A stretch of DNA of 64,000 nucleotides from Lachnospiraceae bacterium. Its GTDB lineage: Bacteria; Bacillota; Clostridia; Lachnospirales; Lachnospiraceae. The DNA lies in assembly GCA_017434885.1 (NCBI GenBank), contig JAFSGE010000020.1, positions 33,375-97,374 of the forward strand. Direction: 5' to 3'. Made by a program: the position numbers and the translations under genes. Numbering within the stretch: position 1 is the first letter of the stretch; each line of letters starts with the position of its first letter. The notes under the pieces are model-generated. The model was not told where the DNA came from and searched no databases. It saw nothing but the letters and a program-made list of their open reading frames with translations. This document shows positions 1 through 64,000 of the stretch, piece after piece.

Positions 1-1
1 G

Positions 2-328
2 CATGAATGCGGAGATGTTGTGCTGAGCCGTGTGGCAGGTATTCTCGGTAAGAATATGCGCGGAAAAGGATTTGTAGCCAGATGGGGTGGGGAAGAATTT
101 TTGCTGGTATTTGAAAACAGTGTTTTTGAAGATTCGGTAGATATGCTTACTCACATTTTGGAAGAAATCAGAAGGGAAGAGATTTTCTATAAAGGAAAAA
201 TTGTCCGTATTACCATGACATTTGGTATTTGCAAGGGTAACACGGACAATGTAGACTTACTGATTCGTGAAGCAGACAGTAAGCTTTATGAAGGAAAAAA
301 TAACGGAAGAAATCAAATCGTACAATAG
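2..328 (+). CDS. Diguanylate cyclase GGDEF domain, C-terminal part (5' end outside window)
   Basis: The reading frame is open from base 2 and ends at TAG 326-328, so only the C-terminal ~108 residues are present. The frame begins with HECGDVVLSRVAGIL, which matches the GH..GD..L helix ahead of the active site, and then shows RWGGEEFLLVF, the GG(D/E)EF catalytic loop of diguanylate cyclases, which make cyclic di-GMP from two GTP. The end (YEGKNNGRNQIV) is the family's typical closing segment. Sensor domains, if any, lie upstream of the window. An internal GTG at 20 is not a credible start because it would cut into the domain. The gene ends tail-to-tail with the serine hydrolase, overlapping it by 16 bp. 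Confidence 0.88.
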   Translation, partial: HECGDVVLSRVAGILGKNMRGKGFVARWGGEEFLLVFENSVFEDSVDMLTHILEEIRREEIFYKGKIVRITMTFGICKGNTDNVDLLIREADSKLYEGKNNGRNQIVQ

Positions 329-1806
329 AGATGTCCGTTAAATTCCCGGAACAGGCTTTCTTCCTGTTTCTTCATAAAGACGGTAAGGTCATCATCACCA
401 AAGACCAGTTCGAAGTATACGCTTCCTACATAAGCATCAATAATATGTGCTTTGATATAAAGGGTGTTTTCGTTTACCCACAGACCGCTTGCGGCATACT
501 GTTGGTCGTAAATGGGAAAACATCCGGTAAGTAATGAATCAAAACCGAAGGAAAAGGAATAATCCTGTCCTTTTATACGGAATGATAATGTGCCGGCGGC
601 AAAATTGCTGCCGGCATTTTTATCGGATAACCTGTGGTCTGTCGATTCCTTTATGCTGTCGGATGTTTCAAAGGAAACAGAAACGGTTTCAAATCCCATT
701 GGATTTTCCGAAGCGGTATAAACACGGTTGTTGATACGATTGATATCAGGTGTAAAAGTGTTCGTGCTGCGAAGCGGTGTCATTTTCAAGTTGCTAAGAA
801 AATCGTAATACTCGCTTTGGGTGCCTGTGTTTACCGGAAGTGGTTGGCTACTGATGTAAGGAAGGATTTCTTCATACAAAGCGTCATATATCAGTTGATT
901 GCCGCCGCCGATTCCCTGAGTGTCTGCAGTGGTAATACAAATCATATCATAATCCGGCAGAAAGATAATAAGCTGACCGCCCATGCCGTAACAGCAATAA
1001 CCGCCTTTTTCGTTTCGCCAGAACTGATAGCCGTAACCCTGTGCCTCACTTAATACAGGAGCGGTCATGCGGGTATCGGAGAGATGGGAGGTGGCTTCTT
1101 TAATATACTCTGCAGAAAGAAGCTGTTTTCCTTCAACCATGCCATTGTTATAAATCAGATAAGCAAAACGGAGCAAATCCATGGTCGTTGCAACAAGTCC
1201 GCTGCCTCCCATGGATACGCCGAAAGGGTCGGTTATCATATATGATTCTGCTGAGAAGCCTAAAGGCGCCAGCTTCTCCTTTAAATAATCCAGCATGGGT
1301 TTGCCGGTGAGCTTCTCAACCAAGGCGCAAAGCGTATGGGGAGAAGAAGTATCATAATGAAATAATTTGCCTGCCGGATGTGTGGGTGTTACCGTAAAGA
1401 AGCTTTCTACCCAATCACTGCTTAAATCCTGTTTATAGGTAGTTGATGCGTGGCAGGTACGCATCATAAGCATATCACGGATGGTCATATCGGCGATATA
1501 GGGATGCACATTATCCGGCACCTTTTCCGGAAAGTGTGTTACGATTTTATCATCCAGAGAAAGTTTCCCTTCTTCCGCTAAAAGACCGATAGCAACAGAA
1601 GTAAAACTTTTGCTGACGGAAAACATACGGTGAAGCTTCTCCTTATAAAAGGGGGCATAATAGCCTTCTGTAATAATATGGTTTTTGTGAAACAAAAGAA
1701 TACTGTGCATGGGAACTTCGTGCCGCTTTAGACGTTTGATAAAATTTATAATGCATCCCGAGGGAATTCCTGTATTTTCAGGAAGTGTAGATTGAAATGT
1801 AAGCAT
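313..1806 (-). CDS. Serine hydrolase, beta-lactamase class C / penicillin-binding-protein-like
   Basis: A 497-residue protein of the beta-lactamase/esterase (AmpC-fold) family. The SxxK nucleophile motif is visible as SVSKSFTS near residue 70, followed by the expected helix (AIGLLAEEGKLSLDDKI), and FHYDTSSPH is a YxS/N-like second motif. A C-terminal ~150-residue extension follows the catalytic domain. I see no signal peptide, so it is probably cytoplasmic. The start is ATG 1804-1806, with GGAGGTT seven bases upstream; a longer reading to 1923 has no ribosome site. True substrate (peptide, ester or beta-lactam) cannot be read from sequence; such proteins are common in Lachnospiraceae and are not evidence of antibiotic resistance. 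Confidence 0.82.
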   Translation of the reverse strand: MLTFQSTLPENTGIPSGCIINFIKRLKRHEVPMHSILLFHKNHIITEGYYAPFYKEKLHRMFSVSKSFTSVAIGLLAEEGKLSLDDKIVTHFPEKVPDNVHPYIADMTIRDMLMMRTCHASTTYKQDLSSDWVESFFTVTPTHPAGKLFHYDTSSPHTLCALVEKLTGKPMLDYLKEKLAPLGFSAESYMITDPFGVSMGGSGLVATTMDLLRFAYLIYNNGMVEGKQLLSAEYIKEATSHLSDTRMTAPVLSEAQGYGYQFWRNEKGGYCCYGMGGQLIIFLPDYDMICITTADTQGIGGGNQLIYDALYEEILPYISSQPLPVNTGTQSEYYDFLSNLKMTPLRSTNTFTPDINRINNRVYTASENPMGFETVSVSFETSDSIKESTDHRLSDKNAGSNFAAGTLSFRIKGQDYSFSFGFDSLLTGCFPIYDQQYAASGLWVNENTLYIKAHIIDAYVGSVYFELVFGDDDLTVFMKKQEESLFREFNGHLYCTI

Positions 1807-1834
1807 AAATAACCTCCAAAATTTGTATAAAATG

Positions 1835-1863
1835 ATGATATCATAAACGGTAACTGTTGACAA
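1835..1863 (-). promoter_or_regulatory. Sigma-A promoter of the serine hydrolase gene
   Basis: On the minus strand TTGTCA (1858-1863), a 17-bp spacer and TATCAT (1835-1840) lie about 30 bp ahead of the start codon at 1806. Confidence 0.6.
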
Positions 1864-1930
1864 TATGCCATGGATTTGATATATTTTTTTACAATACGCA
1901 TTAATCTGGTATAAAAAATGCACAAATATA

Positions 1931-1959
1931 TTTAAAAAAAGTTAAAAGTATTGTATAAT
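1931..1959 (+). promoter_or_regulatory. Probable promoter of the chemoreceptor gene
   Basis: A perfect TATAAT (1954-1959) lies 37 bp before the GTG start. The -35 position holds only TTTAAA (1931-1936, 17-bp spacer), so assignment rests mainly on the -10 box. Confidence 0.45.
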
Positions 1960-1996
1960 ATAACTTAACAACGTGCAGAGGATAGGAGGAGAAAAA

Positions 1997-4207
1997 GTGA
2001 AAATACAGATTCCAAAAGCGAAAAAAGAAAAGACACCGAAAGTTCCAAAAGCTCCTAAAGCGCCGAAACTTCCGAAAGAAAAGAAGGAAGGAAAACTGCC
2101 GGTTGGGAAAAAGGCGAAAACAGACGGAAAGCAGAAACAGAATATAGCGAATGGTAAGCAGTCGGGATTTATGCTGTTCGGTATTCAGAATAAAATTGTT
2201 TTGTGCTTTTTGATTCCTATGATTTTTATGATTGTAATCGGATTGTCAGCTTATCAGAAAGCTGCAGGCGGTATGAGTCAGAAATTTCAGGAGTCAACCA
2301 TTCAGACCATTGATATGGTGAATGAGTACATAGACATGAGCTGTGCGTTTGTGGAATCGGAAGGTATGAAGTTTGCTTTTGATGCCAATGTAGGAAAATA
2401 CCTGAACGGTTCTGTTGAGAATGATCCGGTAGAAAAGATGAATGTGCTGAATGCCATTCAGGATGATCTGTTATCTGCACAGACCACAAACTCTTTCATT
2501 GACAATATACATATTGTAACCAAAGAAAACGTAAGCATGCTTACCACCGGAACAAGTACCAGTATCAAAGGTAATTTGTCTGAGTATCAGGAATTAATGT
2601 CGGCCGGTGCAAGAGGTGTAGTGAAGTGGGTAGATGACCATCAGATGCTGGAAGATTATCTGGCACTGAAAACAACAGACTATATTTTGGCTTACCAGAC
2701 AATGACTAAATCCAACAACGGATGTATTGTTATTGATGTTAAGGAATCTACCATTAGGGAATTTCTTGCAGATTTGGATTTCGGCGAGGGTAGTATTGTG
2801 GGTTTTGTTACTGCAAACGGCAAGGAAGTTATTGCAGAGCCTTTGGAAGAAGGACAGAGCAGCAGCGTTGCAGAAGGGGAAATTGTATTTTTTGATAAAG
2901 ATTTCTTTTCACAGATTTCCGAAGAGAATCTTCAAGGGTCCGGAGAAGTAAAGTTTAGAAACGAAGATTTTTTGTTTATGTATTCCAGAAGTGAAGAGAC
3001 GGGAGCTACCGTTTGTGCATTGGTTCCCATGAAAGTAATCACCGGACAGGCACAGGAAATTAAGAGCCTTACATTCGGACTGATTCTTCTTGCCAGTGTG
3101 ATTGCCCTTGGAGTTGGTATTTCCACCGTAATGGGAATACAGAATAACATGAAACGTATCTCCAAGAAATTCGGCGAAGTAGCCAAAGGCGATCTGACTG
3201 TAGAAATCACGGCAAAAGGCCGCGACGAGTTCCAGGGACTTGCCGGTTCGGCAACACATATGATTGTAAATACCAAGAAACTGGTAAATAAAGTAACCAA
3301 TGCCACAGAACAGCTGGAAGAATCCTCCAAGGGTGTTGAAGAAGCATCTGTTGTTATTAATGAATATTCAAACGAAATTACCAGAGCAATCAACGAAATC
3401 AACGAAGGTATCAGCAGACAGTCCAGACATGCACAGCAGTGCGTGGAACTGACAGATGTGCTTTCCGATGATATTCAGCAGGTCAGCCGTGTGGTAGAAA
3501 CAGTTGAGAAACTGGTTGACAGAACAGAACAGATGATTGAACAGGGTATTGAAATTGTAAAAGTACTTGGTGACAGGGCACATGAAACCACCGAAATGAC
3601 TGCTCAGGTATCTGATAGTATTGTAGCGCTTAAGAAAGAATCGGAAATTATCAATACTTTCGTAGAAACCATTACATCAATTTCTTCTCAGACCAATCTG
3701 CTTTCCTTAAATGCTTCCATAGAAGCGGCAAGTGCAGGAGAAGCGGGAAGAGGCTTTGCGGTAGTTGCGGAAGAAATCCGTAAGCTGGCAGATGATTCTG
3801 CGCAGGCGGCAGGACAAATCAGAAATAATGTTGCCAATATCGGTTCCCAGACGGCACAGAGTGTTGCCGTTGCCAATGAGGCACAGTCCATGGTTGCTCT
3901 GCAGACACAGGCAGTAGAAAAAGTGGTTACTGTGTTTGACGACATGCGTAAGCAGATGAATCAGCTGATTCAGGGCCTGAAAGATATTGTCGAAAATACT
4001 GAGAAGGCTGATGGTGAGAGAAGTGATACCGTGGAAGCGGTAAAGGACATTTCCAATATTATTGAAGAGACAGCCGGCAGTGCGGAAATTGTAAAAGACA
4101 TGGCTGAGAAACTTCTTGCCAATGTGGAAAAATTAAATAATACGGCAGATGTTCTCGGAGAAAACATGAAAGAACTTAAGACAGAAATTTCTGTCTTCAA
4201 GATATAA
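1997..4207 (+). CDS. Methyl-accepting chemotaxis protein
   Basis: A 736-residue transmembrane chemoreceptor. Order: a cytoplasmic Lys/Pro-rich tail (repeats of KAPK, residues ~8-40), TM1 (~66-86), a ~260-residue extracytoplasmic sensor region, TM2 ([19 protein letters not shown]), HAMP, and a long coiled-coil signalling domain with the conserved hairpin tip ([20 protein letters not shown]). No C-terminal CheR-binding pentapeptide is seen. The GTG start at 1997 is six bases after AGGAGG; an upstream in-frame GTG at 1973 has no such site. Its position just ahead of the oligosaccharide importer suggests, but does not prove, that it senses pectic sugars or the loaded binding protein. The basic N-terminal tail is unusual for this family. 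Confidence 0.93.
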
Positions 4208-4246
4208 AATACAAAAATGTAAAAAATTTGGTTTGTTTCATAAAAA

Positions 4247-4260
4247 TGTAAGCACTTACA
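4247..4260. promoter_or_regulatory. LacI/CcpA-type operator, distal copy (TGTAAGCACTTACA)
   Basis: The 14-mer TGTAAGCACTTACA is an inverted repeat with a CA centre, identical to the copy at 22019. It lies 171 bp upstream of the proximal copy at 4418, a geometry that would allow a LacI-family repressor to loop DNA. The binding protein is inferred. Confidence 0.65.
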
Positions 4261-4376
4261 GCACGGTTTTACAAAATTTTTAAATGTTTTTGGCAAAAAA
4301 AAGCCTTTCTTTGTAAAATTTTTATAGAAAAAGGTGAAAAAATAGTAAAAAAGTATAGATTTTTTATGTTTTTCTC

Positions 4377-4405
4377 TTGCAAAGAGCATTTGGATGTGTT
4401 ATTAT
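4377..4405 (+). promoter_or_regulatory. Sigma-A promoter of the solute-binding protein operon
   Basis: TTGCAA (4377-4382), a 17-bp spacer and TATTAT (4400-4405) predict a transcript start near 4412, giving a ~58-nt leader. Confidence 0.7.
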
Positions 4406-4417
4406 TTGTACAAGATG

Positions 4418-4431
4418 TGAAAGCACTTACA
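4418..4431. promoter_or_regulatory. LacI/CcpA-type operator, proximal copy (TGAAAGCACTTACA)
   Basis: TGAAAGCACTTACA, flanked by GATG..CATC that extends the symmetry to about 20 bp, begins some six bases after the predicted transcription start, a classical repression position. Same motif family as sites at 4247, 21872, 22019 and 39625. Confidence 0.72.
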
Positions 4432-4469
4432 TCAAAAAGAAAGTAAACCAATATTTTAAGGAGGTCTTT

Positions 4470-6104
4470 ATGAAAAAGAAATTAATTTCTATGCTTTTGA
4501 CAGCTGCTATGGTAGCTTCATTAGTAGGATGTGGCGGCGGCGCTGCTACAGAAGAAGCACCTGCTGCTGACACACAGACAGAAGCAGCTGCAACAGAAAC
4601 AAAAGAAGAAGCTCCTGCTGAAACAGAAGCAGCAGCTGAAGAGTACAAACTCGAATCCGTTAACATGGTAATCAACGGAACATTAACTGCAACAGTTGAC
4701 AACGGTCAGGCTGATTTCGAAAAGCAGTGGGAAGAAGCTGTAGGTGTTGACCTTATCATCCAGCAGTTAGACCACTCCGGTTACGTAGATGCAGTTGGTC
4801 GTCTCTTCGCAGGTGGCGATTATCCTGACGTAATCATCATGAGTGCTGATATGTATGCACAGTATGCTCCCACAGGTCTTCTTTGGGACATGACAGAAGC
4901 TTATGAAAACGCTGAATTCCAGGCAAGAATGACTCTTCCTGCAATCAACGAAAACCTTAAGAAAGACGGTAAGCTTTACGGTTTCGCTCCTACATACGGT
5001 AATGGTTGTGTTACTTATGTAAAGAAAGCTTGGTTAGACGCTGTAGGCCTTAACGCAGATGACATTAAGACATACGATGACTACTACAACATGCTTCTTG
5101 CATTCCACAACGAAGATCCCGATGGAAACGGAACAAAGGGTGACACATACGGTGTTGTAGCTGCTGGTTTCTTAGGAAACGAAGCTCCTTACATCAACTA
5201 CTTACCTGAATTCTGGCAGAATGCATATCCTGCAATCCTTCAGGGCTCTGACGGTGTATGGTATGACGGATTCCAGACACAGGAAACAAAGGATGCTTTA
5301 TTAAGATTACAGCAGGCTTACGCTGATGGCGCAATTGACCCTGAAACACTTACAGCATCTACAAAGATCGCTCGTGAAAAATGGTTCTCCAATGACCAGA
5401 CAGGTTCCTCAGGTGTATTCACATACTGGGCAGGTTCTTGGTATCAGACATTAACAGATAACCTTATTAAGAACGAAGTTGACGAAGAATTAGTACAGTT
5501 AGCACCTATCGCAGAAGTAGAAGCAATCGGTGGTTACCTCAACAGAGAAGCTCCCGTTTGGTGTATCATTGACGATGGTGACGGTGACAACGCTCGTGAA
5601 CAGGCTATCTTCGATGCATTCATCGAAACAATGATGGACGGTGATGTAGTTCAGACACTTTGGACATATGGTGCAGAAGATGTACACTGGTCCACAAAGG
5701 CTGAAAGCTTTGTAACTAACCCTGACGACCCTGACAAGAAGAAAGAATACAACTACGAAGAAGGTCAGTTCCACTTAAAACAGTCTCCTAACGACCCTAA
5801 CTCTGTATGGAAAAAGAACCATCTTGATCCTGCATTGGTAGTTTGTGAACTTACAAACGGTTTCGTTGATACAGCAGAATTAGCAGTAGCTGGTAACAAG
5901 TTCTTTACAGAGAACTGTATCGATGCTCCTATCTCTCCTGCATCTGAAACATACACAAACGAATCCGGTACTATTTATGATGCTAAGCTTGCAGTTGTAA
6001 CAGAAGTAGTTGTTAACGGCGGTGACGTTGACGCAGCTATGGATAACTATGTAGCAACAGTTGGTTCTATCATTGACCAGTGCTTAAGCGAATTAAATCA
6101 GTAA
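4470..6104 (+). CDS. ABC transporter substrate-binding lipoprotein (oligosaccharide, LplA/YtcQ-like)
   Basis: A 544-residue extracellular binding protein. The N-terminus is a lipoprotein signal peptide (MKKKLISMLLTAAMVASLVG) followed at once by the lipid-modified Cys (LVGC lipobox), then an Ala/Glu/Thr-rich linker to about residue 45, then a family-1 type sugar-binding fold. The next two genes are its permeases; no ATPase is encoded nearby, as is usual for this class, which shares a common MsmX/UgpC-like ATPase. Start ATG 4470 follows AAGGAGG. Codon use is sharply biased to AAC/GAC/TAC/ATC endings compared with neighbours, a sign of very high expression. Context (acetylesterase, GH43, GH28, GH105) suggests rhamnogalacturonan or homogalacturonan oligomers as cargo. 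Confidence 0.92.
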   Translation: MKKKLISMLLTAAMVASLVGCGGGAATEEAPAADTQTEAAATETKEEAPAETEAAAEEYKLESVNMVINGTLTATVDNGQADFEKQWEEAVGVDLIIQQLDHSGYVDAVGRLFAGGDYPDVIIMSADMYAQYAPTGLLWDMTEAYENAEFQARMTLPAINENLKKDGKLYGFAPTYGNGCVTYVKKAWLDAVGLNADDIKTYDDYYNMLLAFHNEDPDGNGTKGDTYGVVAAGFLGNEAPYINYLPEFWQNAYPAILQGSDGVWYDGFQTQETKDALLRLQQAYADGAIDPETLTASTKIAREKWFSNDQTGSSGVFTYWAGSWYQTLTDNLIKNEVDEELVQLAPIAEVEAIGGYLNREAPVWCIIDDGDGDNAREQAIFDAFIETMMDGDVVQTLWTYGAEDVHWSTKAESFVTNPDDPDKKKEYNYEEGQFHLKQSPNDPNSVWKKNHLDPALVVCELTNGFVDTAELAVAGNKFFTENCIDAPISPASETYTNESGTIYDAKLAVVTEVVVNGGDVDAAMDNYVATVGSIIDQCLSELNQ

Positions 6105-6137
6105 TTTGCAAAATGAATAATTAATTTCTTATGTGGT

Positions 6138-6164
6138 GGCTGCCCTTGCAGTAGCAGGGCAGCC
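6138..6164 (+). other. Intercistronic stem-loop after the binding-protein gene
   Basis: GGCTGCCC (6138-6145) and GGGCAGCC (6157-6164) form a perfect 8-bp GC-rich stem with an 11-nt loop and no U-run behind it. Such hairpins commonly protect the abundant binding-protein mRNA and limit downstream permease expression. Confidence 0.65.
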
Positions 6165-6281
6165 ATTCATAGAGATTAACATGAAATATTGATGGGAATG
6201 CTTTCTGAGACCGCCATATACTCCGGCGGCCAAAAAAGAATGGAGTAGCTGATAAAGGGATTAAGAAAGGAAGAAAACGGT

Positions 6282-7244
6282 ATGAGTAAAAAAGTAGTAA
6301 TGACATCGACAGGTGTACCGGTACGTGAAAAACCTTTAGGACTTCGCATCTGGAACAACCGGGGATATTATTTAATGTTTTTACCGGTTTTTATATTTGT
6401 ATTATTGATTAACTATTGGCCTATGCTTGGCGTACGCTATGCATTCTATGACTACAAGCCGGTAGGTGAGCCTGTATTCGTAGGATTAAAGCATTTTCAA
6501 AAGTTATTTGAAACGGATGCATTCTGGAATTCATTTACAAACACATTGGAACTGAGTATTATGAGATTGATTCTTACCAATGTGGCATCCATTGTAGTAT
6601 CCGTATTCTTAAATGAAATGGGAAATTTAGTTGCAAAGAAGACTTTGCAGACATTAATATATCTGCCTCACTTTATGTCATGGGCAGTAGTAGCATCTAT
6701 CTTCAGTTTGTTGTTATCACCTTCCGCAACAGGTATGGTGAACGGTTGGTTAAAAGACCTTGGTGTAATTCCTGCAGATCAGATGGGTATTTATTTCCTT
6801 GCTGATTCCAAGGTTTGGAGACCTATTTTCTACCTGATTAATATTTGGAAGGAAACAGGTTGGGGAACCATTATCTTCCTGGCAACCTTATCAGGTATTA
6901 ACCCTGAACTTTACGAAGCAGCAGATATTGACGGTGCTACCAGACTTCAGAAGATTCGTTTTGTAACCATGCCTGCACTTGCTAATACCATTATTACCGT
7001 ATTAGTACTGAATCTGGCTAAGGTTCTTAACATGTTTGAACCTGTATTCGTATTGTACAACAATGCAGTATATGATGTGGCTGACGTTATTTCCACATAT
7101 ATCTATCGCCAGACATTTGCAATCGCACTTCCGAACTACGGTTATTCCACAGCAGTTGGTTTGTTCCGTTCCTTAGTAGGTGGTGCACTGGTAATCCTTT
7201 GTAACTGGCTGAGTAAAAAAGTCCGTGGACGCGGAATCGTATAG
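6282..7244 (+). CDS. Sugar ABC transporter permease, LplB family
   Basis: A 320-residue inner-membrane subunit with six predicted membrane spans (first: YLMFLPVFIFVLLINYWPML). The EAA loop that docks to the ATPase is visible as ELYEAADIDGATRLQKIRFV. The phrase GVRYAFYDYKP after span 1 is characteristic of LplB-type permeases that pair with YtcP-type partners. The gene sits 177 bp after the binding protein and 11 bp before the second permease, so the three form one operon. An AAAGGAAG ribosome site precedes ATG 6282. Substrate is inferred from context as pectic oligosaccharide. Confidence 0.92.
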   Translation: MSKKVVMTSTGVPVREKPLGLRIWNNRGYYLMFLPVFIFVLLINYWPMLGVRYAFYDYKPVGEPVFVGLKHFQKLFETDAFWNSFTNTLELSIMRLILTNVASIVVSVFLNEMGNLVAKKTLQTLIYLPHFMSWAVVASIFSLLLSPSATGMVNGWLKDLGVIPADQMGIYFLADSKVWRPIFYLINIWKETGWGTIIFLATLSGINPELYEAADIDGATRLQKIRFVTMPALANTIITVLVLNLAKVLNMFEPVFVLYNNAVYDVADVISTYIYRQTFAIALPNYGYSTAVGLFRSLVGGALVILCNWLSKKVRGRGIV

Positions 7245-7255
7245 GAGGGAATGAC

Positions 7256-8122
7256 ATGGCAAAGGAAAAAGTGGTTTATAAGCCCAAAAAGAAAAAAATT
7301 CAGTTATTTGACGTTGTCAATTATATCGTGTTTATCATTCTCGGATTACTGATTATGGTTCCTATTTGGAAGGTACTTGTTGACTCCTTGAATCAGGTAG
7401 GTGTTTATCAGTTCCGTTTATGGCCTGAACAGTTTACTGTTGACGGTTACAGAGTAATTATTGAGACAGAAGCATTATACAGACCGTTTGTTAACTCTGT
7501 TGTAACAACTATCTTAGGTGCGTTGCTCGGTTTGGTATTATCCACACTTGGTGGTTATGTACTTGCACAGAAGACATTGCCCGGACGTGATTTAATGGCA
7601 TACTTCCTGTTATTCACCATGATTTTCTCCGGTGGTATGATTCCTGAGTACTTGGTTATGAAAAACCTTGGATTGGTTAACAGTATGTGGATTTTAGTTG
7701 TTAAGCATGGTATTAATGTTTACAACTTAGTTCTCATGAAGAACTTCTTTGAAAACATTCCTGAAAGCCTTTATGAGGCTGCAAGAATTGACGGATGTAC
7801 CCCTGCAGGTATTTTCATCAAAATCGTGCTTCCTCTTTCAAAAGCAGCACTTGCTTCCATCGGACTTATGTTTGCGGTAGCAGTATGGAATGACTATACC
7901 AACGTTAAGATTTATATTACTGACCCTACACAGGTTAACTTCCAGTATAAACTGAGAAACATGATTATGGACGGTGATACACCGACAACAGCTTACTCTG
8001 TATCTCAGACAACCCTGTTCAACGCAGGTATCGTAGCAGCGGTACTTCCTTTCATGGCATTGTATCCGTTCTTACAGAAGTATTTCGTACAGGGTGTAAA
8101 TATCGGTGCTGTTAAGGAGTAA
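7256..8122 (+). CDS. Sugar ABC transporter permease, YtcP/MalG family
   Basis: A 288-residue partner permease with six predicted spans (first: VVNYIVFIILGLLIMVPIW) and the EAA docking loop SLYEAARIDGCTPAGIFIKI. The start is ATG 7256 after TAGGAGGG, and the stop at 8122 is four bases before the acetylesterase start, indicating tight co-translation. A Lys-rich N-terminal cytoplasmic tail precedes span 1. Together with the LplB-type subunit it forms the heterodimeric channel of a type I importer driven by an ATPase encoded elsewhere. Confidence 0.92.
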   Translation: MAKEKVVYKPKKKKIQLFDVVNYIVFIILGLLIMVPIWKVLVDSLNQVGVYQFRLWPEQFTVDGYRVIIETEALYRPFVNSVVTTILGALLGLVLSTLGGYVLAQKTLPGRDLMAYFLLFTMIFSGGMIPEYLVMKNLGLVNSMWILVVKHGINVYNLVLMKNFFENIPESLYEAARIDGCTPAGIFIKIVLPLSKAALASIGLMFAVAVWNDYTNVKIYITDPTQVNFQYKLRNMIMDGDTPTTAYSVSQTTLFNAGIVAAVLPFMALYPFLQKYFVQGVNIGAVKE

Positions 8123-8126
8123 ACCC

Positions 8127-8816
8127 ATGGCAACAATTTATTGGGCCGGTGATTCCACCGTACAGTACAATGACATAACAACATATCCGCAGACCGGAAT
8201 AGGTCAGGTTCTTCATCTATATTTGAAGCCGGATGTGAAAATATCAAATCATGCCAAGAACGGCAGAAGTACCAAAAGCTTTATTGATGAGTCAAGGGTA
8301 CCGGCTATCTATGATGCGATTACGGAAGGTGATTTTCTTTTCATTCAATTTGGACATAATGATGAAAAGATACAGGATTCTACCAGGTATACAGAACCTT
8401 ATTCAGATTTTATGATTAATTTGGAGAAGTTTGTAAATGTGGCGCGAAATAAGAAGGCATTACCTGTTTTGATTACCCCTCTTGAGAGAAGAAATTTCGA
8501 CGGGCAGGGTAAACTGACACCGGGATTTCACGGAGACTATGTAAAAGCAATGAAGCAGACTGCCGTGAACTTAGATGTTCCGTTAATCGATTTATATACT
8601 ATGAGTCGAGAGGAACTGACAAAAGCAGGAGATGCGGAAAGCAAAAGCTGGTATATGAATTTCCCGGCAGGTAAATATTCCTCCAAACCGGAAGGCTCCG
8701 AAGATAATACACATTTGCAGTATGCAGGTGCAGTAAGATATGCAGGATGTGTGGCAAAAGGGCTTAAGGAATTAGGTGGAGTATATAAGGATTTGTTGTT
8801 AGATGAATTAGTATAA
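8127..8816 (+). CDS. Rhamnogalacturonan acetylesterase (SGNH hydrolase, CE12-like)
   Basis: A 229-residue SGNH-fold esterase. The nucleophile block is GDSTVQ (Ser10), the oxyanion Asn is in GHNDE (residues 76-80), and the catalytic Asp/His pair is DNTH (Asp193, His196). The GDSTVQ variant is characteristic of rhamnogalacturonan acetylesterases such as RhgT/YesT, which remove acetyl groups from galacturonate in rhamnogalacturonan I. No signal peptide is present, so it acts on imported oligomers. ATG 8127 is seven bases after AAGGAG inside the previous gene's end; the upstream TTG reading is not needed. Last gene of the importer operon, before a hairpin. Confidence 0.88.
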   Translation: MATIYWAGDSTVQYNDITTYPQTGIGQVLHLYLKPDVKISNHAKNGRSTKSFIDESRVPAIYDAITEGDFLFIQFGHNDEKIQDSTRYTEPYSDFMINLEKFVNVARNKKALPVLITPLERRNFDGQGKLTPGFHGDYVKAMKQTAVNLDVPLIDLYTMSREELTKAGDAESKSWYMNFPAGKYSSKPEGSEDNTHLQYAGAVRYAGCVAKGLKELGGVYKDLLLDELV

Positions 8817-8828
8817 TAAGAACATTAA

Positions 8829-8858
8829 AAATGGCTTGGGAGTTTTCCTGAGCCATTT
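8829..8858 (+). terminator. Hairpin, probable weak terminator of the importer operon
   Basis: AAATGGCT (8829-8836) pairs with AGCCATTT (8851-8858), extended internally by GGA/TCC after a small bulge. The following tract (TTGTGTAATT) is only moderately U-rich, so read-through into the GH43 genes is likely. Confidence 0.55.
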
Positions 8859-8894
8859 GTGTAATTAAATATTATTTGTAAAGGAGTGTACAAA

Positions 8895-10472
8895 ATGGAA
8901 CGTTTGTGGAAATCTGATTTAGGTGACGGTAATTTTAAGAATCCGATTTTGTTTGCGGATTATTCCGATCCGGATGTGATTCGTGTGGGAGATACATTTT
9001 ATATGACGGCATCCAGCTTTAACTATATTCCGGGGTTGCCGATATTGACATCTAAGGATTTGGTGAACTGGAAACTTGTGAATTATGCACTTGAAAAGAT
9101 TGATTATGATAAATATGATATTCCGCAGCATTCCAAGGGAGTATGGGCACCTGCAATCCGTTATCATGAAGGCAGATTCTATATATACTATGGTATGCCG
9201 GACGAAGGTTTCTTTATGGTAAGTACTACAGATCCGCTTGGCAAGTGGGATGAACCGGTACTGATTTTGGAGGGAAAAGGACTGATAGATTCCTGTCCGT
9301 TTTGGGATGAAGACGGTAAGGCTTATCTGATTCACGGATATGCCAAGAGCCGTATCGGTTTTAAGAGTTATCTTGGTATTTTTGAAATGAATCCGGAGGG
9401 AACCAAGGCCATTACAGAAGACCATATTCTTTACAACGGTGTGGAAACACAGCCAACCATTGAAGGGCCTAAGGTGTATAAGCGCAACGGATATTATTAC
9501 ATATGGGCACCGGCAGGTGGTGTAAAGACCGGATGGCAGACGGTTCTTCGCTCCAAAAACATTTACGGACCTTACGAAGAAAAGATTGTAATGATACAGG
9601 GAAATAGTGAGACAAACGGACCTCACCAGGGTGGCCTTGTTGATACGGTTAATGGTGATGAATGGTTTATACATTTTCAGGATAAAGGACTTTACGGAAG
9701 AATTTGTCACCTGCAGCCTGTTACATGGGAAAATGACTGGCCAGTTGTAGGTGTTAATGCTAAGGACGGCTGTGGTGAACCATGTATTATCCACAAAAAA
9801 CCGAATACAGGAATTACGGAAGAACCATGCTATTTGGAAGCATCTGATGACTTTGAAAGTGACAAATTGAACTTGTTGTGGCAATGGCTCGGAAACAGCA
9901 AAGAAGAATTTTCTTCTCTTACGGAAAAGCCCGGTTCACTGCGTTTGTACGCATTGAATCCTTCAGGAAGAGAAGATGCTATTTTATGGGAATGTGCCAA
10001 TGTTTTGACCCAGAAACTGGTTTGCCCCTATTTTGATGCAACTACCTGTGTAGATGTGGCTGCTTTATCCGATAATGGTCAGGCCGGAATGACGATGATG
10101 GGTGGACATTATGCTTATCTGGCAGTCAGAATGATTGATGGAAAAAAGAAACTTGTATTTGCCAAGGCGTATGATGAAGGAAATGAAGTGAAAGAAGATG
10201 TGAAAGAATTAGCAGTTCTTTCCGATACACAAAACCAGGTTTGGTTTAGTGCACGCATGGAACAGGGCGAGAGTGGTCCTGTGTTTAAGATGTTTTATGA
10301 ACTTACCGAAGGAGTGCGGGTAGAAGTAGAGACAGATTTTATGCCATCAGACCATACATGGGTAGGAGCAAAAATCGGACTTTTTGCAAATGCGTTGGGA
10401 ATGGAAAGCGTGAATGGAAGCGTAAAATGCGGATATGCAGATTTCACCTATATTCATGTAAAAGCGTTATAA
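8895..10472 (+). CDS. Glycoside hydrolase family 43 with C-terminal beta-sandwich
   Basis: A 525-residue GH43 protein. The five-bladed propeller starts with the catalytic base motif (FADYSDPDVIRVGD), continues with GVWAPAIRYHEGRFYIYYG, the pKa-modulating Asp in IDSCPFWDEDGK and the general-acid Glu in IEGPKVYKRNGYYYIWAPAG. A C-terminal ~200-residue concanavalin-like domain (after about residue 310) is typical of beta-xylosidase/arabinofuranosidase members resembling subfamily 12. No signal peptide, so cytoplasmic. ATG 8895 follows AAGGAG with correct spacing; the GTG at 8886 overlaps that site. In this pectin context it probably trims arabinose, xylose or galactose side chains; exact linkage cannot be read. 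Confidence 0.86.
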   Translation: MERLWKSDLGDGNFKNPILFADYSDPDVIRVGDTFYMTASSFNYIPGLPILTSKDLVNWKLVNYALEKIDYDKYDIPQHSKGVWAPAIRYHEGRFYIYYGMPDEGFFMVSTTDPLGKWDEPVLILEGKGLIDSCPFWDEDGKAYLIHGYAKSRIGFKSYLGIFEMNPEGTKAITEDHILYNGVETQPTIEGPKVYKRNGYYYIWAPAGGVKTGWQTVLRSKNIYGPYEEKIVMIQGNSETNGPHQGGLVDTVNGDEWFIHFQDKGLYGRICHLQPVTWENDWPVVGVNAKDGCGEPCIIHKKPNTGITEEPCYLEASDDFESDKLNLLWQWLGNSKEEFSSLTEKPGSLRLYALNPSGREDAILWECANVLTQKLVCPYFDATTCVDVAALSDNGQAGMTMMGGHYAYLAVRMIDGKKKLVFAKAYDEGNEVKEDVKELAVLSDTQNQVWFSARMEQGESGPVFKMFYELTEGVRVEVETDFMPSDHTWVGAKIGLFANALGMESVNGSVKCGYADFTYIHVKAL

Positions 10473-10534
10473 AAAGAGCATGTTTATCGTGAAGATGTTG
10501 TTTGGGAAGAATGAAATTGCAGGAGGCGGATGGG

Positions 10535-12478
10535 ATGACGTTACAACAGGCGATTGAAACTGAAAATTTAGCGGAAGTAACAAGGATTCTGGTGGAAAAT
10601 CCACCTTGTATCGATGATAAAAATGAAGAAGGTATTCCTTTATGCCTATATGCGGCAAAAGTGGGAAATTTCGAGATTGTGAAGTATATCGTGGAGTACT
10701 CCCGTGCCAGTATGAATACAGTGGATGATAATAACAGAAATATTCTGCATTACGGAGCAATGTCAGGAAATGTTAAATTAAACCGATATTTAGTTGAAAA
10801 GGTTGGCATGAGTATTGCATCAGGAGACAGAAACCTGGTTACGCCTTATCAGATAGCGTATGAAATGGGACATAAGGAACTACTTGCTTATTATCAGGAA
10901 GCGGTAGGTGCGGCATATGAGGATATGTACCATAATCCTATTCGTACGGGAATGTTCCCTGACCCTTCTATTGTAAGGGTTGGAGAGGATTATTATATGG
11001 TGAATTCATCCTTTATCTTTTTCCCCTGTATTCCGGTTTCCCACTCCAAAGACCTGATTCATTGGGAAATTATCGGTCATGCCATTACCAATCCGAAGTG
11101 GGCGAATTTGGATGAACTGGAGGGCGGAAGAGGATATTGGGCGCCGGATATTTCTTATGATGACGGTACCTTTTATATTACGGCAACCTATCGTTTAAAT
11201 GATACAGGAACGGTTTACAGAAGACAAATTGTGGTTTCTTCCGATAAACCGGAGGGACCTTACAGTGAACCTGCATACATTGAAGAAGATGGAATTGATC
11301 CTTCTATTTTCCATGAGGATGGCAGACATTATATGCTGCTGAATCGCGGTGCAAGGATTTTTGAACTTTCTTCGGATTGTAAAAAACAGATTTCTGAGGC
11401 TTCGTTATTATATTATGGAGATCAGAAGCGTGCACCGGAAGGACCCCATATTTTGAAAAAAGACGGATATTATTATCTCTTTTTGGCAGAAGGAGGTACC
11501 GGACCGGGACACCGCATTTCTGTTGCCAGAAGCAGAGAGCTTATGGGCAATTATGAACCTTGTCCCTATAATCCCATTATGCGGCAGATGGATGAAAAAG
11601 CAGGAATTCAAAGATGCGGACATGGCAAGCCTGTTTGTACCCAGAATGGGCAGTGGTATATGGTATATCTCTGTGGCCGTATGATTGGAGAGGGATATAG
11701 CATTTTAGGAAGGGAGACTGCTCTTGACCCTATCACATGGACTGCTGACGGCTGGCCGATAGTAAACAATTTGGATGGCCCCAGTGTGCTTCAGATAAAG
11801 CCGGAGTTGCCGGAAAATATAATTAGTGCAAAAGAAGTGCAAAAGGGTATCTTTGTGGATGGATTGCCGAAGGAGTTTATTACACCAAGACCACCGGAAG
11901 AAGATGCCATTTCCTTTGAGAATGGCTGTCTTGTGTTAAAGGGAAGCAAGGCGCCTCTTAGCAGCGTGGATTCCAGAAATATACTGGTGAGACGACAGAC
12001 TGCATTCTGCTTTGAAGCAGAATCTGACTTTATTGTACCTGATTTGAAAGATGGACAGGAAACAGGACTTACCTGTTATTATGATGAAAATACATGGGTT
12101 TGTTTTTATGTTTCCAAGAAGGAAGAAGAATATTTTCTGCAAATCAGAGAGCATATCGGAGCGGAAGATATTTATCATGAGCGCAAAGTAATTGAAAATC
12201 CGGTAGGATGTAATTACTGTTTTGGCGTACATGCGGAATATTTGCAGAGAAACTTTTACTACCGGGTGCTTGATGATGTACAGAATAAAGGCTGTGTGAT
12301 AAAAGCAGATGAAGACAATCAAAATTTTGAAATGCAAACGCTTGATAATGTGTATTATCTTTGTGATGAAGGCATACGTATGGGCAAACGTTTTACCGGT
12401 GCCATGGTAGGAATTTACGGTTATGGCAGGGAAAATCCGTTGTATGTAACCTTTACGGATTTCAGATATCGTGAGTGA
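10535..12478 (+). CDS. Ankyrin-repeat / glycoside hydrolase family 43 fusion
   Basis: A 647-residue two-part protein. Residues ~1-125 are ankyrin repeats (cores such as GIPLCLYAAKVGNFEIVKYI and NRNILHYGAMSGNVKLNRYL); residues ~130-420 are a GH43 propeller with base Asp143 (MFPDPSIVRVG), GYWAPDISYDDGTFYITATY, the modulating Asp in DGIDPSIFHEDG and the acid Glu in RAPEGPHILKKDGYYYLF, followed by a beta-sandwich to the end. No signal peptide. The start is placed at ATG 10535, eight bases after AGGAGG; ATG 10511 is the alternative and adds eight residues. Ankyrin repeats mediate protein contacts and are rare on bacterial glycosidases, so a scaffold or partner-binding role is inferred. Co-directional with the GH43 gene 62 bp upstream. 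Confidence 0.85.
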   Translation: MTLQQAIETENLAEVTRILVENPPCIDDKNEEGIPLCLYAAKVGNFEIVKYIVEYSRASMNTVDDNNRNILHYGAMSGNVKLNRYLVEKVGMSIASGDRNLVTPYQIAYEMGHKELLAYYQEAVGAAYEDMYHNPIRTGMFPDPSIVRVGEDYYMVNSSFIFFPCIPVSHSKDLIHWEIIGHAITNPKWANLDELEGGRGYWAPDISYDDGTFYITATYRLNDTGTVYRRQIVVSSDKPEGPYSEPAYIEEDGIDPSIFHEDGRHYMLLNRGARIFELSSDCKKQISEASLLYYGDQKRAPEGPHILKKDGYYYLFLAEGGTGPGHRISVARSRELMGNYEPCPYNPIMRQMDEKAGIQRCGHGKPVCTQNGQWYMVYLCGRMIGEGYSILGRETALDPITWTADGWPIVNNLDGPSVLQIKPELPENIISAKEVQKGIFVDGLPKEFITPRPPEEDAISFENGCLVLKGSKAPLSSVDSRNILVRRQTAFCFEAESDFIVPDLKDGQETGLTCYYDENTWVCFYVSKKEEEYFLQIREHIGAEDIYHERKVIENPVGCNYCFGVHAEYLQRNFYYRVLDDVQNKGCVIKADEDNQNFEMQTLDNVYYLCDEGIRMGKRFTGAMVGIYGYGRENPLYVTFTDFRYRE

Positions 12479-12533
12479 TTGCGATTATTTCACCTTGCTG
12501 CAAAATGCAAATGAGGTGTGAGGAGTTTTTGTG

Positions 12534-13886
12534 ATGGCGAAAAAGATAAACAGAGAATTGATATTAAGCGGAAATATGCTAAAGGCTATTCTGACACTTG
12601 CCATTCCGGTGGTGATTAACAGTTTTCTTCAGACAATGTATAATCTGACAGACACATACTGGCTTGGAAAGCTGGGAACGGAAGAACTGGCGGCGATTAA
12701 TCTGGTAACCCCGGTACAGAATATTGTGATTAATTTCGGTACGGGAATTACAGTGGCGGGTTCTGTTTTGATTGCGCAGTATCTCGGTGCAAGAAAAGAT
12801 GAAGAAGCAAAAAGTATGGCGAATCAGATTTTTGCCAGTGCCATGATTTTTGCCGTGGTTTGTGCAACGTTATGTGCAGTGTTGACTCCAAGTATCGTAA
12901 CCTGGCTGGGAGCGGAAGGGGCAACATGGCAGAACGGAAAAACTTATCTGCAGATTGTAATTTTGGATATGCCCTTTTTGTTTACGGTGAATCTCTATGC
13001 GGCAATTAATCAGGCACAGGGGGATACGCTTCGTCCCATGCTGTTAAATTTGGTGGGAATTGTCGTTAATATGATTTTGGACCCGCTTCTGATGGTAGTG
13101 TTTGCCTTGGGAGCAGCAGGAGCAGCGCTTGCAACAGTGAGCTCCAAATTGTTGATTGCGGTGATAGCGTTTGTATTGTTACATAATCGGAATAAGGATG
13201 TATATTTGCAACTGTCTAAACTGAAATTTGAAAAAGAGAAGTTGAAAAGTATTCTTACAATAGGGCTTCCGACGGCTATCGGCGGCAGCACAATGCAGTT
13301 TGGATTTTTGTTGATGACAAGAAATGTATTAAAATACGGAACACAGGCTATGGCGGCATATGGAATCGGAAATAAAGTAAATGGTCTTATTTCTTTGCCG
13401 TCCAACGGTATCGGCTCTGCAGTGGCTACGATTGTAGGACAAAATGTGGGAGCTGAGCAGCTTGAGAGGGCGGATTACGGATATAAGCTGTCTCGAAAGA
13501 TGATTGTAATCTTTTTGTTTGCAGGCGGTATGATTTTATCAAGAAAACCGATTTCGACAGCTATAGTAAGTATCTTTTCCGATGACATGGAAGTGATTGC
13601 CATGGCGGCAGAATTTTTAAGTATCATGGCATTTTGTGTGTTTACCAACGGTATCTACAATACTACCATGGGACTGTTTCAGGGAAGCGGCCATACGGAA
13701 GTGACAATGATAATTGATGCATCCAGGTTGTGGGTGTTTCGCTTTGCAACATTGTTTGTCTGTGAATATCTTCTTCATATGGGAGTTCAAAGTGTTTGGT
13801 ATTCGGTGGTGGTCAGTAATGCCATTTCTGCATTGCTGCTCTGGGTTGTATATAAGACCGGATATTGGAGAAAAAAGAGAGGATAA
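12534..13886 (+). CDS. MATE family multidrug/sodium-coupled efflux transporter
   Basis: A 450-residue membrane protein with twelve predicted spans in two homologous halves. The N-terminal signature (LTLAIPVVINSFLQTMYNLT then DTYWLGKLGTEELAAINLV) and the second-half repeat (ILTIGLPTAIGGSTMQFGFL) identify the MATE family. ATG 12534 lies eight bases after AGGAG; GTG 12531 is an alternative. It is the last gene before a strong terminator and lies 55 bp after the ankyrin-GH43 gene, so it may be co-transcribed. The substrate is unknown; a link to pectin catabolism is positional only. Confidence 0.9.
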   Translation: MAKKINRELILSGNMLKAILTLAIPVVINSFLQTMYNLTDTYWLGKLGTEELAAINLVTPVQNIVINFGTGITVAGSVLIAQYLGARKDEEAKSMANQIFASAMIFAVVCATLCAVLTPSIVTWLGAEGATWQNGKTYLQIVILDMPFLFTVNLYAAINQAQGDTLRPMLLNLVGIVVNMILDPLLMVVFALGAAGAALATVSSKLLIAVIAFVLLHNRNKDVYLQLSKLKFEKEKLKSILTIGLPTAIGGSTMQFGFLLMTRNVLKYGTQAMAAYGIGNKVNGLISLPSNGIGSAVATIVGQNVGAEQLERADYGYKLSRKMIVIFLFAGGMILSRKPISTAIVSIFSDDMEVIAMAAEFLSIMAFCVFTNGIYNTTMGLFQGSGHTEVTMIIDASRLWVFRFATLFVCEYLLHMGVQSVWYSVVVSNAISALLLWVVYKTGYWRKKRG

Positions 13887-13899
13887 AAATAAAAGATAT

Positions 13900-13939
13900 A
13901 AGCCTGCGGGAAATAATAACTATTTCTGCAGGCTTTTTG
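13900..13939 (+). terminator. Intrinsic terminator, bidirectional, between MATE and AraC genes
   Basis: AAGCCTGC-GGAAATA pairs with TATTTC-GCAGGCTT (one mismatch) and is followed by TTTTTG. An A-rich stretch on the other side serves as U-run for the opposing araC-type gene. Confidence 0.85.
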
Positions 13940-13942
13940 TAT

Positions 13943-14779
13943 TTAACAGCGCGCGTTTTTTCGGAATTTTAACGGTGAGACTCCTGCAATTCTTTTAAAA
14001 CAATCGCTGAAATAGGCATTGCCGGTAAAACCGGATTCGGTTGCAATTTCTGTCATGCTTAAGTCTGTTTCTACCAGCAATTTTTGTGCACAGATGATTT
14101 TCTCGTTCAACACAAAAGCTGAGTATGGTGTGTGAAGATGATTGACAAATACCTTTGACAAATAGGAGGGTGAAATATGAATCGCCCGTGCTGTTTGCTC
14201 AAGAGAGGGATTTTCCCGAAGGTGAGTTTTAATGTGTTGAATAGCGTCGAGCAAATAAGTCTGTTTATTTTTTGTGTGCATATGGTTTGCCAATACGGAA
14301 TCTTCTTCCCGGATGCAGGCGATAATTAATCGATGCAACAATCCTTTTAGTAAAAGTTCGGAATATTCATTGTAGTTTGCCCATTCCCGTTCCATTTCCA
14401 GCAGAATGGCGTAAATGTTTTTTGCGGTTTCTTCGCTGAGGCTGATAACATGTCTGCGGCACAATTCATCATAAGTTTTCTGACCGGTTATTTCCAGTAA
14501 ATCCTCAATCATGGAATCTGTAAATTTAAGCAGTACACGCTCATAGGGAGCGTGGGAAATATAGGTAGTGCGACGGTAAACTCCTTTTGGAATAAATACG
14601 ATATCGCCGGCTTTTGCTATGGCAGTGAAATCCGGTGAGTAAATCAGGCGGTCACCGCTTACCATAAAAGAAATGCCGTAAAAGTCTGTATATGCTTCAG
14701 CCGCTGACATTTCGTAATAGGCGGGACGCAGTGTTCTGTCAAAATGAAAGTGATATCCGGGTTTTAAAGGAAGAGGCAT
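13943..14779 (-). CDS. AraC family transcriptional regulator
   Basis: A 278-residue regulator with an N-terminal cupin sensor (residues ~1-130; AGDIVFIPKGVYRRTTYIS is the double-stranded beta-helix turn) and a C-terminal pair of helix-turn-helix motifs: SLEQTARAIHISPSYLSKVF and MTEIATESGFTGNAYFSDCF, ending with the family hallmark (AGVSPLKFRK). Start ATG 14777-14779 is preceded by AAAGGA. It is transcribed toward the MATE/GH43 genes and diverges from the MoxR operon. AraC members with this build usually activate sugar catabolism; a role in the pectin locus is inferred. Confidence 0.9.
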   Translation of the reverse strand: MPLPLKPGYHFHFDRTLRPAYYEMSAAEAYTDFYGISFMVSGDRLIYSPDFTAIAKAGDIVFIPKGVYRRTTYISHAPYERVLLKFTDSMIEDLLEITGQKTYDELCRRHVISLSEETAKNIYAILLEMEREWANYNEYSELLLKGLLHRLIIACIREEDSVLANHMHTKNKQTYLLDAIQHIKTHLRENPSLEQTARAIHISPSYLSKVFVNHLHTPYSAFVLNEKIICAQKLLVETDLSMTEIATESGFTGNAYFSDCFKRIAGVSPLKFRKNARC

Positions 14780-14813
14780 GATTTAAGTCCTTTCTGATGA
14801 TAATAACATTTTT

Positions 14814-14843
14814 ATGATATCATCTTTATATGGTGTGTGTAAA
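14814..14843 (-). promoter_or_regulatory. Candidate promoter of the AraC-type regulator
   Basis: Minus-strand TTTACA (14838-14843), 18-bp spacer, TATCAT (14814-14819), about 35 bp before the start codon. Confidence 0.45.
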
Positions 14844-14943
14844 TGACTGAAATCTAAAAAATGAGAAAAAGTAAGCGGATGAATTAAAGAAATATAATGC
14901 AGAAAATGATATGATAACAATAGAATAAATAAGGAGAGAAATC

Positions 14944-15876
14944 ATGAAAAATCAGAAGACGGAAAGAATACTGCGACATATGGACAGTGTAATTGTGGGA
15001 AAGAGCGAGATATCTAAATTTTTACTTGCGGCAATGCTTGCAGGAGGACATGTGTTGCTGGAGGGAGTGCCGGGAGTTGGGAAGACGACGTTTGCCAATG
15101 TGCTTGCCAAATCAGTGAATTGCCGGTTTGCAAGGATTCAGTTCACGCCGGATACGATGCCAAGTGATATTACGGGGACTTCTCTCTACAATTATGAAAA
15201 GCATGCTTTTGAATATGCAGAAGGGGTTTTGATGAACAATATGATTTTGGCAGACGAAATTAACAGAACTTCGCCCAAAACACAAGCAGCGCTGCTTGAG
15301 GCAATGGAGGAGGGCTGTGTAACCGTTGATGGCGTGACGCACATGCTTCCTAAGCCTTTTATGGTAATTGCAACCCAAAATCCGGTGATGCAAAGAGGAA
15401 CTTATTATTTGCCGGAATCCCAGCTTGACAGATTTATGATGAAAATTTATATTGGTTATCCGAAAGAAGAGGAAGAAATCGGTATTGTCAAAAATATGCT
15501 GGAGGGAAAAAGTGCAAAACAGATAGAAAGCGTGATTGATAAAGAAGAACTGTTGCAAATGCAGAAGGATGTGGAAACGGTAATTATACAGGATAATCTG
15601 ATTGCATACGCAACGGAATGTGTCAGAAATACCAGAAATCACGAAAAGGTTCTGCTTGGGGCAAGCCCAAGAGCGCTGCTTGCATGGATAAAGGCATCCA
15701 AGGCATATGCGTTTGTGGAAGGCCGGGAATATGTGACACCGGATGATTTAAAGCTTTTGGCGCCGATTGTACTTGCTCACAGACTGAGTATGGTACAGAG
15801 CATACATGATGATGCCGGTGCAGAAGAAGTAATCAGGGAAATTCTTAGAAAGGTGAGAGTGCCGCTTGAAAGATAA
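14944..15876 (+). CDS. MoxR family AAA+ ATPase
   Basis: A 310-residue AAA+ protein with Walker A GVPGVGKTTF (residues ~42-51), Walker B LADEINRTSPK, sensor 1 ATQNP and a C-terminal lid domain. MoxR ATPases act as chaperones for maturation of partner complexes containing von Willebrand-like or DUF58 proteins. It starts an operon with a DUF58 protein and a membrane transglutaminase, a very common triplet in bacteria of mostly unknown function. AAGGAGAGAA precedes ATG 14944. A TATAAT at 14893-14898 is a possible -10 with no clear -35. Confidence 0.92.
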   Translation: MKNQKTERILRHMDSVIVGKSEISKFLLAAMLAGGHVLLEGVPGVGKTTFANVLAKSVNCRFARIQFTPDTMPSDITGTSLYNYEKHAFEYAEGVLMNNMILADEINRTSPKTQAALLEAMEEGCVTVDGVTHMLPKPFMVIATQNPVMQRGTYYLPESQLDRFMMKIYIGYPKEEEEIGIVKNMLEGKSAKQIESVIDKEELLQMQKDVETVIIQDNLIAYATECVRNTRNHEKVLLGASPRALLAWIKASKAYAFVEGREYVTPDDLKLLAPIVLAHRLSMVQSIHDDAGAEEVIREILRKVRVPLER

Positions 15877-16978
15877 AATGTTGTTTTGGCGCAGATTTAT
15901 TTATCTCGGATGTTTTGTGTTGTCGTTGGTATTTATCAGTTTTTATGGCGGGAATCTTCCTTATATGCTGTTTTTTATGATGGCGGTCAACGGTGCAATT
16001 TCGTTATTATATATATTATATGTATATGCTACTGTAAAGATTTATCAGGAAATACCGGAAAGAAAGGTAATGAAGCAGGAAAAAGTTTCTTATCGATTGC
16101 TACTGAATAACGAGAGTCTGGTGGCGTATCGGGATATGAAATTAAACTTCATGGAAGGACTTTCGGAAATCGGAATTGAGGAGAAGGGTAGCATCGGACT
16201 TGGTGCCGGTCATGGAAAAGAGTTTTTCGGAGATTTGTTCTGCCGTTATTCGGGAACTTATTATGTAGGGATAGAAAGTATTGAAATTATGGATTATTTC
16301 AAGATTTGGCGTATTCGATTTCCTATGCCGCAAAAGCTGAAGGTTACCGTAAAACCAAGACTGCTTGAACCGGAGAATCTGTTGTTTTTGAAGAGGGAAG
16401 AGTCAGGAAATGCAGGACATAGGGGAAGCAGTGAATATGAACTTGACAGTGAAGTGCGCAAATATTGTCAGGGAGATAACAAAAAACAGATTCATTGGAA
16501 AAACTCTGTCAAAAAGGCACAACTTATGGTGCGGAACCGGGATGCGGAAGAAAAAACGGAATTTATTGTTATTATGGATGGCAGTATGGGAAAAGTTTCT
16601 TTTGCAGAAAAAATAATCAGTTGTGATAAGCTAAGGGAAGTTGTTCTCTCTTTGGTAAATTATCTGTACAGGGAAGGATATATTGCAAAGGTTCTTATGG
16701 ACGGTGAATATGAACAGGAGATTTGTGCTTCGGGAGATTTTCGTGTTTTTTATAATCAGGTTGTCGGCTATCAGTTTGGGAAAAGCGTATTTTCGAAGAG
16801 AAATTTGAGGGGAATCTTAGAGATGGGAGTACATAATACTCCGATTGTGATGTTAACCTCTGCTCATTCCCTGCTTGCGGAAGATTGCTTTGCTGTGTTG
16901 GCAGAACAATTGAATGTGTCGGTTATTAATGTGGATTTGTATGAGAGAGTGGAAGATATTTTACAAATAAAAGAATAA
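15866..16978 (+). CDS. DUF58 family membrane-associated protein
   Basis: A 370-residue protein with two N-terminal membrane spans (YLGCFVLSLVFISFYG and LPYMLFFMMAVNGAISLLYI) and a DUF58 core: the sequence DSEVRKYCQGDNKKQIHWK matches the diagnostic R.Y..GD....I.W motif, followed by a vWA-like beta-strand (EFIVIMDGSMGKV). TTG 15866 is eight bases after AGGTGAG and overlaps the moxR end by 11 bp; ATG 15878 is the alternative start. Partner of the MoxR ATPase. Function in this organism is unknown; the family is often tied to cell-envelope stress or surface protein processing. Confidence 0.87.
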   Translation: MKDKMLFWRRFIYLGCFVLSLVFISFYGGNLPYMLFFMMAVNGAISLLYILYVYATVKIYQEIPERKVMKQEKVSYRLLLNNESLVAYRDMKLNFMEGLSEIGIEEKGSIGLGAGHGKEFFGDLFCRYSGTYYVGIESIEIMDYFKIWRIRFPMPQKLKVTVKPRLLEPENLLFLKREESGNAGHRGSSEYELDSEVRKYCQGDNKKQIHWKNSVKKAQLMVRNRDAEEKTEFIVIMDGSMGKVSFAEKIISCDKLREVVLSLVNYLYREGYIAKVLMDGEYEQEICASGDFRVFYNQVVGYQFGKSVFSKRNLRGILEMGVHNTPIVMLTSAHSLLAEDCFAVLAEQLNVSVINVDLYERVEDILQIKE

Positions 16979-17004
16979 TGGTATTATCTCAGGGATGAAA
17001 AGAA

Positions 17005-19260
17005 ATGACGGAAAATCAAATCAGTGATAAAAGAACAAAACAATATATGGTTGCGGAAACTGTTTTTGTGATAGCTGTTGTATTGCTTTCGTTGGAAGAA
17101 ATAATTATTACGTGGTGCAATATACATATTGATGCGTTAGAAATACTGTTTTTTTGTATTATGGCTGCAACAGCACTTTTGATTCATAATTTGTTGAATA
17201 ATAAAGTAGTTACATGGGTTATGATTGCCTATGTGCTTGCTATGGTGTGCTATTTTCTTCTGTTGCAAAAAGAAAGCAGTCTGCAGAATGCTTTGCTGTT
17301 GGTGGTGAATGTTGGAGCAGCTTGGATGTTTTATTTTTTGTTTAAATTAAAAACCATAAGAATTGTGAGCGGAATTGCCATGATGGGATTGATGTTGACC
17401 GGATATTTTATGGATGTTTCTTTTCCGAGAGCTGTAATTGCAATGGTTATTTTTTTATTTTTGTATTCACTATCGGAAGCAGTTAACGTTTTTTCTTCAG
17501 CAAATGCGGGACTTCTTGTGGTAATATACGCATTGGTGGCTGTTTTAACAATACTCATGCCTGCGTCAGAAAAACCATATGACTGGGGATTTGTCTATCG
17601 GATAACGGAATGGACAAAACAATTAGTCAAAAACGTGGCAGTAGAGTTACAGTATCGGTTTGGGGATGAAGGCAGTGGTGAAATGCTTGCTTTTCGAGTG
17701 ACCGGATATTCGGAGGACGGAATGAATTTGTTTCAGCGTATGGTGGAAACAGATGTGGAGCAACTGACACTTCAGGGCGACTATACACGAAAACAGCTTT
17801 ACTTAAGAGGAAATGTCTATGATGAGTATACAGGAAGCGGCTGGATAAGGAATGAGAAAAAGCAGGAGATTGATTATCGGACAGATACTCTGATGACGCT
17901 TTATGCAATTTTTGACAAGACCACGGATGCGGATGAATTGCACCGTTTTATGGAAATCAAAGAACAGAAAATAATATTGAAAAACATAAAAACACAGACT
18001 TTATTTTATCCGCTGAAAATCATTGATATTTCAGAAAAAGAGATTACGCAAAGGGGAGATATTGCTTGTGCAGATAAGATAAATGCCAGAGGGTATATGT
18101 ATACTTATTGTTTTGTGGATATTGATTATGCCAATGAAAAAGTGATTGAGATACTGAAGGAAAGTAAAGCGATTGCATATGAGGAGGAACAGTACTATCG
18201 TATGTATGAACATTTGGAAGAACTTTTTCAGATAGAAATACAGCCGATTCCCTTTACTGCCTTTTGTGATATGGCGGAAAGGGTAAAAGAATCGGCATAT
18301 AAATATGGTGTGGGTGAGTGTGAATTTGTTTCGGAAAAAGTGGAAAATCTTACAGATAAAATTGCTGTCGGATGCCAAAATACGTATGAGGCCTGTAAGG
18401 AATTGGAAACTTACCTTCAAGGATATCACTACAATCAATCGGTACACATGACGGAGAGTGAGAACGTACTGGATACTTTTTTGTTTGAGGAAAAAGAAGG
18501 GTATTGTGCACATTATGCAACGGCACTCACCTGTATGCTTCGCAGACTCGCAATTCCGGCGAGGGTCGCAGATGGATATCTGGTAAATTACAAGGAGCGG
18601 GAGGATATCTATGAGTATGTTGTTTCCTCAAAACGTGCTCATACGTGGTCGGAGGCTTATGTGGATGGTTTTGGATGGATTCCTTTAGAACCAACTACAG
18701 CTTATGCTGCCAATACCAATAAAGCGTGGTATTCGGAGCAAGCAAATGTCTTGGAAGCGGAGGAAGAATCGGATGACGGAAATATGCCTGATAAGAACAG
18801 TGAATTTTCAAATGAGGAAGCATTTCCGTTAGCAGAAGAAAAAATGCAGGCAGAAGAGGCGGCTGAGTACAGGCGAAATGCGGAGCAAATAGAATATCTT
18901 TTGCAGATGGGGAAATTTATGGCAGGAATGGTGCTTTGCGTATGCGTGGCGATAGGACTGTTTGTTTTTGGTAAAAGAGCAGCAATAAAGAGAAGCACCA
19001 ATCCGGATGTAGTATTTACGTACTTTCTTTACAAACTGGAAAAAAGATATTTTGTAAAAGAAAGTGCAGAGACGATAGAAGAATACTTTGGCCGATTATG
19101 CGGGGAAAGAAACGTATCTGCAGAAGAGAAAGAACAGTTTTTTGTAATAAGCAGAGCAATGGAAGCCTATTGGTATGGACAAAAAGATGTAGATGCGGAA
19201 ATTATGAATAAAATGAAAACATATACAGATGAGAGGTTGCAAAAGAAGAGGCGTGTTTAA
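17005..19260 (+). CDS. Membrane transglutaminase-like protease/peptide-processing protein
   Basis: A 751-residue protein with about six N-terminal membrane spans (residues ~15-195), an extracytoplasmic region containing a transglutaminase-like domain, then a single C-terminal span (MAGMVLCVCVAIGLFVFG) and a ~100-residue cytoplasmic DUF4129-like tail. The catalytic triad is readable: Cys in KEGYCAHYATALTCMLRR, His in SKRAHTWSEAYVDGFGW and Asp/Thr in the following PLEPT segment. It is the third gene of the MoxR-DUF58 operon. Start ATG 17005 has only a weak GGGATGAAAAG ribosome site. A Glu-rich linker lies between catalytic domain and last span. Confidence 0.88.
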   Translation: MTENQISDKRTKQYMVAETVFVIAVVLLSLEEIIITWCNIHIDALEILFFCIMAATALLIHNLLNNKVVTWVMIAYVLAMVCYFLLLQKESSLQNALLLVVNVGAAWMFYFLFKLKTIRIVSGIAMMGLMLTGYFMDVSFPRAVIAMVIFLFLYSLSEAVNVFSSANAGLLVVIYALVAVLTILMPASEKPYDWGFVYRITEWTKQLVKNVAVELQYRFGDEGSGEMLAFRVTGYSEDGMNLFQRMVETDVEQLTLQGDYTRKQLYLRGNVYDEYTGSGWIRNEKKQEIDYRTDTLMTLYAIFDKTTDADELHRFMEIKEQKIILKNIKTQTLFYPLKIIDISEKEITQRGDIACADKINARGYMYTYCFVDIDYANEKVIEILKESKAIAYEEEQYYRMYEHLEELFQIEIQPIPFTAFCDMAERVKESAYKYGVGECEFVSEKVENLTDKIAVGCQNTYEACKELETYLQGYHYNQSVHMTESENVLDTFLFEEKEGYCAHYATALTCMLRRLAIPARVADGYLVNYKEREDIYEYVVSSKRAHTWSEAYVDGFGWIPLEPTTAYAANTNKAWYSEQANVLEAEEESDDGNMPDKNSEFSNEEAFPLAEEKMQAEEAAEYRRNAEQIEYLLQMGKFMAGMVLCVCVAIGLFVFGKRAAIKRSTNPDVVFTYFLYKLEKRYFVKESAETIEEYFGRLCGERNVSAEEKEQFFVISRAMEAYWYGQKDVDAEIMNKMKTYTDERLQKKRRV

Positions 19261-19296
19261 AAAAAGAGGCACAGGATGATACGTCCTGTGCCTCTT
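19259..19296 (-). terminator. Intrinsic terminator of lacI-uxaC (13-bp stem)
   Basis: AAGAGGCACAGGA (19264-19276) pairs perfectly with 19284-19296. The U-run (seven T on the minus strand, 19259-19265) faces uxaC; it may also stop the opposing transglutaminase transcript less efficiently. Confidence 0.85.
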
Positions 19297-19340
19297 GGGA
19301 TTATATTCAACTCTAGGGAGAGAGTTGGCCGTAAATTATA

Positions 19341-20756
19341 TTATGCTTCCTTTAAGTCGAAACCAAAGTATCTTACTGCATTGTTGTAAGAAATGCCGGT
19401 AACGATCTCGGAAAGAATATCCATATCTGCGGGGAACTCGCCGTTTTCAACAAGGTCACCAATCAGTTCGCACATGATACGACGGAAATATTCGTGTCTT
19501 GTGTAGGAGAGGAAGCTTCTTGAGTCAGTGAGCATTCCGACAAATCCTGATAAGTTACCTAAGTTTGCCAGTGAGAGCATCTGATCTCTCATACCAATCT
19601 TGTGGTCATTGAACCACCATGCGCTTCCCTGCTGAATTTTAGCAACGGCAGTGGAATCCTGGAAACATCCGAGAATGGTGCCGATTGCCTGATTGTCATT
19701 AGGATTTAAGCTGTAAATAATGGTCTTGGGTAATTCGTTTGTTTCGATTAAGGCATTTAAGAAATCTGCCATCTGCGCGGAGGGAGCATAGTTGTTGATG
19801 CAGTCATAACCGGTATCGGGACCTAATTTTTCGTACATCAGACGGTTGTTGTCTCTCTTACATCCGTAGTGAAGCTGCATTACCCAGTTTCTCTTATTAT
19901 ATTCTTTGCCTACAAATACCATGAAAGCCGTTTTGAAGGTTAATTCTTCTTCTCTTGTTACTTTTTCACCTGCAAAGCGTTTTGCAAAGATAGCTTCAAC
20001 TTCTTCTTCGGTAGCAGGATAGTACATTACATATTCCAGTGCGTGGTCGGAAACATTACAACCCATGGAAGCAAAGAAATCCATACGATTCTGTAAAGCT
20101 GCCTTTAAGGTAGCGAAGGAAGTAACCTTGATGCCGCTTACATCAGAGAGAGTAGCAAGGTAATCTAAATATTCAGGTTTTTCGATGTTCATGGCTTTGT
20201 CAGGACGCCATGCAGGAAGAACCTGTACATCAAAAGAATCGTCTGCTGTAATTTTGGCATGCCATTCAAGAGAGTCTACCGGATCATCTGTAGTACAGAT
20301 TAAAGTAACGTTAGACTGCTTGATGATATTGCGAACGCTCATGGAAGGTTCAGCAAGCTTTGCGTTGCAGATGTTCCAAACTTCTTCTGCGGTATTTTTG
20401 TTTAAGGTACCGTAGTAACCGAAATATCTCTGTAATTCAAGGTGGCTCCAGTGATAAAGTGGATTGCCGATGGCTTTGCCGAGAACCTCAGCCCATTTCA
20501 TAAATTTCTCTTTGTCAGAAGCATTACCTGTAATGAAATGCTCATCCACACCGTTGGAACGCATAAAACGCCATTTGTAGTGATCGCCGCCAAGCCATAC
20601 CTGAGTAATGTTTTCAAATTTGCGGTCCTCAGCGATTTCCTTGGGATTGATATGACAGTGATAATCTAATACAGGTGTTTTTTCTGCATACTCATGAAAA
20701 AGAGTCTGCGCGGTGGGAGTGGATAATAAGAAATCCTTGTCCATAAATGCTTTCAT
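19341..20756 (-). CDS. uxaC: Uronate isomerase
   Basis: A 471-residue amidohydrolase-fold enzyme converting D-galacturonate to D-tagaturonate (and D-glucuronate to D-fructuronate), the first intracellular step of galacturonate use. The metal-binding N-terminal motif DYHCHINPKEI, the segment ITQVWLGGDHYKWRFMRSNG and the closing SFLSYTRHEYFRRIMCELIG are diagnostic of UxaC. Start ATG 20754-20756 follows AAGGAGG with eight-base spacing. It lies 38 bp downstream of the LacI regulator on the same strand and should be co-transcribed with it. Its product is the substrate of UxaB encoded divergently at 22083. Confidence 0.96.
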   Translation of the reverse strand: MKAFMDKDFLLSTPTAQTLFHEYAEKTPVLDYHCHINPKEIAEDRKFENITQVWLGGDHYKWRFMRSNGVDEHFITGNASDKEKFMKWAEVLGKAIGNPLYHWSHLELQRYFGYYGTLNKNTAEEVWNICNAKLAEPSMSVRNIIKQSNVTLICTTDDPVDSLEWHAKITADDSFDVQVLPAWRPDKAMNIEKPEYLDYLATLSDVSGIKVTSFATLKAALQNRMDFFASMGCNVSDHALEYVMYYPATEEEVEAIFAKRFAGEKVTREEELTFKTAFMVFVGKEYNKRNWVMQLHYGCKRDNNRLMYEKLGPDTGYDCINNYAPSAQMADFLNALIETNELPKTIIYSLNPNDNQAIGTILGCFQDSTAVAKIQQGSAWWFNDHKIGMRDQMLSLANLGNLSGFVGMLTDSRSFLSYTRHEYFRRIMCELIGDLVENGEFPADMDILSEIVTGISYNNAVRYFGFDLKEA

Positions 20757-20794
20757 GTTGTAGTTCCTCCTTGATAGAATCGTTTATTTTATGG

Positions 20795-21805
20795 CTAAAG
20801 AGCCGTACTTGCGCGATGAACCAATTCTCCTGAGAAAATGGTTTTTTGAGGCATTTCTTCACCGAGAAGAGTGCCGATACATGTTTTTACAAGTTGTGAA
20901 CATAAGGTCTCCAAATGGTTGTCCACGGATGTGATTTCCGGTTCGCTGCATGTGGTGAGAATGGAATTGTTGTAGCCGATAACGGATAAATCATCGGGAA
21001 CGGAAAGGTTGTTTGCTTTGGCATATTTGATGGCGCCTGCCGCAAGCATATCCTCCGAAGCAACAACGGCGTGGAATTCCAATCCTTTTTTGTGCAAATC
21101 ATTTAAAAATTTGCAAACACCGTCAATATCTTCGTGCGTACCGTTGAAAAACTGCTGATACTGTTTGTTTAGCGGTACATCCTTCATCAGATAAGCGGAC
21201 TGGTAACCGTTTAATTTTTTCTTACCGCTGTAGGAATTGGAATTATATAAATAAAGAATATCGTTAATTCCTTTGTTCAGCAGTGCGAGAGTGGCATCCT
21301 GTGTGGATTTAAAATCATCACACATGGTGCAATATACATTGGGACAATCAAGGTCAGCATTTAACAGCATGATGGGAACCTGCTGGGCAGCATCTTTAAT
21401 ATATTGATTGTCACCGGATTCGGCCGCAATAAAAGTGGAACCTACCATAATCACACTGTCCACACGCTGGTTTAACAAAAGAGAGAGGGAAGCCTTCATA
21501 TCTTCCGGGTCATAACCTGTACAGCATAATACGGAATGGTAGCCGCCTGCTCGCAGGTTTCTCTCTATGTAATATACGGCTTTGGCAAGGTAAAGGTCAG
21601 AAGAGTCGGCACAGAGAATACCTACGGTGTTCATGGAATTAAGTCCCAGCCCTCTTGCAAAAGCATTGGGAGTGTAACCGCATTGTTCGATGATATCAAG
21701 TACCTTCTTTTTTGTCTTAGGTTTTACGTTTGCGCTGCCGTTCAGCACACGGGAAACAGTGGCGATGGATACGCCGGCCTGTTTGGATATGTCGTAAATT
21801 GTCAA
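20795..21805 (-). CDS. LacI family transcriptional regulator of galacturonate/pectin genes
   Basis: A 336-residue repressor. The N-terminal HTH (TIYDISKQAGVSIATVSRVL) with hinge helix (GYTPNAFARGLG) is followed by a periplasmic-binding-protein-like effector domain. I place the start at TTG 21803-21805, nine bases after GGAGGAG, giving the family-standard N-terminus MTIYDIS; the ATG at 21812-21814 falls directly against that ribosome site. It sits between uxaC (downstream) and divergent uxaB, the classic place for a uronate repressor. An operator-like palindrome at 21872 in its own leader suggests autorepression. The inducer may be galacturonate, tagaturonate or 2-keto-3-deoxygluconate (inference). 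Confidence 0.9.
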   Translation of the reverse strand: MTIYDISKQAGVSIATVSRVLNGSANVKPKTKKKVLDIIEQCGYTPNAFARGLGLNSMNTVGILCADSSDLYLAKAVYYIERNLRAGGYHSVLCCTGYDPEDMKASLSLLLNQRVDSVIMVGSTFIAAESGDNQYIKDAAQQVPIMLLNADLDCPNVYCTMCDDFKSTQDATLALLNKGINDILYLYNSNSYSGKKKLNGYQSAYLMKDVPLNKQYQQFFNGTHEDIDGVCKFLNDLHKKGLEFHAVVASEDMLAAGAIKYAKANNLSVPDDLSVIGYNNSILTTCSEPEITSVDNHLETLCSQLVKTCIGTLLGEEMPQKTIFSGELVHRASTAL

Positions 21806-21871
21806 TAGAATCATCTCCTCCCCGTTTCATTTGTGCAAAAACTTAATAATTATCATGTAAAATCACAATCT

Positions 21872-21885
21872 TGTAACCATTTACA
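21872..21885. promoter_or_regulatory. LacI/CcpA-type operator in the lacI-uxaC leader (TGTAACCATTTACA)
   Basis: TGTAACCATTTACA shares the TGTAA-N4-TTACA frame of the other sites and begins about ten bases downstream of the predicted lacI-uxaC transcription start. Confidence 0.6.
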
Positions 21886-21901
21886 CAAAAAAACTGATTT
21901 C

Positions 21902-21930
21902 ATTATACAATAGACATTCTTAAAAAACAA
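21902..21930 (-). promoter_or_regulatory. Sigma-A promoter of lacI-uxaC
   Basis: Minus-strand TTGTTT (21925-21930), 17-bp spacer, perfect TATAAT (21902-21907). Confidence 0.7.
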
Positions 21931-21983
21931 GGACAGATTTTAGAAAATATGAAAAAACGTTGTAAAACTGCAAAAAAACGCTA

Positions 21984-22012
21984 TTGACTTATGCACAAAA
22001 GGGTTGTAAAAT
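21984..22012 (+). promoter_or_regulatory. Sigma-A promoter of uxaB-uxaA
   Basis: TTGACT (21984-21989), 17-bp spacer, TAAAAT (22007-22012); the operator begins at the expected transcription start. Confidence 0.75.
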
Positions 22013-22018
22013 TAATGA

Positions 22019-22032
22019 TGTAAGCACTTACA
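22019..22032. promoter_or_regulatory. LacI/CcpA-type operator at uxaB (TGTAAGCACTTACA)
   Basis: Identical 14-mer to the site at 4247, lying on the predicted transcription start of uxaB. Spacing to the promoter fits repression by occlusion. Confidence 0.75.
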
Positions 22033-22082
22033 TAAATGCTTGAAATGAACAAAAATAAGAACAAAACGCAAGGAGAAGAAAA

Positions 22083-23543
22083 ATGGAATTAATATCTAAG
22101 AGCAAAACAGGTAAAAAAGAAAGACCCGTAAAGGTTCTTCAGTTTGGTGAAGGAAATTTCCTTCGTGGATTTGTTGATTACATGATTGACATTGCAAATG
22201 AAAAGGGAGAGTTTGACGGAGATATTGTACTGGTAAAACCCATTGAGTTCGGTACACTTGATCGTTTTCATGCACAGGAATCCCAGTATACTGTGTCTCT
22301 GAGAGGTATTGTTGACGGAGAAGCTACCGTACAGAACAGAATTGTTACCAGTGTAACAGATGTTGTTGCTGCCCATGAAGAATATGAAAAATACAGCGCA
22401 TTTGCAAAGCTTGATACATTAAGATACATTGTTTCCAACACAACAGAAGCGGGTATTGTATACGATGAAAATGATAAGCTTGAAATGTGTCCTCCTATGA
22501 GCTTCCCCGGAAAGCTTGCTAAGTTCTTATATGAAAGATATAAACATTTTAACGGCGCAATGGACAAGGGGCTTGTGATGTTGCCTGTAGAATTAATTGA
22601 TGACAACGGTATCCGCTTGAAAGAATGTGTATTGAAGCAGGCTGATAATTGGAATTTGGAAGCTGAATTCAAAACATGGATTGAAGAAGCTTGTATTTTC
22701 TGCTCTACATTGGTAGACAGAATTATCACAGGATATCCCAGAGAAGAAGATGCAAAGCTTTGGGAAGAATGGGGATACAGAGATGAACTTATCGTAACAG
22801 GTGAACCTTTTGCACTCTGGGTTATCGAGTGTCCCAAGGATATCAGCGGTGAACTTCCTTTGGATAAGGCAGGCCTTCCTGTTATTTATACAGATAATCA
22901 GAAGCCTTACAAGCAGAGAAAGGTTCGTATCTTAAACGGTGCGCATACTTCCTTTGTACTGGCTTCCTATCTTGCGGGAAATGATATCGTATTAGAATCC
23001 ATGAAGGATGAAACGGTATTTAACTTCATGAAGACAACTATCTTTGATGAAGTAATTCCTACACTTACATTGCCTAAACAGGATTTGGTTGATTTTGCAG
23101 AAGCTGTAATTACCAGATTTAATAATCCTTATGTAAAGCATGCGCTTCTTTCCATTTCCTTAAACTCTGTTTCCAAGTGGAGAGCAAGATGTATGCCCAG
23201 CTTTTTAGGCTACATTGAATTGAATAAAGAACTTCCCAAGTGTCTGACATTCTCCCTTGCAGCACTGATGGCATTTTATAAAGGAACAGAAATCAGAGAC
23301 AAGGCTTTAATCGGACACAGAGACGGACAGGAATACAATATTATGGACGATATGGCTGTTCTTGAGTTCTTTGCAGCAAACAGCGAAAAGCCTTCCAAGG
23401 AATTTGCACAGAACTTCCTTAGCAATGAAGAATTCTTTGGTCAGGATTTAACCAAGATTGACGGTCTTGTTGATACAATCGCAGGATATCTTGATGAAAT
23501 TGCAGCTAAGGGAATGAGAAAGACATTGGAAGAGCTTGTTTAA
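22083..23543 (+). CDS. uxaB: Tagaturonate reductase (altronate oxidoreductase)
   Basis: A 486-residue NAD-dependent polyol dehydrogenase-family enzyme reducing D-tagaturonate to D-altronate. The Rossmann start VLQFGEGNFLRGFVDYMID is the family's dinucleotide motif, and RKVRILNGAHTSFVLASYLA carries the catalytic-domain signature (K..R.LNG.H). Full length for UxaB. Strong AAGGAG site before ATG 22083. It diverges from lacI-uxaC across a 277-bp regulatory region with two promoters and two operators, and is followed by uxaA 25 bp downstream in one operon that continues through GH105. Confidence 0.95.
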   Translation: MELISKSKTGKKERPVKVLQFGEGNFLRGFVDYMIDIANEKGEFDGDIVLVKPIEFGTLDRFHAQESQYTVSLRGIVDGEATVQNRIVTSVTDVVAAHEEYEKYSAFAKLDTLRYIVSNTTEAGIVYDENDKLEMCPPMSFPGKLAKFLYERYKHFNGAMDKGLVMLPVELIDDNGIRLKECVLKQADNWNLEAEFKTWIEEACIFCSTLVDRIITGYPREEDAKLWEEWGYRDELIVTGEPFALWVIECPKDISGELPLDKAGLPVIYTDNQKPYKQRKVRILNGAHTSFVLASYLAGNDIVLESMKDETVFNFMKTTIFDEVIPTLTLPKQDLVDFAEAVITRFNNPYVKHALLSISLNSVSKWRARCMPSFLGYIELNKELPKCLTFSLAALMAFYKGTEIRDKALIGHRDGQEYNIMDDMAVLEFFAANSEKPSKEFAQNFLSNEEFFGQDLTKIDGLVDTIAGYLDEIAAKGMRKTLEELV

Positions 23544-23568
23544 TAATAAATCAGGAGATTACAATCAC

Positions 23569-25047
23569 ATGCAGATTTTAAAAATTCATGAAAATGATAA
23601 CGTGGCAGTAGCAATCGAAACTATCGCAGAAGGTACTGCTGTCAATGTAAACGGCACAGAAGTTGTTGCAAATATGGAAATTCCGGCGGGTCACAAAATG
23701 GCCCTTCGGGATATTGCCGAAGGCGAACAGGTAATTAAATACGGTTGTCCCATCGGAAATGCAAAAGAAGCAGTGAAAAAAGGCGACTGGATTCACGTAC
23801 ACAACGTAAAGACAGGACTTGGCGATTTGCTTACTTATACTTATGAACCCGTAGATGTAAAGAATCCCGAAGGAAAAGAGGTTTTCTTTAACGGCTTTGA
23901 AAGAAAAGACGGCAAAGCGGGTGTGAGAAATGAAATTTGGGTTATTCCTACCGTAGGCTGCGTTAATAATGTGGCAGGAGCTATTGCTAAGCAGGCAAAT
24001 GCATTTGTAAAGGGAAGCGTGGAGGAGGTTATTTCTTTCCCTCATCCTTACGGCTGTTCCCAGATGGGAGATGATCAGGAACACACCAGAACTATTTTGG
24101 CTGACCTTATTAATCATCCCAATGCAGGCGGCGTACTTGTTCTTGGACTTGGCTGTGAAAACAGTAACATTGATGTGCTGAAGCCTTATATCGGTGACTA
24201 TGATGAGAACAGAGTGAAGTTTTTGGTATGTCAGGAATCCGATGATGAGATTGCAGACGGTGTAGAACTGGTGAAGGAACTGATTGAATATGCAGCGCCC
24301 GAAAAGAGAGTGCCGATTAGTGCGTCTAAGCTGATTGTAGGTCTTAAGTGTGGTGGTAGCGACGGCTTTTCCGGTATTACGGCAAATCCTTTGGTGGGTA
24401 AATTCTCCGATTTGTTAATCGGAGCAGGCGGAACAACTATTTTAACCGAAGTTCCGGAAATGTTTGGTGCAGAAACTCTGCTCATGAACCGCTGCGAAAA
24501 TGAAGAGTTGTTTGACAAAACAGTAACATTGATTAACGACTTTAAGAATTATTTCAAGAGTCATAATCAGACTATATATGAAAATCCTTCACCCGGTAAC
24601 AAGAAGGGCGGTATTTCCACATTGGAAGATAAGTCTTTGGGATGTACGCAGAAGTCCGGCAGTGCACCGGTTAAAGGGGTACTTCATTACGGAGAAACTG
24701 TTAAGACTCCCGGCTTAAATCTGCTCAGTGCACCCGGTAACGATTTGGTGGCAGCCACAGCACTTGCAGCAAGTGGTGCCCATATTGTTCTGTTTACAAC
24801 AGGAAGAGGAACACCTTTTGCATCTCCTGTACCGACTATGAAAATTTCCAGTAACTCAAGACTTGCAGGAAAGAAGTCTAACTGGATTGATTTCAATGCC
24901 GGCGTATTGGTAGAGAATGAAACTATGGAAGAAACTGCAGGAAAGCTGTTTGATTATGTATTGGAAGTGGCTTCCGGTAAGAAGGTTTGCAGTGAAGAAG
25001 CAGGCTTCCATGATATGGCTATCTTTAAGCAGGGTGTTACCTTATAA
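23569..25047 (+). CDS. uxaA: Altronate dehydratase
   Basis: A 492-residue enzyme dehydrating D-altronate to 2-keto-3-deoxygluconate. The N-terminal SAF domain (residues ~1-95) is followed by the large catalytic domain with VIPTVGCVNNVAGAIAKQAN, FPHPYGCSQMGDDQEHT, VLGLGCENSNIDVL and CGGSDGFSGITANPLVGKFS, all conserved in UxaA. ATG 23569 follows AGGAGA; an upstream in-frame start at 23536 would overlap uxaB and lacks a site. The next enzymes (KdgK, KdgA) are not in this window. Confidence 0.95.
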   Translation: MQILKIHENDNVAVAIETIAEGTAVNVNGTEVVANMEIPAGHKMALRDIAEGEQVIKYGCPIGNAKEAVKKGDWIHVHNVKTGLGDLLTYTYEPVDVKNPEGKEVFFNGFERKDGKAGVRNEIWVIPTVGCVNNVAGAIAKQANAFVKGSVEEVISFPHPYGCSQMGDDQEHTRTILADLINHPNAGGVLVLGLGCENSNIDVLKPYIGDYDENRVKFLVCQESDDEIADGVELVKELIEYAAPEKRVPISASKLIVGLKCGGSDGFSGITANPLVGKFSDLLIGAGGTTILTEVPEMFGAETLLMNRCENEELFDKTVTLINDFKNYFKSHNQTIYENPSPGNKKGGISTLEDKSLGCTQKSGSAPVKGVLHYGETVKTPGLNLLSAPGNDLVAATALAASGAHIVLFTTGRGTPFASPVPTMKISSNSRLAGKKSNWIDFNAGVLVENETMEETAGKLFDYVLEVASGKKVCSEEAGFHDMAIFKQGVTL

Positions 25048-25070
25048 AAAACAGGTTAAGGAAAAACAAC

Positions 25071-26174
25071 ATGAATAACATAACATTTGAAAATTATATT
25101 GATGCTTATCTGGCAGATTACAAAAATTGTAAAACCTATTGGAATTACGAAGACGGCTGTGTGTTAATCGGTTGCAGGGAATTGTATTATGTGACCGGAG
25201 ATGAGAAGTATTACAATTTTATCAAGAAATATGTTGATGCGTTTGTGGATGAGGAAGGTAATATTTCTCCTTATGAAATGCAAAATTACAATATTGATTG
25301 TATCAACAGCGGTAAGATTCTGTTTTTCCTGTATGACAAGACAGGAGAAGATAAATACCGTAAAGCCATGGATGTGATGATGGAGCAGCTTAAGAGTCAG
25401 CCCAGATGCGAAAACGGAAGTTTCTGGCACAAGAAAATTTATCCCAATCAGTTGTGGCTTGACGGTCTTTACATGGCACAGCCTTTTTACATGGAATATG
25501 AGACCAAGTATCACAAAAAAGAAATGTACAACGATATTATCCGTCAGTTTGAAAATGTACAGAAATATCTGTATGATGAAGAAAAGGGACTTTGCTATCA
25601 CGGATATGATGAAACAAAGTCGATTTTTTGGGCTGATAAGGAAACAGGACGCTCTAAGAGTTTTTGGCTTCGCAGTATTGGGTGGCATTTGATGGCAATT
25701 ATTGATACTATGGATGCCATGAGCTTTGAAATCTTTGAACATTACAAGAGACTGCAGGATATTTTCAAATTGCTGATTAAGGGCATTTTACAGTATCAGG
25801 ATAAAGAAACCGGTCTGTTTTATCAGGTGGTTGACAAAGCAGAGGCGGAAGGAAATTATACGGAAACATCCGGAAGTGCCATGGTGGGATATGTTATTTT
25901 GAAGGCATGCCGCATGGGTGTACTTTCAAAAGAAAAGTATATGCCTATCGGTATGAAAATTGTAGAAAGCATCTTACATAACAAATTTACGGAAGGTGAG
26001 GATGGGTTACATCTTCGTGATATTTGTGGCGGTGCAGGACTTGGCCCGGCAACAGATTTACGCCGTGACGGCAGCGTAACATATTACCTGAATGAAAAAG
26101 TAGTTATGGATGAATGTAAAGCAGTGGGCGTTCTGATGCAGGCATATGCACAGTATTTACAACTGCAAAAATAA
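25071..26174 (+). CDS. Unsaturated rhamnogalacturonyl/galacturonyl hydrolase, GH105 (YteR-like)
   Basis: A 367-residue (alpha/alpha)6-barrel enzyme. The catalytic Asp131 is in YPNQLWLDGLYMAQPFY, a near-exact GH105 signature, and SFWLRSIGWHLMAI is the second conserved helix (W.R..GW). GH105 removes the unsaturated uronate left at the non-reducing end by pectate or rhamnogalacturonan lyases. No signal peptide, so it works on imported lyase products. It starts 23 bp after uxaA and ends before a stem-loop, closing the uxaB operon. The keto-uronate released would need KduI/KduD, which are not seen here. Confidence 0.92.
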   Translation: MNNITFENYIDAYLADYKNCKTYWNYEDGCVLIGCRELYYVTGDEKYYNFIKKYVDAFVDEEGNISPYEMQNYNIDCINSGKILFFLYDKTGEDKYRKAMDVMMEQLKSQPRCENGSFWHKKIYPNQLWLDGLYMAQPFYMEYETKYHKKEMYNDIIRQFENVQKYLYDEEKGLCYHGYDETKSIFWADKETGRSKSFWLRSIGWHLMAIIDTMDAMSFEIFEHYKRLQDIFKLLIKGILQYQDKETGLFYQVVDKAEAEGNYTETSGSAMVGYVILKACRMGVLSKEKYMPIGMKIVESILHNKFTEGEDGLHLRDICGGAGLGPATDLRRDGSVTYYLNEKVVMDECKAVGVLMQAYAQYLQLQK

Positions 26175-26195
26175 GTAAGTTTATGATACAATAAA

Positions 26196-26219
26196 TTAGA
26201 GGGCGAGAGTGCCCTCTAA
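26196..26219 (+). terminator. Stem-loop after the GH105 gene
   Basis: TTAGAGGGC and GCCCTCTAA form a perfect 9-bp stem with a 6-nt loop. The downstream TGTTATATT is a weak U-tract, so it may be a partial terminator or mRNA stabiliser. Confidence 0.6.
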
Positions 26220-26293
26220 TGTTATATTAAGGCGAATGATAAATGTTTCACAACCTATAGTGACATCGTATAAAATCACAGGAGGAAAGAAAA

Positions 26294-27850
26294 ATGGATG
26301 TAAAGCTGATTATGAAGTCAGCCAGAAGCGCAGTAATTGAAATCGCAGACGGAGGAACTTATTACACCAAAGAAAACTATCAAATTTGGATAAACGGAGA
26401 GCTTGTAAAAGAGGCAGAAACCGTGATTACTTCTCTGTTTGATTTGAAACCGGAAACGGAATATCAAATTGAGATAAAAGCGCAGGATGGAAATATTCTT
26501 GGTGAGATTGCTTTTGCTACCGATTATGAATTTGTTACTTTGAATGTAAAAGACTTCGGTGCAAAGGGTGACGGAGTACAGGATGACACCAAATATATTC
26601 AGGCGGCCATTCTTTCTTGTCCCAAAAACAGCAGAGTGCTGATTCCTGCAGGAACATATCGCATTACCAGTTTGTTCCTTAAGAGCAATGTTGCGATTGA
26701 AGTGGCAAAGGGAGCAGAACTGAAGGCTGATACCGAGAGATATGCATACCCCATGTTTCCCGGTCTGATTGAAAGCTATGATGAAAAAGATGAATACAAT
26801 TTAGGTTCGTGGGAAGGAAATCCTCTTCCGATGTTTGCAGCAATTATCACAGGTGTTGAAGTGGAAAATGTAGTGATTTACGGAGAAGGAACCATTAACG
26901 GTTGCGGTTCTAAGGAAAACTGGTGGCACAATCCTAAGGTGATGAGAGGTGCGTTCCGTCCCAGAATGTTCTTTATCAATCATTGTAAAGGCATTACACT
27001 GCAGGGCGTGAAATTCTGTAACAGTCCTTCCTGGACCTTACATCCTTACTTTAGTAATGATTTGAAATTTTATAATGTAGTGATTGAAAATCCCAGTGAT
27101 TCGCCGAATACTGACGGATTGGACCCTGAATCCTGTAAGGGAATTGAAATTGCAGGTGTTCGTTTCTCTTTGGGAGATGACTGTATTGCGATTAAGTCCG
27201 GTAAGATTTACATGGGCAAAAAACATAAAACGCCTTCCGAGGATATTATAATCAGACAGTGTCTGATGGAGAACGGACATGGTGCAGTTACCATCGGAAG
27301 CGAGATGGCAGGCGGTGCCAAGAACATTAAAGTAGAGGATTGTCTGTTCCGACATACCGACAGAGGGCTTCGTATTAAGACCAGAAGAGGTCGTGGTCAG
27401 GATGCGGTACTTGACAGAATCACCTTTAAAAACATTGATATGGATCATGTCATGACGCCTTTTGTGGTAAACAGTTTTTATTTCTGTGACCCGGACGGAA
27501 AGACGGAATATGTACAGAGCAGAGAGTGGATGCCGGTAGATGACCGTACACCATATATCAAGAGACTTGATTTTGAGGATATCCACGCAACAAACTGTCA
27601 TGTTGCAGCTGCTTACTTCGATGGACTTCCGGAACAGAAAATTGAAGAAATTATTATGAGAAATATTTCCGTTACTTATGCAGAAAATCCCAAGGAAGAT
27701 GTACCGGCCATGTCTGACGGTGTAGAAAAGTGTACTTTGAAGGGTATTTTTGCTAATAATGTAAAAAGACTTGTGCTTGAAAATGTTTCCGTAACGGGAC
27801 AGAAAGGAGAGGCTTTGACACTGACAAATGTAGATGTGTTGGAGCAGTAA
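26294..27850 (+). CDS. Glycoside hydrolase family 28 (exo-polygalacturonase-like)
   Basis: A 518-residue protein: residues ~1-78 resemble a fibronectin-III-like beta-sandwich, then a right-handed beta-helix opening with FGAKGDGVQDDTKYIQAA. All GH28 catalytic motifs are present: NTDGLD (272-277), GDDCIAIKSG (Asp295/Asp296), GHGAVTIGSE (His329) and RIKT (360-363). The N-terminal sandwich plus lack of signal peptide fits intracellular exo-acting enzymes that release galacturonate from oligogalacturonides. CAGGAGGAAAG precedes ATG 26294. A TATAAA at about 26270 may be its own -10. Its product feeds UxaC. Confidence 0.93.
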   Translation: MDVKLIMKSARSAVIEIADGGTYYTKENYQIWINGELVKEAETVITSLFDLKPETEYQIEIKAQDGNILGEIAFATDYEFVTLNVKDFGAKGDGVQDDTKYIQAAILSCPKNSRVLIPAGTYRITSLFLKSNVAIEVAKGAELKADTERYAYPMFPGLIESYDEKDEYNLGSWEGNPLPMFAAIITGVEVENVVIYGEGTINGCGSKENWWHNPKVMRGAFRPRMFFINHCKGITLQGVKFCNSPSWTLHPYFSNDLKFYNVVIENPSDSPNTDGLDPESCKGIEIAGVRFSLGDDCIAIKSGKIYMGKKHKTPSEDIIIRQCLMENGHGAVTIGSEMAGGAKNIKVEDCLFRHTDRGLRIKTRRGRGQDAVLDRITFKNIDMDHVMTPFVVNSFYFCDPDGKTEYVQSREWMPVDDRTPYIKRLDFEDIHATNCHVAAAYFDGLPEQKIEEIIMRNISVTYAENPKEDVPAMSDGVEKCTLKGIFANNVKRLVLENVSVTGQKGEALTLTNVDVLEQ

Positions 27851-27856
27851 GTGTGT

Positions 27857-28693
27857 ATGCAGTTAGGAATTCGTTTTCATGATACCAAAGCACTTCCTTT
27901 GGAGGAGAGACTTGCAGAAGTAAACAGACAGGGATTTTCCTGTGTACATGTGGCACTTTCCAAGGTGATTAAAGAAAATTCTGTGGCACCGGAAGCATTA
28001 ACACCCGGTTATGCAATGTATTTAAAAAGGCTGTTTGAAGCGCAGAAGCTTGATATTGCGGTACTTGGCTGTTATTTAAACCTTGCAAATCCCAATCCTG
28101 ACAAGCTTTCGGAAATCGTGGAGAAATATAAGGCACATATCCGCTTTGCAGCTCATTTGGGATGCGGTGTTGTGGGAACCGAGACCGGTGCTCCCAATGA
28201 AGAGTACAAATATGAGCCTGCCTGCCACAGCGAAGAAGCTTTGGAGCTATTTATTAAGAACTTAAGACCCATTGTGGAGTATGCAGAAAAAATGGGTGTG
28301 ATTTTTGCCATTGAACCGGTATGGAAACATATCGTTTGTAATCCGGTAAGAGCAAGAAGAGTACTGGATGAAATTAATTCTCCCAATTTGCAGATTATTT
28401 TAGATCCGGTCAATCTGCTTGATATCAGCAATTATCAGGACCAGATAGCAATTGTAGAAGAAGCTATTGATGTACTTGGTAAGGATGTGGCGGTAGTGCA
28501 TATCAAGGATTATGTGGTAAAAGACGGAAAACTGGAGTCTGTAGCGGCAGGTAACGGATGTATGGATTATTCGGCAATCATGAAATTTATCAAAGAGCGG
28601 AAACCTTATATTCATACAACATTGGAGAATACCGTGCCGGAGAATGCCGTGCAGGCAAAAGAACATATTTGGAAGTTGTGGGAAGAAGCATAA
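27857..28693 (+). CDS. Sugar phosphate isomerase/epimerase-like TIM-barrel protein
   Basis: A 278-residue AP-endonuclease-2-type TIM barrel. Metal-ligand positions are readable: IGVIFAIEP-type Glu (MGVIFAIEPVWKH), QIILDPVNLLDI Asp, VVHIKDYVV His/Asp and TTLENTV Glu. This set is shared by xylose-isomerase-like epimerases. It follows GH28 by six bases, so the two are co-translated. ATG 27857 is chosen; GTG 27851 sits closer to the GGAG at 27841 and is equally possible. The reaction is unknown; isomerisation or epimerisation of a pectin-derived sugar acid or of rhamnose/arabinose products is an inference from context. Confidence 0.78.
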   Translation: MQLGIRFHDTKALPLEERLAEVNRQGFSCVHVALSKVIKENSVAPEALTPGYAMYLKRLFEAQKLDIAVLGCYLNLANPNPDKLSEIVEKYKAHIRFAAHLGCGVVGTETGAPNEEYKYEPACHSEEALELFIKNLRPIVEYAEKMGVIFAIEPVWKHIVCNPVRARRVLDEINSPNLQIILDPVNLLDISNYQDQIAIVEEAIDVLGKDVAVVHIKDYVVKDGKLESVAAGNGCMDYSAIMKFIKERKPYIHTTLENTVPENAVQAKEHIWKLWEEA

Positions 28694-28715
28694 TGGAAGT
28701 TACGTGCGGAGCACA

Positions 28716-28737
28716 TGGAAGCCCGTTAAGGCTTCCA
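28716..28737. terminator. Convergent stem-loop between the TIM-barrel and pectinesterase genes
   Basis: TGGAAGCC and GGCTTCCA form a perfect 8-bp stem with a 6-nt loop. It overlaps the pectinesterase stop codon (28726-28728) and lacks a clear U-run. Confidence 0.5.
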
Positions 28738-29730
28738 TATATCTTCGCCGGAGAGAACTTTTTCTTTTGTGTAGAATAAAGCCTCTTCGTCGGTTAATTG
28801 TTTTACGTAGGGAGCTCGTTCATCGGCAGAAACAGCACCTTCGCCGTAGCTTTGATATTCGGCATAGTAAATAGTGCCATGTGCCTCTGTTTTGTTCCAA
28901 TCGTGGAAGCCTTCTTTTCTGATATGACTTCCGAGATAACAATTCAGAAGTACGGTTTTAGCAAAGTTACGCCAGGGACGTCCTAAGTAGCAGCTTGCTT
29001 TGGGACAGGTTCCTGTAAATCGGCAGGATTCAAATACATATCCATAGGTTTGACCCTCTGCGGTGGAAGCGGCAGTGGCATAGCTGTAGATGGGTGCTTT
29101 ACCATCTTTGGAAAGCAACTCTTCAGAATAAACGGAAGCAATTTCACAGTTTTCAAAGTAAGCAGTGGCACTTCCGAAAATGAAATCAATATCGCCGCAG
29201 ATATAACAGTCTTTATAGTATTGTCTGCCGTTGATACGGGGAGCAAACTCTTTAGGACCGGTAAATCCGCCGGGACTTAAAGCAGTGGGTGGAAGAGGAC
29301 CTGTAAAGAGAGTATCCTGATAGCTTTCCAAACGACAATTTTTGACAAAAATTTTGTCACCGTCCGCATACAGCGCAATAGCCTGTCCGGCTTTGGAGCG
29401 GGGAGCAGAGGCATTGCGGATGGTAAGATTTGATAAGGTGATGTCATGACTGTCAAGGAACATGGTATAGGAACGGAAAGTTCCTCGTTTAGAGCCGTCC
29501 TCCATGAGCATGTTAGCATAGTCATCATAAGTGATAACCGTTGAAGCGGTATCTTCACCTTCGATGGTTACAAAAGGACGTGAGACGGTTACTTTTTCGT
29601 GATAGATGCCGGGTTTTAGCAAAATATGTACCGGTGCATCAAAATCATCGGGAATTGCCGTTAAGGCATCCGATAAACTAAAAAAACAATTTTCATCAGT
29701 TAATGTTTTGGAAACAGTAAACTTTAGCAT
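28726..29730 (-). CDS. Pectin methylesterase (CE8)
   Basis: A 334-residue beta-helix pectinesterase removing methyl groups from homogalacturonan. Conserved elements: ESYQDTLF (Asp139, general acid), CGDIDFIFGSA (Asp182, nucleophile), CYLGRPWRNF (catalytic Arg) and NLTIRNASAP. No signal peptide or lipobox is present, unlike the usual secreted enzymes, so it should act on imported methylated oligomers. The gene is convergent with the GH28 operon and diverges from the hydrogenase operon; AAAGGA precedes ATG 29728-29730. Confidence 0.92.
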   Translation of the reverse strand: MLKFTVSKTLTDENCFFSLSDALTAIPDDFDAPVHILLKPGIYHEKVTVSRPFVTIEGEDTASTVITYDDYANMLMEDGSKRGTFRSYTMFLDSHDITLSNLTIRNASAPRSKAGQAIALYADGDKIFVKNCRLESYQDTLFTGPLPPTALSPGGFTGPKEFAPRINGRQYYKDCYICGDIDFIFGSATAYFENCEIASVYSEELLSKDGKAPIYSYATAASTAEGQTYGYVFESCRFTGTCPKASCYLGRPWRNFAKTVLLNCYLGSHIRKEGFHDWNKTEAHGTIYYAEYQSYGEGAVSADERAPYVKQLTDEEALFYTKEKVLSGEDIWKP

Positions 29731-29879
29731 GTGAGATTCCTTTCTTACTTATCAGAGGTATGTTTTTGTGAATGATTCTGATAAAGCATTAATTTCCATA
29801 AAATATGGATGATTATAAAATATTTACCTGTTAATCATATCATAATTAGCAGGAAAAGAACAGAAGGAGAAGGGTGGAT

Positions 29880-31730
29880 ATGAGTAGATTAAAAATCAGC
29901 ACACCGAATAAAGCGCAGCTTACTGTAGAGCGCCTTTATAAGGATTTGGAACGTCACATTATTGCCAGTCCTCCGGGACTTTGTCCCATTGATTTGCAGC
30001 TTTCTTTTTTGAAGACTTGTCATGCACAGACCTGCGGAAAATGTATTCCCTGTCGTGTGGGACTTGCGCAGCTGGCCAATTTGATTGAGGATGTACTGGA
30101 AAACCGTGCTACGTTAAAAACGCTTGAGATGATTGAGGTTACAGCAAACAATATCACGGACTCGGCAGACTGTGCCATCGGTTATGAGGCGGCACATATG
30201 GTACTTGCAGGTCTTGACGGCTTTAGAGAAGATTATTTATACCATATTGAACACGGAAAATGTTCTTACGCCATTACCCAGCCCGTTCCCTGTGTGGCAC
30301 TTTGCCCTGCGGGTGTGGATATTCCCGGATATATTGCATTGGTGGGAGAAGAGAGATATGCGGATGCGGTAAAGCTGATTCGTAAGGATAATCCGTTTCC
30401 TACGGCCTGTGCACTTATTTGTGAGCATCCCTGTGAAGCGCGATGCCGTCGTAATATGATTGACAGCTCCGTTAATATCAGAGGATTAAAGAGAATGGCA
30501 GTAGACCAGGCAAGAGCCAATACAGTGCCTGTTCCCGAAAAGGCACCTGCTACCGGAAAGAAGATTGCTGTTGTAGGCGGTGGTCCCGGTGGTCTTTCTG
30601 CAGCTTATTATCTGGAACTGATGGGACATCATGCTGTTGTGTTTGAAGCGAAGAATAAGCTGGGCGGTATGCTCCGTTACGGTATTCCTAATTACCGATT
30701 CCCCAGAGAGAGACTGGAAGAAGACATTGAAGCAATTCTTTCTACGGGAGTAGAAGTACATACCGGCGTAAAAGTCGGAAACAGCGAGGATGATATTTCT
30801 TTAGAAAAATTACGTGAAGAATATGATGCGGTTTATATTGCTATCGGTGCTCATACGGACAAAAAGATTGGTATTGAAGGTGAAGAATCCAAGGGGGTTA
30901 TGTCGGCGGTAGAAATGCTGCGTAATATCGGGGATGAGACTCCTCCTGACTTTACCGGAAAACGTGTGGTAGTTGTTGGCGGCGGTAATGTTGCCATGGA
31001 CTGTACCCGTTCTGCCATTCGTCTGGGCGCAAAAAGCGTAGGTATTGCTTACAGAAGAAGACAGGACGATATGACAGCCCTTCCTGAGGAAGTAGAAGGT
31101 GCCATTGCAGAGGGTGCAGAGCTTTACAGCTTAAAAGCACCGCATAAAATTGAAGCGGATGAAAACGGTAATGTAACCGCTATCTGGGTAGAGCCTCAGA
31201 TTATCGGTCCTATTGATGCATGGGGAAGAGCCCGTCCCGTAAAAGCAGATGTGGAACTGCTTCGTATTCCTTGTGATGTTGTTATCGTGGCAATCGGTCA
31301 GGGTATTGAGTCCAGACATTTTGAGGACTCCGGCATGCCCGTAAAACGTGGTACCCTTGATGCGGAAAGTGAAAGCGGATTCAGGGATATTCCCGGCGTG
31401 TTTGCTGGCGGTGACTGTGTAACAGGTCCCGCAACTGTAATCAGAGCCATTGCTGCCGGAAAAGTTGCAGCGGCCAATATTGATGAATATTTAGGTTATC
31501 ACCATGTGATTTCCTGTGATGTAGAGATTCCCCAGGTGAAGTATGATAATAAGACACCTTGCGGAAGAATTAATCTGACAGAGCGTGAAGCCAATGTCAG
31601 AAAGCATGATTTTGATGCAATCGAATGTTCCATGACCAAACAGGAAGCGGCACAGGAAGCAAACAGATGCTTGCGTTGTGACCACTTCGGTTACGGAAAT
31701 CTGAAAGGAGGCAGAGCGGCGATATGGTAA
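29880..31730 (+). CDS. GltD-like NADPH/FAD oxidoreductase with N-terminal iron-sulfur domain, hydrogenase partner
   Basis: A 616-residue flavoprotein. Residues ~40-120 resemble the iron-sulfur end of NuoF (TCGKCIPCRVGLAQLANLIE), then Cys-rich GltD-type cluster motifs (CVALCPAGVDIPGYI, CALICEHPCEARCRR), an FAD site (IAVVGGGPGGLSAAYYLE) and an NAD(P) site (RVVVVGGGNVAMDCTRSAIR), ending with CLRCDHFGYGN. The start ATG 29880 follows AAGGAG. It overlaps the [FeFe] hydrogenase gene by seven bases, so the two are translationally coupled and probably form one complex exchanging electrons between NAD(P)H and H2. This resembles hydrogenases described as glutamate-synthase-linked (group A2); the assignment is from gene order, not assay. 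Confidence 0.88.
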   Translation: MSRLKISTPNKAQLTVERLYKDLERHIIASPPGLCPIDLQLSFLKTCHAQTCGKCIPCRVGLAQLANLIEDVLENRATLKTLEMIEVTANNITDSADCAIGYEAAHMVLAGLDGFREDYLYHIEHGKCSYAITQPVPCVALCPAGVDIPGYIALVGEERYADAVKLIRKDNPFPTACALICEHPCEARCRRNMIDSSVNIRGLKRMAVDQARANTVPVPEKAPATGKKIAVVGGGPGGLSAAYYLELMGHHAVVFEAKNKLGGMLRYGIPNYRFPRERLEEDIEAILSTGVEVHTGVKVGNSEDDISLEKLREEYDAVYIAIGAHTDKKIGIEGEESKGVMSAVEMLRNIGDETPPDFTGKRVVVVGGGNVAMDCTRSAIRLGAKSVGIAYRRRQDDMTALPEEVEGAIAEGAELYSLKAPHKIEADENGNVTAIWVEPQIIGPIDAWGRARPVKADVELLRIPCDVVIVAIGQGIESRHFEDSGMPVKRGTLDAESESGFRDIPGVFAGGDCVTGPATVIRAIAAGKVAAANIDEYLGYHHVISCDVEIPQVKYDNKTPCGRINLTEREANVRKHDFDAIECSMTKQEAAQEANRCLRCDHFGYGNLKGGRAAIW

Positions 31731-33442
31731 ATTTAACAATTGACGGAAGAAAAGTCAGTGTTCCTGAGGGAACAACGATTATGAAAGCTGCCGCAAGTGT
31801 GGGTATCATGATTCCCCATCTCTGTTATCTGGAAGAGATTAATGAAATCGGTGCCTGTAAGGTTTGTGTAGTGGAAATGCAGGGAAAGATTAAATTACTT
31901 ACCGCATGTAACAATCCGGTAGAAGAAGGTATGGTGCTTTATACCAATTCTCCGAAGGTACGCAGTGTCAGAAGAACCAATGTGGAACTGATTTTGTCCC
32001 AGCATGACTGTAGCTGTGCAACCTGTGTGCGAAGCGGTAACTGTAATTTGCAGAAAATTGCCAATGACCTTGGCATTATTGAAATTCCCTTTAAAAAGGA
32101 AGTACCGGTGGCACCTTGGAATCATGAATTTCCTTTTATCAAAGATGCAGGCAAATGTATTAAATGTATGCGCTGTGTGCAGGTTTGTGACAAGATTCAG
32201 GATTTACATATCTGGGACGTACAGAATACAGGTTCCAGAACTACAGTGGATGTGGCAATGAACAGATGTATTGAGGATTCCGATTGCAGTACTTGCGGTC
32301 AGTGTGTAACCCATTGTCCTACAGGCGCACTTCGCGAACGGAATGATGTGCCGGAGGTATTTAAGGTACTTGCAGACCCTGATAAGATTACAGTGGTTCA
32401 GGTAGCACCCGCAGTCCGTAGTGCATGGGCGGAAGACATGAATATGCCGGAAGAGATGGCAACAGAAGGGCGTATGGTTGCTGCCTTAAAGCAGGTAGGA
32501 TTTGACTATGTGTTTGATACCAATTTTTCTGCGGATTTAACCATTATGGAAGAAGGCTATGAGCTTCTTAAGAGAATGGACAATATCAAAGAAACAGGAC
32601 TTCCTATGTTTACTTCCTGTTGTCCTGCATGGGTGAAGTTTATGAAGAGCCAGTATCCGAAGTATGCGGACAGACTTTCCAGCGCTAAATCACCCCAGCA
32701 GATGTTTGGTGCCATCAGCAAAACTTATTTTGCAGAAAAAATCGGAGTAACACCTGATAAAATCTGTTGTATTTCCATTATGCCCTGTATTGCAAAGAAG
32801 GGAGAGGCTGCCCTTCCCGGTATGGATGTAACAGGAACCGGACAGGATGTAGATATTGTTCTGACTACCAGAGAAATGGTAAGACTTCTTAAGGCAGAGC
32901 ATATTCTTCCTGAATTGTTGTTGGAAGAAAAGTTTGATTCACCCTTGGGAGAAGGTACCGGAGCAGCAGTAATTTTCGGAACTACAGGTGGTGTTATGGA
33001 AGCGGCTCTCCGTACTGCGGCGGCAGTGCTGGAAGGAGCAAACTCGAATCCTGAGAAGTTTAATGATGTGCGTGGCAGTGAGGGAAGAAGAGAGGTTACT
33101 TATCACGTGAACGGTATTCCTATCAGGACCTGTACTGTTAGTGGACTGAAAAATGCCAGAATGATGATGGATGATATCATTAATGGTAAAGTGACTTATG
33201 ACTTTGTGGAGGTAATGGCATGCCCCGGTGGTTGTGTGGGCGGCGGCGGACAGCCTATCAAAGACGGATTTGAAATGGCAGGAGAGAGAGCACCGAAGCT
33301 CTATGAACTTGACAAGAGAAGAAATATCAGATTCTCCCACGAAAATCCTGAAATCAAGAAGTTATATGCAGATTTCCTTGGAGAACCGTTATCCGAAAAG
33401 TCACATGAACTTTTGCATGTTCATGAAGGACATAAGATATAA
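31724..33442 (+). CDS. [FeFe] hydrogenase catalytic subunit (M3-type)
   Basis: A 572-residue enzyme catalysing reversible proton reduction. Order: N-terminal [2Fe-2S] domain (Cys34, 45, 48, 62), His-Cys3 cluster (HDCSCATCVRSGNC), two ferredoxin clusters (CIKCMRCVQVC, CSTCGQCVTHC), then the H-cluster domain with all three signatures: FTSCCPAW (Cys299/300), MPCIAKKGEA (Cys355) and EVMACPGGCVGGGGQP (Cys500, Cys504). All active-site cysteines are intact. ATG 31724 lies in the end of the upstream flavoprotein gene. Maturases HydE, HydF and HydG are not in the window and must be elsewhere. Soluble, cytoplasmic. Confidence 0.93.
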   Translation: MVNLTIDGRKVSVPEGTTIMKAAASVGIMIPHLCYLEEINEIGACKVCVVEMQGKIKLLTACNNPVEEGMVLYTNSPKVRSVRRTNVELILSQHDCSCATCVRSGNCNLQKIANDLGIIEIPFKKEVPVAPWNHEFPFIKDAGKCIKCMRCVQVCDKIQDLHIWDVQNTGSRTTVDVAMNRCIEDSDCSTCGQCVTHCPTGALRERNDVPEVFKVLADPDKITVVQVAPAVRSAWAEDMNMPEEMATEGRMVAALKQVGFDYVFDTNFSADLTIMEEGYELLKRMDNIKETGLPMFTSCCPAWVKFMKSQYPKYADRLSSAKSPQQMFGAISKTYFAEKIGVTPDKICCISIMPCIAKKGEAALPGMDVTGTGQDVDIVLTTREMVRLLKAEHILPELLLEEKFDSPLGEGTGAAVIFGTTGGVMEAALRTAAAVLEGANSNPEKFNDVRGSEGRREVTYHVNGIPIRTCTVSGLKNARMMMDDIINGKVTYDFVEVMACPGGCVGGGGQPIKDGFEMAGERAPKLYELDKRRNIRFSHENPEIKKLYADFLGEPLSEKSHELLHVHEGHKI

Positions 33443-33482
33443 GGTATCAGAATATATTAAAACATGAAATAAAAAAATGAAG

Positions 33483-33521
33483 GCGATCGATTGGAGTGTT
33501 GACTGTAATCGGTCGCTTTTT
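33483..33521 (+). terminator. Intrinsic terminator of the hydrogenase operon
   Basis: GCGATCGATT (33483-33492) pairs with AATCGGTCGC (33507-33516, one G-U) and is followed by five T and a T-rich tail. Confidence 0.85.
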
Positions 33522-33690
33522 ACTTTATAGAAAGAAAAATATGCTTGGCTTGTTTTAGATGCTGAAATGCAAGCGTGGGTGGATGTTTGTTGATTTTATA
33601 GATAAGATTTTTGGTGAAAGGATAATAGAATATCTAAATCTGATGTGATAAAATAGAAAAAACTGAAATTGAGCATGAACAATAGTTTAT

Positions 33691-33722
33691 TCACAATCCA
33701 CATAGAAAAATATGGATTGTGA
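33691..33722. promoter_or_regulatory. Perfect inverted repeat upstream of the response regulator gene
   Basis: TCACAATCCA (33691-33700) and TGGATTGTGA (33713-33722) are a perfect 10-bp inverted repeat with a 12-bp centre, ending 32 bp before the response regulator start. It could be an operator or a leader hairpin. The rest of 33522-33754 is AT-rich with no gene seen. Confidence 0.5.
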
Positions 33723-33754
33723 GCAGAAAACGAAAACATAAAAGGCGGTATTCA

Positions 33755-34411
33755 ATGACAAAACTATTACTATTAGAAGATGACACAATGATTGCTTCTG
33801 GGATTATGTATGCTTTGAATAATGAAGGTTATGAAGTAATACATTGTCGGGATGTGCAGTCAGCATCAGAACAGATAAAGTCACAATCGTTCAATCTTGC
33901 TATTTTGGACATGCAGTTGCCAGATGGAAATGGATTTGATGTGAGTGCAAAATTAAATAATATTGAAACTCCTATCATATTTCTAACGATTGTAGATGAT
34001 GAGGAAAAAATTGTAAAAGCCTTTGGGGAAGGGGCAGATGATTATATAGTAAAGCCATTTCGTATCAGAGAGTTATTGGCGCGTGTAAAAAGAACTTTAC
34101 AAAAAAGAGCCGGGGCGAATCAAGATGTGATTAGGGTTGGCAAGGCTACAATTCATACAGACGCAGGAAAGGTGTATGTGAATGAGAAGCAGGTAGAGCT
34201 GACAGCATTAGAGTATAGATTATTACTGATTTTTGCTATGAATCAATCAAAGCTTCTGACTCGCAAACAGATATTGGAGAAAATATGGGATATGGATGGT
34301 AACTTCGTAGAGGATAATACCTTGACGGTGTATGTAAAGCGTTTGCGTGAAAAACTTGGTAATGCGGTTCATATTGAAACGGTCAGGGGGATGGGATATC
34401 GTGTGGATTAG
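33755..34411 (+). CDS. OmpR/PhoB family response regulator
   Basis: A 218-residue two-domain regulator. Receiver: acidic pair EDD (residues 8-10), phospho-acceptor Asp52 in LAILDMQLPDGNGFD, Thr in FLTIVDDEE and Lys in YIVKPFRIREL. The C-terminal winged helix (LTALEYRLLLIFAMNQSKLL to HIETVRGMGYRVD) binds DNA direct repeats. ATG 33755 follows AAAGGCGG; the upstream in-frame start at 33719 lies in the inverted repeat. It is followed by a kinase and an ABC transporter of the antimicrobial-peptide type, so it probably controls that transporter (Bce-like module). Confidence 0.92.
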   Translation: MTKLLLLEDDTMIASGIMYALNNEGYEVIHCRDVQSASEQIKSQSFNLAILDMQLPDGNGFDVSAKLNNIETPIIFLTIVDDEEKIVKAFGEGADDYIVKPFRIRELLARVKRTLQKRAGANQDVIRVGKATIHTDAGKVYVNEKQVELTALEYRLLLIFAMNQSKLLTRKQILEKIWDMDGNFVEDNTLTVYVKRLREKLGNAVHIETVRGMGYRVD

Positions 34412-35225
34412 CAGGAAAGAGATGGAGCAGTTATCTGCGGCAGTAAAGGGTTATCAGAACGGACAGAATACAGATATCAGAGATAATAAGGAAGGTTCCT
34501 TCAGCATACTGAAAAATGATATCTATGCCTTTGCACAGAGCCAAAGTGAGCAGTTAACACAGGCAGAAGCAGAAAGAGATATTTTGGCAGAATATATGGC
34601 GGATATATCACACCAATTAAAGACACCGATTACATCCATGATGATCATGATGGATTTATTGGAGGATGCGGAGCCTGAAAAGCAACAGGAGTTCATACAG
34701 AATATAAAGTTTTCTTTAACTAAGATGGAGTGGCTGATTGGTGCCTTGTTAAAAATGGCAAAGCTGGATGCTAAGGCAATTACCTTTGCACCGCAAAAGG
34801 TAAAAGTATCGGAGTTGATACAAGAGGTTATGCCTTCCATAGAAATTTTGCTTGATGTAAATAATCAGTCTGTCATTTTGGAGCAGGATGTCGAAATCTG
34901 CTGTGATAAGAAATGGACCATAGAGGCTTTAACGAATATCGTGAAAAATGCAATGGAACATTCGCCCAAAGAAGGAACCATTACAATTGATAGCGGTGTG
35001 AATCCAATGTATGAGTGGATAGCTGTAACAGATAGTGGAAGTGGATTAATGAAAGAGCAGTATGCGGAAATTTTTAAACGGTTTGAAAATTCCACCAATG
35101 AAAATGGATTTGGTATTGGTATGCCTTTAGCTTTATCAATTATGAAAGGTCAAAATGGAGATATTGATGTAGAGTGTGGCGGAAATGGAAAGGGGGCAAC
35201 GTTTTTATTAAAGTTTTTCAAATAA
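34401..35225 (+). CDS. Sensor histidine kinase lacking transmembrane segments
   Basis: A ~274-residue kinase with H-box DISHQLKTPITSM, N-box EALTNIVKNAMEHS, G1 VTDSGSGLM and G2 GFGIGMPLALSI, so the catalytic core is complete. What is missing is the pair of N-terminal membrane helices found in Bce/VncS-type kinases: the sequence begins (VWISRKEMEQLSAAV) about where the region after TM2 would start. GTG 34401 overlaps the regulator gene by 11 bp; ATG 34422, after AGGAAAG, is the alternative. An ATG at 34347 would overlap by 65 bp and is unlikely. Either a soluble kinase or the product of a deletion of the sensor end. Confidence 0.85.
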   Translation: MWISRKEMEQLSAAVKGYQNGQNTDIRDNKEGSFSILKNDIYAFAQSQSEQLTQAEAERDILAEYMADISHQLKTPITSMMIMMDLLEDAEPEKQQEFIQNIKFSLTKMEWLIGALLKMAKLDAKAITFAPQKVKVSELIQEVMPSIEILLDVNNQSVILEQDVEICCDKKWTIEALTNIVKNAMEHSPKEGTITIDSGVNPMYEWIAVTDSGSGLMKEQYAEIFKRFENSTNENGFGIGMPLALSIMKGQNGDIDVECGGNGKGATFLLKFFK

Positions 35226-35269
35226 TAAAATGCATGGAATAATACACAAGTATAACCAGAAAAAGAAAT

Positions 35270-35317
35270 GTGACTAGATTGTCACGTAAAAATGAATAAG
35301 AGTCACGAAATAGTCAT
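35270..35317 (+). promoter_or_regulatory. Helically phased GTCAC repeats upstream of the ABC transporter
   Basis: GTCAC at 35281, GTCAC at 35302 and GTCAT at 35313 are spaced 21 and 11 bp, with an inverted GTGAC at 35270. Eleven-base direct repeats just upstream of a transporter gene fit binding by the adjacent OmpR-type regulator. Regulator identity is inferred. Confidence 0.5.
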
Positions 35318-35367
35318 TTTCACTTGGTATATTTAACTTATATCAGAATGGTAAAGGAGTGAGAAGC

Positions 35368-36051
35368 ATGGCTGTATTAGAAGTGAGAGAATTAACAAAG
35401 AGATATGGAACGGGAGAGTCAGAAGTAATAGCTTTGGACCATGTCTCTTTTTCTGTGGAAAAGGGAGAGTTTGTGGCAATCGTAGGTGCTTCGGGTTCAG
35501 GAAAATCTACATTAATGAATCTGATGGGCGGAGTAGATGTGCCGACTTCAGGTTCTGTGTGTATTGAAGGACAGGAACTTTCAAAAATGAATGAAAGTGA
35601 GCTGGCAATTTTTCGCAGAAGAAATATAGGTATGATATATCAGTTTTATAATCTGATTCCGACCTTAACAGCAGAAGAAAATATTATGCTTCCGTGGTTA
35701 TTGGATCAACGTAAAGAAAATAGGGAAAAATTGCAGGAAATATTGATGATGCTTAAGTTGGAAAAGCGGGCAAAGCATCTGCCAGGGCAGATGTCAGGCG
35801 GACAACAGCAAAGAGTATCCATAGGGAGAGCCATGGTTAATGATCCTGCGTTTATTTTGGCAGATGAACCTACGGGAAATTTGGATAGTAAGACAAGTCA
35901 GGAGATTATTGAATTACTAAAATATACCAATCAAAAATATCACCAGACATTATTACTGATTACTCATGATGAAAAAATTGCGTTGCAGGCAAATCGAATC
36001 ATTACGATTGGTGATGGAAAGATTGTAAGTGATGAGGTGATGAAGCCATGA
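35368..36051 (+). CDS. ABC transporter ATPase, MacB/BceA-like
   Basis: A 227-residue ATPase. Walker A GASGSGKST, Q-loop YQFYNLIPTLTAEENI, signature MSGGQQQRVSIGRAM, Walker B FILADEPTGNLDSKT and H-loop LLITHDEKIA are all intact. The tripartite form (LolD/MacB/BceA class) powers FtsX-like permeases that act on envelope substrates rather than importing solutes. ATG 35368 follows AAAGGAG. It overlaps the permease gene by four bases (ATGA). The preceding two-component genes suggest a peptide-antibiotic sensing or detoxification module. Confidence 0.93.
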   Translation: MAVLEVRELTKRYGTGESEVIALDHVSFSVEKGEFVAIVGASGSGKSTLMNLMGGVDVPTSGSVCIEGQELSKMNESELAIFRRRNIGMIYQFYNLIPTLTAEENIMLPWLLDQRKENREKLQEILMMLKLEKRAKHLPGQMSGGQQQRVSIGRAMVNDPAFILADEPTGNLDSKTSQEIIELLKYTNQKYHQTLLLITHDEKIALQANRIITIGDGKIVSDEVMKP

Positions 36052-38036
36052 GAATAACAGCAAAATTAGCATGGAATCAGATTAAGAGAAATCGTTATAG
36101 AACCATAGGCGCAATATTGGCAATCATATTATCAACTGCACTTACTACAGCAGTATTCTGCTTTGTGACGAGTGCCAATAGGATGTTGGTTTCTTTTTTG
36201 GGAGATGAATACGGAGAGTATGGCGGAGCATATCAAAGCCTGCTATTAATTCCGGCAGTTTTTTTTGCAGGATTGATTTTTGTTATGTCGGTTACAGTGA
36301 TTTCCAATGTTTTTCAAGTCAGTGCAAATCAGAGAATGAATGAATTTGGGATTTTGAAATGCGTAGGCGGAACGACAAAACAAATCAAAGAAACTGTAAT
36401 TTATGAAAGTATCTGGCTTAGTATTATAGGAATTCCATTAGGATTGGTGTGTGGATTGGGTATCGGCTTTATAGGGGTGCATATTACAGGAAACTTTGTT
36501 GAGGAAATGAATGAGCTTCAGCAAAGTATTATTATGCGGCCATTTACAATGGAACTATCATTTTCGATAACACCATGGGCACTATTTTTTTCTGTGTTGT
36601 TTTCTTTCTTTACGGTATTGTATGCGGCATATAAACCAGCTAAGAAGGCAGGGAATATTTCGGCTCTTTCCTGTATAAGAGGGATGGAAGACACCAATGT
36701 GATAATAGAGGTACAGACTAAAAAGTGGGTAAAAGGCTGCTTTGGGTTTGAGGGGATTCTTGCAGATAGAAATATGAGCAGGAATAAAACAAATTTTAAA
36801 TCAACGACCAGAATACTTGCATTGGGGATAGTATTACTTTTAGGAACAGGCAGTCTGGTATTACAGGCTGGGCAGCTAAAGGCATATATGAATCCGGGAA
36901 CTGATGATGTGATGATGAGTTACAGCTCGAACCGGAAGAAGCAAGTGAATGAGATGACGGGAAGAACAGAAGAAATTTATGCAAAACCAATTAACAGTCA
37001 AGATGCAGAACTGGTAAGACAGAGACTATTAGAATATGGGAATATTGAGATTATAGGTCTTGGATATGATAATGGAACTTATCATGTTGATGTGGAAACT
37101 GAATATCTTACGGAAGGTATGCGACAGGCAATGGAGACATCGGTAGAAGCGAGTATAGAATTCAATGTTGACCTTATTGTGCTTGACCAAACAAACTATG
37201 AGAAGCTATGCGATGTGGCTAAAGTGCCTGTAGGGAGCAATATACTTTTAAATTATTACAGATACAATGATAATGGAAGGTTGCAGCATATTGTACCATT
37301 TTCGGAGAACATGACAGAAATCGTGTTGAAAAAGGCAAATGGCGATATAATAACAGTGTCAGTAGATGCCTTTTTACCGGAAAGTAAAGTCCCGACTCAT
37401 GTGCTTGCCCTGAATGAGAATCCGATTCGTCTGGTAGTGCCTGAAGCTGAGCTTAGATTCTATGAGTGGTATTGTAATCCGGAGGATGAACTGGCATATA
37501 TGCAATATGCGAAGTCAGTCGGAGAAGAGTTTTTTCCTACAGTCACAGATGACTCTTATGCAAAGGAAGGTTTTACGGTAAGAGTCAGCAGAGTAGATAC
37601 TATGGTTCGTGTACTGAATATTGCTATTGTGATGGCAGAGATTATTATTTATGGATTTGTAGGAGTGCTATTATTGATTGGTTTGGTTAGTGTGGTTAGT
37701 ACGTTGTCGACCAATGTCATGATGCGGACAAGGGAATTTGCCGTACTAAAGAGTGTGGGTATGACAACAGAAGGTTTGCAAAAAATGTTGCTTAGTGAGA
37801 GCGTGATATGCACCTTAAAAGCGATAGTGTGGGGAGTACCGCTCGGTATTCTGATTCCATATATGATAAATGTCGTGATTCGTCAGGCGGTTCCCGTTTT
37901 ATATCATATTCCATGGGGATTATTGCTAAGCAGTATTGGAGGTGTATTTTTATTGACTTTGGCAGTGACATTTGGAACAGTTTATAAATTGAGGAGACAG
38001 AATCTAATAGAGAGTATCCGCATGAAAACGGATTGA
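36048..38036 (+). CDS. FtsX/BceB-like ABC transporter permease
   Basis: A 662-residue membrane protein. One span near residues 15-40, three more between ~65 and ~190, one near 255-275, a large extracytoplasmic domain (~290-515), then three closing spans with the FtsX motif (STNVMMRTREFAVLKSVGMT); an internal repeat of that motif (ANQRMNEFGILKCVGGTTKQ) occurs in the first half. This two-FtsX-domain layout with a large loop matches BceB-type transporters conferring resistance to bacitracin-like peptides. Its ATPase partner is immediately upstream. The actual peptide ligand is unknown. Confidence 0.88.
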   Translation: MRITAKLAWNQIKRNRYRTIGAILAIILSTALTTAVFCFVTSANRMLVSFLGDEYGEYGGAYQSLLLIPAVFFAGLIFVMSVTVISNVFQVSANQRMNEFGILKCVGGTTKQIKETVIYESIWLSIIGIPLGLVCGLGIGFIGVHITGNFVEEMNELQQSIIMRPFTMELSFSITPWALFFSVLFSFFTVLYAAYKPAKKAGNISALSCIRGMEDTNVIIEVQTKKWVKGCFGFEGILADRNMSRNKTNFKSTTRILALGIVLLLGTGSLVLQAGQLKAYMNPGTDDVMMSYSSNRKKQVNEMTGRTEEIYAKPINSQDAELVRQRLLEYGNIEIIGLGYDNGTYHVDVETEYLTEGMRQAMETSVEASIEFNVDLIVLDQTNYEKLCDVAKVPVGSNILLNYYRYNDNGRLQHIVPFSENMTEIVLKKANGDIITVSVDAFLPESKVPTHVLALNENPIRLVVPEAELRFYEWYCNPEDELAYMQYAKSVGEEFFPTVTDDSYAKEGFTVRVSRVDTMVRVLNIAIVMAEIIIYGFVGVLLLIGLVSVVSTLSTNVMMRTREFAVLKSVGMTTEGLQKMLLSESVICTLKAIVWGVPLGILIPYMINVVIRQAVPVLYHIPWGLLLSSIGGVFLLTLAVTFGTVYKLRRQNLIESIRMKTD

Positions 38037-38117
38037 GAAAGATTATAAAATAAATAGAGCAAATATCGTGCTAGTTGCACTGTATTGATTATGCATCGAT
38101 TCTATTTACACCTACAC

Positions 38118-39425
38118 CTACACAATAACAGGGGACTGCTTATATTCATTAAGCGGTTCCTTTTTTTGTGAATTTATACAACTGTTTCCGCAGATTACTG
38201 CGGCTTTCTGTGAAAAAATTGCTTCATAAACATCACAGGCATAAATATCCTGCAATAACATAGCAACTCCTTCTTCGCTTAAAAGCGCGGTAGCATCCGC
38301 GATATTGGAGATAAGCGGAATACTGCTGTTCTTCTTGATTGCGGAAAGTACTCCGGAAGCATCCTTACGAAAGCCCAAAAGACGTGCATAGGGTATGTCG
38401 AGCGCGCGCTTTTGCATAGGGGTGGAATAAGCAACCGGTGTCTTCACATTAAGAAGAATATGCAAAAGTGTTCTGCTGATTCTGGTATAGGTCAGATTTT
38501 TGGACTTTAGCAGGTCGCAGAACTGACTGAAAGAACGATACTCAGGCAAATGTTTTTTGATTTTGAAAGAAAGTTCTTCGGAGCAATCCAAATAACCGGT
38601 AAAGCCGGCATTTTGTTCCGATAATAATTTGTAATATAAAAGCAAAGAAAAATCATCCTCAGTGATAAAAGTATCAAGAATCTGATGCTCCTTAAAAAGA
38701 GCTGCAACAGTATCCGGTAAATGGTATAGATAGTCAGCTGAATTATTGTTCAAGGCGTGACGGATGGCTGAGGCTGAGGCAAAATGTAAATTGTCTTCGG
38801 AAAGAGTGTTTTCATGATATTCACAGCCTTTTCGCCTGATTGTGACGGGTTCAATATTGCTGTTTAGAGCGAGCAAGGATTTACAATACTCAAGCCCCAA
38901 AATGTTGTTGGGAGTGGATAACAATGCCTTAATAGCATCAGCAGTGGAAGCGAAAGTGTCGTTCTCTGCCGGGAGTGCTTCAAGCAGTACCTGCTGTCTT
39001 GCCAAAGGATAGGAAAGACCTTTAGCAACCAAATCTGAAATTTGCTGTTCCTGTTGTTCTGTGGATGACAATAATTGTTTGGCGCAGTTTATCATCAATT
39101 GAATATCTCCGCATTCGCTGCCAAAGGATAAATAGTCAATAACCCCAAGTTTGTTAAGCAGTGTGACACCGCCTTGAGCAAAGTATTCTGCACTGGAGAT
39201 TGCGTATAAAGAGGGGAGTTCTAAAACAACATCCGCACCACCTGAAAGAGCCATCTTTGTGCGAAGATATTTATTGCAAAGAGCAGGTGCACCTCTTTGC
39301 ACAAAATCACCGCTCATTACGACTAAAACATAATCGGCACCGGTCAGGCGTCTGGTTTCTTCAATTTGAAATTGATGTCCCTTGTGAAAGGGATTGTATT
39401 CAGCTATAATGGCAGCAATTTTCAT
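38118..39425 (-). CDS. tmcAL: tRNA(Met) cytidine acetate ligase
   Basis: A 435-residue nucleotidyltransferase-like enzyme that acetylates the wobble C34 of elongator tRNA-Met using acetate and ATP. The N-terminal motif IAAIIAEYNPFHKGHQFQIE contains the HxGH nucleotide-binding site, followed by VVMSGDFVQRGAPAL and DVVLELP, all diagnostic of TmcAL (formerly YlbM/DUF795). Start ATG 39423-39425 follows GGAGA; a longer reading to 39467 has no site. It directly precedes, on the opposite strand, pta-ackA; the shared link is acetate. The C-terminus overlaps the terminator of the convergent ABC operon. Confidence 0.93.
   Translation of the reverse strand: MKIAAIIAEYNPFHKGHQFQIEETRRLTGADYVLVVMSGDFVQRGAPALCNKYLRTKMALSGGADVVLELPSLYAISSAEYFAQGGVTLLNKLGVIDYLSFGSECGDIQLMINCAKQLLSSTEQQEQQISDLVAKGLSYPLARQQVLLEALPAENDTFASTADAIKALLSTPNNILGLEYCKSLLALNSNIEPVTIRRKGCEYHENTLSEDNLHFASASAIRHALNNNSADYLYHLPDTVAALFKEHQILDTFITEDDFSLLLYYKLLSEQNAGFTGYLDCSEELSFKIKKHLPEYRSFSQFCDLLKSKNLTYTRISRTLLHILLNVKTPVAYSTPMQKRALDIPYARLLGFRKDASGVLSAIKKNSSIPLISNIADATALLSEEGVAMLLQDIYACDVYEAIFSQKAAVICGNSCINSQKKEPLNEYKQSPVIV
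38132..38167 (+). terminator. Intrinsic terminator of the ABC operon, inside the 3' end of tmcAL
   Basis: Plus-strand 38132-38142 pairs with 38150-38160 (11 bp, two G-U) followed by seven T. It stops the permease transcript while also encoding the last residues of the convergent tmcAL gene. Confidence 0.8.
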
Positions 39426-39575
39426 AACAAAATCTCCGTAAAAATAATGATGAAAATACTGTAACATAAATAACTCACAGGTGTAAATACTCCGATTTTT
39501 TTGAATTAAGCCGGGAAGAATAAAAAAAGAGGTATTTTGTACTTGAATTTACACAATTTTTTTAAGGTTTCGTAC

Positions 39576-39604
39576 TTGCAGATAACGCGCGCATCGTTTA
39601 TAAT
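39576..39604 (+). promoter_or_regulatory. Sigma-A promoter of pta-ackA
   Basis: TTGCAG (39576-39581), 17-bp spacer, perfect TATAAT (39599-39604). Predicted leader is about 120 nt. The rest of the 303-bp gap to tmcAL (39426-39575) shows no gene. Confidence 0.75.
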
Positions 39605-39624
39605 TTTTATAGGCTTGTATACAA

Positions 39625-39638
39625 TGTAAGTGCTTACA
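39625..39638. promoter_or_regulatory. LacI/CcpA-type operator at pta (TGTAAGTGCTTACA)
   Basis: TGTAAGTGCTTACA is the exact reverse complement of the uxaB site. It lies about +14 to +27 from the predicted start, a repressive position, unlike the upstream activating cre of Bacillus subtilis pta. Confidence 0.72.
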
Positions 39639-39728
39639 TTTTGTTAAAACTTTATCAAAAAGAATGTAATTTTTTAAATTAACTATAAAAAAGTAACAAA
39701 TTTTAATCAGTGAAAGGAGAAAACGGCT

Positions 39729-40730
39729 ATGTCGTACATTGAAGTGATTAAGGATAAGGCGAGAAGAGACAAAAAGACAATCGTTTTACCCGAAACAACA
39801 GACAAAAGAACATTGATTGCAGCAGCGCATATCATTGAGGAGGGAATTGCCGACATCATCATGATTGGTAACAGAGAGAAAATCATGGATGGTGCTACAT
39901 GGCTTGAAATTGAACTTGACGGTGTTACCATTGTAGACCCTAACAACTGTGAAAAACTTGATGATTATGTGAATTTATTATATGAAACAAGAAAAGCAAA
40001 AGGAATGACACCTGAAAAAGCGAGAGAAATCCTTTTGACAGACTATATTACTTTCGGTGTTGTTATGGTTAAGGCAAATGATGCAGACGGTATGGTGGCA
40101 GGTGCATGTCATGCAACCTCAGATACGTTAAGACCTGCGCTTCAGATTTTAAAGACAGCTCCCGGCGTGAAACTGGTATCCGGTTTCTTCCTTATGTGTG
40201 TACCGGATTGTGAATTTGGTGACGGCGGCACGTTCCTGTTTGCTGACTGTGGTCTGAATCAGGATCCTACGGCAGAAGAACTGGCAGCCATTGCAGATTC
40301 CTCCGCAAAGAGCTTCCAGAGCCTTGTGGGAAGCAAACCTATTATTGCAATGCTTTCTCATTCAACAAAGGGTAGTGCAAAGCATGAATTGGTAGACAAG
40401 GTAGTTGAAGCAACCAAGATTGCACATGAACAGTATCCTAATCTTTGCCTTGATGGTGAATTACAGCTTGATGCAGCTTTAGTTCCTCAGGTAGCGAAGT
40501 CAAAAGCACCCGGCAGTGAAGTGGCAGGTAAGGCAAATGTACTTATTTTCCCTAACCTTGACTGCGGCAATATCGGTTACAAACTGGTACAGAGACTTGC
40601 AAAGGCAGAAGCATACGGACCTATGCTTCAGGGTATTGCAAAGCCTGTAAATGATTTGTCCAGAGGATGTTCATGGCAGGATATCGTTGGTGTAGTAGCA
40701 CTGACAGCAGTACAGGCTCAACTGGCGTAA
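39729..40730 (+). CDS. pta: Phosphate acetyltransferase
   Basis: A 333-residue enzyme converting acetyl-CoA and phosphate to acetyl phosphate, the first step of substrate-level ATP formation through acetate. Recognisable segments: KTIVLPETTDKRTLIAAAHI, VAGACHATSDTLRPALQIL, PIIAMLSHSTKGSAKHELVD and the C-terminal ANVLIFPNLDCGNIGYKLVQ. Length equals the short, single-domain Pta class of Firmicutes. AAAGGAGA precedes ATG 39729. It is followed by ackA 39 bp downstream, forming the standard operon, with an operator overlapping its leader. Confidence 0.97.
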   Translation: MSYIEVIKDKARRDKKTIVLPETTDKRTLIAAAHIIEEGIADIIMIGNREKIMDGATWLEIELDGVTIVDPNNCEKLDDYVNLLYETRKAKGMTPEKAREILLTDYITFGVVMVKANDADGMVAGACHATSDTLRPALQILKTAPGVKLVSGFFLMCVPDCEFGDGGTFLFADCGLNQDPTAEELAAIADSSAKSFQSLVGSKPIIAMLSHSTKGSAKHELVDKVVEATKIAHEQYPNLCLDGELQLDAALVPQVAKSKAPGSEVAGKANVLIFPNLDCGNIGYKLVQRLAKAEAYGPMLQGIAKPVNDLSRGCSWQDIVGVVALTAVQAQLA

Positions 40731-40769
40731 TCCCACTAGTATAATAAATAAGAAACGGAGAATAATATT

Positions 40770-41966
40770 ATGAATATTTTAGTAATTAACTGTGGTAGTT
40801 CTTCTTTGAAATTTCAGCTTATCGATGCAACCACTGAAAAATTGATTGCAAAAGGTCTTTGCGAAAGAATCGGTATTGAAGGAAGCCAGATTGTATATGC
40901 ACCTACCGGCGGAGAAAAGAACGTAAATGTAACACCCATGAAAGACCATACAGATGCTATCCGTCTGGTGCTTGCTGCGCTGACAGACGAGAAGACGGGT
41001 GTTGTTAAGAGCCTTGATGAAATCAGTGCTGTGGGACATCGTATTGTACATGGCGGTGAAAACTTTGCTTCTTCTACCGTTATTACTGACGAAGTAATTA
41101 AAGCAATTGAAGAGTGTAATGACCTTGCTCCTTTACATAATCCTGCAAACTTAATCGGTATTGCAGCATGTAAGGAACTGATGCCCACAACACCTATGGT
41201 TGCAGTATTTGATACCGCATTCCATCAGACCATGCCTCAGGAAGCATATTTGTACGGTATTCCTTATGAATATTATGACAAGTACAAAGTAAGAAGATAC
41301 GGTTTCCACGGAACCAGTCACTCTTATGTATCACAGCAGGCAGCTAAGGTGCTTGACAAGAATTATGAAGATTTAAAGATAATTGTATGTCACTTGGGTA
41401 ACGGTGCAAGTGTATCCGCTGTTAAAAACGGCAAGTGTGTAGATACATCTATGGGTCTTACACCCTTAGAGGGACTGATTATGGGAACACGTTCCGGTGA
41501 TATGGACCCTGCAATTATTGAATTCCTTTGTAACAAGGAAGGAAAGAATGTAAGCGAAATCCTTGGCGAGCTGAACAAGAAATCCGGTGTTCTCGGTCTT
41601 TCCGGCGGATTCTCTTCCGATTTCAGAGATTTGGAAGATGCTTATGAAAAGGGAGAAGAGTTTGCAATCAGAACCATGAAAGCGTTCTGCTACAGAGTTG
41701 CCAAATATATCGGTTCTTATACAGCAGCTATGAATGGCGTGGATGCTATCTGCTTCACGGCAGGACTTGGTGAAAACAGTCCTTTTGTCCGCAGAACAGT
41801 TTGCGAATATCTTGGATATCTTGGCATTACTCTTGATGAGGAGAACAATGCAAAGCGTGGTGAAGACCTTGATATTACAACAGCTGAAAGTAAGACACGT
41901 GTGCTTGTAATTCCTACCAACGAAGAACTTGCAATTGCAAGAGAAACTTATGCACTGGTGAAGTAA
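40770..41966 (+). CDS. ackA: Acetate kinase
   Basis: A 398-residue ASKHA-fold kinase making ATP and acetate from acetyl phosphate. The N-terminal phosphate loop ILVINCGSSSLKFQL, GHRIVHGGE, RYGFHGTSHSYVSQQAAK, CHLGNGASVSAV and the C-terminal FTAGLGENSPFVRR are all conserved. Full length. Second gene of pta-ackA; its 3' end is followed by an inverted repeat that overlaps the next promoter. Together with Pta it supplies the main energy-conserving step when pectin-derived keto acids are fermented. Confidence 0.97.
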   Translation: MNILVINCGSSSLKFQLIDATTEKLIAKGLCERIGIEGSQIVYAPTGGEKNVNVTPMKDHTDAIRLVLAALTDEKTGVVKSLDEISAVGHRIVHGGENFASSTVITDEVIKAIEECNDLAPLHNPANLIGIAACKELMPTTPMVAVFDTAFHQTMPQEAYLYGIPYEYYDKYKVRRYGFHGTSHSYVSQQAAKVLDKNYEDLKIIVCHLGNGASVSAVKNGKCVDTSMGLTPLEGLIMGTRSGDMDPAIIEFLCNKEGKNVSEILGELNKKSGVLGLSGGFSSDFRDLEDAYEKGEEFAIRTMKAFCYRVAKYIGSYTAAMNGVDAICFTAGLGENSPFVRRTVCEYLGYLGITLDEENNAKRGEDLDITTAESKTRVLVIPTNEELAIARETYALVK

Positions 41967-42010
41967 TATAGCCTGAAAAAATTTAGACAAAAAATATTTA
42001 TGTAAATTGT

Positions 42011-42044
42011 AACTATGGTATTGACAAAAGCCGATACCATAGTT
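42011..42044. promoter_or_regulatory. 11-bp inverted repeat overlapping the yceD-rpmF promoter
   Basis: AACTATGGTAT (42011-42021) and ATACCATAGTT (42034-42044) are perfectly complementary around a 12-nt centre. It can act as an ackA 3' hairpin, an operator covering the -35 region, or both. Confidence 0.6.
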
Positions 42045-42049
42045 ATAAT
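42021..42049 (+). promoter_or_regulatory. Consensus sigma-A promoter of yceD-rpmF
   Basis: TTGACA (42021-42026), 17-bp spacer, TATAAT (42044-42049): a perfect match in both boxes and spacing. Confidence 0.85.
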
Positions 42050-42095
42050 TGTTTGAGTGTGCGATAGGATTTTTATGCACATTTGGGAGTAATGT

Positions 42096-42620
42096 ATGTT
42101 GATGAATCTGACCGATGTTTTTACATCTGAAGGAAAAGTAAAGAAGACAAGTCAGACTTATGACGCAGGCAGCGTTTCCTACATGGGAGAAAGTTATCCT
42201 GTTGTGGACAAGTCAGATGTTTCTCTTACTTTTACCAATATTGGTACGGGACGTATTTTACTGGAAGGTGAGATGTCCCTGACAGTGGATATTCCTTGTG
42301 ACAGATGTCTGCAAAGTGTGAAAGTGCCAATCGGTGTGTCATTTGCACATGAAATTGCAGCTCCGAACGAGGAGGGTGTACCATCAGAGGAAGAGGAACA
42401 GTGCTTTATGTCCGGTTATGAACTGGATACAGACACTCTCATAAACAACGAAATCTTAATTAATATGCCTGTCAAGGTTCTGTGCAAGGAAGAGTGCAAA
42501 GGAATTTGCCCTGTATGCGGACAGAATCTGAACGAGAAGGAATGCGGATGTGATACATTTGTACCTGACCCGAGAATGGCAGCAATTAAAGATATCTTTA
42601 ACGCAAATAAGGAGGTGTAA
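42096..42620 (+). CDS. yceD: YceD/DUF177 family protein, rRNA/ribosome-associated
   Basis: A 174-residue DUF177 protein with two zinc-type knuckles: CDRC near residue 69 and KVLCKEECKGICPVCGQN plus CGC near the C-terminus. YceD homologues are encoded immediately before L32 in most bacteria and are linked to 23S rRNA accumulation. ATG 42096 is six bases after GGGAG. The stop lies two bases before rpmF, and the rpmF ribosome site is within this gene's end, so the pair is co-translated from a consensus promoter. Confidence 0.9.
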   Translation: MLMNLTDVFTSEGKVKKTSQTYDAGSVSYMGESYPVVDKSDVSLTFTNIGTGRILLEGEMSLTVDIPCDRCLQSVKVPIGVSFAHEIAAPNEEGVPSEEEEQCFMSGYELDTDTLINNEILINMPVKVLCKEECKGICPVCGQNLNEKECGCDTFVPDPRMAAIKDIFNANKEV

Positions 42621-42622
42621 CG

Positions 42623-42802
42623 ATGTCTATTTGTCCTAAGAATAAATCTTCCAAAGCAAGAAGAGATAAGAGAAGAGCAAACTGGAAAATGAGTGCTCCT
42701 ACATTAGTAAAGTGCAGCAAATGCGGCGCCCTGATGATGCCTCACAGAGTATGTAAGGCTTGTGGTTCTTACAACAAGAAAGAAATCATCGCTCAGGATT
42801 AA
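42623..42802 (+). CDS. rpmF: Large ribosomal subunit protein bL32
   Basis: A 59-residue protein starting MSICPKNKSSKARRDKRRAN, with the zinc ribbon CSKCGALMMPHRVCKACGSY (CxxC at residues 31-34 and CxxC at 44-47). The four-cysteine form means it binds zinc; this variant N-terminus is typical of Lachnospiraceae L32. AAGGAGGTG precedes ATG 42623. It is followed by a strong terminator rather than by plsX, its common neighbour. Confidence 0.96.
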   Translation: MSICPKNKSSKARRDKRRANWKMSAPTLVKCSKCGALMMPHRVCKACGSYNKKEIIAQD

Positions 42803-42825
42803 TTTGAATATTTAATGAATGTAAG

Positions 42826-42859
42826 AAATTGGGAAGTCATATGGCTTCTCAATTTTTTT
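42826..42859 (+). terminator. Intrinsic terminator of yceD-rpmF
   Basis: AAATTGGGAAG (42826-42836) pairs with CTTCTCAATTT (42845-42855, one G-U) and ends in seven T. Confidence 0.88.
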
Positions 42860-42900
42860 GTGCTATAAGAAACTCCTTTTAGTGTGTTACAGATTTGTGA

Positions 42901-42929
42901 TTGTGATAGTCATGTAAGCATGATAAAAT
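42901..42929 (+). promoter_or_regulatory. Candidate promoter of the ECF sigma factor operon
   Basis: TTGTGA (42901-42906), 17-bp spacer, TAAAAT (42924-42929), about 80 bp ahead of the sigma factor gene. An inverted repeat GATAAAATATTATC overlaps the -10. Confidence 0.45.
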
Positions 42930-43007
42930 ATTATCGTGTGATTTGTGACAAAGTAAACAGAGATTGAATATGTCATATTGCATGAAATACATAAGTGTGA
43001 GGAAAAA

Positions 43008-43499
43008 ATGAGTTTGTCGGAAGAAAAATATATAATAGATTATGAAAAGGTAATGGAAACCTATTCGGATATGGTTTATCGGATTATTGTGACTATTACG
43101 GGAAACGGTGAAGATGCCAAGGATGCATTTCAGGAAACTTTTTTGAGACTGGTCCGAAATCAACATAAGATAAAGGATGAAGAACATTTAAAAGCATGGC
43201 TGATTCGGGTCTCGTCCAACTGTGCAAAATCCATAGTGACAAATCCGTGGAATAAAAGAACGCAAGGGCTTGACGGAACAGAAGAAAAAGAGATGTTTGT
43301 GCAGGAGGAAAGTCATCTTCTTTCAGAAGTAAAAAGTCTATCTTCTAAGTATGCATTGCCGTTGTACTTATTTTATTATGAAGAATATTCCATAAAAGAG
43401 ATTGCTGTTATTCTTGAAAAAAATGAAAATACCATCAAAACGCTATTAAACAGAGGACGCGCGCTTTTGAAAAAACAGCTTGAGAGAGGGGAGGGTTAA
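43008..43499 (+). CDS. ECF-type RNA polymerase sigma factor
   Basis: A 163-residue sigma-70 family factor with only regions 2 and 4. Region 2: MVYRIIVTITGNGEDAKDAF then QETFLRLVRNQHKIKDEEHL with KAWLIRVSSNCAKS; region 4: LPLYLFYYEEYSIKEIAVIL then KNENTIKTLLNRGRALLKK. ATG 43008 follows GTGAGGA. The next gene, two bases downstream, encodes a single-pass membrane protein that is the likely anti-sigma partner. The regulon is unknown; ECF operons are often self-activated by an envelope signal. Confidence 0.9.
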   Translation: MSLSEEKYIIDYEKVMETYSDMVYRIIVTITGNGEDAKDAFQETFLRLVRNQHKIKDEEHLKAWLIRVSSNCAKSIVTNPWNKRTQGLDGTEEKEMFVQEESHLLSEVKSLSSKYALPLYLFYYEEYSIKEIAVILEKNENTIKTLLNRGRALLKKQLERGEG

Positions 43500-43501
43500 T
43501 C

Positions 43502-44170
43502 ATGTCTTTTGAAGAAAAGAAAGATGCTGAATTAAGTAATGAGGTAAAAAGCATGTACGATGATATGCATGCCCCTGATACATGGAAACAGGAGACACTT
43601 CTTAAAATGCAGGAAGAAGCTTTACGCGTGGAATCAGAAAAAAAGGTGCAAAAAGCAGATGACAACATAAAAAAGAAAAAAGTAACTCCGGTTCATCTGA
43701 TAGCTGCTACGGCGGGCCTTTGTGCAGCAGCAATTTGTTTGTTCCTGATTTTACCTAAAGGAGCGTCCTATGTAACACCTATGGAAGACGGTGCTTATTA
43801 TGATACGGTTGAATTAAAGGACGGGGAAATCCATTTCGTGTCAAACAGGGTTGCAATATCTATTTCTCCCAATGCAGGAAATGCATTTGATACCAAAGAA
43901 GAAGCGGAAGAAAATACAGCAGAAGTTTTACTTGCCAAAAGCGGTGGCATGATTACCTTTGAAAAAACAGGAAATCAGAAATTGCCTCAGATTGCAGAGG
44001 ATAGCTGGTCATATATCGGGGAACAGAAAATCTATGTTACTGTACTAAAGAAAGATGAGATTCGCTATCAGGCGGTTTATGAAAAAGGTGGAGAAACCTA
44101 TGAAGTGATTGGCGAGGGTGTAACACAAAAAGAATTTATAGATGAGCTCTATGACAGAATTACAGAGTAA
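43502..44170 (+). CDS. Single-pass membrane protein, probable anti-sigma factor
   Basis: A 222-residue protein of unrecognised family. Residues 1-62 are cytoplasmic, charged and helical (YDDMHAPDTWKQETLLKMQE); one span follows (IAATAGLCAAAICLFLILP, ~64-84); the remaining ~135 residues are extracytoplasmic beta-rich, with a DUF4367/DUF4179-like feel. The order sigma factor then single-pass membrane protein, two bases apart, is the classic arrangement for an anti-sigma regulator that holds the sigma factor at the membrane. No zinc-binding HxxxCxxC motif is present. Function assigned from context and topology only. Confidence 0.68.
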   Translation: MSFEEKKDAELSNEVKSMYDDMHAPDTWKQETLLKMQEEALRVESEKKVQKADDNIKKKKVTPVHLIAATAGLCAAAICLFLILPKGASYVTPMEDGAYYDTVELKDGEIHFVSNRVAISISPNAGNAFDTKEEAEENTAEVLLAKSGGMITFEKTGNQKLPQIAEDSWSYIGEQKIYVTVLKKDEIRYQAVYEKGGETYEVIGEGVTQKEFIDELYDRITE

Positions 44171-44259
44171 AAGATATATAAATTTTTTTTTTAGATTGAA
44201 ACTTTTTATGTTTTTGCACAGTGTTAATAATAGAAAGGCAAAACAGAGGAGGATAAAAA

Positions 44260-46800
44260 GTGAAATATAGGAATTTGTTAAAAAGAGGAATTGTAACCAT
44301 TCTTGCGGCGTCTATGCTGCTGACCGGCTGTGGTGGAGGGACTGCCGGAGAAGAAAGTGCGGCAGTGGAAGAAACGGAAGAAAATGAAAAAGAAGAAGCT
44401 TCCGATATCAAAGCGGCAGAAGGTGAAGAAACAACAGAAGAAAAAATGAGCGAAGTTGCAGATAGCGACGGGGAAAGTGCTGCGGCAGGAAACAGTGAAC
44501 TTGCCGATGCGCTTCGAAAAAAATATGCGGGAGCAGAAGCCGGAGAATTTGACGGCAATGTAATTAAGGTGGACAGAGGTGATTCCATTAAATTGGAAAT
44601 CGGCTTTAATCCATGGGATGGTGACGAAAGCATTTATGAAAGTATTGTATTTTATCAGGATGCAGAACTTAAATATCCTGTGGAAGTGGGAATGTATGAT
44701 TATAATATGGATGATGGAATTCTTACTATTGAACCGCCTTACTACGGAATTAATGAAATGTATTCCACAGAAATTGATTTGAGTCATTTGAGTGGTAATT
44801 ACTTAAATGAGAATGAAGATCCCGCATGGGGAACACTTTCCCAATATTATATGGCCTCTTATGTAGATTTGCAGACAGGAGAAGCGTTGCAGACGCCTAA
44901 TATTACAGTGGTAAAGATTAACCATGAAATTACCACGGCGCCTCAGCTTACTTTTTCCCAGACAGATGACGGTTATGCAAAATTTACATGGAAGGAAGTA
45001 CCCGGAGCAGAAGGTTATCTGTTATTTATGATTAACAAGGATGAAACCGGATTTTGGGAATATAATGATGTTTTTGCAGATGTAAAGGGAACAGAATGGA
45101 CAAGCGATGTGGAAGACCATGAGTTTGAAGAGAGTATTCTGACTTTAAACGAGCGTTTCGTGCAGTATTATACTTCTGCGGATGATTTGGCATGGATGGA
45201 AGAAAACGGTGATTTCCTTGCCGAGTTTGAACTGGATGATATTGCGTATGATGAATATTATGGTGAATATTTTGGCATGGTAGCATATAACAGTGAAGGC
45301 TGTTCGGCTATGAGCAATACCTTAAGTGCCATGGACTTAGCGCATATGCTTCCTTATGAAAGAGCACGGTTTGCCAATGAAGAATTTATTTTTGATATTG
45401 AAGGAACCCTTGACCTGCCTGCAACCATCAGTGTTACTATGTGTGACGGCAGTACTGCGCAGAAAGTAATCTCTTATGACTTTGATAATATTGTAAAGGA
45501 CGAGTCCTTTGACGGTTATAAAATTAAAGCAAAGGGTATCAATACTCCTTTTGAAGATGAGTTTTCCGTATATCTGGTGAATTGGGATACCTTAGAAACC
45601 GATATGGCAGAGATTCAGGACAGACAGGAAAAACTGATGAACAAGGGCGGTAACGTGGCACCGTCTTTGGAAGTAGAAGAAGGTGCGCCTGAGCAGAATG
45701 AAGAACCTGCAAAAGAGGATTCTGAGCCGGAAGAAGAGGAGCCTGTAAAAGCGGAAGAAACAGAAGAAGAAAAGCCGGAGGAGAGCTCTGATGCAGAAGA
45801 AAAAAGCGAATTAAATACGGAAGAAATGTTAGAAATTGAAATAACAGCAAACTCCGCCATGAGTGAATACATTGCCCTTCATATGCTTGAGACCGAAGAA
45901 GCAATTTATCTTTCCGATTTTCCTGAAGCGGCCGACACTCAGCAGATAGTGGATGCTTTCTTTGAAGCGCAGTATCAGAATCCTTTGATTTTGGGTGTAC
46001 AGGGAGGAAGTATTGACCCGGAACAAAGAATTTTGTATGTGCAATATGATTTTGATAAGGAAACCACTGCAAAGAAACAGAAGGCCATAGAAGAAAAAGT
46101 TGCAGAAATTGCAGAAGAAATTATTACAGAGGATATGAGCGATGCAGAGAAAGGCCTGGCTATCAATACTTACCTTTGTGAAAATGCCTATTATGATGAT
46201 GCGGCATTGGAAAATGCAGAGAAATATTCTTTCACACAGGTAGATGAAGATTTCTATGATTCTTTTACTGCGTATGGTATTTTAGTTGACGGAGTAGGGG
46301 TTTGTGCCAGCTATTCGGCATCCTTTAAGTTACTTGCCGATGCGGCAGGTCTTGAAAGTATTGTAGTAACCGGTTATCTGGACGGTAGTGTTCCCCATGC
46401 ATGGAACAAAGTAAAACTTGACGGTGACTGGTATATTGTGGATGCTACAAATAATGATAATGAAATGATTCAGAATGCACTTCTGAATTTATCTGATAAA
46501 GCGGCGGCCGGAACACTGGTGGAAAATGACAGCTTTGCAATTGATAATAATCTTTACGATTATGCGGCGGGAACCGATGAACTGGAACATTATCATGCAA
46601 CAGACAGATTCTTTGATAAAGAAGCTGTTGCAGGAGAGTTAGCAGAACTTCTTAGCAACGAGGGAAGTGCAGTTCTTCGTACCGATTATGATATTGATGA
46701 TGAAATGTTTTATGAAATTGCACAGGAGACAGCGAATCAGGCAGGTGTTAATTTGAACGGATTTTACTGGATGGGTGTGATTCATTTGGTAGAACAATAA
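44260..46800 (+). CDS. Large transglutaminase-domain lipoprotein
   Basis: An 846-residue secreted lipoprotein. The signal peptide ends with the lipobox LLTGC (Cys ~24), followed by a Glu-rich low-complexity stretch, beta-sandwich domains (one fibronectin-like near residues 215-360), a second very acidic Glu/Pro-rich linker (~465-525) and a C-terminal transglutaminase-like domain with Cys in GVGVCASYSASFKLLADAAG, His in VPHAWNKVKLDGDWYIVDAT and the following Asp. Start is GTG 44260 after AGGAGG. It lies downstream of the sigma/anti-sigma pair and may be their target. Surface protein processing or crosslinking is plausible; substrate unknown. Confidence 0.85.
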   Translation: MKYRNLLKRGIVTILAASMLLTGCGGGTAGEESAAVEETEENEKEEASDIKAAEGEETTEEKMSEVADSDGESAAAGNSELADALRKKYAGAEAGEFDGNVIKVDRGDSIKLEIGFNPWDGDESIYESIVFYQDAELKYPVEVGMYDYNMDDGILTIEPPYYGINEMYSTEIDLSHLSGNYLNENEDPAWGTLSQYYMASYVDLQTGEALQTPNITVVKINHEITTAPQLTFSQTDDGYAKFTWKEVPGAEGYLLFMINKDETGFWEYNDVFADVKGTEWTSDVEDHEFEESILTLNERFVQYYTSADDLAWMEENGDFLAEFELDDIAYDEYYGEYFGMVAYNSEGCSAMSNTLSAMDLAHMLPYERARFANEEFIFDIEGTLDLPATISVTMCDGSTAQKVISYDFDNIVKDESFDGYKIKAKGINTPFEDEFSVYLVNWDTLETDMAEIQDRQEKLMNKGGNVAPSLEVEEGAPEQNEEPAKEDSEPEEEEPVKAEETEEEKPEESSDAEEKSELNTEEMLEIEITANSAMSEYIALHMLETEEAIYLSDFPEAADTQQIVDAFFEAQYQNPLILGVQGGSIDPEQRILYVQYDFDKETTAKKQKAIEEKVAEIAEEIITEDMSDAEKGLAINTYLCENAYYDDAALENAEKYSFTQVDEDFYDSFTAYGILVDGVGVCASYSASFKLLADAAGLESIVVTGYLDGSVPHAWNKVKLDGDWYIVDATNNDNEMIQNALLNLSDKAAAGTLVENDSFAIDNNLYDYAAGTDELEHYHATDRFFDKEAVAGELAELLSNEGSAVLRTDYDIDDEMFYEIAQETANQAGVNLNGFYWMGVIHLVEQ

Positions 46801-46844
46801 GGGTAGGTAAAATAAAGCAGGCGAAATACTTATAAAAGCACGAG

Positions 46845-46874
46845 CCGTCATATCTTAGTATATGGCGGTTTTTT
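46845..46874 (+). terminator. Intrinsic terminator after the transglutaminase lipoprotein
   Basis: CCGTCATAT pairs with ATATGGCGG (one G-U), followed by six T. An outer CGAGC/GCTCG pair flanks it. Confidence 0.85.
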
Positions 46875-46898
46875 GCTCGCGTGGAAGGAAATTTTGTC

Positions 46899-46927
46899 TT
46901 GATTTTTATAATGTGGTTTAGTATAGT
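46899..46927 (+). promoter_or_regulatory. Promoter of plsX-acpP
   Basis: TTGATT (46899-46904), 17-bp spacer, TATAGT (46922-46927), 29 bp ahead of plsX. Confidence 0.6.
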
Positions 46928-46956
46928 AGAATAGGTATGTAAATGGAGGTAAGTTT

Positions 46957-47970
46957 ATGGCAGAAATGGTAAAAGTTGCAGTAGACGCTATGGGCGGTGA
47001 CAATGCCCCTGTTGAAATTGTAAAAGGTGCAATTGACGCGGTAAATGAAGCTGCGCAGGTAAAAGTTTTTCTGGTAGGACAGGAAGACGTTGTGAAGCAG
47101 GAACTTTCCAAATATACATATAATCAGGAACAGATAGAAGTGGTAAATGCCACAGAAGTGATTGAAACAGCAGAGCCTCCGGTTATGGCGATTCGCAGAA
47201 AGAAGGATTCCTCTATTGTAGTAGCCATGAATCTTGTAAAGGACGGTACTTGTGATGCTTATGTTTCTGCAGGAAGCACAGGAGCGACATTGGTAGGCGG
47301 ACAGGTGATTGTGGGCAGAATCAAAGGCGTGGAACGTCCTCCTCTTGCGCCCCTTATTCCGACAGAGACAGGCTGTGCACTGCTAATTGATTGTGGAGCG
47401 AATGTTGATGCAAGACCTTCTCATCTGATTCAGTTTGCAAAGATGGGTTCCGTATATATGGAGCACGTTGTAGGTATAAAAAATCCTAAAGTGGCTATTG
47501 TAAATAACGGTGCTGAGGAAGAAAAAGGGAATGCTCTTGTAAAAGAAACCTTCCCTTTATTGAAAAATTGTCCCGATATTAATTTTATCGGAAGCATTGA
47601 AGCGATAGATATTCCTTCCGGTTATGCAGATGTTATTGTCTGTGAAGCCTTTGTGGGAAATGTTATTTTGAAATTATATGAAGGGGTAGGCGGCACTCTG
47701 ATTAAGATGGTAAAACAGGGCATGATGACTTCCCTTCGCAGTAAAATCGGAGCACTTCTTGTAAAACCTGCTTTGAAGCAGACTTTAAAGGCATTTGACC
47801 TTGAACAGTACGGTGGTGCGCCGCTTCTTGGACTTAACGGTCTTGTAGTTAAGACCCACGGAAGTTCCAAAGCAGTAGAAATTAAGAATTCTATTCTGCA
47901 GTGTATTACATTTACAGAACAGAATATTAATGAAAAAATAAAAGAAAAAATTACAATGGAAGAAAAGTAA
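46957..47970 (+). CDS. plsX: Phosphate acyltransferase PlsX
   Basis: A 337-residue enzyme transferring acyl groups from acyl carrier protein to phosphate, giving acyl phosphate for membrane phospholipid synthesis. [20 protein letters not shown] at the N-terminus, [14 protein letters not shown], the stretch [11 protein letters not shown], and [19 protein letters not shown] are PlsX signatures. GGAGGT precedes ATG 46957. acpP follows 16 bp downstream, matching its acyl donor. Peripheral membrane protein. Confidence 0.97.
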
Positions 47971-47986
47971 GAAAGGAAATGTAACA

Positions 47987-48217
47987 ATGGAATTTGAAAA
48001 ATTAAAAAAAGTAATTGCTGACGTGTTAAACGTTGATCCTGAAGAGATTTCAATGGAAACCACATTTGTAGATGATTTAGGAGCGGATTCCTTGGATATT
48101 TTTCAGATTATTATGGGATTAGAGGAAGAGTTCGATATCGAAATCCCTGCAGAGGATGCTGAAAGCATCACTACAGTGGAAGAAGCGGTTAATTTAATTA
48201 AAAATGCAGTTAATTAA
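47987..48217 (+). CDS. acpP: Acyl carrier protein
   Basis: A 76-residue acidic four-helix carrier for fatty acid synthesis. The phosphopantetheine attachment Ser lies in [19 protein letters not shown], the standard DSL motif (Ile in place of the usual Val after it). Length and charge match AcpP. It lies between plsX and rnc and is followed by a hairpin terminator that should set a high acpP-to-rnc ratio. Confidence 0.96.
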
Positions 48218-48220
48218 TGA

Positions 48221-48245
48221 AAAGCCCTTTTAAAAAGGGCTTTTT
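48221..48245 (+). terminator. Intrinsic (possibly partial) terminator between acpP and rnc
   Basis: AAAGCCCTTT and AAAGGGCTTT form a 10-bp stem with a 3-nt loop and a short T-run. Partial read-through is expected because rnc-smc-ftsY shows no strong promoter of its own. Confidence 0.85.
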
Positions 48246-48296
48246 AACTTCATAGGAAGTATTTTGCCGGAAATGGATGAATGGAAGGGGTAGCTC

Positions 48297-48983
48297 ATGC
48301 TTGCGATAAGTAACAGTGCAGAATTGGAAAAGAAAATCGGTTATGAATTTAAAGATAAAAGTCTGCTTAGACAGGCTTTGACGCACAGTTCTTTTTCCAA
48401 TGAACAAAGAATCAATAAACTGAAAAATTATGAAAGACTTGAATTTTTGGGTGATGCTGTGCTTGAACTGGTATCCAGTAAGTTCTTTTTTACTGAGAAT
48501 CCTGATATGACAGAAGGGCAGATGACCAAAATGCGTTCTTCCATGGTATGTGAGCAGGCACTTGCTTTTTGTGCAAAGGATATTCAGCTTGGAGATTATC
48601 TGCTTTTGGGAAAAGGAGAGGAAGCAACCGGAGGAAGAATGAGAGAATCAATTATTGCCGATGTGATGGAGGCAATAATCGGAGCCATTTATCTTGACGG
48701 AGGCTTTGAGGAAGCTGAAAGGTTTATCCTTAAGTTTATTTTGTCCGATTTGGGAAGTAAGCAATTATTTTATGACAGCAAAACTATTCTGCAGGAAAAA
48801 ATCCAAAAAGAAGGAAAAAGTCTGGTTTATGAATTAATAGAGGAAATCGGGCCTGACCATGATAAGCAGTTTACGGTAGAAGCGGTTGTTGACGGAAAAG
48901 CCTTGAGCAGAGGCGTTGGCAGAACCAAAAAGGCGGCAGAACAGAAAGCAGCCTATGAAGTACTTATTGAATGGGAGAAATAG
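48297..48983 (+). CDS. rnc: Ribonuclease III
   Basis: A 228-residue double-strand-specific endonuclease processing rRNA and mRNAs. The signature ERLEFLGDAVLELVSSKFFF contains catalytic Glu/Asp residues, with a second acidic cluster in ADVMEAIIGAIYLDGGFEEA. A C-terminal double-stranded RNA-binding domain (residues ~155-227) ends GVGRTKKAAEQKAAYEVL. The smc gene starts seven bases downstream, a conserved Firmicute order. Confidence 0.96.
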   Translation: MLAISNSAELEKKIGYEFKDKSLLRQALTHSSFSNEQRINKLKNYERLEFLGDAVLELVSSKFFFTENPDMTEGQMTKMRSSMVCEQALAFCAKDIQLGDYLLLGKGEEATGGRMRESIIADVMEAIIGAIYLDGGFEEAERFILKFILSDLGSKQLFYDSKTILQEKIQKEGKSLVYELIEEIGPDHDKQFTVEAVVDGKALSRGVGRTKKAAEQKAAYEVLIEWEK

Positions 48984-48990
48984 TGATTAT

Positions 48991-51900
48991 ATGTATCTTA
49001 AAAGTATAGAAATCCATGGATTTAAATCCTTTGCAAATAAAATTGTATTTAAATTCCACAACGGAATCACCGGCATCGTAGGACCTAACGGAAGCGGTAA
49101 AAGTAACGTTGCCGATGCGGTTCGCTGGGTGCTTGGTGAACAGAGAATCAAACAGCTTCGTGGTGCCTCCATGCAGGATGTTATTTTCTCCGGTACAGAA
49201 CTGAGAAAGCCTTTGGGATACGCATATGTAGCTATTACTCTGGATAATTCTGACCATCAGCTTGCCATTGATTATGATGAAGTAACTGTGGCAAGAAGAA
49301 TTTACCGTTCCGGTGAAAGTGAATATTTGTTAAACGGTACTATATGTCGTTTGAAAGATGTCAATGAACTCTTTTATGATACGGGTATCGGTAAGGAAGG
49401 TTATTCCATTATCGGACAGGGGCAGATTGACAAAATTTTGAGTGGTAAGCCGGAAGAGAGACGTGAGCTTTTTGATGAAGCTGCCGGTATTGTTAAATTT
49501 AAAAGACGAAAAGTAGCAGCACAGAAGAAATTAGAGGATGAAAAGCAGAACCTGATTCGTGTAAACGATATTCTCTCCGAATTGGAAAAGCAAATCGGAC
49601 CTTTGGAAAAACAGTCTGAGGTTGCAAAAGTATATTTGAAGAAAAAAGAAGAGCTAAAAACACTGGATGTAAATGTGTTTTTGCTTGAAAATGTCAGATT
49701 GCAGGAACAGCTGAAAGCTGCTGACGAAAAGTATGCCATTGCAAGCGGTGACTTACAAAGTACATCGGAGCAGTACGAAAAAATCAAAGAAGAGTATGAA
49801 CAGATTCAGGGACAAATTGAAATGCTGGATGAGACCATTGAGCAGAGCAGAAGTATGCTTACGGACACCAGCGTTCTTCGCGGAAAACTGGAAGGCGAAA
49901 TTAATGTCTTGAAAGAACAGATTAAGTCCGCAAAAAGTAATGAAGAACATTTATTGTCCCGTAAGGAAGCTGTTCAGAAGGAAATCGACGAAAAATCCGG
50001 CGATAAAGCAGGAATTCTGACTGATAAAGACGTTATCGACAAGCAGGTTGCCGAGATTGAAAACAGCCGGAACGAAGCAAGAGAAAAACTGCTTGCCGTA
50101 CAAAATAAAATTGAAGAACTGAACAATAATATTGAAAGTGGTAAGAATACGATTATTGATGCGCTTAATTCCAGGGCAACCATTAAGACTAAGCTGGGCC
50201 GTTATGACACCATGACGGAGCAGATTAACATCCGTAAAGCGGAGCTTACCTCAAGACTCCTTCGCATCAAATCCGATGAAGCTCAGCAGGAAGCTGAAAT
50301 GAAGAAGATGCAGGGTGAGTTTGAAAAAATCAATGACATCATTCGTAATTTGAACGATGCCATCACATCCAAAGAAGAACAACTTTCCCTGATGAAAGAG
50401 GAACTTTCTGCCAAGGATCAGAAACTGCGCGATACGCAGGTGAGTTATCATCAGGAAAAGTCTAAATTAGAAGCATTGTCCAACCTGACAGAGCGTTACG
50501 AAGGCTATGGCGGCAGCGTAAAGCGTGTTATGGAGCAAAAGGACAAAGAAAAAGGAATCATAGGTGTTGTTGCCGATATTATTAAGGTTGATAAGAAATA
50601 CGAAACAGCCATCGAAACAGCACTTGGCGGTAACATTCAAAACATCGTAACGGATGACGAAGAAACGGCCAAGAGAATGATTGCATTTTTAAAACAGAAT
50701 AAGGGCGGACGTGCCACATTCCTGCCCCTTACCAGCATTACCAATCCCCAAGAATTCAAAAATCCGGAAGCACTGAAAGAAAAAGGCGTTATCGGCATGG
50801 CGGATGAACTGGTTCACATTGAGGACAGATACAAAAACGTGGCAAAGGCCATGCTTGGCCGTATCGTTGTTGTAGATAACGTGGACAATGCGGTAAAAAT
50901 AGCAAGAAAGTTTGATTACGGAATCCGTATGGTTACCATTGAAGGAGAACTTTTGGTACCCGGAGGTGCAATCAGCGGTGGTGCGTTCAAGAATAACAGT
51001 AATCTTCTGGGACGAAGAAGAGAAATGGAAGAATTGGAAGCGAAGGTTAAGAAGCTTCTGAAAGAAATTGACAGCATTCTTGAAGATATTGCACAGACCA
51101 AGGAAAACAGAAATAAACTTCGTCTTGCCATTGAAGAAGATAAATCTGCACTGCAAAAGAAATTTATCGAGCAGAATACGGCAAGGCTGAATGTAATTAA
51201 AGCACAGGAGCGTAAGGAAGAAGCGTCTGAGGGCTCCATGGAACTGAAAGCGGAAGAGCGCGAGATTGAGAACCAAATACAGGAAATCCGTATCAACAAA
51301 GAGGCGATTCAGAAAGAACTGAGTGACTCTGAAGAATTGGAAAAACAGGTGGAAATCCAAATCAAAGAGTTTCAGGCACAGTTGGAAGAAAAGCGTTTGG
51401 AGGAATCCGAAGAATCAGCGCATGTTGCTTCATGGGATTTGGAAGTTGAAAAGATGCTTCAGCAGCAAGGTTTCCATCAGCAGAACGTAGACCGTATCAA
51501 TGGAGAAATTGCACGTTATGCGGCTGAAATGGCGGAAATTGAGGAAGGTCTTAAACAGTGTGTTGAAGACATTGCAAATAAAGAAAATAATATAACAGAA
51601 ATTGAACAGACCATTGCTGCATCCCATACGACACAGAGTGATGCGGAGTTAAAGCTTAAGGATGATATTGCAAAGAAGGAAGAACTCACTGCAAAACAGA
51701 AGAACTTCTTTACTGACAGAGAAACACTTGCAGAGCGTATGACGGCACTGGATAAGGAAGTATACCGTTTAAATGCCCAGAAAGAAAAATTCCAGGAAAT
51801 GCTGGAAGGCCAGATTAATTACATGTGGGATGAGTATGAAATCACATTGTCTGATGCAAGTAATCTACGTAATGAAGAAATGACTGATTTGTCTGCCATG

Positions 51901-52551
51901 AAGAAGGAAATTTCTTCATTAAAGGATCAGATTAAAAAGCTTGGTGACGTTAATGTAAATGCTATTGAGGACTTTAAGAATCTGATGGAACGTTATACTT
52001 TCTTAAAGACCCAGCATGATGATTTGGTTGAGGCAGAAAAGACTTTAGAGGGTATTATCGAAGAACTGGATACTGCCATGAGAAAGCAGTTCAATGAAAA
52101 ATTTGCCGAAATCAGCAGAGAGTTTGACAAAGTATTTAAAGAAATGTTCGGTGGCGGTAAGGGTACACTGGAACTGATTGAGGATGAAGATATTCTGGAG
52201 GCAGGTATTCGTATCATTGCACAGCCTCCCGGAAAGAAATTGCAGAACATGATGCAGCTATCCGGTGGAGAGAAGGCACTTACTGCAATTGCACTGTTAT
52301 TTGCTATTCAGAACTTAAAGCCTTCACCGTTCTGTCTTTTGGACGAAATTGAAGCGGCGCTTGATGAAAGTAATGTATCAAGATTTGCAAGATATTTACA
52401 TAAGCTTACCAAGAATACCCAGTTTATTGTCATTACCCACAGACGTGGTACTATGGAGCAGGTGGACAGACTGTATGGTATTACCATGCAGGAAAAGGGT
52501 GTATCCACACTGGTAAGTGTGAATTTGATTGATAAGGAGTTAGACGATTAA
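48991..52551 (+). CDS. smc: Chromosome segregation protein SMC
   Basis: A 1186-residue condensin ATPase. N-terminal Walker A is GPNGSGKSNVADAVRWVLGE; long coiled coils (~170-500 and ~680-1010) flank the hinge (~505-670, starting GYGGSVKRVMEQ); the C-terminal head carries the ABC signature LSGGEKALTAIALLF and Walker B FCLLDEIEAALDESNV. The start is ATG 48991 (MYLKSIEIHGFKSFA); upstream in-frame codons lie inside rnc. Its stop overlaps the ftsY start by one base (TAATG). Acts with ScpA/ScpB, which are not in this window. Confidence 0.97.
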   Translation: MYLKSIEIHGFKSFANKIVFKFHNGITGIVGPNGSGKSNVADAVRWVLGEQRIKQLRGASMQDVIFSGTELRKPLGYAYVAITLDNSDHQLAIDYDEVTVARRIYRSGESEYLLNGTICRLKDVNELFYDTGIGKEGYSIIGQGQIDKILSGKPEERRELFDEAAGIVKFKRRKVAAQKKLEDEKQNLIRVNDILSELEKQIGPLEKQSEVAKVYLKKKEELKTLDVNVFLLENVRLQEQLKAADEKYAIASGDLQSTSEQYEKIKEEYEQIQGQIEMLDETIEQSRSMLTDTSVLRGKLEGEINVLKEQIKSAKSNEEHLLSRKEAVQKEIDEKSGDKAGILTDKDVIDKQVAEIENSRNEAREKLLAVQNKIEELNNNIESGKNTIIDALNSRATIKTKLGRYDTMTEQINIRKAELTSRLLRIKSDEAQQEAEMKKMQGEFEKINDIIRNLNDAITSKEEQLSLMKEELSAKDQKLRDTQVSYHQEKSKLEALSNLTERYEGYGGSVKRVMEQKDKEKGIIGVVADIIKVDKKYETAIETALGGNIQNIVTDDEETAKRMIAFLKQNKGGRATFLPLTSITNPQEFKNPEALKEKGVIGMADELVHIEDRYKNVAKAMLGRIVVVDNVDNAVKIARKFDYGIRMVTIEGELLVPGGAISGGAFKNNSNLLGRRREMEELEAKVKKLLKEIDSILEDIAQTKENRNKLRLAIEEDKSALQKKFIEQNTARLNVIKAQERKEEASEGSMELKAEEREIENQIQEIRINKEAIQKELSDSEELEKQVEIQIKEFQAQLEEKRLEESEESAHVASWDLEVEKMLQQQGFHQQNVDRINGEIARYAAEMAEIEEGLKQCVEDIANKENNITEIEQTIAASHTTQSDAELKLKDDIAKKEELTAKQKNFFTDRETLAERMTALDKEVYRLNAQKEKFQEMLEGQINYMWDEYEITLSDASNLRNEEMTDLSAMKKEISSLKDQIKKLGDVNVNAIEDFKNLMERYTFLKTQHDDLVEAEKTLEGIIEELDTAMRKQFNEKFAEISREFDKVFKEMFGGGKGTLELIEDEDILEAGIRIIAQPPGKKLQNMMQLSGGEKALTAIALLFAIQNLKPSPFCLLDEIEAALDESNVSRFARYLHKLTKNTQFIVITHRRGTMEQVDRLYGITMQEKGVSTLVSVNLIDKELDD

Positions 52552-53486
52552 TGGGCGGTTTTTTCAGCAGATTGAAGGAAGGCTTAAGCAAGACAAGAAA
52601 AAATATTGTACAAGGAATTGATTCTGTTTTCAGCGGTTTTTCTTCTATTGATGAGGATTTTTATGATGAACTGGAAGAAATTCTGATTATGGGTGATATC
52701 GGTGTGAATGCCACCGGAAAGATTCTTGAAGATCTTCGCAGACAGGTAAAAGAAAATCATATCAAGGAACCGGCGCAGTGTAAGGAATTTTTGATTCAAA
52801 GCATTAAGGATCAAATGGCGGTAGGGGAAACGGCATATGAGTTTGAAAAAAAGCAGTCTGTGATACTTGTAATTGGTGTAAACGGAGTGGGTAAAACCAC
52901 TTCTGTAGGAAAGCTTGCAGGCATTTTAAAAGATCAGGGAAGAAAAGTGCTGATTGCAGCGGCAGATACTTACCGCGCAGCGGCAGGCGAACAGTTATCT
53001 GAATGGGCGCATCGTGCCGGAGTGGAGATGATTGGAGGCACGGAAGGCGCTGACCCGGCAAGTGTAGTGTATGATGCAGTAAATGCGGCAAAGGCTAGAG
53101 GTGTTGATGTGCTTCTCTGTGATACTGCAGGACGACTTCACAACAAAAAGAATCTGATGGAAGAACTGAAAAAAATAAACCGTATCATTGACAGAGAGTT
53201 TCCCGATGCACACAGGGAAAACTTGGTGGTGCTTGACGGAACAACAGGACAGAATGCGTTAAATCAGGCGAGAGAATTCGGAGAGACAGCCGACCTTACC
53301 GGCATTATTCTGACCAAAATGGACGGAACTGCTAAAGGCGGTATTGCCGTTGCCATTCAGTCGGAACTTCAGATTCCGGTGAAATATATCGGCGTTGGGG
53401 AAACCATAGAAGATTTACAGAAGTTTGATGCAAATCAATTTGTTAATGCATTGTTTGATGTGGGAGAACATTCGGAAGAAGAATAA
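52551..53486 (+). CDS. ftsY: Signal recognition particle receptor FtsY
   Basis: A 311-residue SRP GTPase receptor delivering ribosome-nascent chains to the membrane. It is a compact NG form without a long acidic A domain. G1 is GVNGVGKTTSVGKLAG, G2 DTYRAAAGEQL, G3 DTAGRLHNKKNLMEEL and G4 TKMDGTAKGG. Directly coupled to smc by TAATG. Partner Ffh is encoded 4.4 kb downstream. Confidence 0.97.
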   Translation: MGGFFSRLKEGLSKTRKNIVQGIDSVFSGFSSIDEDFYDELEEILIMGDIGVNATGKILEDLRRQVKENHIKEPAQCKEFLIQSIKDQMAVGETAYEFEKKQSVILVIGVNGVGKTTSVGKLAGILKDQGRKVLIAAADTYRAAAGEQLSEWAHRAGVEMIGGTEGADPASVVYDAVNAAKARGVDVLLCDTAGRLHNKKNLMEELKKINRIIDREFPDAHRENLVVLDGTTGQNALNQAREFGETADLTGIILTKMDGTAKGGIAVAIQSELQIPVKYIGVGETIEDLQKFDANQFVNALFDVGEHSEEE

Positions 53487-53544
53487 GAATGTGTGATTGT
53501 ATGGGAATATACGGATAAGGGAAAAGAAAGGTTTGGTGTTTTCA

Positions 53545-54768
53545 ATGGATAATAAAATGCTGACACTTGAAAAATTTGAAGAGGCATCTGAGGTTGTAAA
53601 ACAGGTGACACAGGAAACAAAGTTGGTTTACAGTGACTTTTACAGCATGCAGACAGGGAATAAAGTGTACTTAAAGCCGGAGAATATGCAGTTTACAGGT
53701 GCCTACAAGCTACGTGGTGCCTACTATAAGTTAAGTACATTGAGCGATGAAGAGAGAGCGAAGGGATTGATTACCGCCTCTGCGGGAAACCATGCTCAGG
53801 GTGTTGCTTACGCGGCAAAGTGCTACGGTGTCAAGGCTGTGATTGTTATGCCTACCACAACACCTCTTATTAAAGTGAACAGAACCAAGAGTTATGGTGC
53901 AGAGGTGGTTCTTTACGGAGATGTGTATGACGAAGCATGTGAGCATGCTTATGAACTTGCGGAAAAAGAGGGGTATACCTTTATTCATCCTTTTGATGAC
54001 CTGGCTGTAGCAACCGGACAGGGTACCCTTGCTATGGAGATTTTCAAGGAACTGCCCTTGGTGGATTATATTTTAGTTCCCATTGGAGGAGGCGGACTTG
54101 CTACAGGTGTATCCACACTTGCAAAATTACTGAATCCCAAGATTAAGGTAATTGGTGTAGAGCCTGCAGGTGCAAACTGTATGCAGGCATCCATAAAAGA
54201 AGGTAAGGTAGTAACACTTCCTTCTGTAAGCACTATTGCAGACGGTACAGCAGTAAAAACGCCGGGCAGCAAAATTTTTCCCTATGTCAGCAAAAATTTG
54301 GACAACATTATTACCGTGGAAGATCATGAATTGGTAGTGGCATTCCTTGATATGGTAGAAAATCATAAAATGGTGGTAGAAAATTCAGGACTTCTTGCGG
54401 TAGCTGCCTTAAAGCAGCTTGATGTAAAAGGTAAAAAAGTGGTTTCTATCTTGAGTGGAGGAAACATGGATGTGATTACAATGTCTTCCGTGGTACAACA
54501 GGGACTTATCCTGCGAGACAGAATTTTCACTGTTTCCGTTCTCTTGCCGGATAAGCCGGGTGAGCTTTCCAGAGTTGCCGACATTATTGCAAAAGAAAGC
54601 GGTAATGTAATTAAGCTTGAGCATAATCAGTTTGTGTCCATCAACAGAAGTGCTGCAGTGGAACTTCGCATCACATTGGAAGCATTCGGTACAGAACACA
54701 AGGAACAGATTATCAAAACATTGGAAGAAAACAAATATAAACCCAAGGTGGTTAGAACAAATATTTAA
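53545..54768 (+). CDS. ilvA: Threonine ammonia-lyase
   Basis: A 407-residue PLP enzyme deaminating threonine to 2-oxobutyrate. The PLP-lysine motif is FTGAYKLRGAYYKLS, the Gly-rich phosphate loop is PIGGGGLATGVS, and a single ACT domain occupies residues ~330-405 (SVLLPDKPGELSRVADIIAK). The single-ACT short form is found in both biosynthetic and catabolic enzymes (ilvA/tdcB), so the symbol is approximate. ATG 53545 gives the family-like N-terminus MDNKMLTLEKF; in-frame TTG/GTG at 53533/53536 sit nearer the AAAGG. Monocistronic, with a strong terminator. Confidence 0.9.
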   Translation: MDNKMLTLEKFEEASEVVKQVTQETKLVYSDFYSMQTGNKVYLKPENMQFTGAYKLRGAYYKLSTLSDEERAKGLITASAGNHAQGVAYAAKCYGVKAVIVMPTTTPLIKVNRTKSYGAEVVLYGDVYDEACEHAYELAEKEGYTFIHPFDDLAVATGQGTLAMEIFKELPLVDYILVPIGGGGLATGVSTLAKLLNPKIKVIGVEPAGANCMQASIKEGKVVTLPSVSTIADGTAVKTPGSKIFPYVSKNLDNIITVEDHELVVAFLDMVENHKMVVENSGLLAVAALKQLDVKGKKVVSILSGGNMDVITMSSVVQQGLILRDRIFTVSVLLPDKPGELSRVADIIAKESGNVIKLEHNQFVSINRSAAVELRITLEAFGTEHKEQIIKTLEENKYKPKVVRTNI

Positions 54769-54780
54769 ATAATTATTGCT

Positions 54781-54814
54781 AAAGTCCGCATACTAGAAGT
54801 GTGCGGACTTTTTT
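54781..54814 (+). terminator. Intrinsic terminator after threonine ammonia-lyase
   Basis: A 13-bp stem (54781-54793 with 54799-54811, one G-U), 5-nt loop, six T. Confidence 0.9.
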
Positions 54815-54835
54815 ATGATGTTAAGGGGAATAATG

Positions 54836-55711
54836 ATGGATGACAATAAAGTTAGAAGCTGCTTCCATAAGATAAGGAGATATGGATATATTACAGGGGC
54901 ATGCCTGATTTACGGCGTAGGAATCAGCCTGTTTATTGACCCGAATGATTTGGCACCGGGAGGATTTACCGGGCTTGCCGTCATTTTAAATCGTGTGATA
55001 CCGGTAGAAACAGGAACAATTTATTTGCTGCTTAATATTCCGGTTATCTTTCTGGGAATCAGGAAATTTGGATGGAAATTTACCGTCTCCACATTGTACG
55101 CGATTTTTGTGGTGTCACTTACTACCAATAGTCTTTCCCAATTTCCGGCGGTGACAAAACAGCCGTTTCTCGGCGCATTTTTCGGAGGAATACTGATTGC
55201 TGCAGGAATGGGAATCGTTTTTCGAAACAGTGCAACAACAGGTGGTGTAGATATTATTATCAAATGTTTGAGATTACGGTTTCCGCATTTAAAAACAAGT
55301 ACCTTAATGCTGATAGTCGATGCGTTTATTTTCAGTTTTGGCGGAATCATATTCGGAAATATTGAGTCGGTGTTATATAGTATTATTTCAGCACTTGCAA
55401 CCTCTTATGTTCTGGAACTGGTGTTATACGGTCATGATGAAGCAAAGCTTATTTATATTATCAGCGATAAATCAAATCAGATAACTGCAAGGCTTCTTGC
55501 GGAAATTGTTGTAGGTGTAACGATTTTGCACGGGAGTGGTGCTTATATGAATAAAGAAAAGAAAGTGCTTATGTGTGTGGTGAAAAAACAGATGGCCCAT
55601 AAAGTGGAAGAAATTGTAAAGCAGGAGGATGGAAGTGCATTTATGATTATAACAAAGGCATCGGAAATTTACGGAGAGGGGTACAAAAGCTATTTTGGAG
55701 ATGTTCTTTGA
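54836..55711 (+). CDS. YitT family membrane protein (DUF161/DUF2179)
   Basis: A 291-residue protein with five or six membrane spans (residues ~15-190; DPNDLAPGGFTGLAVILNR is the family's first conserved motif and GIVFRNSATTGGVDIIIKCL the second) and a C-terminal cytosolic DUF2179 domain (VGVTILHGSGAYMNKEKKVL). ATG 54836 is seven bases after AGGGG; earlier ATGs at 54815 and 54833 are less well placed. The transported substrate of this widespread Firmicute family is not established. Confidence 0.88.
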   Translation: MDDNKVRSCFHKIRRYGYITGACLIYGVGISLFIDPNDLAPGGFTGLAVILNRVIPVETGTIYLLLNIPVIFLGIRKFGWKFTVSTLYAIFVVSLTTNSLSQFPAVTKQPFLGAFFGGILIAAGMGIVFRNSATTGGVDIIIKCLRLRFPHLKTSTLMLIVDAFIFSFGGIIFGNIESVLYSIISALATSYVLELVLYGHDEAKLIYIISDKSNQITARLLAEIVVGVTILHGSGAYMNKEKKVLMCVVKKQMAHKVEEIVKQEDGSAFMIITKASEIYGEGYKSYFGDVL

Positions 55712-55735
55712 AGGATTTATGGCAGAATGTGCATC

Positions 55736-55764
55736 TTGTGTAAAAAGCAGTTTGATTATATAAT
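55736..55764 (+). promoter_or_regulatory. Sigma-A promoter of the GH25 gene
   Basis: TTGTGT (55736-55741), 17-bp spacer, perfect TATAAT (55759-55764), 36 bp before the start codon. Confidence 0.7.
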
Positions 55765-55800
55765 GATACTAACGCTAAGAGAAAGGCTGGCATTTGCTGG

Positions 55801-56901
55801 ATGAAAGATACAAGATTAATCAGAAAAAAAAGAAAACAGAGAATCAGTCTGGTCACAAATATTATTTTTTGCGTAATTGCACTGGCTGCACTAACCGGTT
55901 GCATTGTGCTTCTGCTGCAGAACTATATGCTGAAAAATGAAAGCACACAGGTTATGGCGGAACTGAATGATTATAAAGCACTAAAAGAAGATTACGTTTA
56001 TACGCAGTCTGATTTGGATGCATATATTTTGGAAGCAACCAATTCCGGCGGAATTGAAGGAAGAGATGCTGTGCTTTCTACTATCAGGAGTAGAATGAGC
56101 AGCGGAGAGTCCACAGTTTCGGTGCTTCGTGATTTGTTTACAGAGGATGTGGTCATCAATGCAGACGGAAAATTTCATTTTTTCCCAATTACGGATGCGT
56201 TGAAACAGCATGATTATAAGTATGACAATTTTAAGGTTCTTGAGAATAAACAGATTGTTTATGTAGATGATACCAACGAGATTCTTTCCAAAAAAGGAAT
56301 TGATGTGTCCCGCTATCAGGGTGAAATCGACTGGAAGGATGTGGCATCCGATGGGGTGGAATATGCATTTGTCAGAGCAGGATCAAGAGGAAGCACAGAA
56401 GGAAAAATTGTAGAAGATGCAACCTTTGAAGATAATATGGAAGGTGCTATTGATAACGGGATTGAAACAGGGGTTTATTTCTTTACCCAGGCAACAACAC
56501 CTGAAGAGGCAGTGGAAGAAGCAGAGTTTGTTTTGGAACTGATTGAAGATTATGATGTGACTTATCCGGTGGTATATGATATTGAGGAAGTGACGTCGGA
56601 CAGTGCCAGAACACGGGATTTGACCAAGCAGGAATACACGGAGAATTGCATTGCCTTTTGTGAAACCATCAAGGCGGCGGGATATACGCCTATGATTTAC
56701 GGTAATCTGAAAAGTTTTATGATTATGCTTGATATGACACAGCTTGAGGAATACGAGAAGTGGTTTGCATATTACAGCGATGAAGTATATTTCCCTTATG
56801 AATTCGGTATCTGGCAGTATAGCTCGGAAGGTTCTGTGAAAGGAATTGAAGGAGATGTGGATATGAATGTCTGTATGAAAGATTATGGCACGGAAGAATA
56901 A
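55801..56901 (+). CDS. Membrane-anchored GH25 lysozyme
   Basis: A 366-residue protein with one N-terminal span (IFCVIALAALTGCIVLLLQ, ~24-43), a coiled stalk and small domain to ~residue 155, then a GH25 muramidase domain opening with KGIDVSRYQGEIDWKDV. The catalytic DxE is in PVVYDIEEV, and the closing WQYSSEGSVKGIEGDVDMNV is the family's last motif. A Cys sits in the span, but the charged long N-terminus argues against a lipoprotein. It probably cuts peptidoglycan glycan strands for remodelling. Single gene with its own promoter. Confidence 0.9.
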   Translation: MKDTRLIRKKRKQRISLVTNIIFCVIALAALTGCIVLLLQNYMLKNESTQVMAELNDYKALKEDYVYTQSDLDAYILEATNSGGIEGRDAVLSTIRSRMSSGESTVSVLRDLFTEDVVINADGKFHFFPITDALKQHDYKYDNFKVLENKQIVYVDDTNEILSKKGIDVSRYQGEIDWKDVASDGVEYAFVRAGSRGSTEGKIVEDATFEDNMEGAIDNGIETGVYFFTQATTPEEAVEEAEFVLELIEDYDVTYPVVYDIEEVTSDSARTRDLTKQEYTENCIAFCETIKAAGYTPMIYGNLKSFMIMLDMTQLEEYEKWFAYYSDEVYFPYEFGIWQYSSEGSVKGIEGDVDMNVCMKDYGTEE

Positions 56902-56905
56902 GCCC

Positions 56906-57337
56906 TTATGCTTTTTTGTCAAAGGACGGAGCAGGCAGTGGACTTGATGCCTCCAGAAAAGAGTACTGGTCATTGTGAGGGAATAATAATTCCATATATA
57001 AATTACCCAAAAGTGATTTTACTTCGTCTGCATTTACCTGATACAGAGTGGGCATATCACTTTCAAGCAGTTTAATGTTATCCAGAATGATGTCAATGTT
57101 GTGCTTTTCAGAAAGCTGTGGCAGAAGTTTTGCATTGCTGTCAGTTGCTGCGGAAGTCACAGGAGCAACGGAATCCATGATAGGTTTTGCTTCAGGGATG
57201 TTATACACTACGTTTTGACAGGTTTTTTCGAAGCAATCGGGATCGTATTTGGCAAGATAGCGTAAATCATCCATAGTCAGAGTTTTCTTATTATGAATTT
57301 TAAGATAAATATTGATAAGATGAGTATCTTTCTTCAT
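56906..57337 (-). CDS. Conserved hypothetical protein
   Basis: A 143-residue soluble protein I do not recognise as a named family. It starts MKKDTHLINIYLKIHNKKTL at ATG 57335-57337 with GAGGGA upstream; an earlier in-frame start at 57361 has no site. Residues ~20-55 (TMDDLRYLAKYDPDCFEKTC) are helical with two Cys, and the C-terminal half is predicted mostly helical with a Pro/Ser-rich end. No signal peptide. It is convergent with GH25, four bases apart, and divergent from ylxM-ffh. Coding support comes from its ribosome site and clear amino acid composition; function unknown. Confidence 0.62.
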   Translation of the reverse strand: MKKDTHLINIYLKIHNKKTLTMDDLRYLAKYDPDCFEKTCQNVVYNIPEAKPIMDSVAPVTSAATDSNAKLLPQLSEKHNIDIILDNIKLLESDMPTLYQVNADEVKSLLGNLYMELLFPHNDQYSFLEASSPLPAPSFDKKA

Positions 57338-57464
57338 AACGCAGTCCCTCGTGCAAAACATTTTGTTCCTACTATTATTATACCATTTTTTTACAAATAA
57401 TGAATCACAAATATGAAAAATAAAACGGTGTCAAGAAAAAAACCTTTACATAAAGGAAAAGTAC

Positions 57465-57493
57465 TTGACACTTTTGTTGTTATGGTGTATTCT
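57465..57493 (+). promoter_or_regulatory. Sigma-A promoter of ylxM-ffh
   Basis: Perfect TTGACA (57465-57470), 17-bp spacer, TATTCT (57488-57493). The predicted start near 57500 leaves only about 9 nt before the ylxM ATG. Confidence 0.65.
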
Positions 57494-57508
57494 AGCAAAG
57501 GTGATGAT

Positions 57509-57850
57509 ATGGAAAAAATCGTAGAGCAGGGTCTTTTATATGATTTTTACGGGGAACTGCTGACAGACCATCAAAGAAGTATATATGAAGATGCCGTGTT
57601 TGGCGATTTGTCCCTTGGGGAAATTGCAAGAGAATATAATATCAGCAGACAGGGTGTACATGATTTGATAAAGCGCTGTGACAATTCGTTGCAGGATTAT
57701 GAAAATAAGTTGCATTTGATGCAGAAATTTATCAGTATCAAACAAAAAGTAAAAGAAATAGATGAGCTGACCGGAAACGCAAGTCTCTCCCGTGAGGAAC
57801 TGGCAAAGAAAATGAAAGAAATTGCCGGTCAGATTTTAGAGGAGCTTTAA
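57509..57850 (+). CDS. ylxM: YlxM family DNA-binding/SRP-associated protein
   Basis: A 113-residue helix-turn-helix protein ([20 protein letters not shown] then [20 protein letters not shown]) resembling sigma region 4. YlxM is encoded just before ffh in most Firmicutes and has been linked to SRP function. ATG 57509 follows AAAGGTGAT; in-frame sequence upstream to 57413 contains the promoter and is not coding. ffh starts four bases after its stop. Confidence 0.92.
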
Positions 57851-57853
57851 TAG

Positions 57854-59221
57854 ATGGCATTTGAGAGTTTAACAGACAAACTTCAGAATGTGTTTAAAAA
57901 TTTGCGAAGCAAAGGCCGTCTGACCGAAGAAGATGTGAAAGCAGCATTAAAAGAAGTAAAGCTGGCGCTTTTGGAGGCGGACGTTAACTTTAAAGTTGTA
58001 AAGCAATTTGTGAAAACTGTGGAAGAGAGAGCCATTGGTTCTGATGTTATGAATGGCTTAAATCCCGGTCAGATGGTAATCAAAATCGTAAACGAGGAAA
58101 TGATTGCTCTGATGGGTTCTGAGACCACAGAGATTCAGATGCAGCCCGGAAAAGCCATTACCGTAATTATGATGTGCGGTCTTCAGGGTGCCGGTAAAAC
58201 AACCACAACGGCAAAGATTGCAGGCAAGCTGAAATTAAAAGGGAAAACACCTCTTTTGGTTGCCTGTGACGTATACAGACCTGCAGCGATTAAGCAGTTG
58301 CAGATTAACGGTGAAAAGCAGAAGGTTGATGTATTCTCCATGGGAGATAATCAGAAGCCTGTGAATATAGCAAAGGCATCCATTGAACATGCCAAAAAGA
58401 ACGGTCATAATGTGGTAATCCTGGATACCGCCGGACGACTTCACATTGATGAAGATATGATGGCAGAGCTTCAGGAAATCAAAAACAATGTGGAGGTTCA
58501 TCAGAGCCTTTTGGTTGTGGATGCCATGACCGGTCAGGACGCAGTAACAGTTGCCAAGGAATTCGATGAAAAAATAGGAATCGACGGTGTAGTTCTTTCC
58601 AAAATGGATGGTGATACCAGAGGTGGTGCGGCACTTTCCGTTAAGGCAGTTACAGGCAAACCTATTCTGTATGTAGGTATGGGAGAGAAGCTTTCTGATT
58701 TAGAACAGTTTTATCCCGACAGAATGGCAAACCGAATTCTCGGAATGGGAGATGTTCTTTCCTTAATAGAAAAGGCACAACAGAACATTACCATTGATGA
58801 AGATAAAGAAAAAGAAATGGCTTCCCGAATGAAAAAGGGTAAGTTTGATTTCGAGGATTATTTAGAGAGCATGAAACAGATGCGTAATATGGGAGGTCTT
58901 ACCAGTATCTTAGGTATGATGCCGGGAATGGGCAAGCAGATGAAAGACATGGAATCCATGATAGATGAAAAGCAGCTTGCAAGAACAGAGGCAATTGTTC
59001 TTTCCATGACTCCTGCAGAACGCAAAAATCCAAAGCTTTTAAATCCAAGCCGTAAGCACAGAATAGCAAAAGGTGCCGGTGTGGACATTGCAGTGGTAAA
59101 CCGTTTTATTAAGCAGTTTGAACAGTCCCAGAAGATGATGAAACAAATGTCAGGTATGATGGGCGGCAAGCGGGGCAGAGGCGGTTTCGGTGGCTTCGGA
59201 GGCATGAAGTTTCCTTTTTAA
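57854..59221 (+). CDS. ffh: Signal recognition particle protein Ffh
   Basis: A 455-residue SRP54 GTPase. N domain to ~90, G domain with G1 CGLQGAGKTTTTAKIAGKLK, DTAGRLHIDEDMMAEL and SKMDGDTRGGAALS, then a Met-rich M domain (~300-435) that binds 4.5S RNA and signal peptides (SLTPAERKNPKLL-type motif read here as MTPAERKNPKLLNPSRKHRI), ending in a Gly-rich tail. The 4.5S RNA gene is not seen in this window. Confidence 0.97.
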   Translation: MAFESLTDKLQNVFKNLRSKGRLTEEDVKAALKEVKLALLEADVNFKVVKQFVKTVEERAIGSDVMNGLNPGQMVIKIVNEEMIALMGSETTEIQMQPGKAITVIMMCGLQGAGKTTTTAKIAGKLKLKGKTPLLVACDVYRPAAIKQLQINGEKQKVDVFSMGDNQKPVNIAKASIEHAKKNGHNVVILDTAGRLHIDEDMMAELQEIKNNVEVHQSLLVVDAMTGQDAVTVAKEFDEKIGIDGVVLSKMDGDTRGGAALSVKAVTGKPILYVGMGEKLSDLEQFYPDRMANRILGMGDVLSLIEKAQQNITIDEDKEKEMASRMKKGKFDFEDYLESMKQMRNMGGLTSILGMMPGMGKQMKDMESMIDEKQLARTEAIVLSMTPAERKNPKLLNPSRKHRIAKGAGVDIAVVNRFIKQFEQSQKMMKQMSGMMGGKRGRGGFGGFGGMKFPF

Positions 59222-59285
59222 CTTGTTTTGAATTTCTATTCAAATAAATTACTATTATTTTTAATTTTTTTCGGAGGTGAAAACA

Positions 59286-59531
59286 ATGGCAGTAAAAATC
59301 AGATTAAGAAGAATGGGACATAAGAAAGCTCCTTTCTATAGAATCGTAGTTGCAGATTCCAGATCTCCCAGAGACGGAAAGTGCATCGATGAAATCGGAA
59401 CTTATGATCCTAACACAGACCCCAGTACATTCAAGGTAGATGAAGAACTGGCTAAGAAGTGGTTAGCAAATGGCGCACAGCCCACAGAAGTTGTTAGCAG
59501 AATTTTCAAGCAGGCAGGTATTGAAAAATAG
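59286..59531 (+). CDS. rpsP: Small ribosomal subunit protein bS16
   Basis: An 81-residue protein starting [20 protein letters not shown], the standard bS16 N-terminus, with [20 protein letters not shown] following. ATG 59286 is preceded by CGGAGGTG; an in-frame ATG at 59277-59279 region overlaps that site and is rejected. First ribosomal gene of the rpsP-khpA-rimM group, 64 bp after ffh. Confidence 0.97.
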
Positions 59532-59562
59532 GAACTGTTGACAAGCTCTTTGGAGGTGTACT

Positions 59563-59790
59563 ATGAAGGAATTAGTTGAAGTCATTGCGAAAGCACTTGT
59601 TGAGAATCCTGATGAGGTTGTAGTGACCCAGAAGGAAGAAGGTAAGCACATTACACTTGAGCTTCATGTTGCCCCGTCCGATATGGGTAAGGTAATCGGT
59701 AAGCAGGGAAGAATTGCAAAAGCAATCCGTTCCGTTGTAAAAGCTGCTTCTACCAGAGAAAACAAGAAAGTAGACGTAGAAATCGTCTAA
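59563..59790 (+). CDS. khpA: KH-domain RNA-binding protein KhpA
   Basis: A 75-residue single KH domain. The RNA-binding GxxG loop is VIGKQGRIAKAIRSVVKAAS. KhpA (YlqC) pairs with KhpB/Jag and influences division and small RNA biology in Firmicutes. GGAGGTG precedes ATG 59563. The position between rpsP and rimM is conserved. A strong terminator follows. Confidence 0.95.
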   Translation: MKELVEVIAKALVENPDEVVVTQKEEGKHITLELHVAPSDMGKVIGKQGRIAKAIRSVVKAASTRENKKVDVEIV

Positions 59791-59794
59791 ACAG

Positions 59795-59824
59795 ACAGGG
59801 ACGTGAATGCGTCCCTGTTTTTTT
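59795..59824 (+). terminator. Intrinsic terminator between khpA and rimM
   Basis: ACAGGGACG pairs perfectly with CGTCCCTGT (9 bp, 6-nt loop), followed by seven to eight T. rimM therefore needs read-through or a promoter in 59825-59889. Confidence 0.88.
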
Positions 59825-59850
59825 CTGTATAAGATTTTGTCAGGGTGCGT

Positions 59851-59871
59851 AGAGTTTGCGTTGCAAACTCT
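59851..59871 (+). other. Hairpin in the rimM leader
   Basis: AGAGTTTGC and GCAAACTCT form a 9-bp perfect stem with a 3-nt loop, ending 19 bp before the rimM start and just ahead of its ribosome site. It has no U-run, so it is more likely a translational or stability element than a terminator. Confidence 0.5.
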
Positions 59872-59889
59872 TGTTATGAGGAGAGAAGA

Positions 59890-60417
59890 ATGGAAGATAT
59901 ATTGAAAGTAGGTGTGATTACTTCAACTCACGGTGTATGTGGGGAAGTAAAGGTGTACCCTACAACGGATGATGTGAATCGTTTTAAAAAGCTGAAAAAC
60001 GTAATGCTTGATACCGGCAAGGAAATGCTGACGCTTGAAATTGCAGGTGTTAAGTTTTTTAAGAATATGGTGATTTTGAAATTTAAGGGCATTGATAACG
60101 TGGATGATGTACAGAAGTACAGACAAAAGGATTTGTATGTTGCGCGTAAGGATGCTGTGAAATTATATAAAGACGAATACTTTATTGCAGATTTAATCGG
60201 CATTGAAGTATTTGAAGAAGACGGATGCCAAGTTGGCATATTAAAAGAGGTGATGCCTACCGGTGCCAATGATGTATATGTGGTAGAGCTTTGCGAAGGC
60301 TTTGCAGAAAAAGGACAGACGGAAGTGCTGATTCCTGCCATTAAGCAATGCATTCTTGATGTGAAACCCCAAGAAAATAAAATGACGGTACATTTGCTTG
60401 AGGGGCTTCTTGATTAG
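59890..60417 (+). CDS. rimM: Ribosome maturation factor RimM
   Basis: A 175-residue 16S processing factor binding S19 of the 30S subunit. N-terminal barrel KVGVITSTHGVCGEVKVYPT is diagnostic; the C-terminal PRC-barrel (DEYFIADLIGIEVFEEDGCQ to IPAIKQCILDVKPQENKMTV) is intact. ATG 59890 follows AGGAGAG; an upstream reading to 59845 runs through the leader hairpin. trmD and rplS, which usually follow rimM, are absent; instead a repeat-rich accessory region begins. Confidence 0.95.
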   Translation: MEDILKVGVITSTHGVCGEVKVYPTTDDVNRFKKLKNVMLDTGKEMLTLEIAGVKFFKNMVILKFKGIDNVDDVQKYRQKDLYVARKDAVKLYKDEYFIADLIGIEVFEEDGCQVGILKEVMPTGANDVYVVELCEGFAEKGQTEVLIPAIKQCILDVKPQENKMTVHLLEGLLD

Positions 60418-60494
60418 GACAACTATAAAATATTTCGGTAAAAAAGTTTACAACTGAAATGCTGCAAAAATATCTTGTAGAGTATCATGCGATA

Positions 60495-60562
60495 AATAAT
60501 TGTTGGGTAATAAAGTGTGCGTTCAATCTTTATAAAGGATTGAACGTAGGTGATTATTTGAA
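60495..60562 (+). repeat. Direct repeat copy A (68 bp, contains a hairpin)
   Basis: This 68-bp stretch matches 61698-61764 with five substitutions and one indel (about 91%). Its core is CGTTCAATC ... GATTGAACG, a 9-bp stem. It lies 77 bp after rimM. No gene is seen between 60418 and 61085 apart from repeats. Confidence 0.85.
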
Positions 60563-60656
60563 TTTTGCGATATCTGAAAATTGGGATTTTCCAATCGTTA
60601 AAAATAGTGTTTTGTGAGGAGATTTATAGAGAAAGATAAGTGGAGAGAGGAACTTC

Positions 60657-60909
60657 GTCCTACTAAAATGAAAAAGGTGTTGTTTTAGTAGGACAAAAGA
60701 AGAGCCAGATGTCCTACTAAGATGTAAAAATGTTGCTTGTGATAGGATAAAGAAGGAGTCAGATGTCCTACTAAGATGTAAAAATGTTGCTTGTGGTAGG
60801 ACAAAGAAGAAGCCGGATGTCCTACTAAGATGTAAAAATGTTGCTTGTGATAGGATAAAGAGGGAGTCAGATGTCCTACTAAGATGTAAAAATAGTAGTT
60901 TGGTAGGAC
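60657..60909 (+). repeat. 54-bp tandem repeat array, about 4.7 units
   Basis: Units begin with GTCCTACTAA at 60657, 60711, 60765, 60819 and 60873 (last one cut to ~37 bp). Each also carries GTAGGAC or a decayed TAGGAT near position 32, so inverted heptamers alternate along the array. In unit 1 the pairing is 12 bp (GTCCTACTAAAA with TTTTAGTAGGAC). Units 2 and 4 are nearly identical and differ from unit 3, suggesting duplication of pairs. Units abut with no unique spacers, so it is not CRISPR. Confidence 0.9.
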
Positions 60910-60966
60910 AATAGTAGTAAATTTGCCTTAAAGGGTGGGACAAGAAGTTGCAATGCCCACAGACTT

Positions 60967-61053
60967 GTAAGCATACGCTTACTATTTTTTTGAATAAAAT
61001 GAAACTTTTTAAGAGGTGATAGGTTGAATTTATCCTAGGCAAAGTGATATATT
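60967..61053 (+). promoter_or_regulatory. Candidate promoter and operator of the Phd/Doc pair
   Basis: GTAAGC-ATAC-GCTTAC (60967-60982) is a perfect inverted repeat that could bind the antitoxin. Downstream, TTGAAT (61024-61029), an 18-bp spacer and TATATT (61048-61053) form a plausible promoter; GGAGGTG follows at 61074. Confidence 0.5.
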
Positions 61054-61085
61054 ATCTATATAAATAAAATGGTGGAGGTGTTGTT

Positions 61086-61328
61086 ATGACAATAGATACA
61101 AACACAATGGTTTCAATTACAGAAGCAAATCAGAATTTTTCAAAAGTTGCAAGATTAGTAGATGAACTTGGCTCAGTTGTTATACTTAAGAATAATGCGC
61201 CAAAATATTTGGTAATAGATTTTAGCAAAGCAGATGACAGTGCTGTAGCAAAGGATGAAGATGTACTTGAAATTTCAAAGAGATTAATTGCGCAGAATAA
61301 AGAGGCTTATGAGGTGCTTGCTAAATGA
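61086..61328 (+). CDS. Antitoxin, Phd/YefM family
   Basis: An 80-residue protein with the Phd/YefM N-terminal DNA-binding fold: MVSITEANQNFSKVARLVDE and the following strand SVVILKNNAPKYLVIDF match the family. The C-terminal third (VLEISKRLIAQNKEAYEVL) is the helix that would wrap the toxin. GGAGGTG precedes ATG 61086. It overlaps the toxin gene by four bases (ATGA), the standard co-translation of type II modules, and probably represses its own promoter. Confidence 0.9.
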   Translation: MTIDTNTMVSITEANQNFSKVARLVDELGSVVILKNNAPKYLVIDFSKADDSAVAKDEDVLEISKRLIAQNKEAYEVLAK

Positions 61329-61702
61329 AAAAAATGAGTAAAGAGCAAATTTTGATGCTCCATTCACAGCTCATTGAACAAACTGGCGGAACCACCGGTG
61401 TAAGAGACTTCAATTTGTTGGAGTCTGCGATAGAGACTCCGTTTCAGGTATTTGGTGGAGAAGAGTTGTATCCAACGATTCAAGCAAAAGGTACACGTCT
61501 AGGCTATGGCTTAATAAAGAATCATTGTATGTTGGATGGAAACAAGCGAATAGGAACACATGCGATGCTTGTATTTTTTTCCTTAAATGGAATCGAATTA
61601 CGATATACGCAAAAAGAATTGTATGAAATGGTTCTCGCAGTAGCAGATGGAAGTTTAGAATATCAAGATATGCTTAAGTGGGTATTGGAGCATCAAGAAT
61701 AA
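61325..61702 (+). CDS. doc: Toxin, Doc/Fic family
   Basis: A 125-residue death-on-curing protein. The Fic-type active-site motif is HCMLDGNKRIGTH (His67 to His79), with the usual Phe after the His replaced by Met and an Asp-Gly-Asn-Lys-Arg core. The N-terminal QLIEQTGGTTGVRDFNLLES segment is typical of Doc. Doc proteins phosphorylate EF-Tu and stop translation unless bound by Phd. Length is normal and the frame intact, so the module is probably functional. Its stop codon lies in direct repeat copy B. Confidence 0.9.
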   Translation: MKKMSKEQILMLHSQLIEQTGGTTGVRDFNLLESAIETPFQVFGGEELYPTIQAKGTRLGYGLIKNHCMLDGNKRIGTHAMLVFFSLNGIELRYTQKELYEMVLAVADGSLEYQDMLKWVLEHQE

Positions 61703-61764
61703 TTGTTGGATAATTAAGCGTGCGTTCAATCTCTATAAAGATTGAACGCAGGTGATTATTTGAA
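61698..61764 (+). repeat. Direct repeat copy B (67 bp, contains a hairpin)
   Basis: Second copy of the element at 60495. Its stem is longer: TGCGTTCAATC with GATTGAACGCA (11 bp). It begins at the last bases of doc and can serve as that gene's 3' hairpin. With copy A it brackets a ~1.2-kb segment. Confidence 0.85.
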
Positions 61765-61902
61765 GTTTCTTGTTTTTTTGAGATTATGTGTTGGAATGTG
61801 GAGGTTTCATAAAACTAAAAAAGGAATTTGACATATATATTTTGGATATATGTTCTGCATAGATGATGGGACTTGATTTTTCATCCATTTTTGGACAGAT
61901 AG

Positions 61903-61945
61903 ATTTTCTCTATATGGTATATATAGATGCTTTCGTAGAGAAAAT
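61903..61945. other. 10-bp inverted repeat in the 305-bp gap before the membrane protein
   Basis: ATTTTCTCTA (61903-61912) and TAGAGAAAAT (61936-61945) are perfectly complementary with a 23-nt centre. A TTGACA lies at 61828 without a good -10 at 17 bp. A smaller palindrome ACATATAT/ATATATGT is at 61831-61853. No gene is seen in 61765-62007. Confidence 0.45.
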
Positions 61946-62007
61946 GGAGTTTAAGAATTTGACTTCCGAAGGAGGATGGAAACTTTGAAGTTTATGGAGG
62001 AATAGAT

Positions 62008-62688
62008 ATGGAGAAAGAGAAACGATTAATATATAAAGTGTGTAGTGCTTCAGCAATAGCTGTTGCAGTATTCACGGTGTTATTTATTATTCTTTTGGGA
62101 TGTACCTTTGATTTTTCGGAATGGGAAGGAATTGTCAACTACAAGAATACCTTTCGTCCGATTCAGATGCTTACAGTAGTTCCATCTATATTACTTGCTA
62201 TTTCCTATGTGATTTTTGTTAGCGGACTGCATATTTATGCTTGGGGTTATAAAAAAATATGGAGTCAATTGGCACTGAGTTTTGGTTTGCTTTATGCAGG
62301 AATATCAATAGCAAATTATCTGATACAACTTGTTACTGTAATTCCAAGTATTCAAAATGGGATGCTCGAAGGACTTGCATTGTTTGTTAGCGGATATTCT
62401 AACTCAATATTTTATGCACTTATGGCTTCTTATTTTTTGATGTGCATTTCTCTTTTCTTTGCTTCTTTTGTATTTTCAAAGAATGAAAGAAATTTTAAGT
62501 GGGTACATAGATTATTCTTTTGTTCTGCATTGGCAATACCGCTGTTTTTAATAGGAGCGTTGTTCGATATAGCGATTATTATGATGTTTGGAGCGTTGTC
62601 TTGGTTAGTTGGAGCAACAGTTGGAATGGTAATGCTAGCTGTTTGCTTTCAGAAGGAAGTACGCCTTGCTGGGAATGGCGTATTGTAA
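62008..62688 (+). CDS. Unknown polytopic membrane protein (about six spans)
   Basis: A 226-residue protein with six predicted spans: ~14-34 (SAIAVAVFTVLFIILLG), ~52-74, ~82-104, ~124-150 (SNSIFYALMASYFLMCISLF), ~165-187 and ~191-213 (MMFGALSWLVGATVGMVMLA). Loops are short; conserved-looking polar residues are few. ATG 62008 follows TGGAGGAA. I do not recognise the family; a DUF4386-like topology is possible. It lies between the toxin-antitoxin pair and the YeiH gene, all on the same strand, without evidence of co-transcription. Confidence 0.7.
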   Translation: MEKEKRLIYKVCSASAIAVAVFTVLFIILLGCTFDFSEWEGIVNYKNTFRPIQMLTVVPSILLAISYVIFVSGLHIYAWGYKKIWSQLALSFGLLYAGISIANYLIQLVTVIPSIQNGMLEGLALFVSGYSNSIFYALMASYFLMCISLFFASFVFSKNERNFKWVHRLFFCSALAIPLFLIGALFDIAIIMMFGALSWLVGATVGMVMLAVCFQKEVRLAGNGVL

Positions 62689-62803
62689 AATGAAAAAGAT
62701 AGGAAATAGAGCGTAAACTTTTAGTAAGCTAGTGTGTTTAACTGAGAGACGAATTTGAAGTTGATGGTGAGAATACGATGAGTTTTAATTTGGAGATGAG
62801 AAT

Positions 62804-63832
62804 ATGGGTGATATTATGAAAAAGTGGAAAGGTATTTTGTTGTGTTTTTTTATTGCTATACCATCATGGCTATTAGGAAAGAAATATGAAATTGTTGGTG
62901 GTGCAGTAATTGCGATTATTGTTGGAATGATAATTACCTTATTTTGGAAAGATAAGGGAGTTTTTGAAGGTGGTATTAAATTTACATCGAAGAAAATATT
63001 ACAGTGGGCAGTTGTTATGCTTGGGTTTGGATTGAATTTGGGTGTGGTATATAGGACAGGGGTACAGTCACTTCCAATCATTGTATGTACAATTGCTACA
63101 TCGCTTGTTATTGCTTTTGTGTTACACAAGGTTTTACATATTCCGGGGAATATTTCAACTTTAATCGGTTGTGGTTCATCTATTTGCGGTGGTTCTGCAG
63201 TAGCAGCAACGGCATCTGTTATTGATGCGGATGATGAAGAAGTAGCACAAGCGATTTCTGTTATTTTCTTCTTCAACGTATTGGCTGCAATTGTATTCCC
63301 ACCGCTAGGTAGTTTACTTGGCTTTTCTACTACATCTGGTGAGGCATTTGGAATCTTTGCAGGAACTGCAGTAAATGATACTTCATCTGTGACAGCTGCA
63401 GCTGCAACATGGGATAGTATGTGGGGGCTTGGTACTGCGACATTGGATAAGGCAGTTACCGTAAAATTAACCAGAACACTTGCGATTATTCCTATTACAC
63501 TAGTATTGGCGTTTGTCCGGACAAAGAAATCAGGAAAGGATGGAAAGAAAGTAAGTGTAAAAAGCATTTTTCCATTCTTTATCTTGTATTTTATAGGAGC
63601 ATCACTTATTACAACAGTAGCTGTTGGTCTTGGAGCACCATCGAGCATATTTGCACCGTTTAAAGAACTCAGCAAGTTTTTTATAGTAATGGCAATGGCG
63701 GCGATAGGCTTAAATACAGATATTATTAAACTCATAAAAACAGGTGGTAAGCCGATTATTATGGGGGCGAGTTGTTGGGCTGGAATAACAGTAGTGAGTC
63801 TTGTGTTGCAAAGTATAATGGGGATATGGTAG
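62804..63832 (+). CDS. YeiH/UPF0324 family putative sulfate exporter
   Basis: A 342-residue membrane protein with about ten spans. The family signatures GCGSSICGGSAVAATASVID and AGTAVNDTSSVTAAAATW are present, as is LQWAVVMLGFGLNLGVVYRT near the start. Homologues are called sulfate or taurine-derived sulfite exporters, but substrates are poorly proven. ATG 62804 is eight bases after GGAG; ATG 62816 is the alternative. A long open frame on the opposite strand is its shadow. No terminator is evident; 63833-63980 is empty of genes. Confidence 0.9.
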   Translation: MGDIMKKWKGILLCFFIAIPSWLLGKKYEIVGGAVIAIIVGMIITLFWKDKGVFEGGIKFTSKKILQWAVVMLGFGLNLGVVYRTGVQSLPIIVCTIATSLVIAFVLHKVLHIPGNISTLIGCGSSICGGSAVAATASVIDADDEEVAQAISVIFFFNVLAAIVFPPLGSLLGFSTTSGEAFGIFAGTAVNDTSSVTAAAATWDSMWGLGTATLDKAVTVKLTRTLAIIPITLVLAFVRTKKSGKDGKKVSVKSIFPFFILYFIGASLITTVAVGLGAPSSIFAPFKELSKFFIVMAMAAIGLNTDIIKLIKTGGKPIIMGASCWAGITVVSLVLQSIMGIW

Positions 63833-63981
63833 GGAAAGCAAACTTTCAGTCGTGTGGAGAGATTGAAAACAACAGAAGATTTGAAGTTGTAAGTGTGAAT
63901 GTAAAAGGAAAATATCATCTGAATCAAAAAATATAATTGATTATGAATAGCAAGAAATATTAAAACAAGTATTTTTTGTTT

Positions 63982-63990
63982 TGCTATAAT
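63982..63990 (+). promoter_or_regulatory. Extended -10 promoter at the window edge
   Basis: TGCTATAAT is a perfect extended -10 (TGnTATAAT) reading out of the window. No good -35 is present; the gene it would serve lies beyond base 64000. Confidence 0.4.
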
Positions 63991-64000
63991 CCTTCTACGA

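Follow-up and report, generated by a model that had tools for sequence, protein, structure and literature searches.

The Locus and Its Genes

The window (the whole stretch of DNA that was analysed, 64,000 nucleotides from a Lachnospiraceae bacterium) contains a gene for a GH43 glycosidase that begins with ankyrin repeats and that is referred to here as Ank-GH43b or GH43b. This gene would be the last enzyme gene of an operon for oligosaccharide uptake encoding a solute-binding protein, two permeases, a GDSL esterase, GH43a, and Ank-GH43b (Table 1). The gene directly upstream, separated from the Ank-GH43 ATG by 62 bp, had been described in an earlier sequence-only reading as a second, ankyrin-free GH43; this is borne out by Pfam, which also revealed a GH43_C2 domain in it. 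The putative solute-binding protein had no confident match in the Pfam scan and is distantly similar to solute-binding proteins in the PDB. The likeness of the GDSL acylhydrolase to PaeY is distant, its PaeY score being far under the PaeY cut-off.

Table 1. Features of the Ank-GH43b locus (window coordinates)
Feature	Position	Strand	Basis
Importer solute-binding protein (putative)	4377..6104	+	Lipoprotein-like start, judged by eye
ABC importer permease A	6282..7244	+	Gene order and sequence; homologues at related loci
ABC importer permease B	7256..8122	+	Gene order and sequence; homologues at 55/67 ankyrin-bearing loci
GDSL acylhydrolase	8106..8816	+	Pfam; distant rhamnogalacturonan acetylesterase/PaeY likeness
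GH43a, ankyrin-free GH43 + GH43_C2, proposed partner	8886..10472	+	Pfam; fusions elsewhere
AGGAGG ribosome-binding site for ATG 10535	10521..10526	+	Sequence; 8 bases upstream of ATG
Ank-GH43 protein (GH43b), 647 aa	10535..12478	+	ORF list and Pfam; homologue starts
Ankyrin module, residues 1-125, four helix pairs	10535..10909	+	Ank_2; AlphaFold2
GH43 catalytic domain, residues about 132-408	10928..11758	+	PF04616
Lys365	11627..11629	+	Aligns with Lys in 6MS2, Ser in K247S mutant 6MS3 (B. licheniformis BlXynB)
GH43_C2 beta-sandwich, residues about 443-646	11861..12472	+	PF17851, E 4e-25

Architecture of Ank-GH43b

The coordinates 10535-12478 and the start given in the sequence-only reading are correct: the ATG at 10535 is preceded, eight bases upstream, by AGGAGG, and close homologues, whose starts were chosen by a nearest-ATG rule, share the start residue. 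The assignment of residues 1-125 to ankyrin repeats was confirmed in the Pfam search by Ank_2 (E 3.7e-18; 66.3 bits against a Pfam cut-off of 27.3), which places at least two repeats there. A predicted structure without an ankyrin solenoid had been named beforehand as grounds for rejecting this assignment, but AlphaFold2 modelled four ankyrin helix pairs (residues 3-8/12-21, 36-43/46-55, 70-77/80-90, and 104-111/114-124) at block pLDDT values of 93-98. The fold-search rows cover residues 130-647 almost exclusively, and we base no statement about an ankyrin fold match on that search.

In comparisons with four relatives, the differences in the ankyrin codons lie mostly at third positions (0.15, 0.08, and 0.42 at codon positions 1, 2, and 3 for L002 versus the window), a bias which shows both translation of the ankyrin part and selection on it. 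A chance ankyrin match is rejected on the basis of the Ank_2 E value, the structure model, and the codon-position bias. A true start after the repeats, the other objection raised beforehand, is unlikely given the ribosome-binding site, the same third-position bias, and the internal position of the ankyrin part in four fused open reading frames (see below).

The rest of the protein had been described as a complete GH43 domain with three acidic residues. This is right as regards the catalytic domain, which matches PF04616 over its whole length (profile 1-288 of 288; E 1.3e-79; 268 bits against a cut-off of 32.2) and therefore belongs to GH43, and as regards the acids, D143, D255, and E302, but the GH43_C2 domain had been overlooked. 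Inspection by eye reveals no signal peptide in Ank-GH43b, in agreement with the earlier remark on secretion.

The mean pairwise identity over 83 rows (a set without L026 and the three fused proteins then known) is 0.36, 0.55, 0.59, and 0.43 for ankyrin repeats 1-4, compared with 0.79 for GH43 and 0.44 for C2; the central repeats (2 and 3) are better conserved than C2, and the outer ones (1 and 4) are not. The best-conserved ankyrin residues (Y51, E54, Y55, S56, S59, Y85, and E88, each in 90-99% of the 83 rows) are presumably, by ankyrin numbering, mostly on the outer helix and the loop that follows it, and not at the concave tips, which we take to be the usual partner-binding site.

Such a distribution of conserved residues is what might be found if the ankyrin module acted within its own chain or in a homo-oligomer, packed rigidly against the GH43/C2 body, where it would influence how the subunits assemble or how the active site is reached. 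The AlphaFold2 model points in the same direction: a linker of six residues separates the last ankyrin helix (124) from the first GH43 strand (131), and the full-length model has a pTM of 0.88. By a rough estimate, this value requires that the ankyrin part be placed relative to the body with a mean error of about 6-9.5 angstrom, whereas the pTM would be about 0.77-0.82 with a freely floating ankyrin part. Because the short linker and this pTM also fit packing on the protein's own enzyme, the earlier statement that the ankyrin part "must bind" a partner was too strong. Moreover, ankyrin conservation is nearly independent of the position of GH43a, the identities of repeats 2/3 being 0.64/0.64 with GH43a adjacency and 0.59/0.66 and 0.67/0.70 without it. 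However, a purely intramolecular role leaves the fusions with GH43a, and the loss of repeat 1 in them, unexplained; furthermore, both the ankyrin-free sister clade and BlXynB do without an ankyrin module. We consider this role, the chief alternative to the docking proposed below, possible but rather unlikely.

Catalytic Residues and Substrate

A catalytic Asp, Asp, Glu triad is described for GH43 in PMC7809346. Motif mapping assigns this triad to D143, D255, and E302, which are kept in 86, 85, and 85 of the 86 ankyrin-bearing rows, both misses being X. Since the three acids and His363 are conserved in 85-86 of these 86 rows, catalysis by Ank-GH43b is likely, and the protein is predicted to be an active, probably intracellular and exo-acting, GH43 enzyme.

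The closest solved relative of Ank-GH43b is BlXynB of Bacillus licheniformis (6MS2; K247S mutant, 6MS3), with 43% identity and 421 bits, which, unlike the window protein, has no ankyrin module. Wild-type BlXynB was reportedly inactive owing to Lys247, and K247S is said to have restored activity. The aligned lysine, Lys365, is retained in Ank-GH43b, which raises the idea that the protein is catalytically silent, or weak on its own, and that its role is to scaffold or regulate GH43a. This we regard as very improbable: the conservation of the three acids and His363 argues for catalysis, and the lysine, found in 83 of the 86 ankyrin-bearing rows, is shared by 7 of the 9 rows of the ankyrin-free sister group, which makes it a trait of the clade, perhaps one that adjusts specificity. 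The question of Lys365 bears on the activity of an entire GH43 clade. In the more distant GH43 rows, position 365 is Ser or Asp in 6 of 7, as against a nearly fixed Lys in the clade.

A table in PMC11432564 that cites the BlXynB paper classes Q65MB6 as GH43_12, and we infer that Q65MB6 is BlXynB. The structure 7JVH, which is titled GH43_12, is more distant from Ank-GH43b than BlXynB is (161 versus 421 bits). The scores against the NCBIfam equivalogs AbnA and AbnB, 32.4 and 30.2 bits, are below their cut-offs of 480 and 750. As to the substrate, the likeness of the GDSL neighbour to acetylesterases of rhamnogalacturonan or pectin is a weak pointer, and the relatives of the GH43 enzymes suggest xylan or side chains of arabinose; with pointers that diverge in this way, the earlier label of hemicellulase/pectinase is not supported as it stood. 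From the nearest relatives, one may guess that GH43a releases arabinose and that GH43b releases xylose or arabinose. Among known enzymes, GH43A and GH43B of the Bacteroides ovatus xyloglucan PUL (5JOW and 5JOZ) are named non-reducing-end alpha-L-arabinofuranosidases; they differ from Ank-GH43 in having no ankyrin module and in their Bacteroides PUL context.

Distribution of the Ankyrin-GH43 Combination

The fusion of ankyrin repeats to a GH43 enzyme had been called unusual, and so it is, but it is not unique: in a survey of 74 related loci fetched by similarity, 67 have an ankyrin match. The seven others comprise a locus cut by a contig end (L061), a fragment (L067), and distant ankyrin-free enzymes (L069-L073). 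The related loci are labelled mostly as Lachnospiraceae or other Clostridia (the order Lachnospirales is deduced from these labels), and a few are from MAGs labelled Solobacterium, Bacteroides, Alistipes, Bacillus, or Thermoflexaceae. In the family sample, 21 of 299 genomes have ankyrin-GH43; this number includes the window's own genome, one case split over two contigs, and G194, which was counted on the basis of its fused open reading frame. In the order sample, 27 of 295 genomes in five family groups have it when only matches that begin near the profile start are counted, which leaves out the later-starting matches in G519 and G529. At the phylum level, it was found in 2 of 398 genomes (E<=1e-100), both from the window's own family, and ankyrin-free relatives are present beyond this family.

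A quick tree was built from 102 rows, and the 86 with an ankyrin part all fall together in it (SH-aLRT 99). Nine ankyrin-free enzymes are sister to this group, and the presence of the ankyrin part needs a single change on this tree, which has long branches, 23 of 95 inner forks drawn open, and four pairs of identical rows. As judged from these sequences, ankyrin-GH43 is a conserved family in Lachnospirales and not a one-off. A side observation concerns L160 (G529, 4044-6166), where the ankyrin part and GH43b are in two overlapping frames; either the gene is truly split or the sequence contains an error.

An ankyrin search of the same bacterial family returned 30 loci, of which 12, including that of the window, encode the Ank-GH43 protein. 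The 18 others share Ank_2 repeats with it; in the ten of these that were scanned, the protein is plain ankyrin or has an M48 peptidase or PIN domain, and none has a glycosidase domain. No published account of an ankyrin-glycosidase was found among the matches listed in the PMC literature, a collection outside which most subscription papers fall. The passages on ankyrin proteins and GH43 genes in a Flavobacterium paper treat the two separately and mention no fusion (PMC6801697); the other ankyrin and glycosidase papers among the matches listed in PMC are fungal, do not concern bacteria, or lack the term "ankyrin repeat".

GH43a as a Neighbour and Co-Occurring Gene

Ankyrin-bearing loci were labelled by their neighbours at 87 places, which include the window and L026 (the latter is absent from the tree); these labels depend on our own distance cut-offs and on contig reach. 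GH43a is directly upstream on the same strand in 39 of the 87; it is fused in 3, split-fused in 1, and on the other strand in 8, with 9 other arrangements. A fourth intact fusion, in G1050, comes on top of these 3. In the remaining loci, the nearest scored upstream gene encodes the GDSL protein (14) or a permease (13). Moreover, among the 67 ankyrin-bearing loci fetched by similarity, homologues of permease B occur at 55 and of GDSL at 46. One might therefore think that the ankyrin part tethers the enzyme to another product of the operon, for instance to the GDSL esterase or to the importer on its cytoplasmic side, and that incoming sugars are thereby cut on entry. However, such a gene order is to be expected anyway in an uptake operon, and no fusion to a transporter or an esterase was seen at the loci read, which makes a tether of this kind improbable.

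Among the 299 genomes, GH43a (E<=1e-90) is present in 18 of the 21 with ankyrin-GH43 compared with 18 of the 278 without it (Fisher p 3e-16). The three misses at this threshold are G041, G253, and G277; in G041, a weaker GH43a (42%) adjoins at L116, and in G253, there is no GH43a within the 11 kb read (L129). GH43a is also found in all 7 genomes that have only the fetched ankyrin-free sister enzyme and in 5 of the 43 with other GH43 matches. These 43 include G039, which has a shorter match (50% identity) and no GH43a. Since the genomes with the ankyrin-free sister also have GH43a, co-occurrence may mean only a shared pathway, and we reject it as proof of contact.

By our reading of gene places, which draft contigs limit in both groups, 13 of the 21 ankyrin-bearing genomes have GH43a in an adjacent or fused position (split in one of them), as against 1 of the 7 with only the ankyrin-free sister (G196). 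In G1005, a single contig, the GH43a and Ank-GH43b genes are some 9 kb apart. Among the nine earliest-branching rows of the quick tree, eight have GH43a adjacent, fused, or split-fused.

Natural Fusions of GH43a to Ank-GH43b

GH43a, the ankyrin part, and GH43b form a single open frame in four genomes from four genus groups: G045 (1142 aa, measured between stops), G271 (1131), G194 (1189), and G1050 (1163). There is no stop inside these frames, the single TAA counted in G045 being, by its coordinates, the terminal stop. An assembly artefact is unlikely given four genomes, four genus groups, and, in the case of G271, a single-contig genome. In G045, G271, and G1050, a permease gene and then a GDSL gene precede the fused gene, an order that is also that of the window; in G194, no GDSL or permease match was found in the 12 kb read. 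Two related observations are that the G194 protein (L127, 4648-8214) has about 50 extra residues near its last ankyrin repeat and that in the draft genome G093 (L128, 4003-7447) GH43a-Ank-GH43b is seemingly split by a frame break, an intact fused copy being present in G1050 of the same genus group.

In three of the fusions (G045, G271, and G194), the ankyrin match begins at query residue 27-31, that is, at about repeat 2, some 5-15 residues after the end of the GH43a C2 domain. Ankyrin repeat 1 is thus missing from the fused chains, with the end of GH43a in its place. The unfused rows L129, L130, and L131 likewise match only from residue 20-40, so a shortened ankyrin part is not unique to fusions.

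On the free quick tree, the fused versus unfused state needs three changes. However, the score rose by 15 log units (p-AU 0.681) when the fused and split rows (L125-L128) were constrained to a single clade, which makes one fusion event the simpler reading. It also shows that the quick tree is not the best one and that its early branches need care. The fusions may therefore go back to one event; several independent events are not established. An alignment of GH43a, GH43b, and the fused rows (A2) was set aside since its ankyrin-GH43 rows, being only 25-31% identical to the fused row, were probably placed on the wrong half. The structure model of the fused protein is poor (pLDDT 62.5, pTM 0.41), and no interface is visible in it. 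The best PDB match of GH43a is the bifunctional GH43-CE of Bacteroides eggerthii (6MLY), in which, as in the natural fusions, a GH43 is joined to another enzyme; it differs in that its partner is, by name, an esterase and in that no ankyrin linker is named.

A Proposed Docking Role for the Ankyrin Module

The fusions are the strongest evidence for GH43a and Ank-GH43b working side by side, an arrangement that they suggest at the level of sequence, and the ankyrin module is a natural candidate for the contact with GH43a. We tentatively propose, with slightly less than even confidence, that this module holds GH43a and GH43b together in the cytoplasm behind the ABC importer. The module would dock GH43b onto GH43a, probably at the end of the C2 domain, which replaces ankyrin repeat 1 in the fused proteins, and branched oligosaccharides delivered by the importer would then encounter both glycosidases, which complement each other, within a single particle in the cytoplasm. 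Against such docking, ankyrin conservation appears about alike with or without GH43a adjacency, many loci are not adjacent, and genes may fuse without prior contact. The physical assembly suggested in the sequence-only reading is, for this pair, genuinely supported by the natural single chains that combine both enzymes, whereas the contact between separate chains is something that we infer. A stronger version of the docking proposal, in which the two proteins jointly form a single enzyme for the branched oligosaccharides taken up and in which GH43b, with its Lys at the position of BlXynB Lys247, is fully active only when touching GH43a, would be a long shot.

The known assemblies of glycosidases, such as cellulosomes, are mostly extracellular. 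If docking is real, fibre-using gut bacteria would have another solution in the form of a conserved glycosidase pair in the cytoplasm. The natural fusions offer ready-made single-chain constructs for testing the pairing of GH43a and GH43b.

Other Genes around the Locus

Directly downstream of Ank-GH43 is a gene for a MatE-family exporter (window 12531-13886), a homologue of which (at least 68% identity) is just downstream in 26 of the 67 ankyrin-bearing loci fetched by similarity. On the minus strand, at window 313-1923, is a gene of the beta-lactamase family (PF00144), which has homologues at 31 of the 74 related loci.
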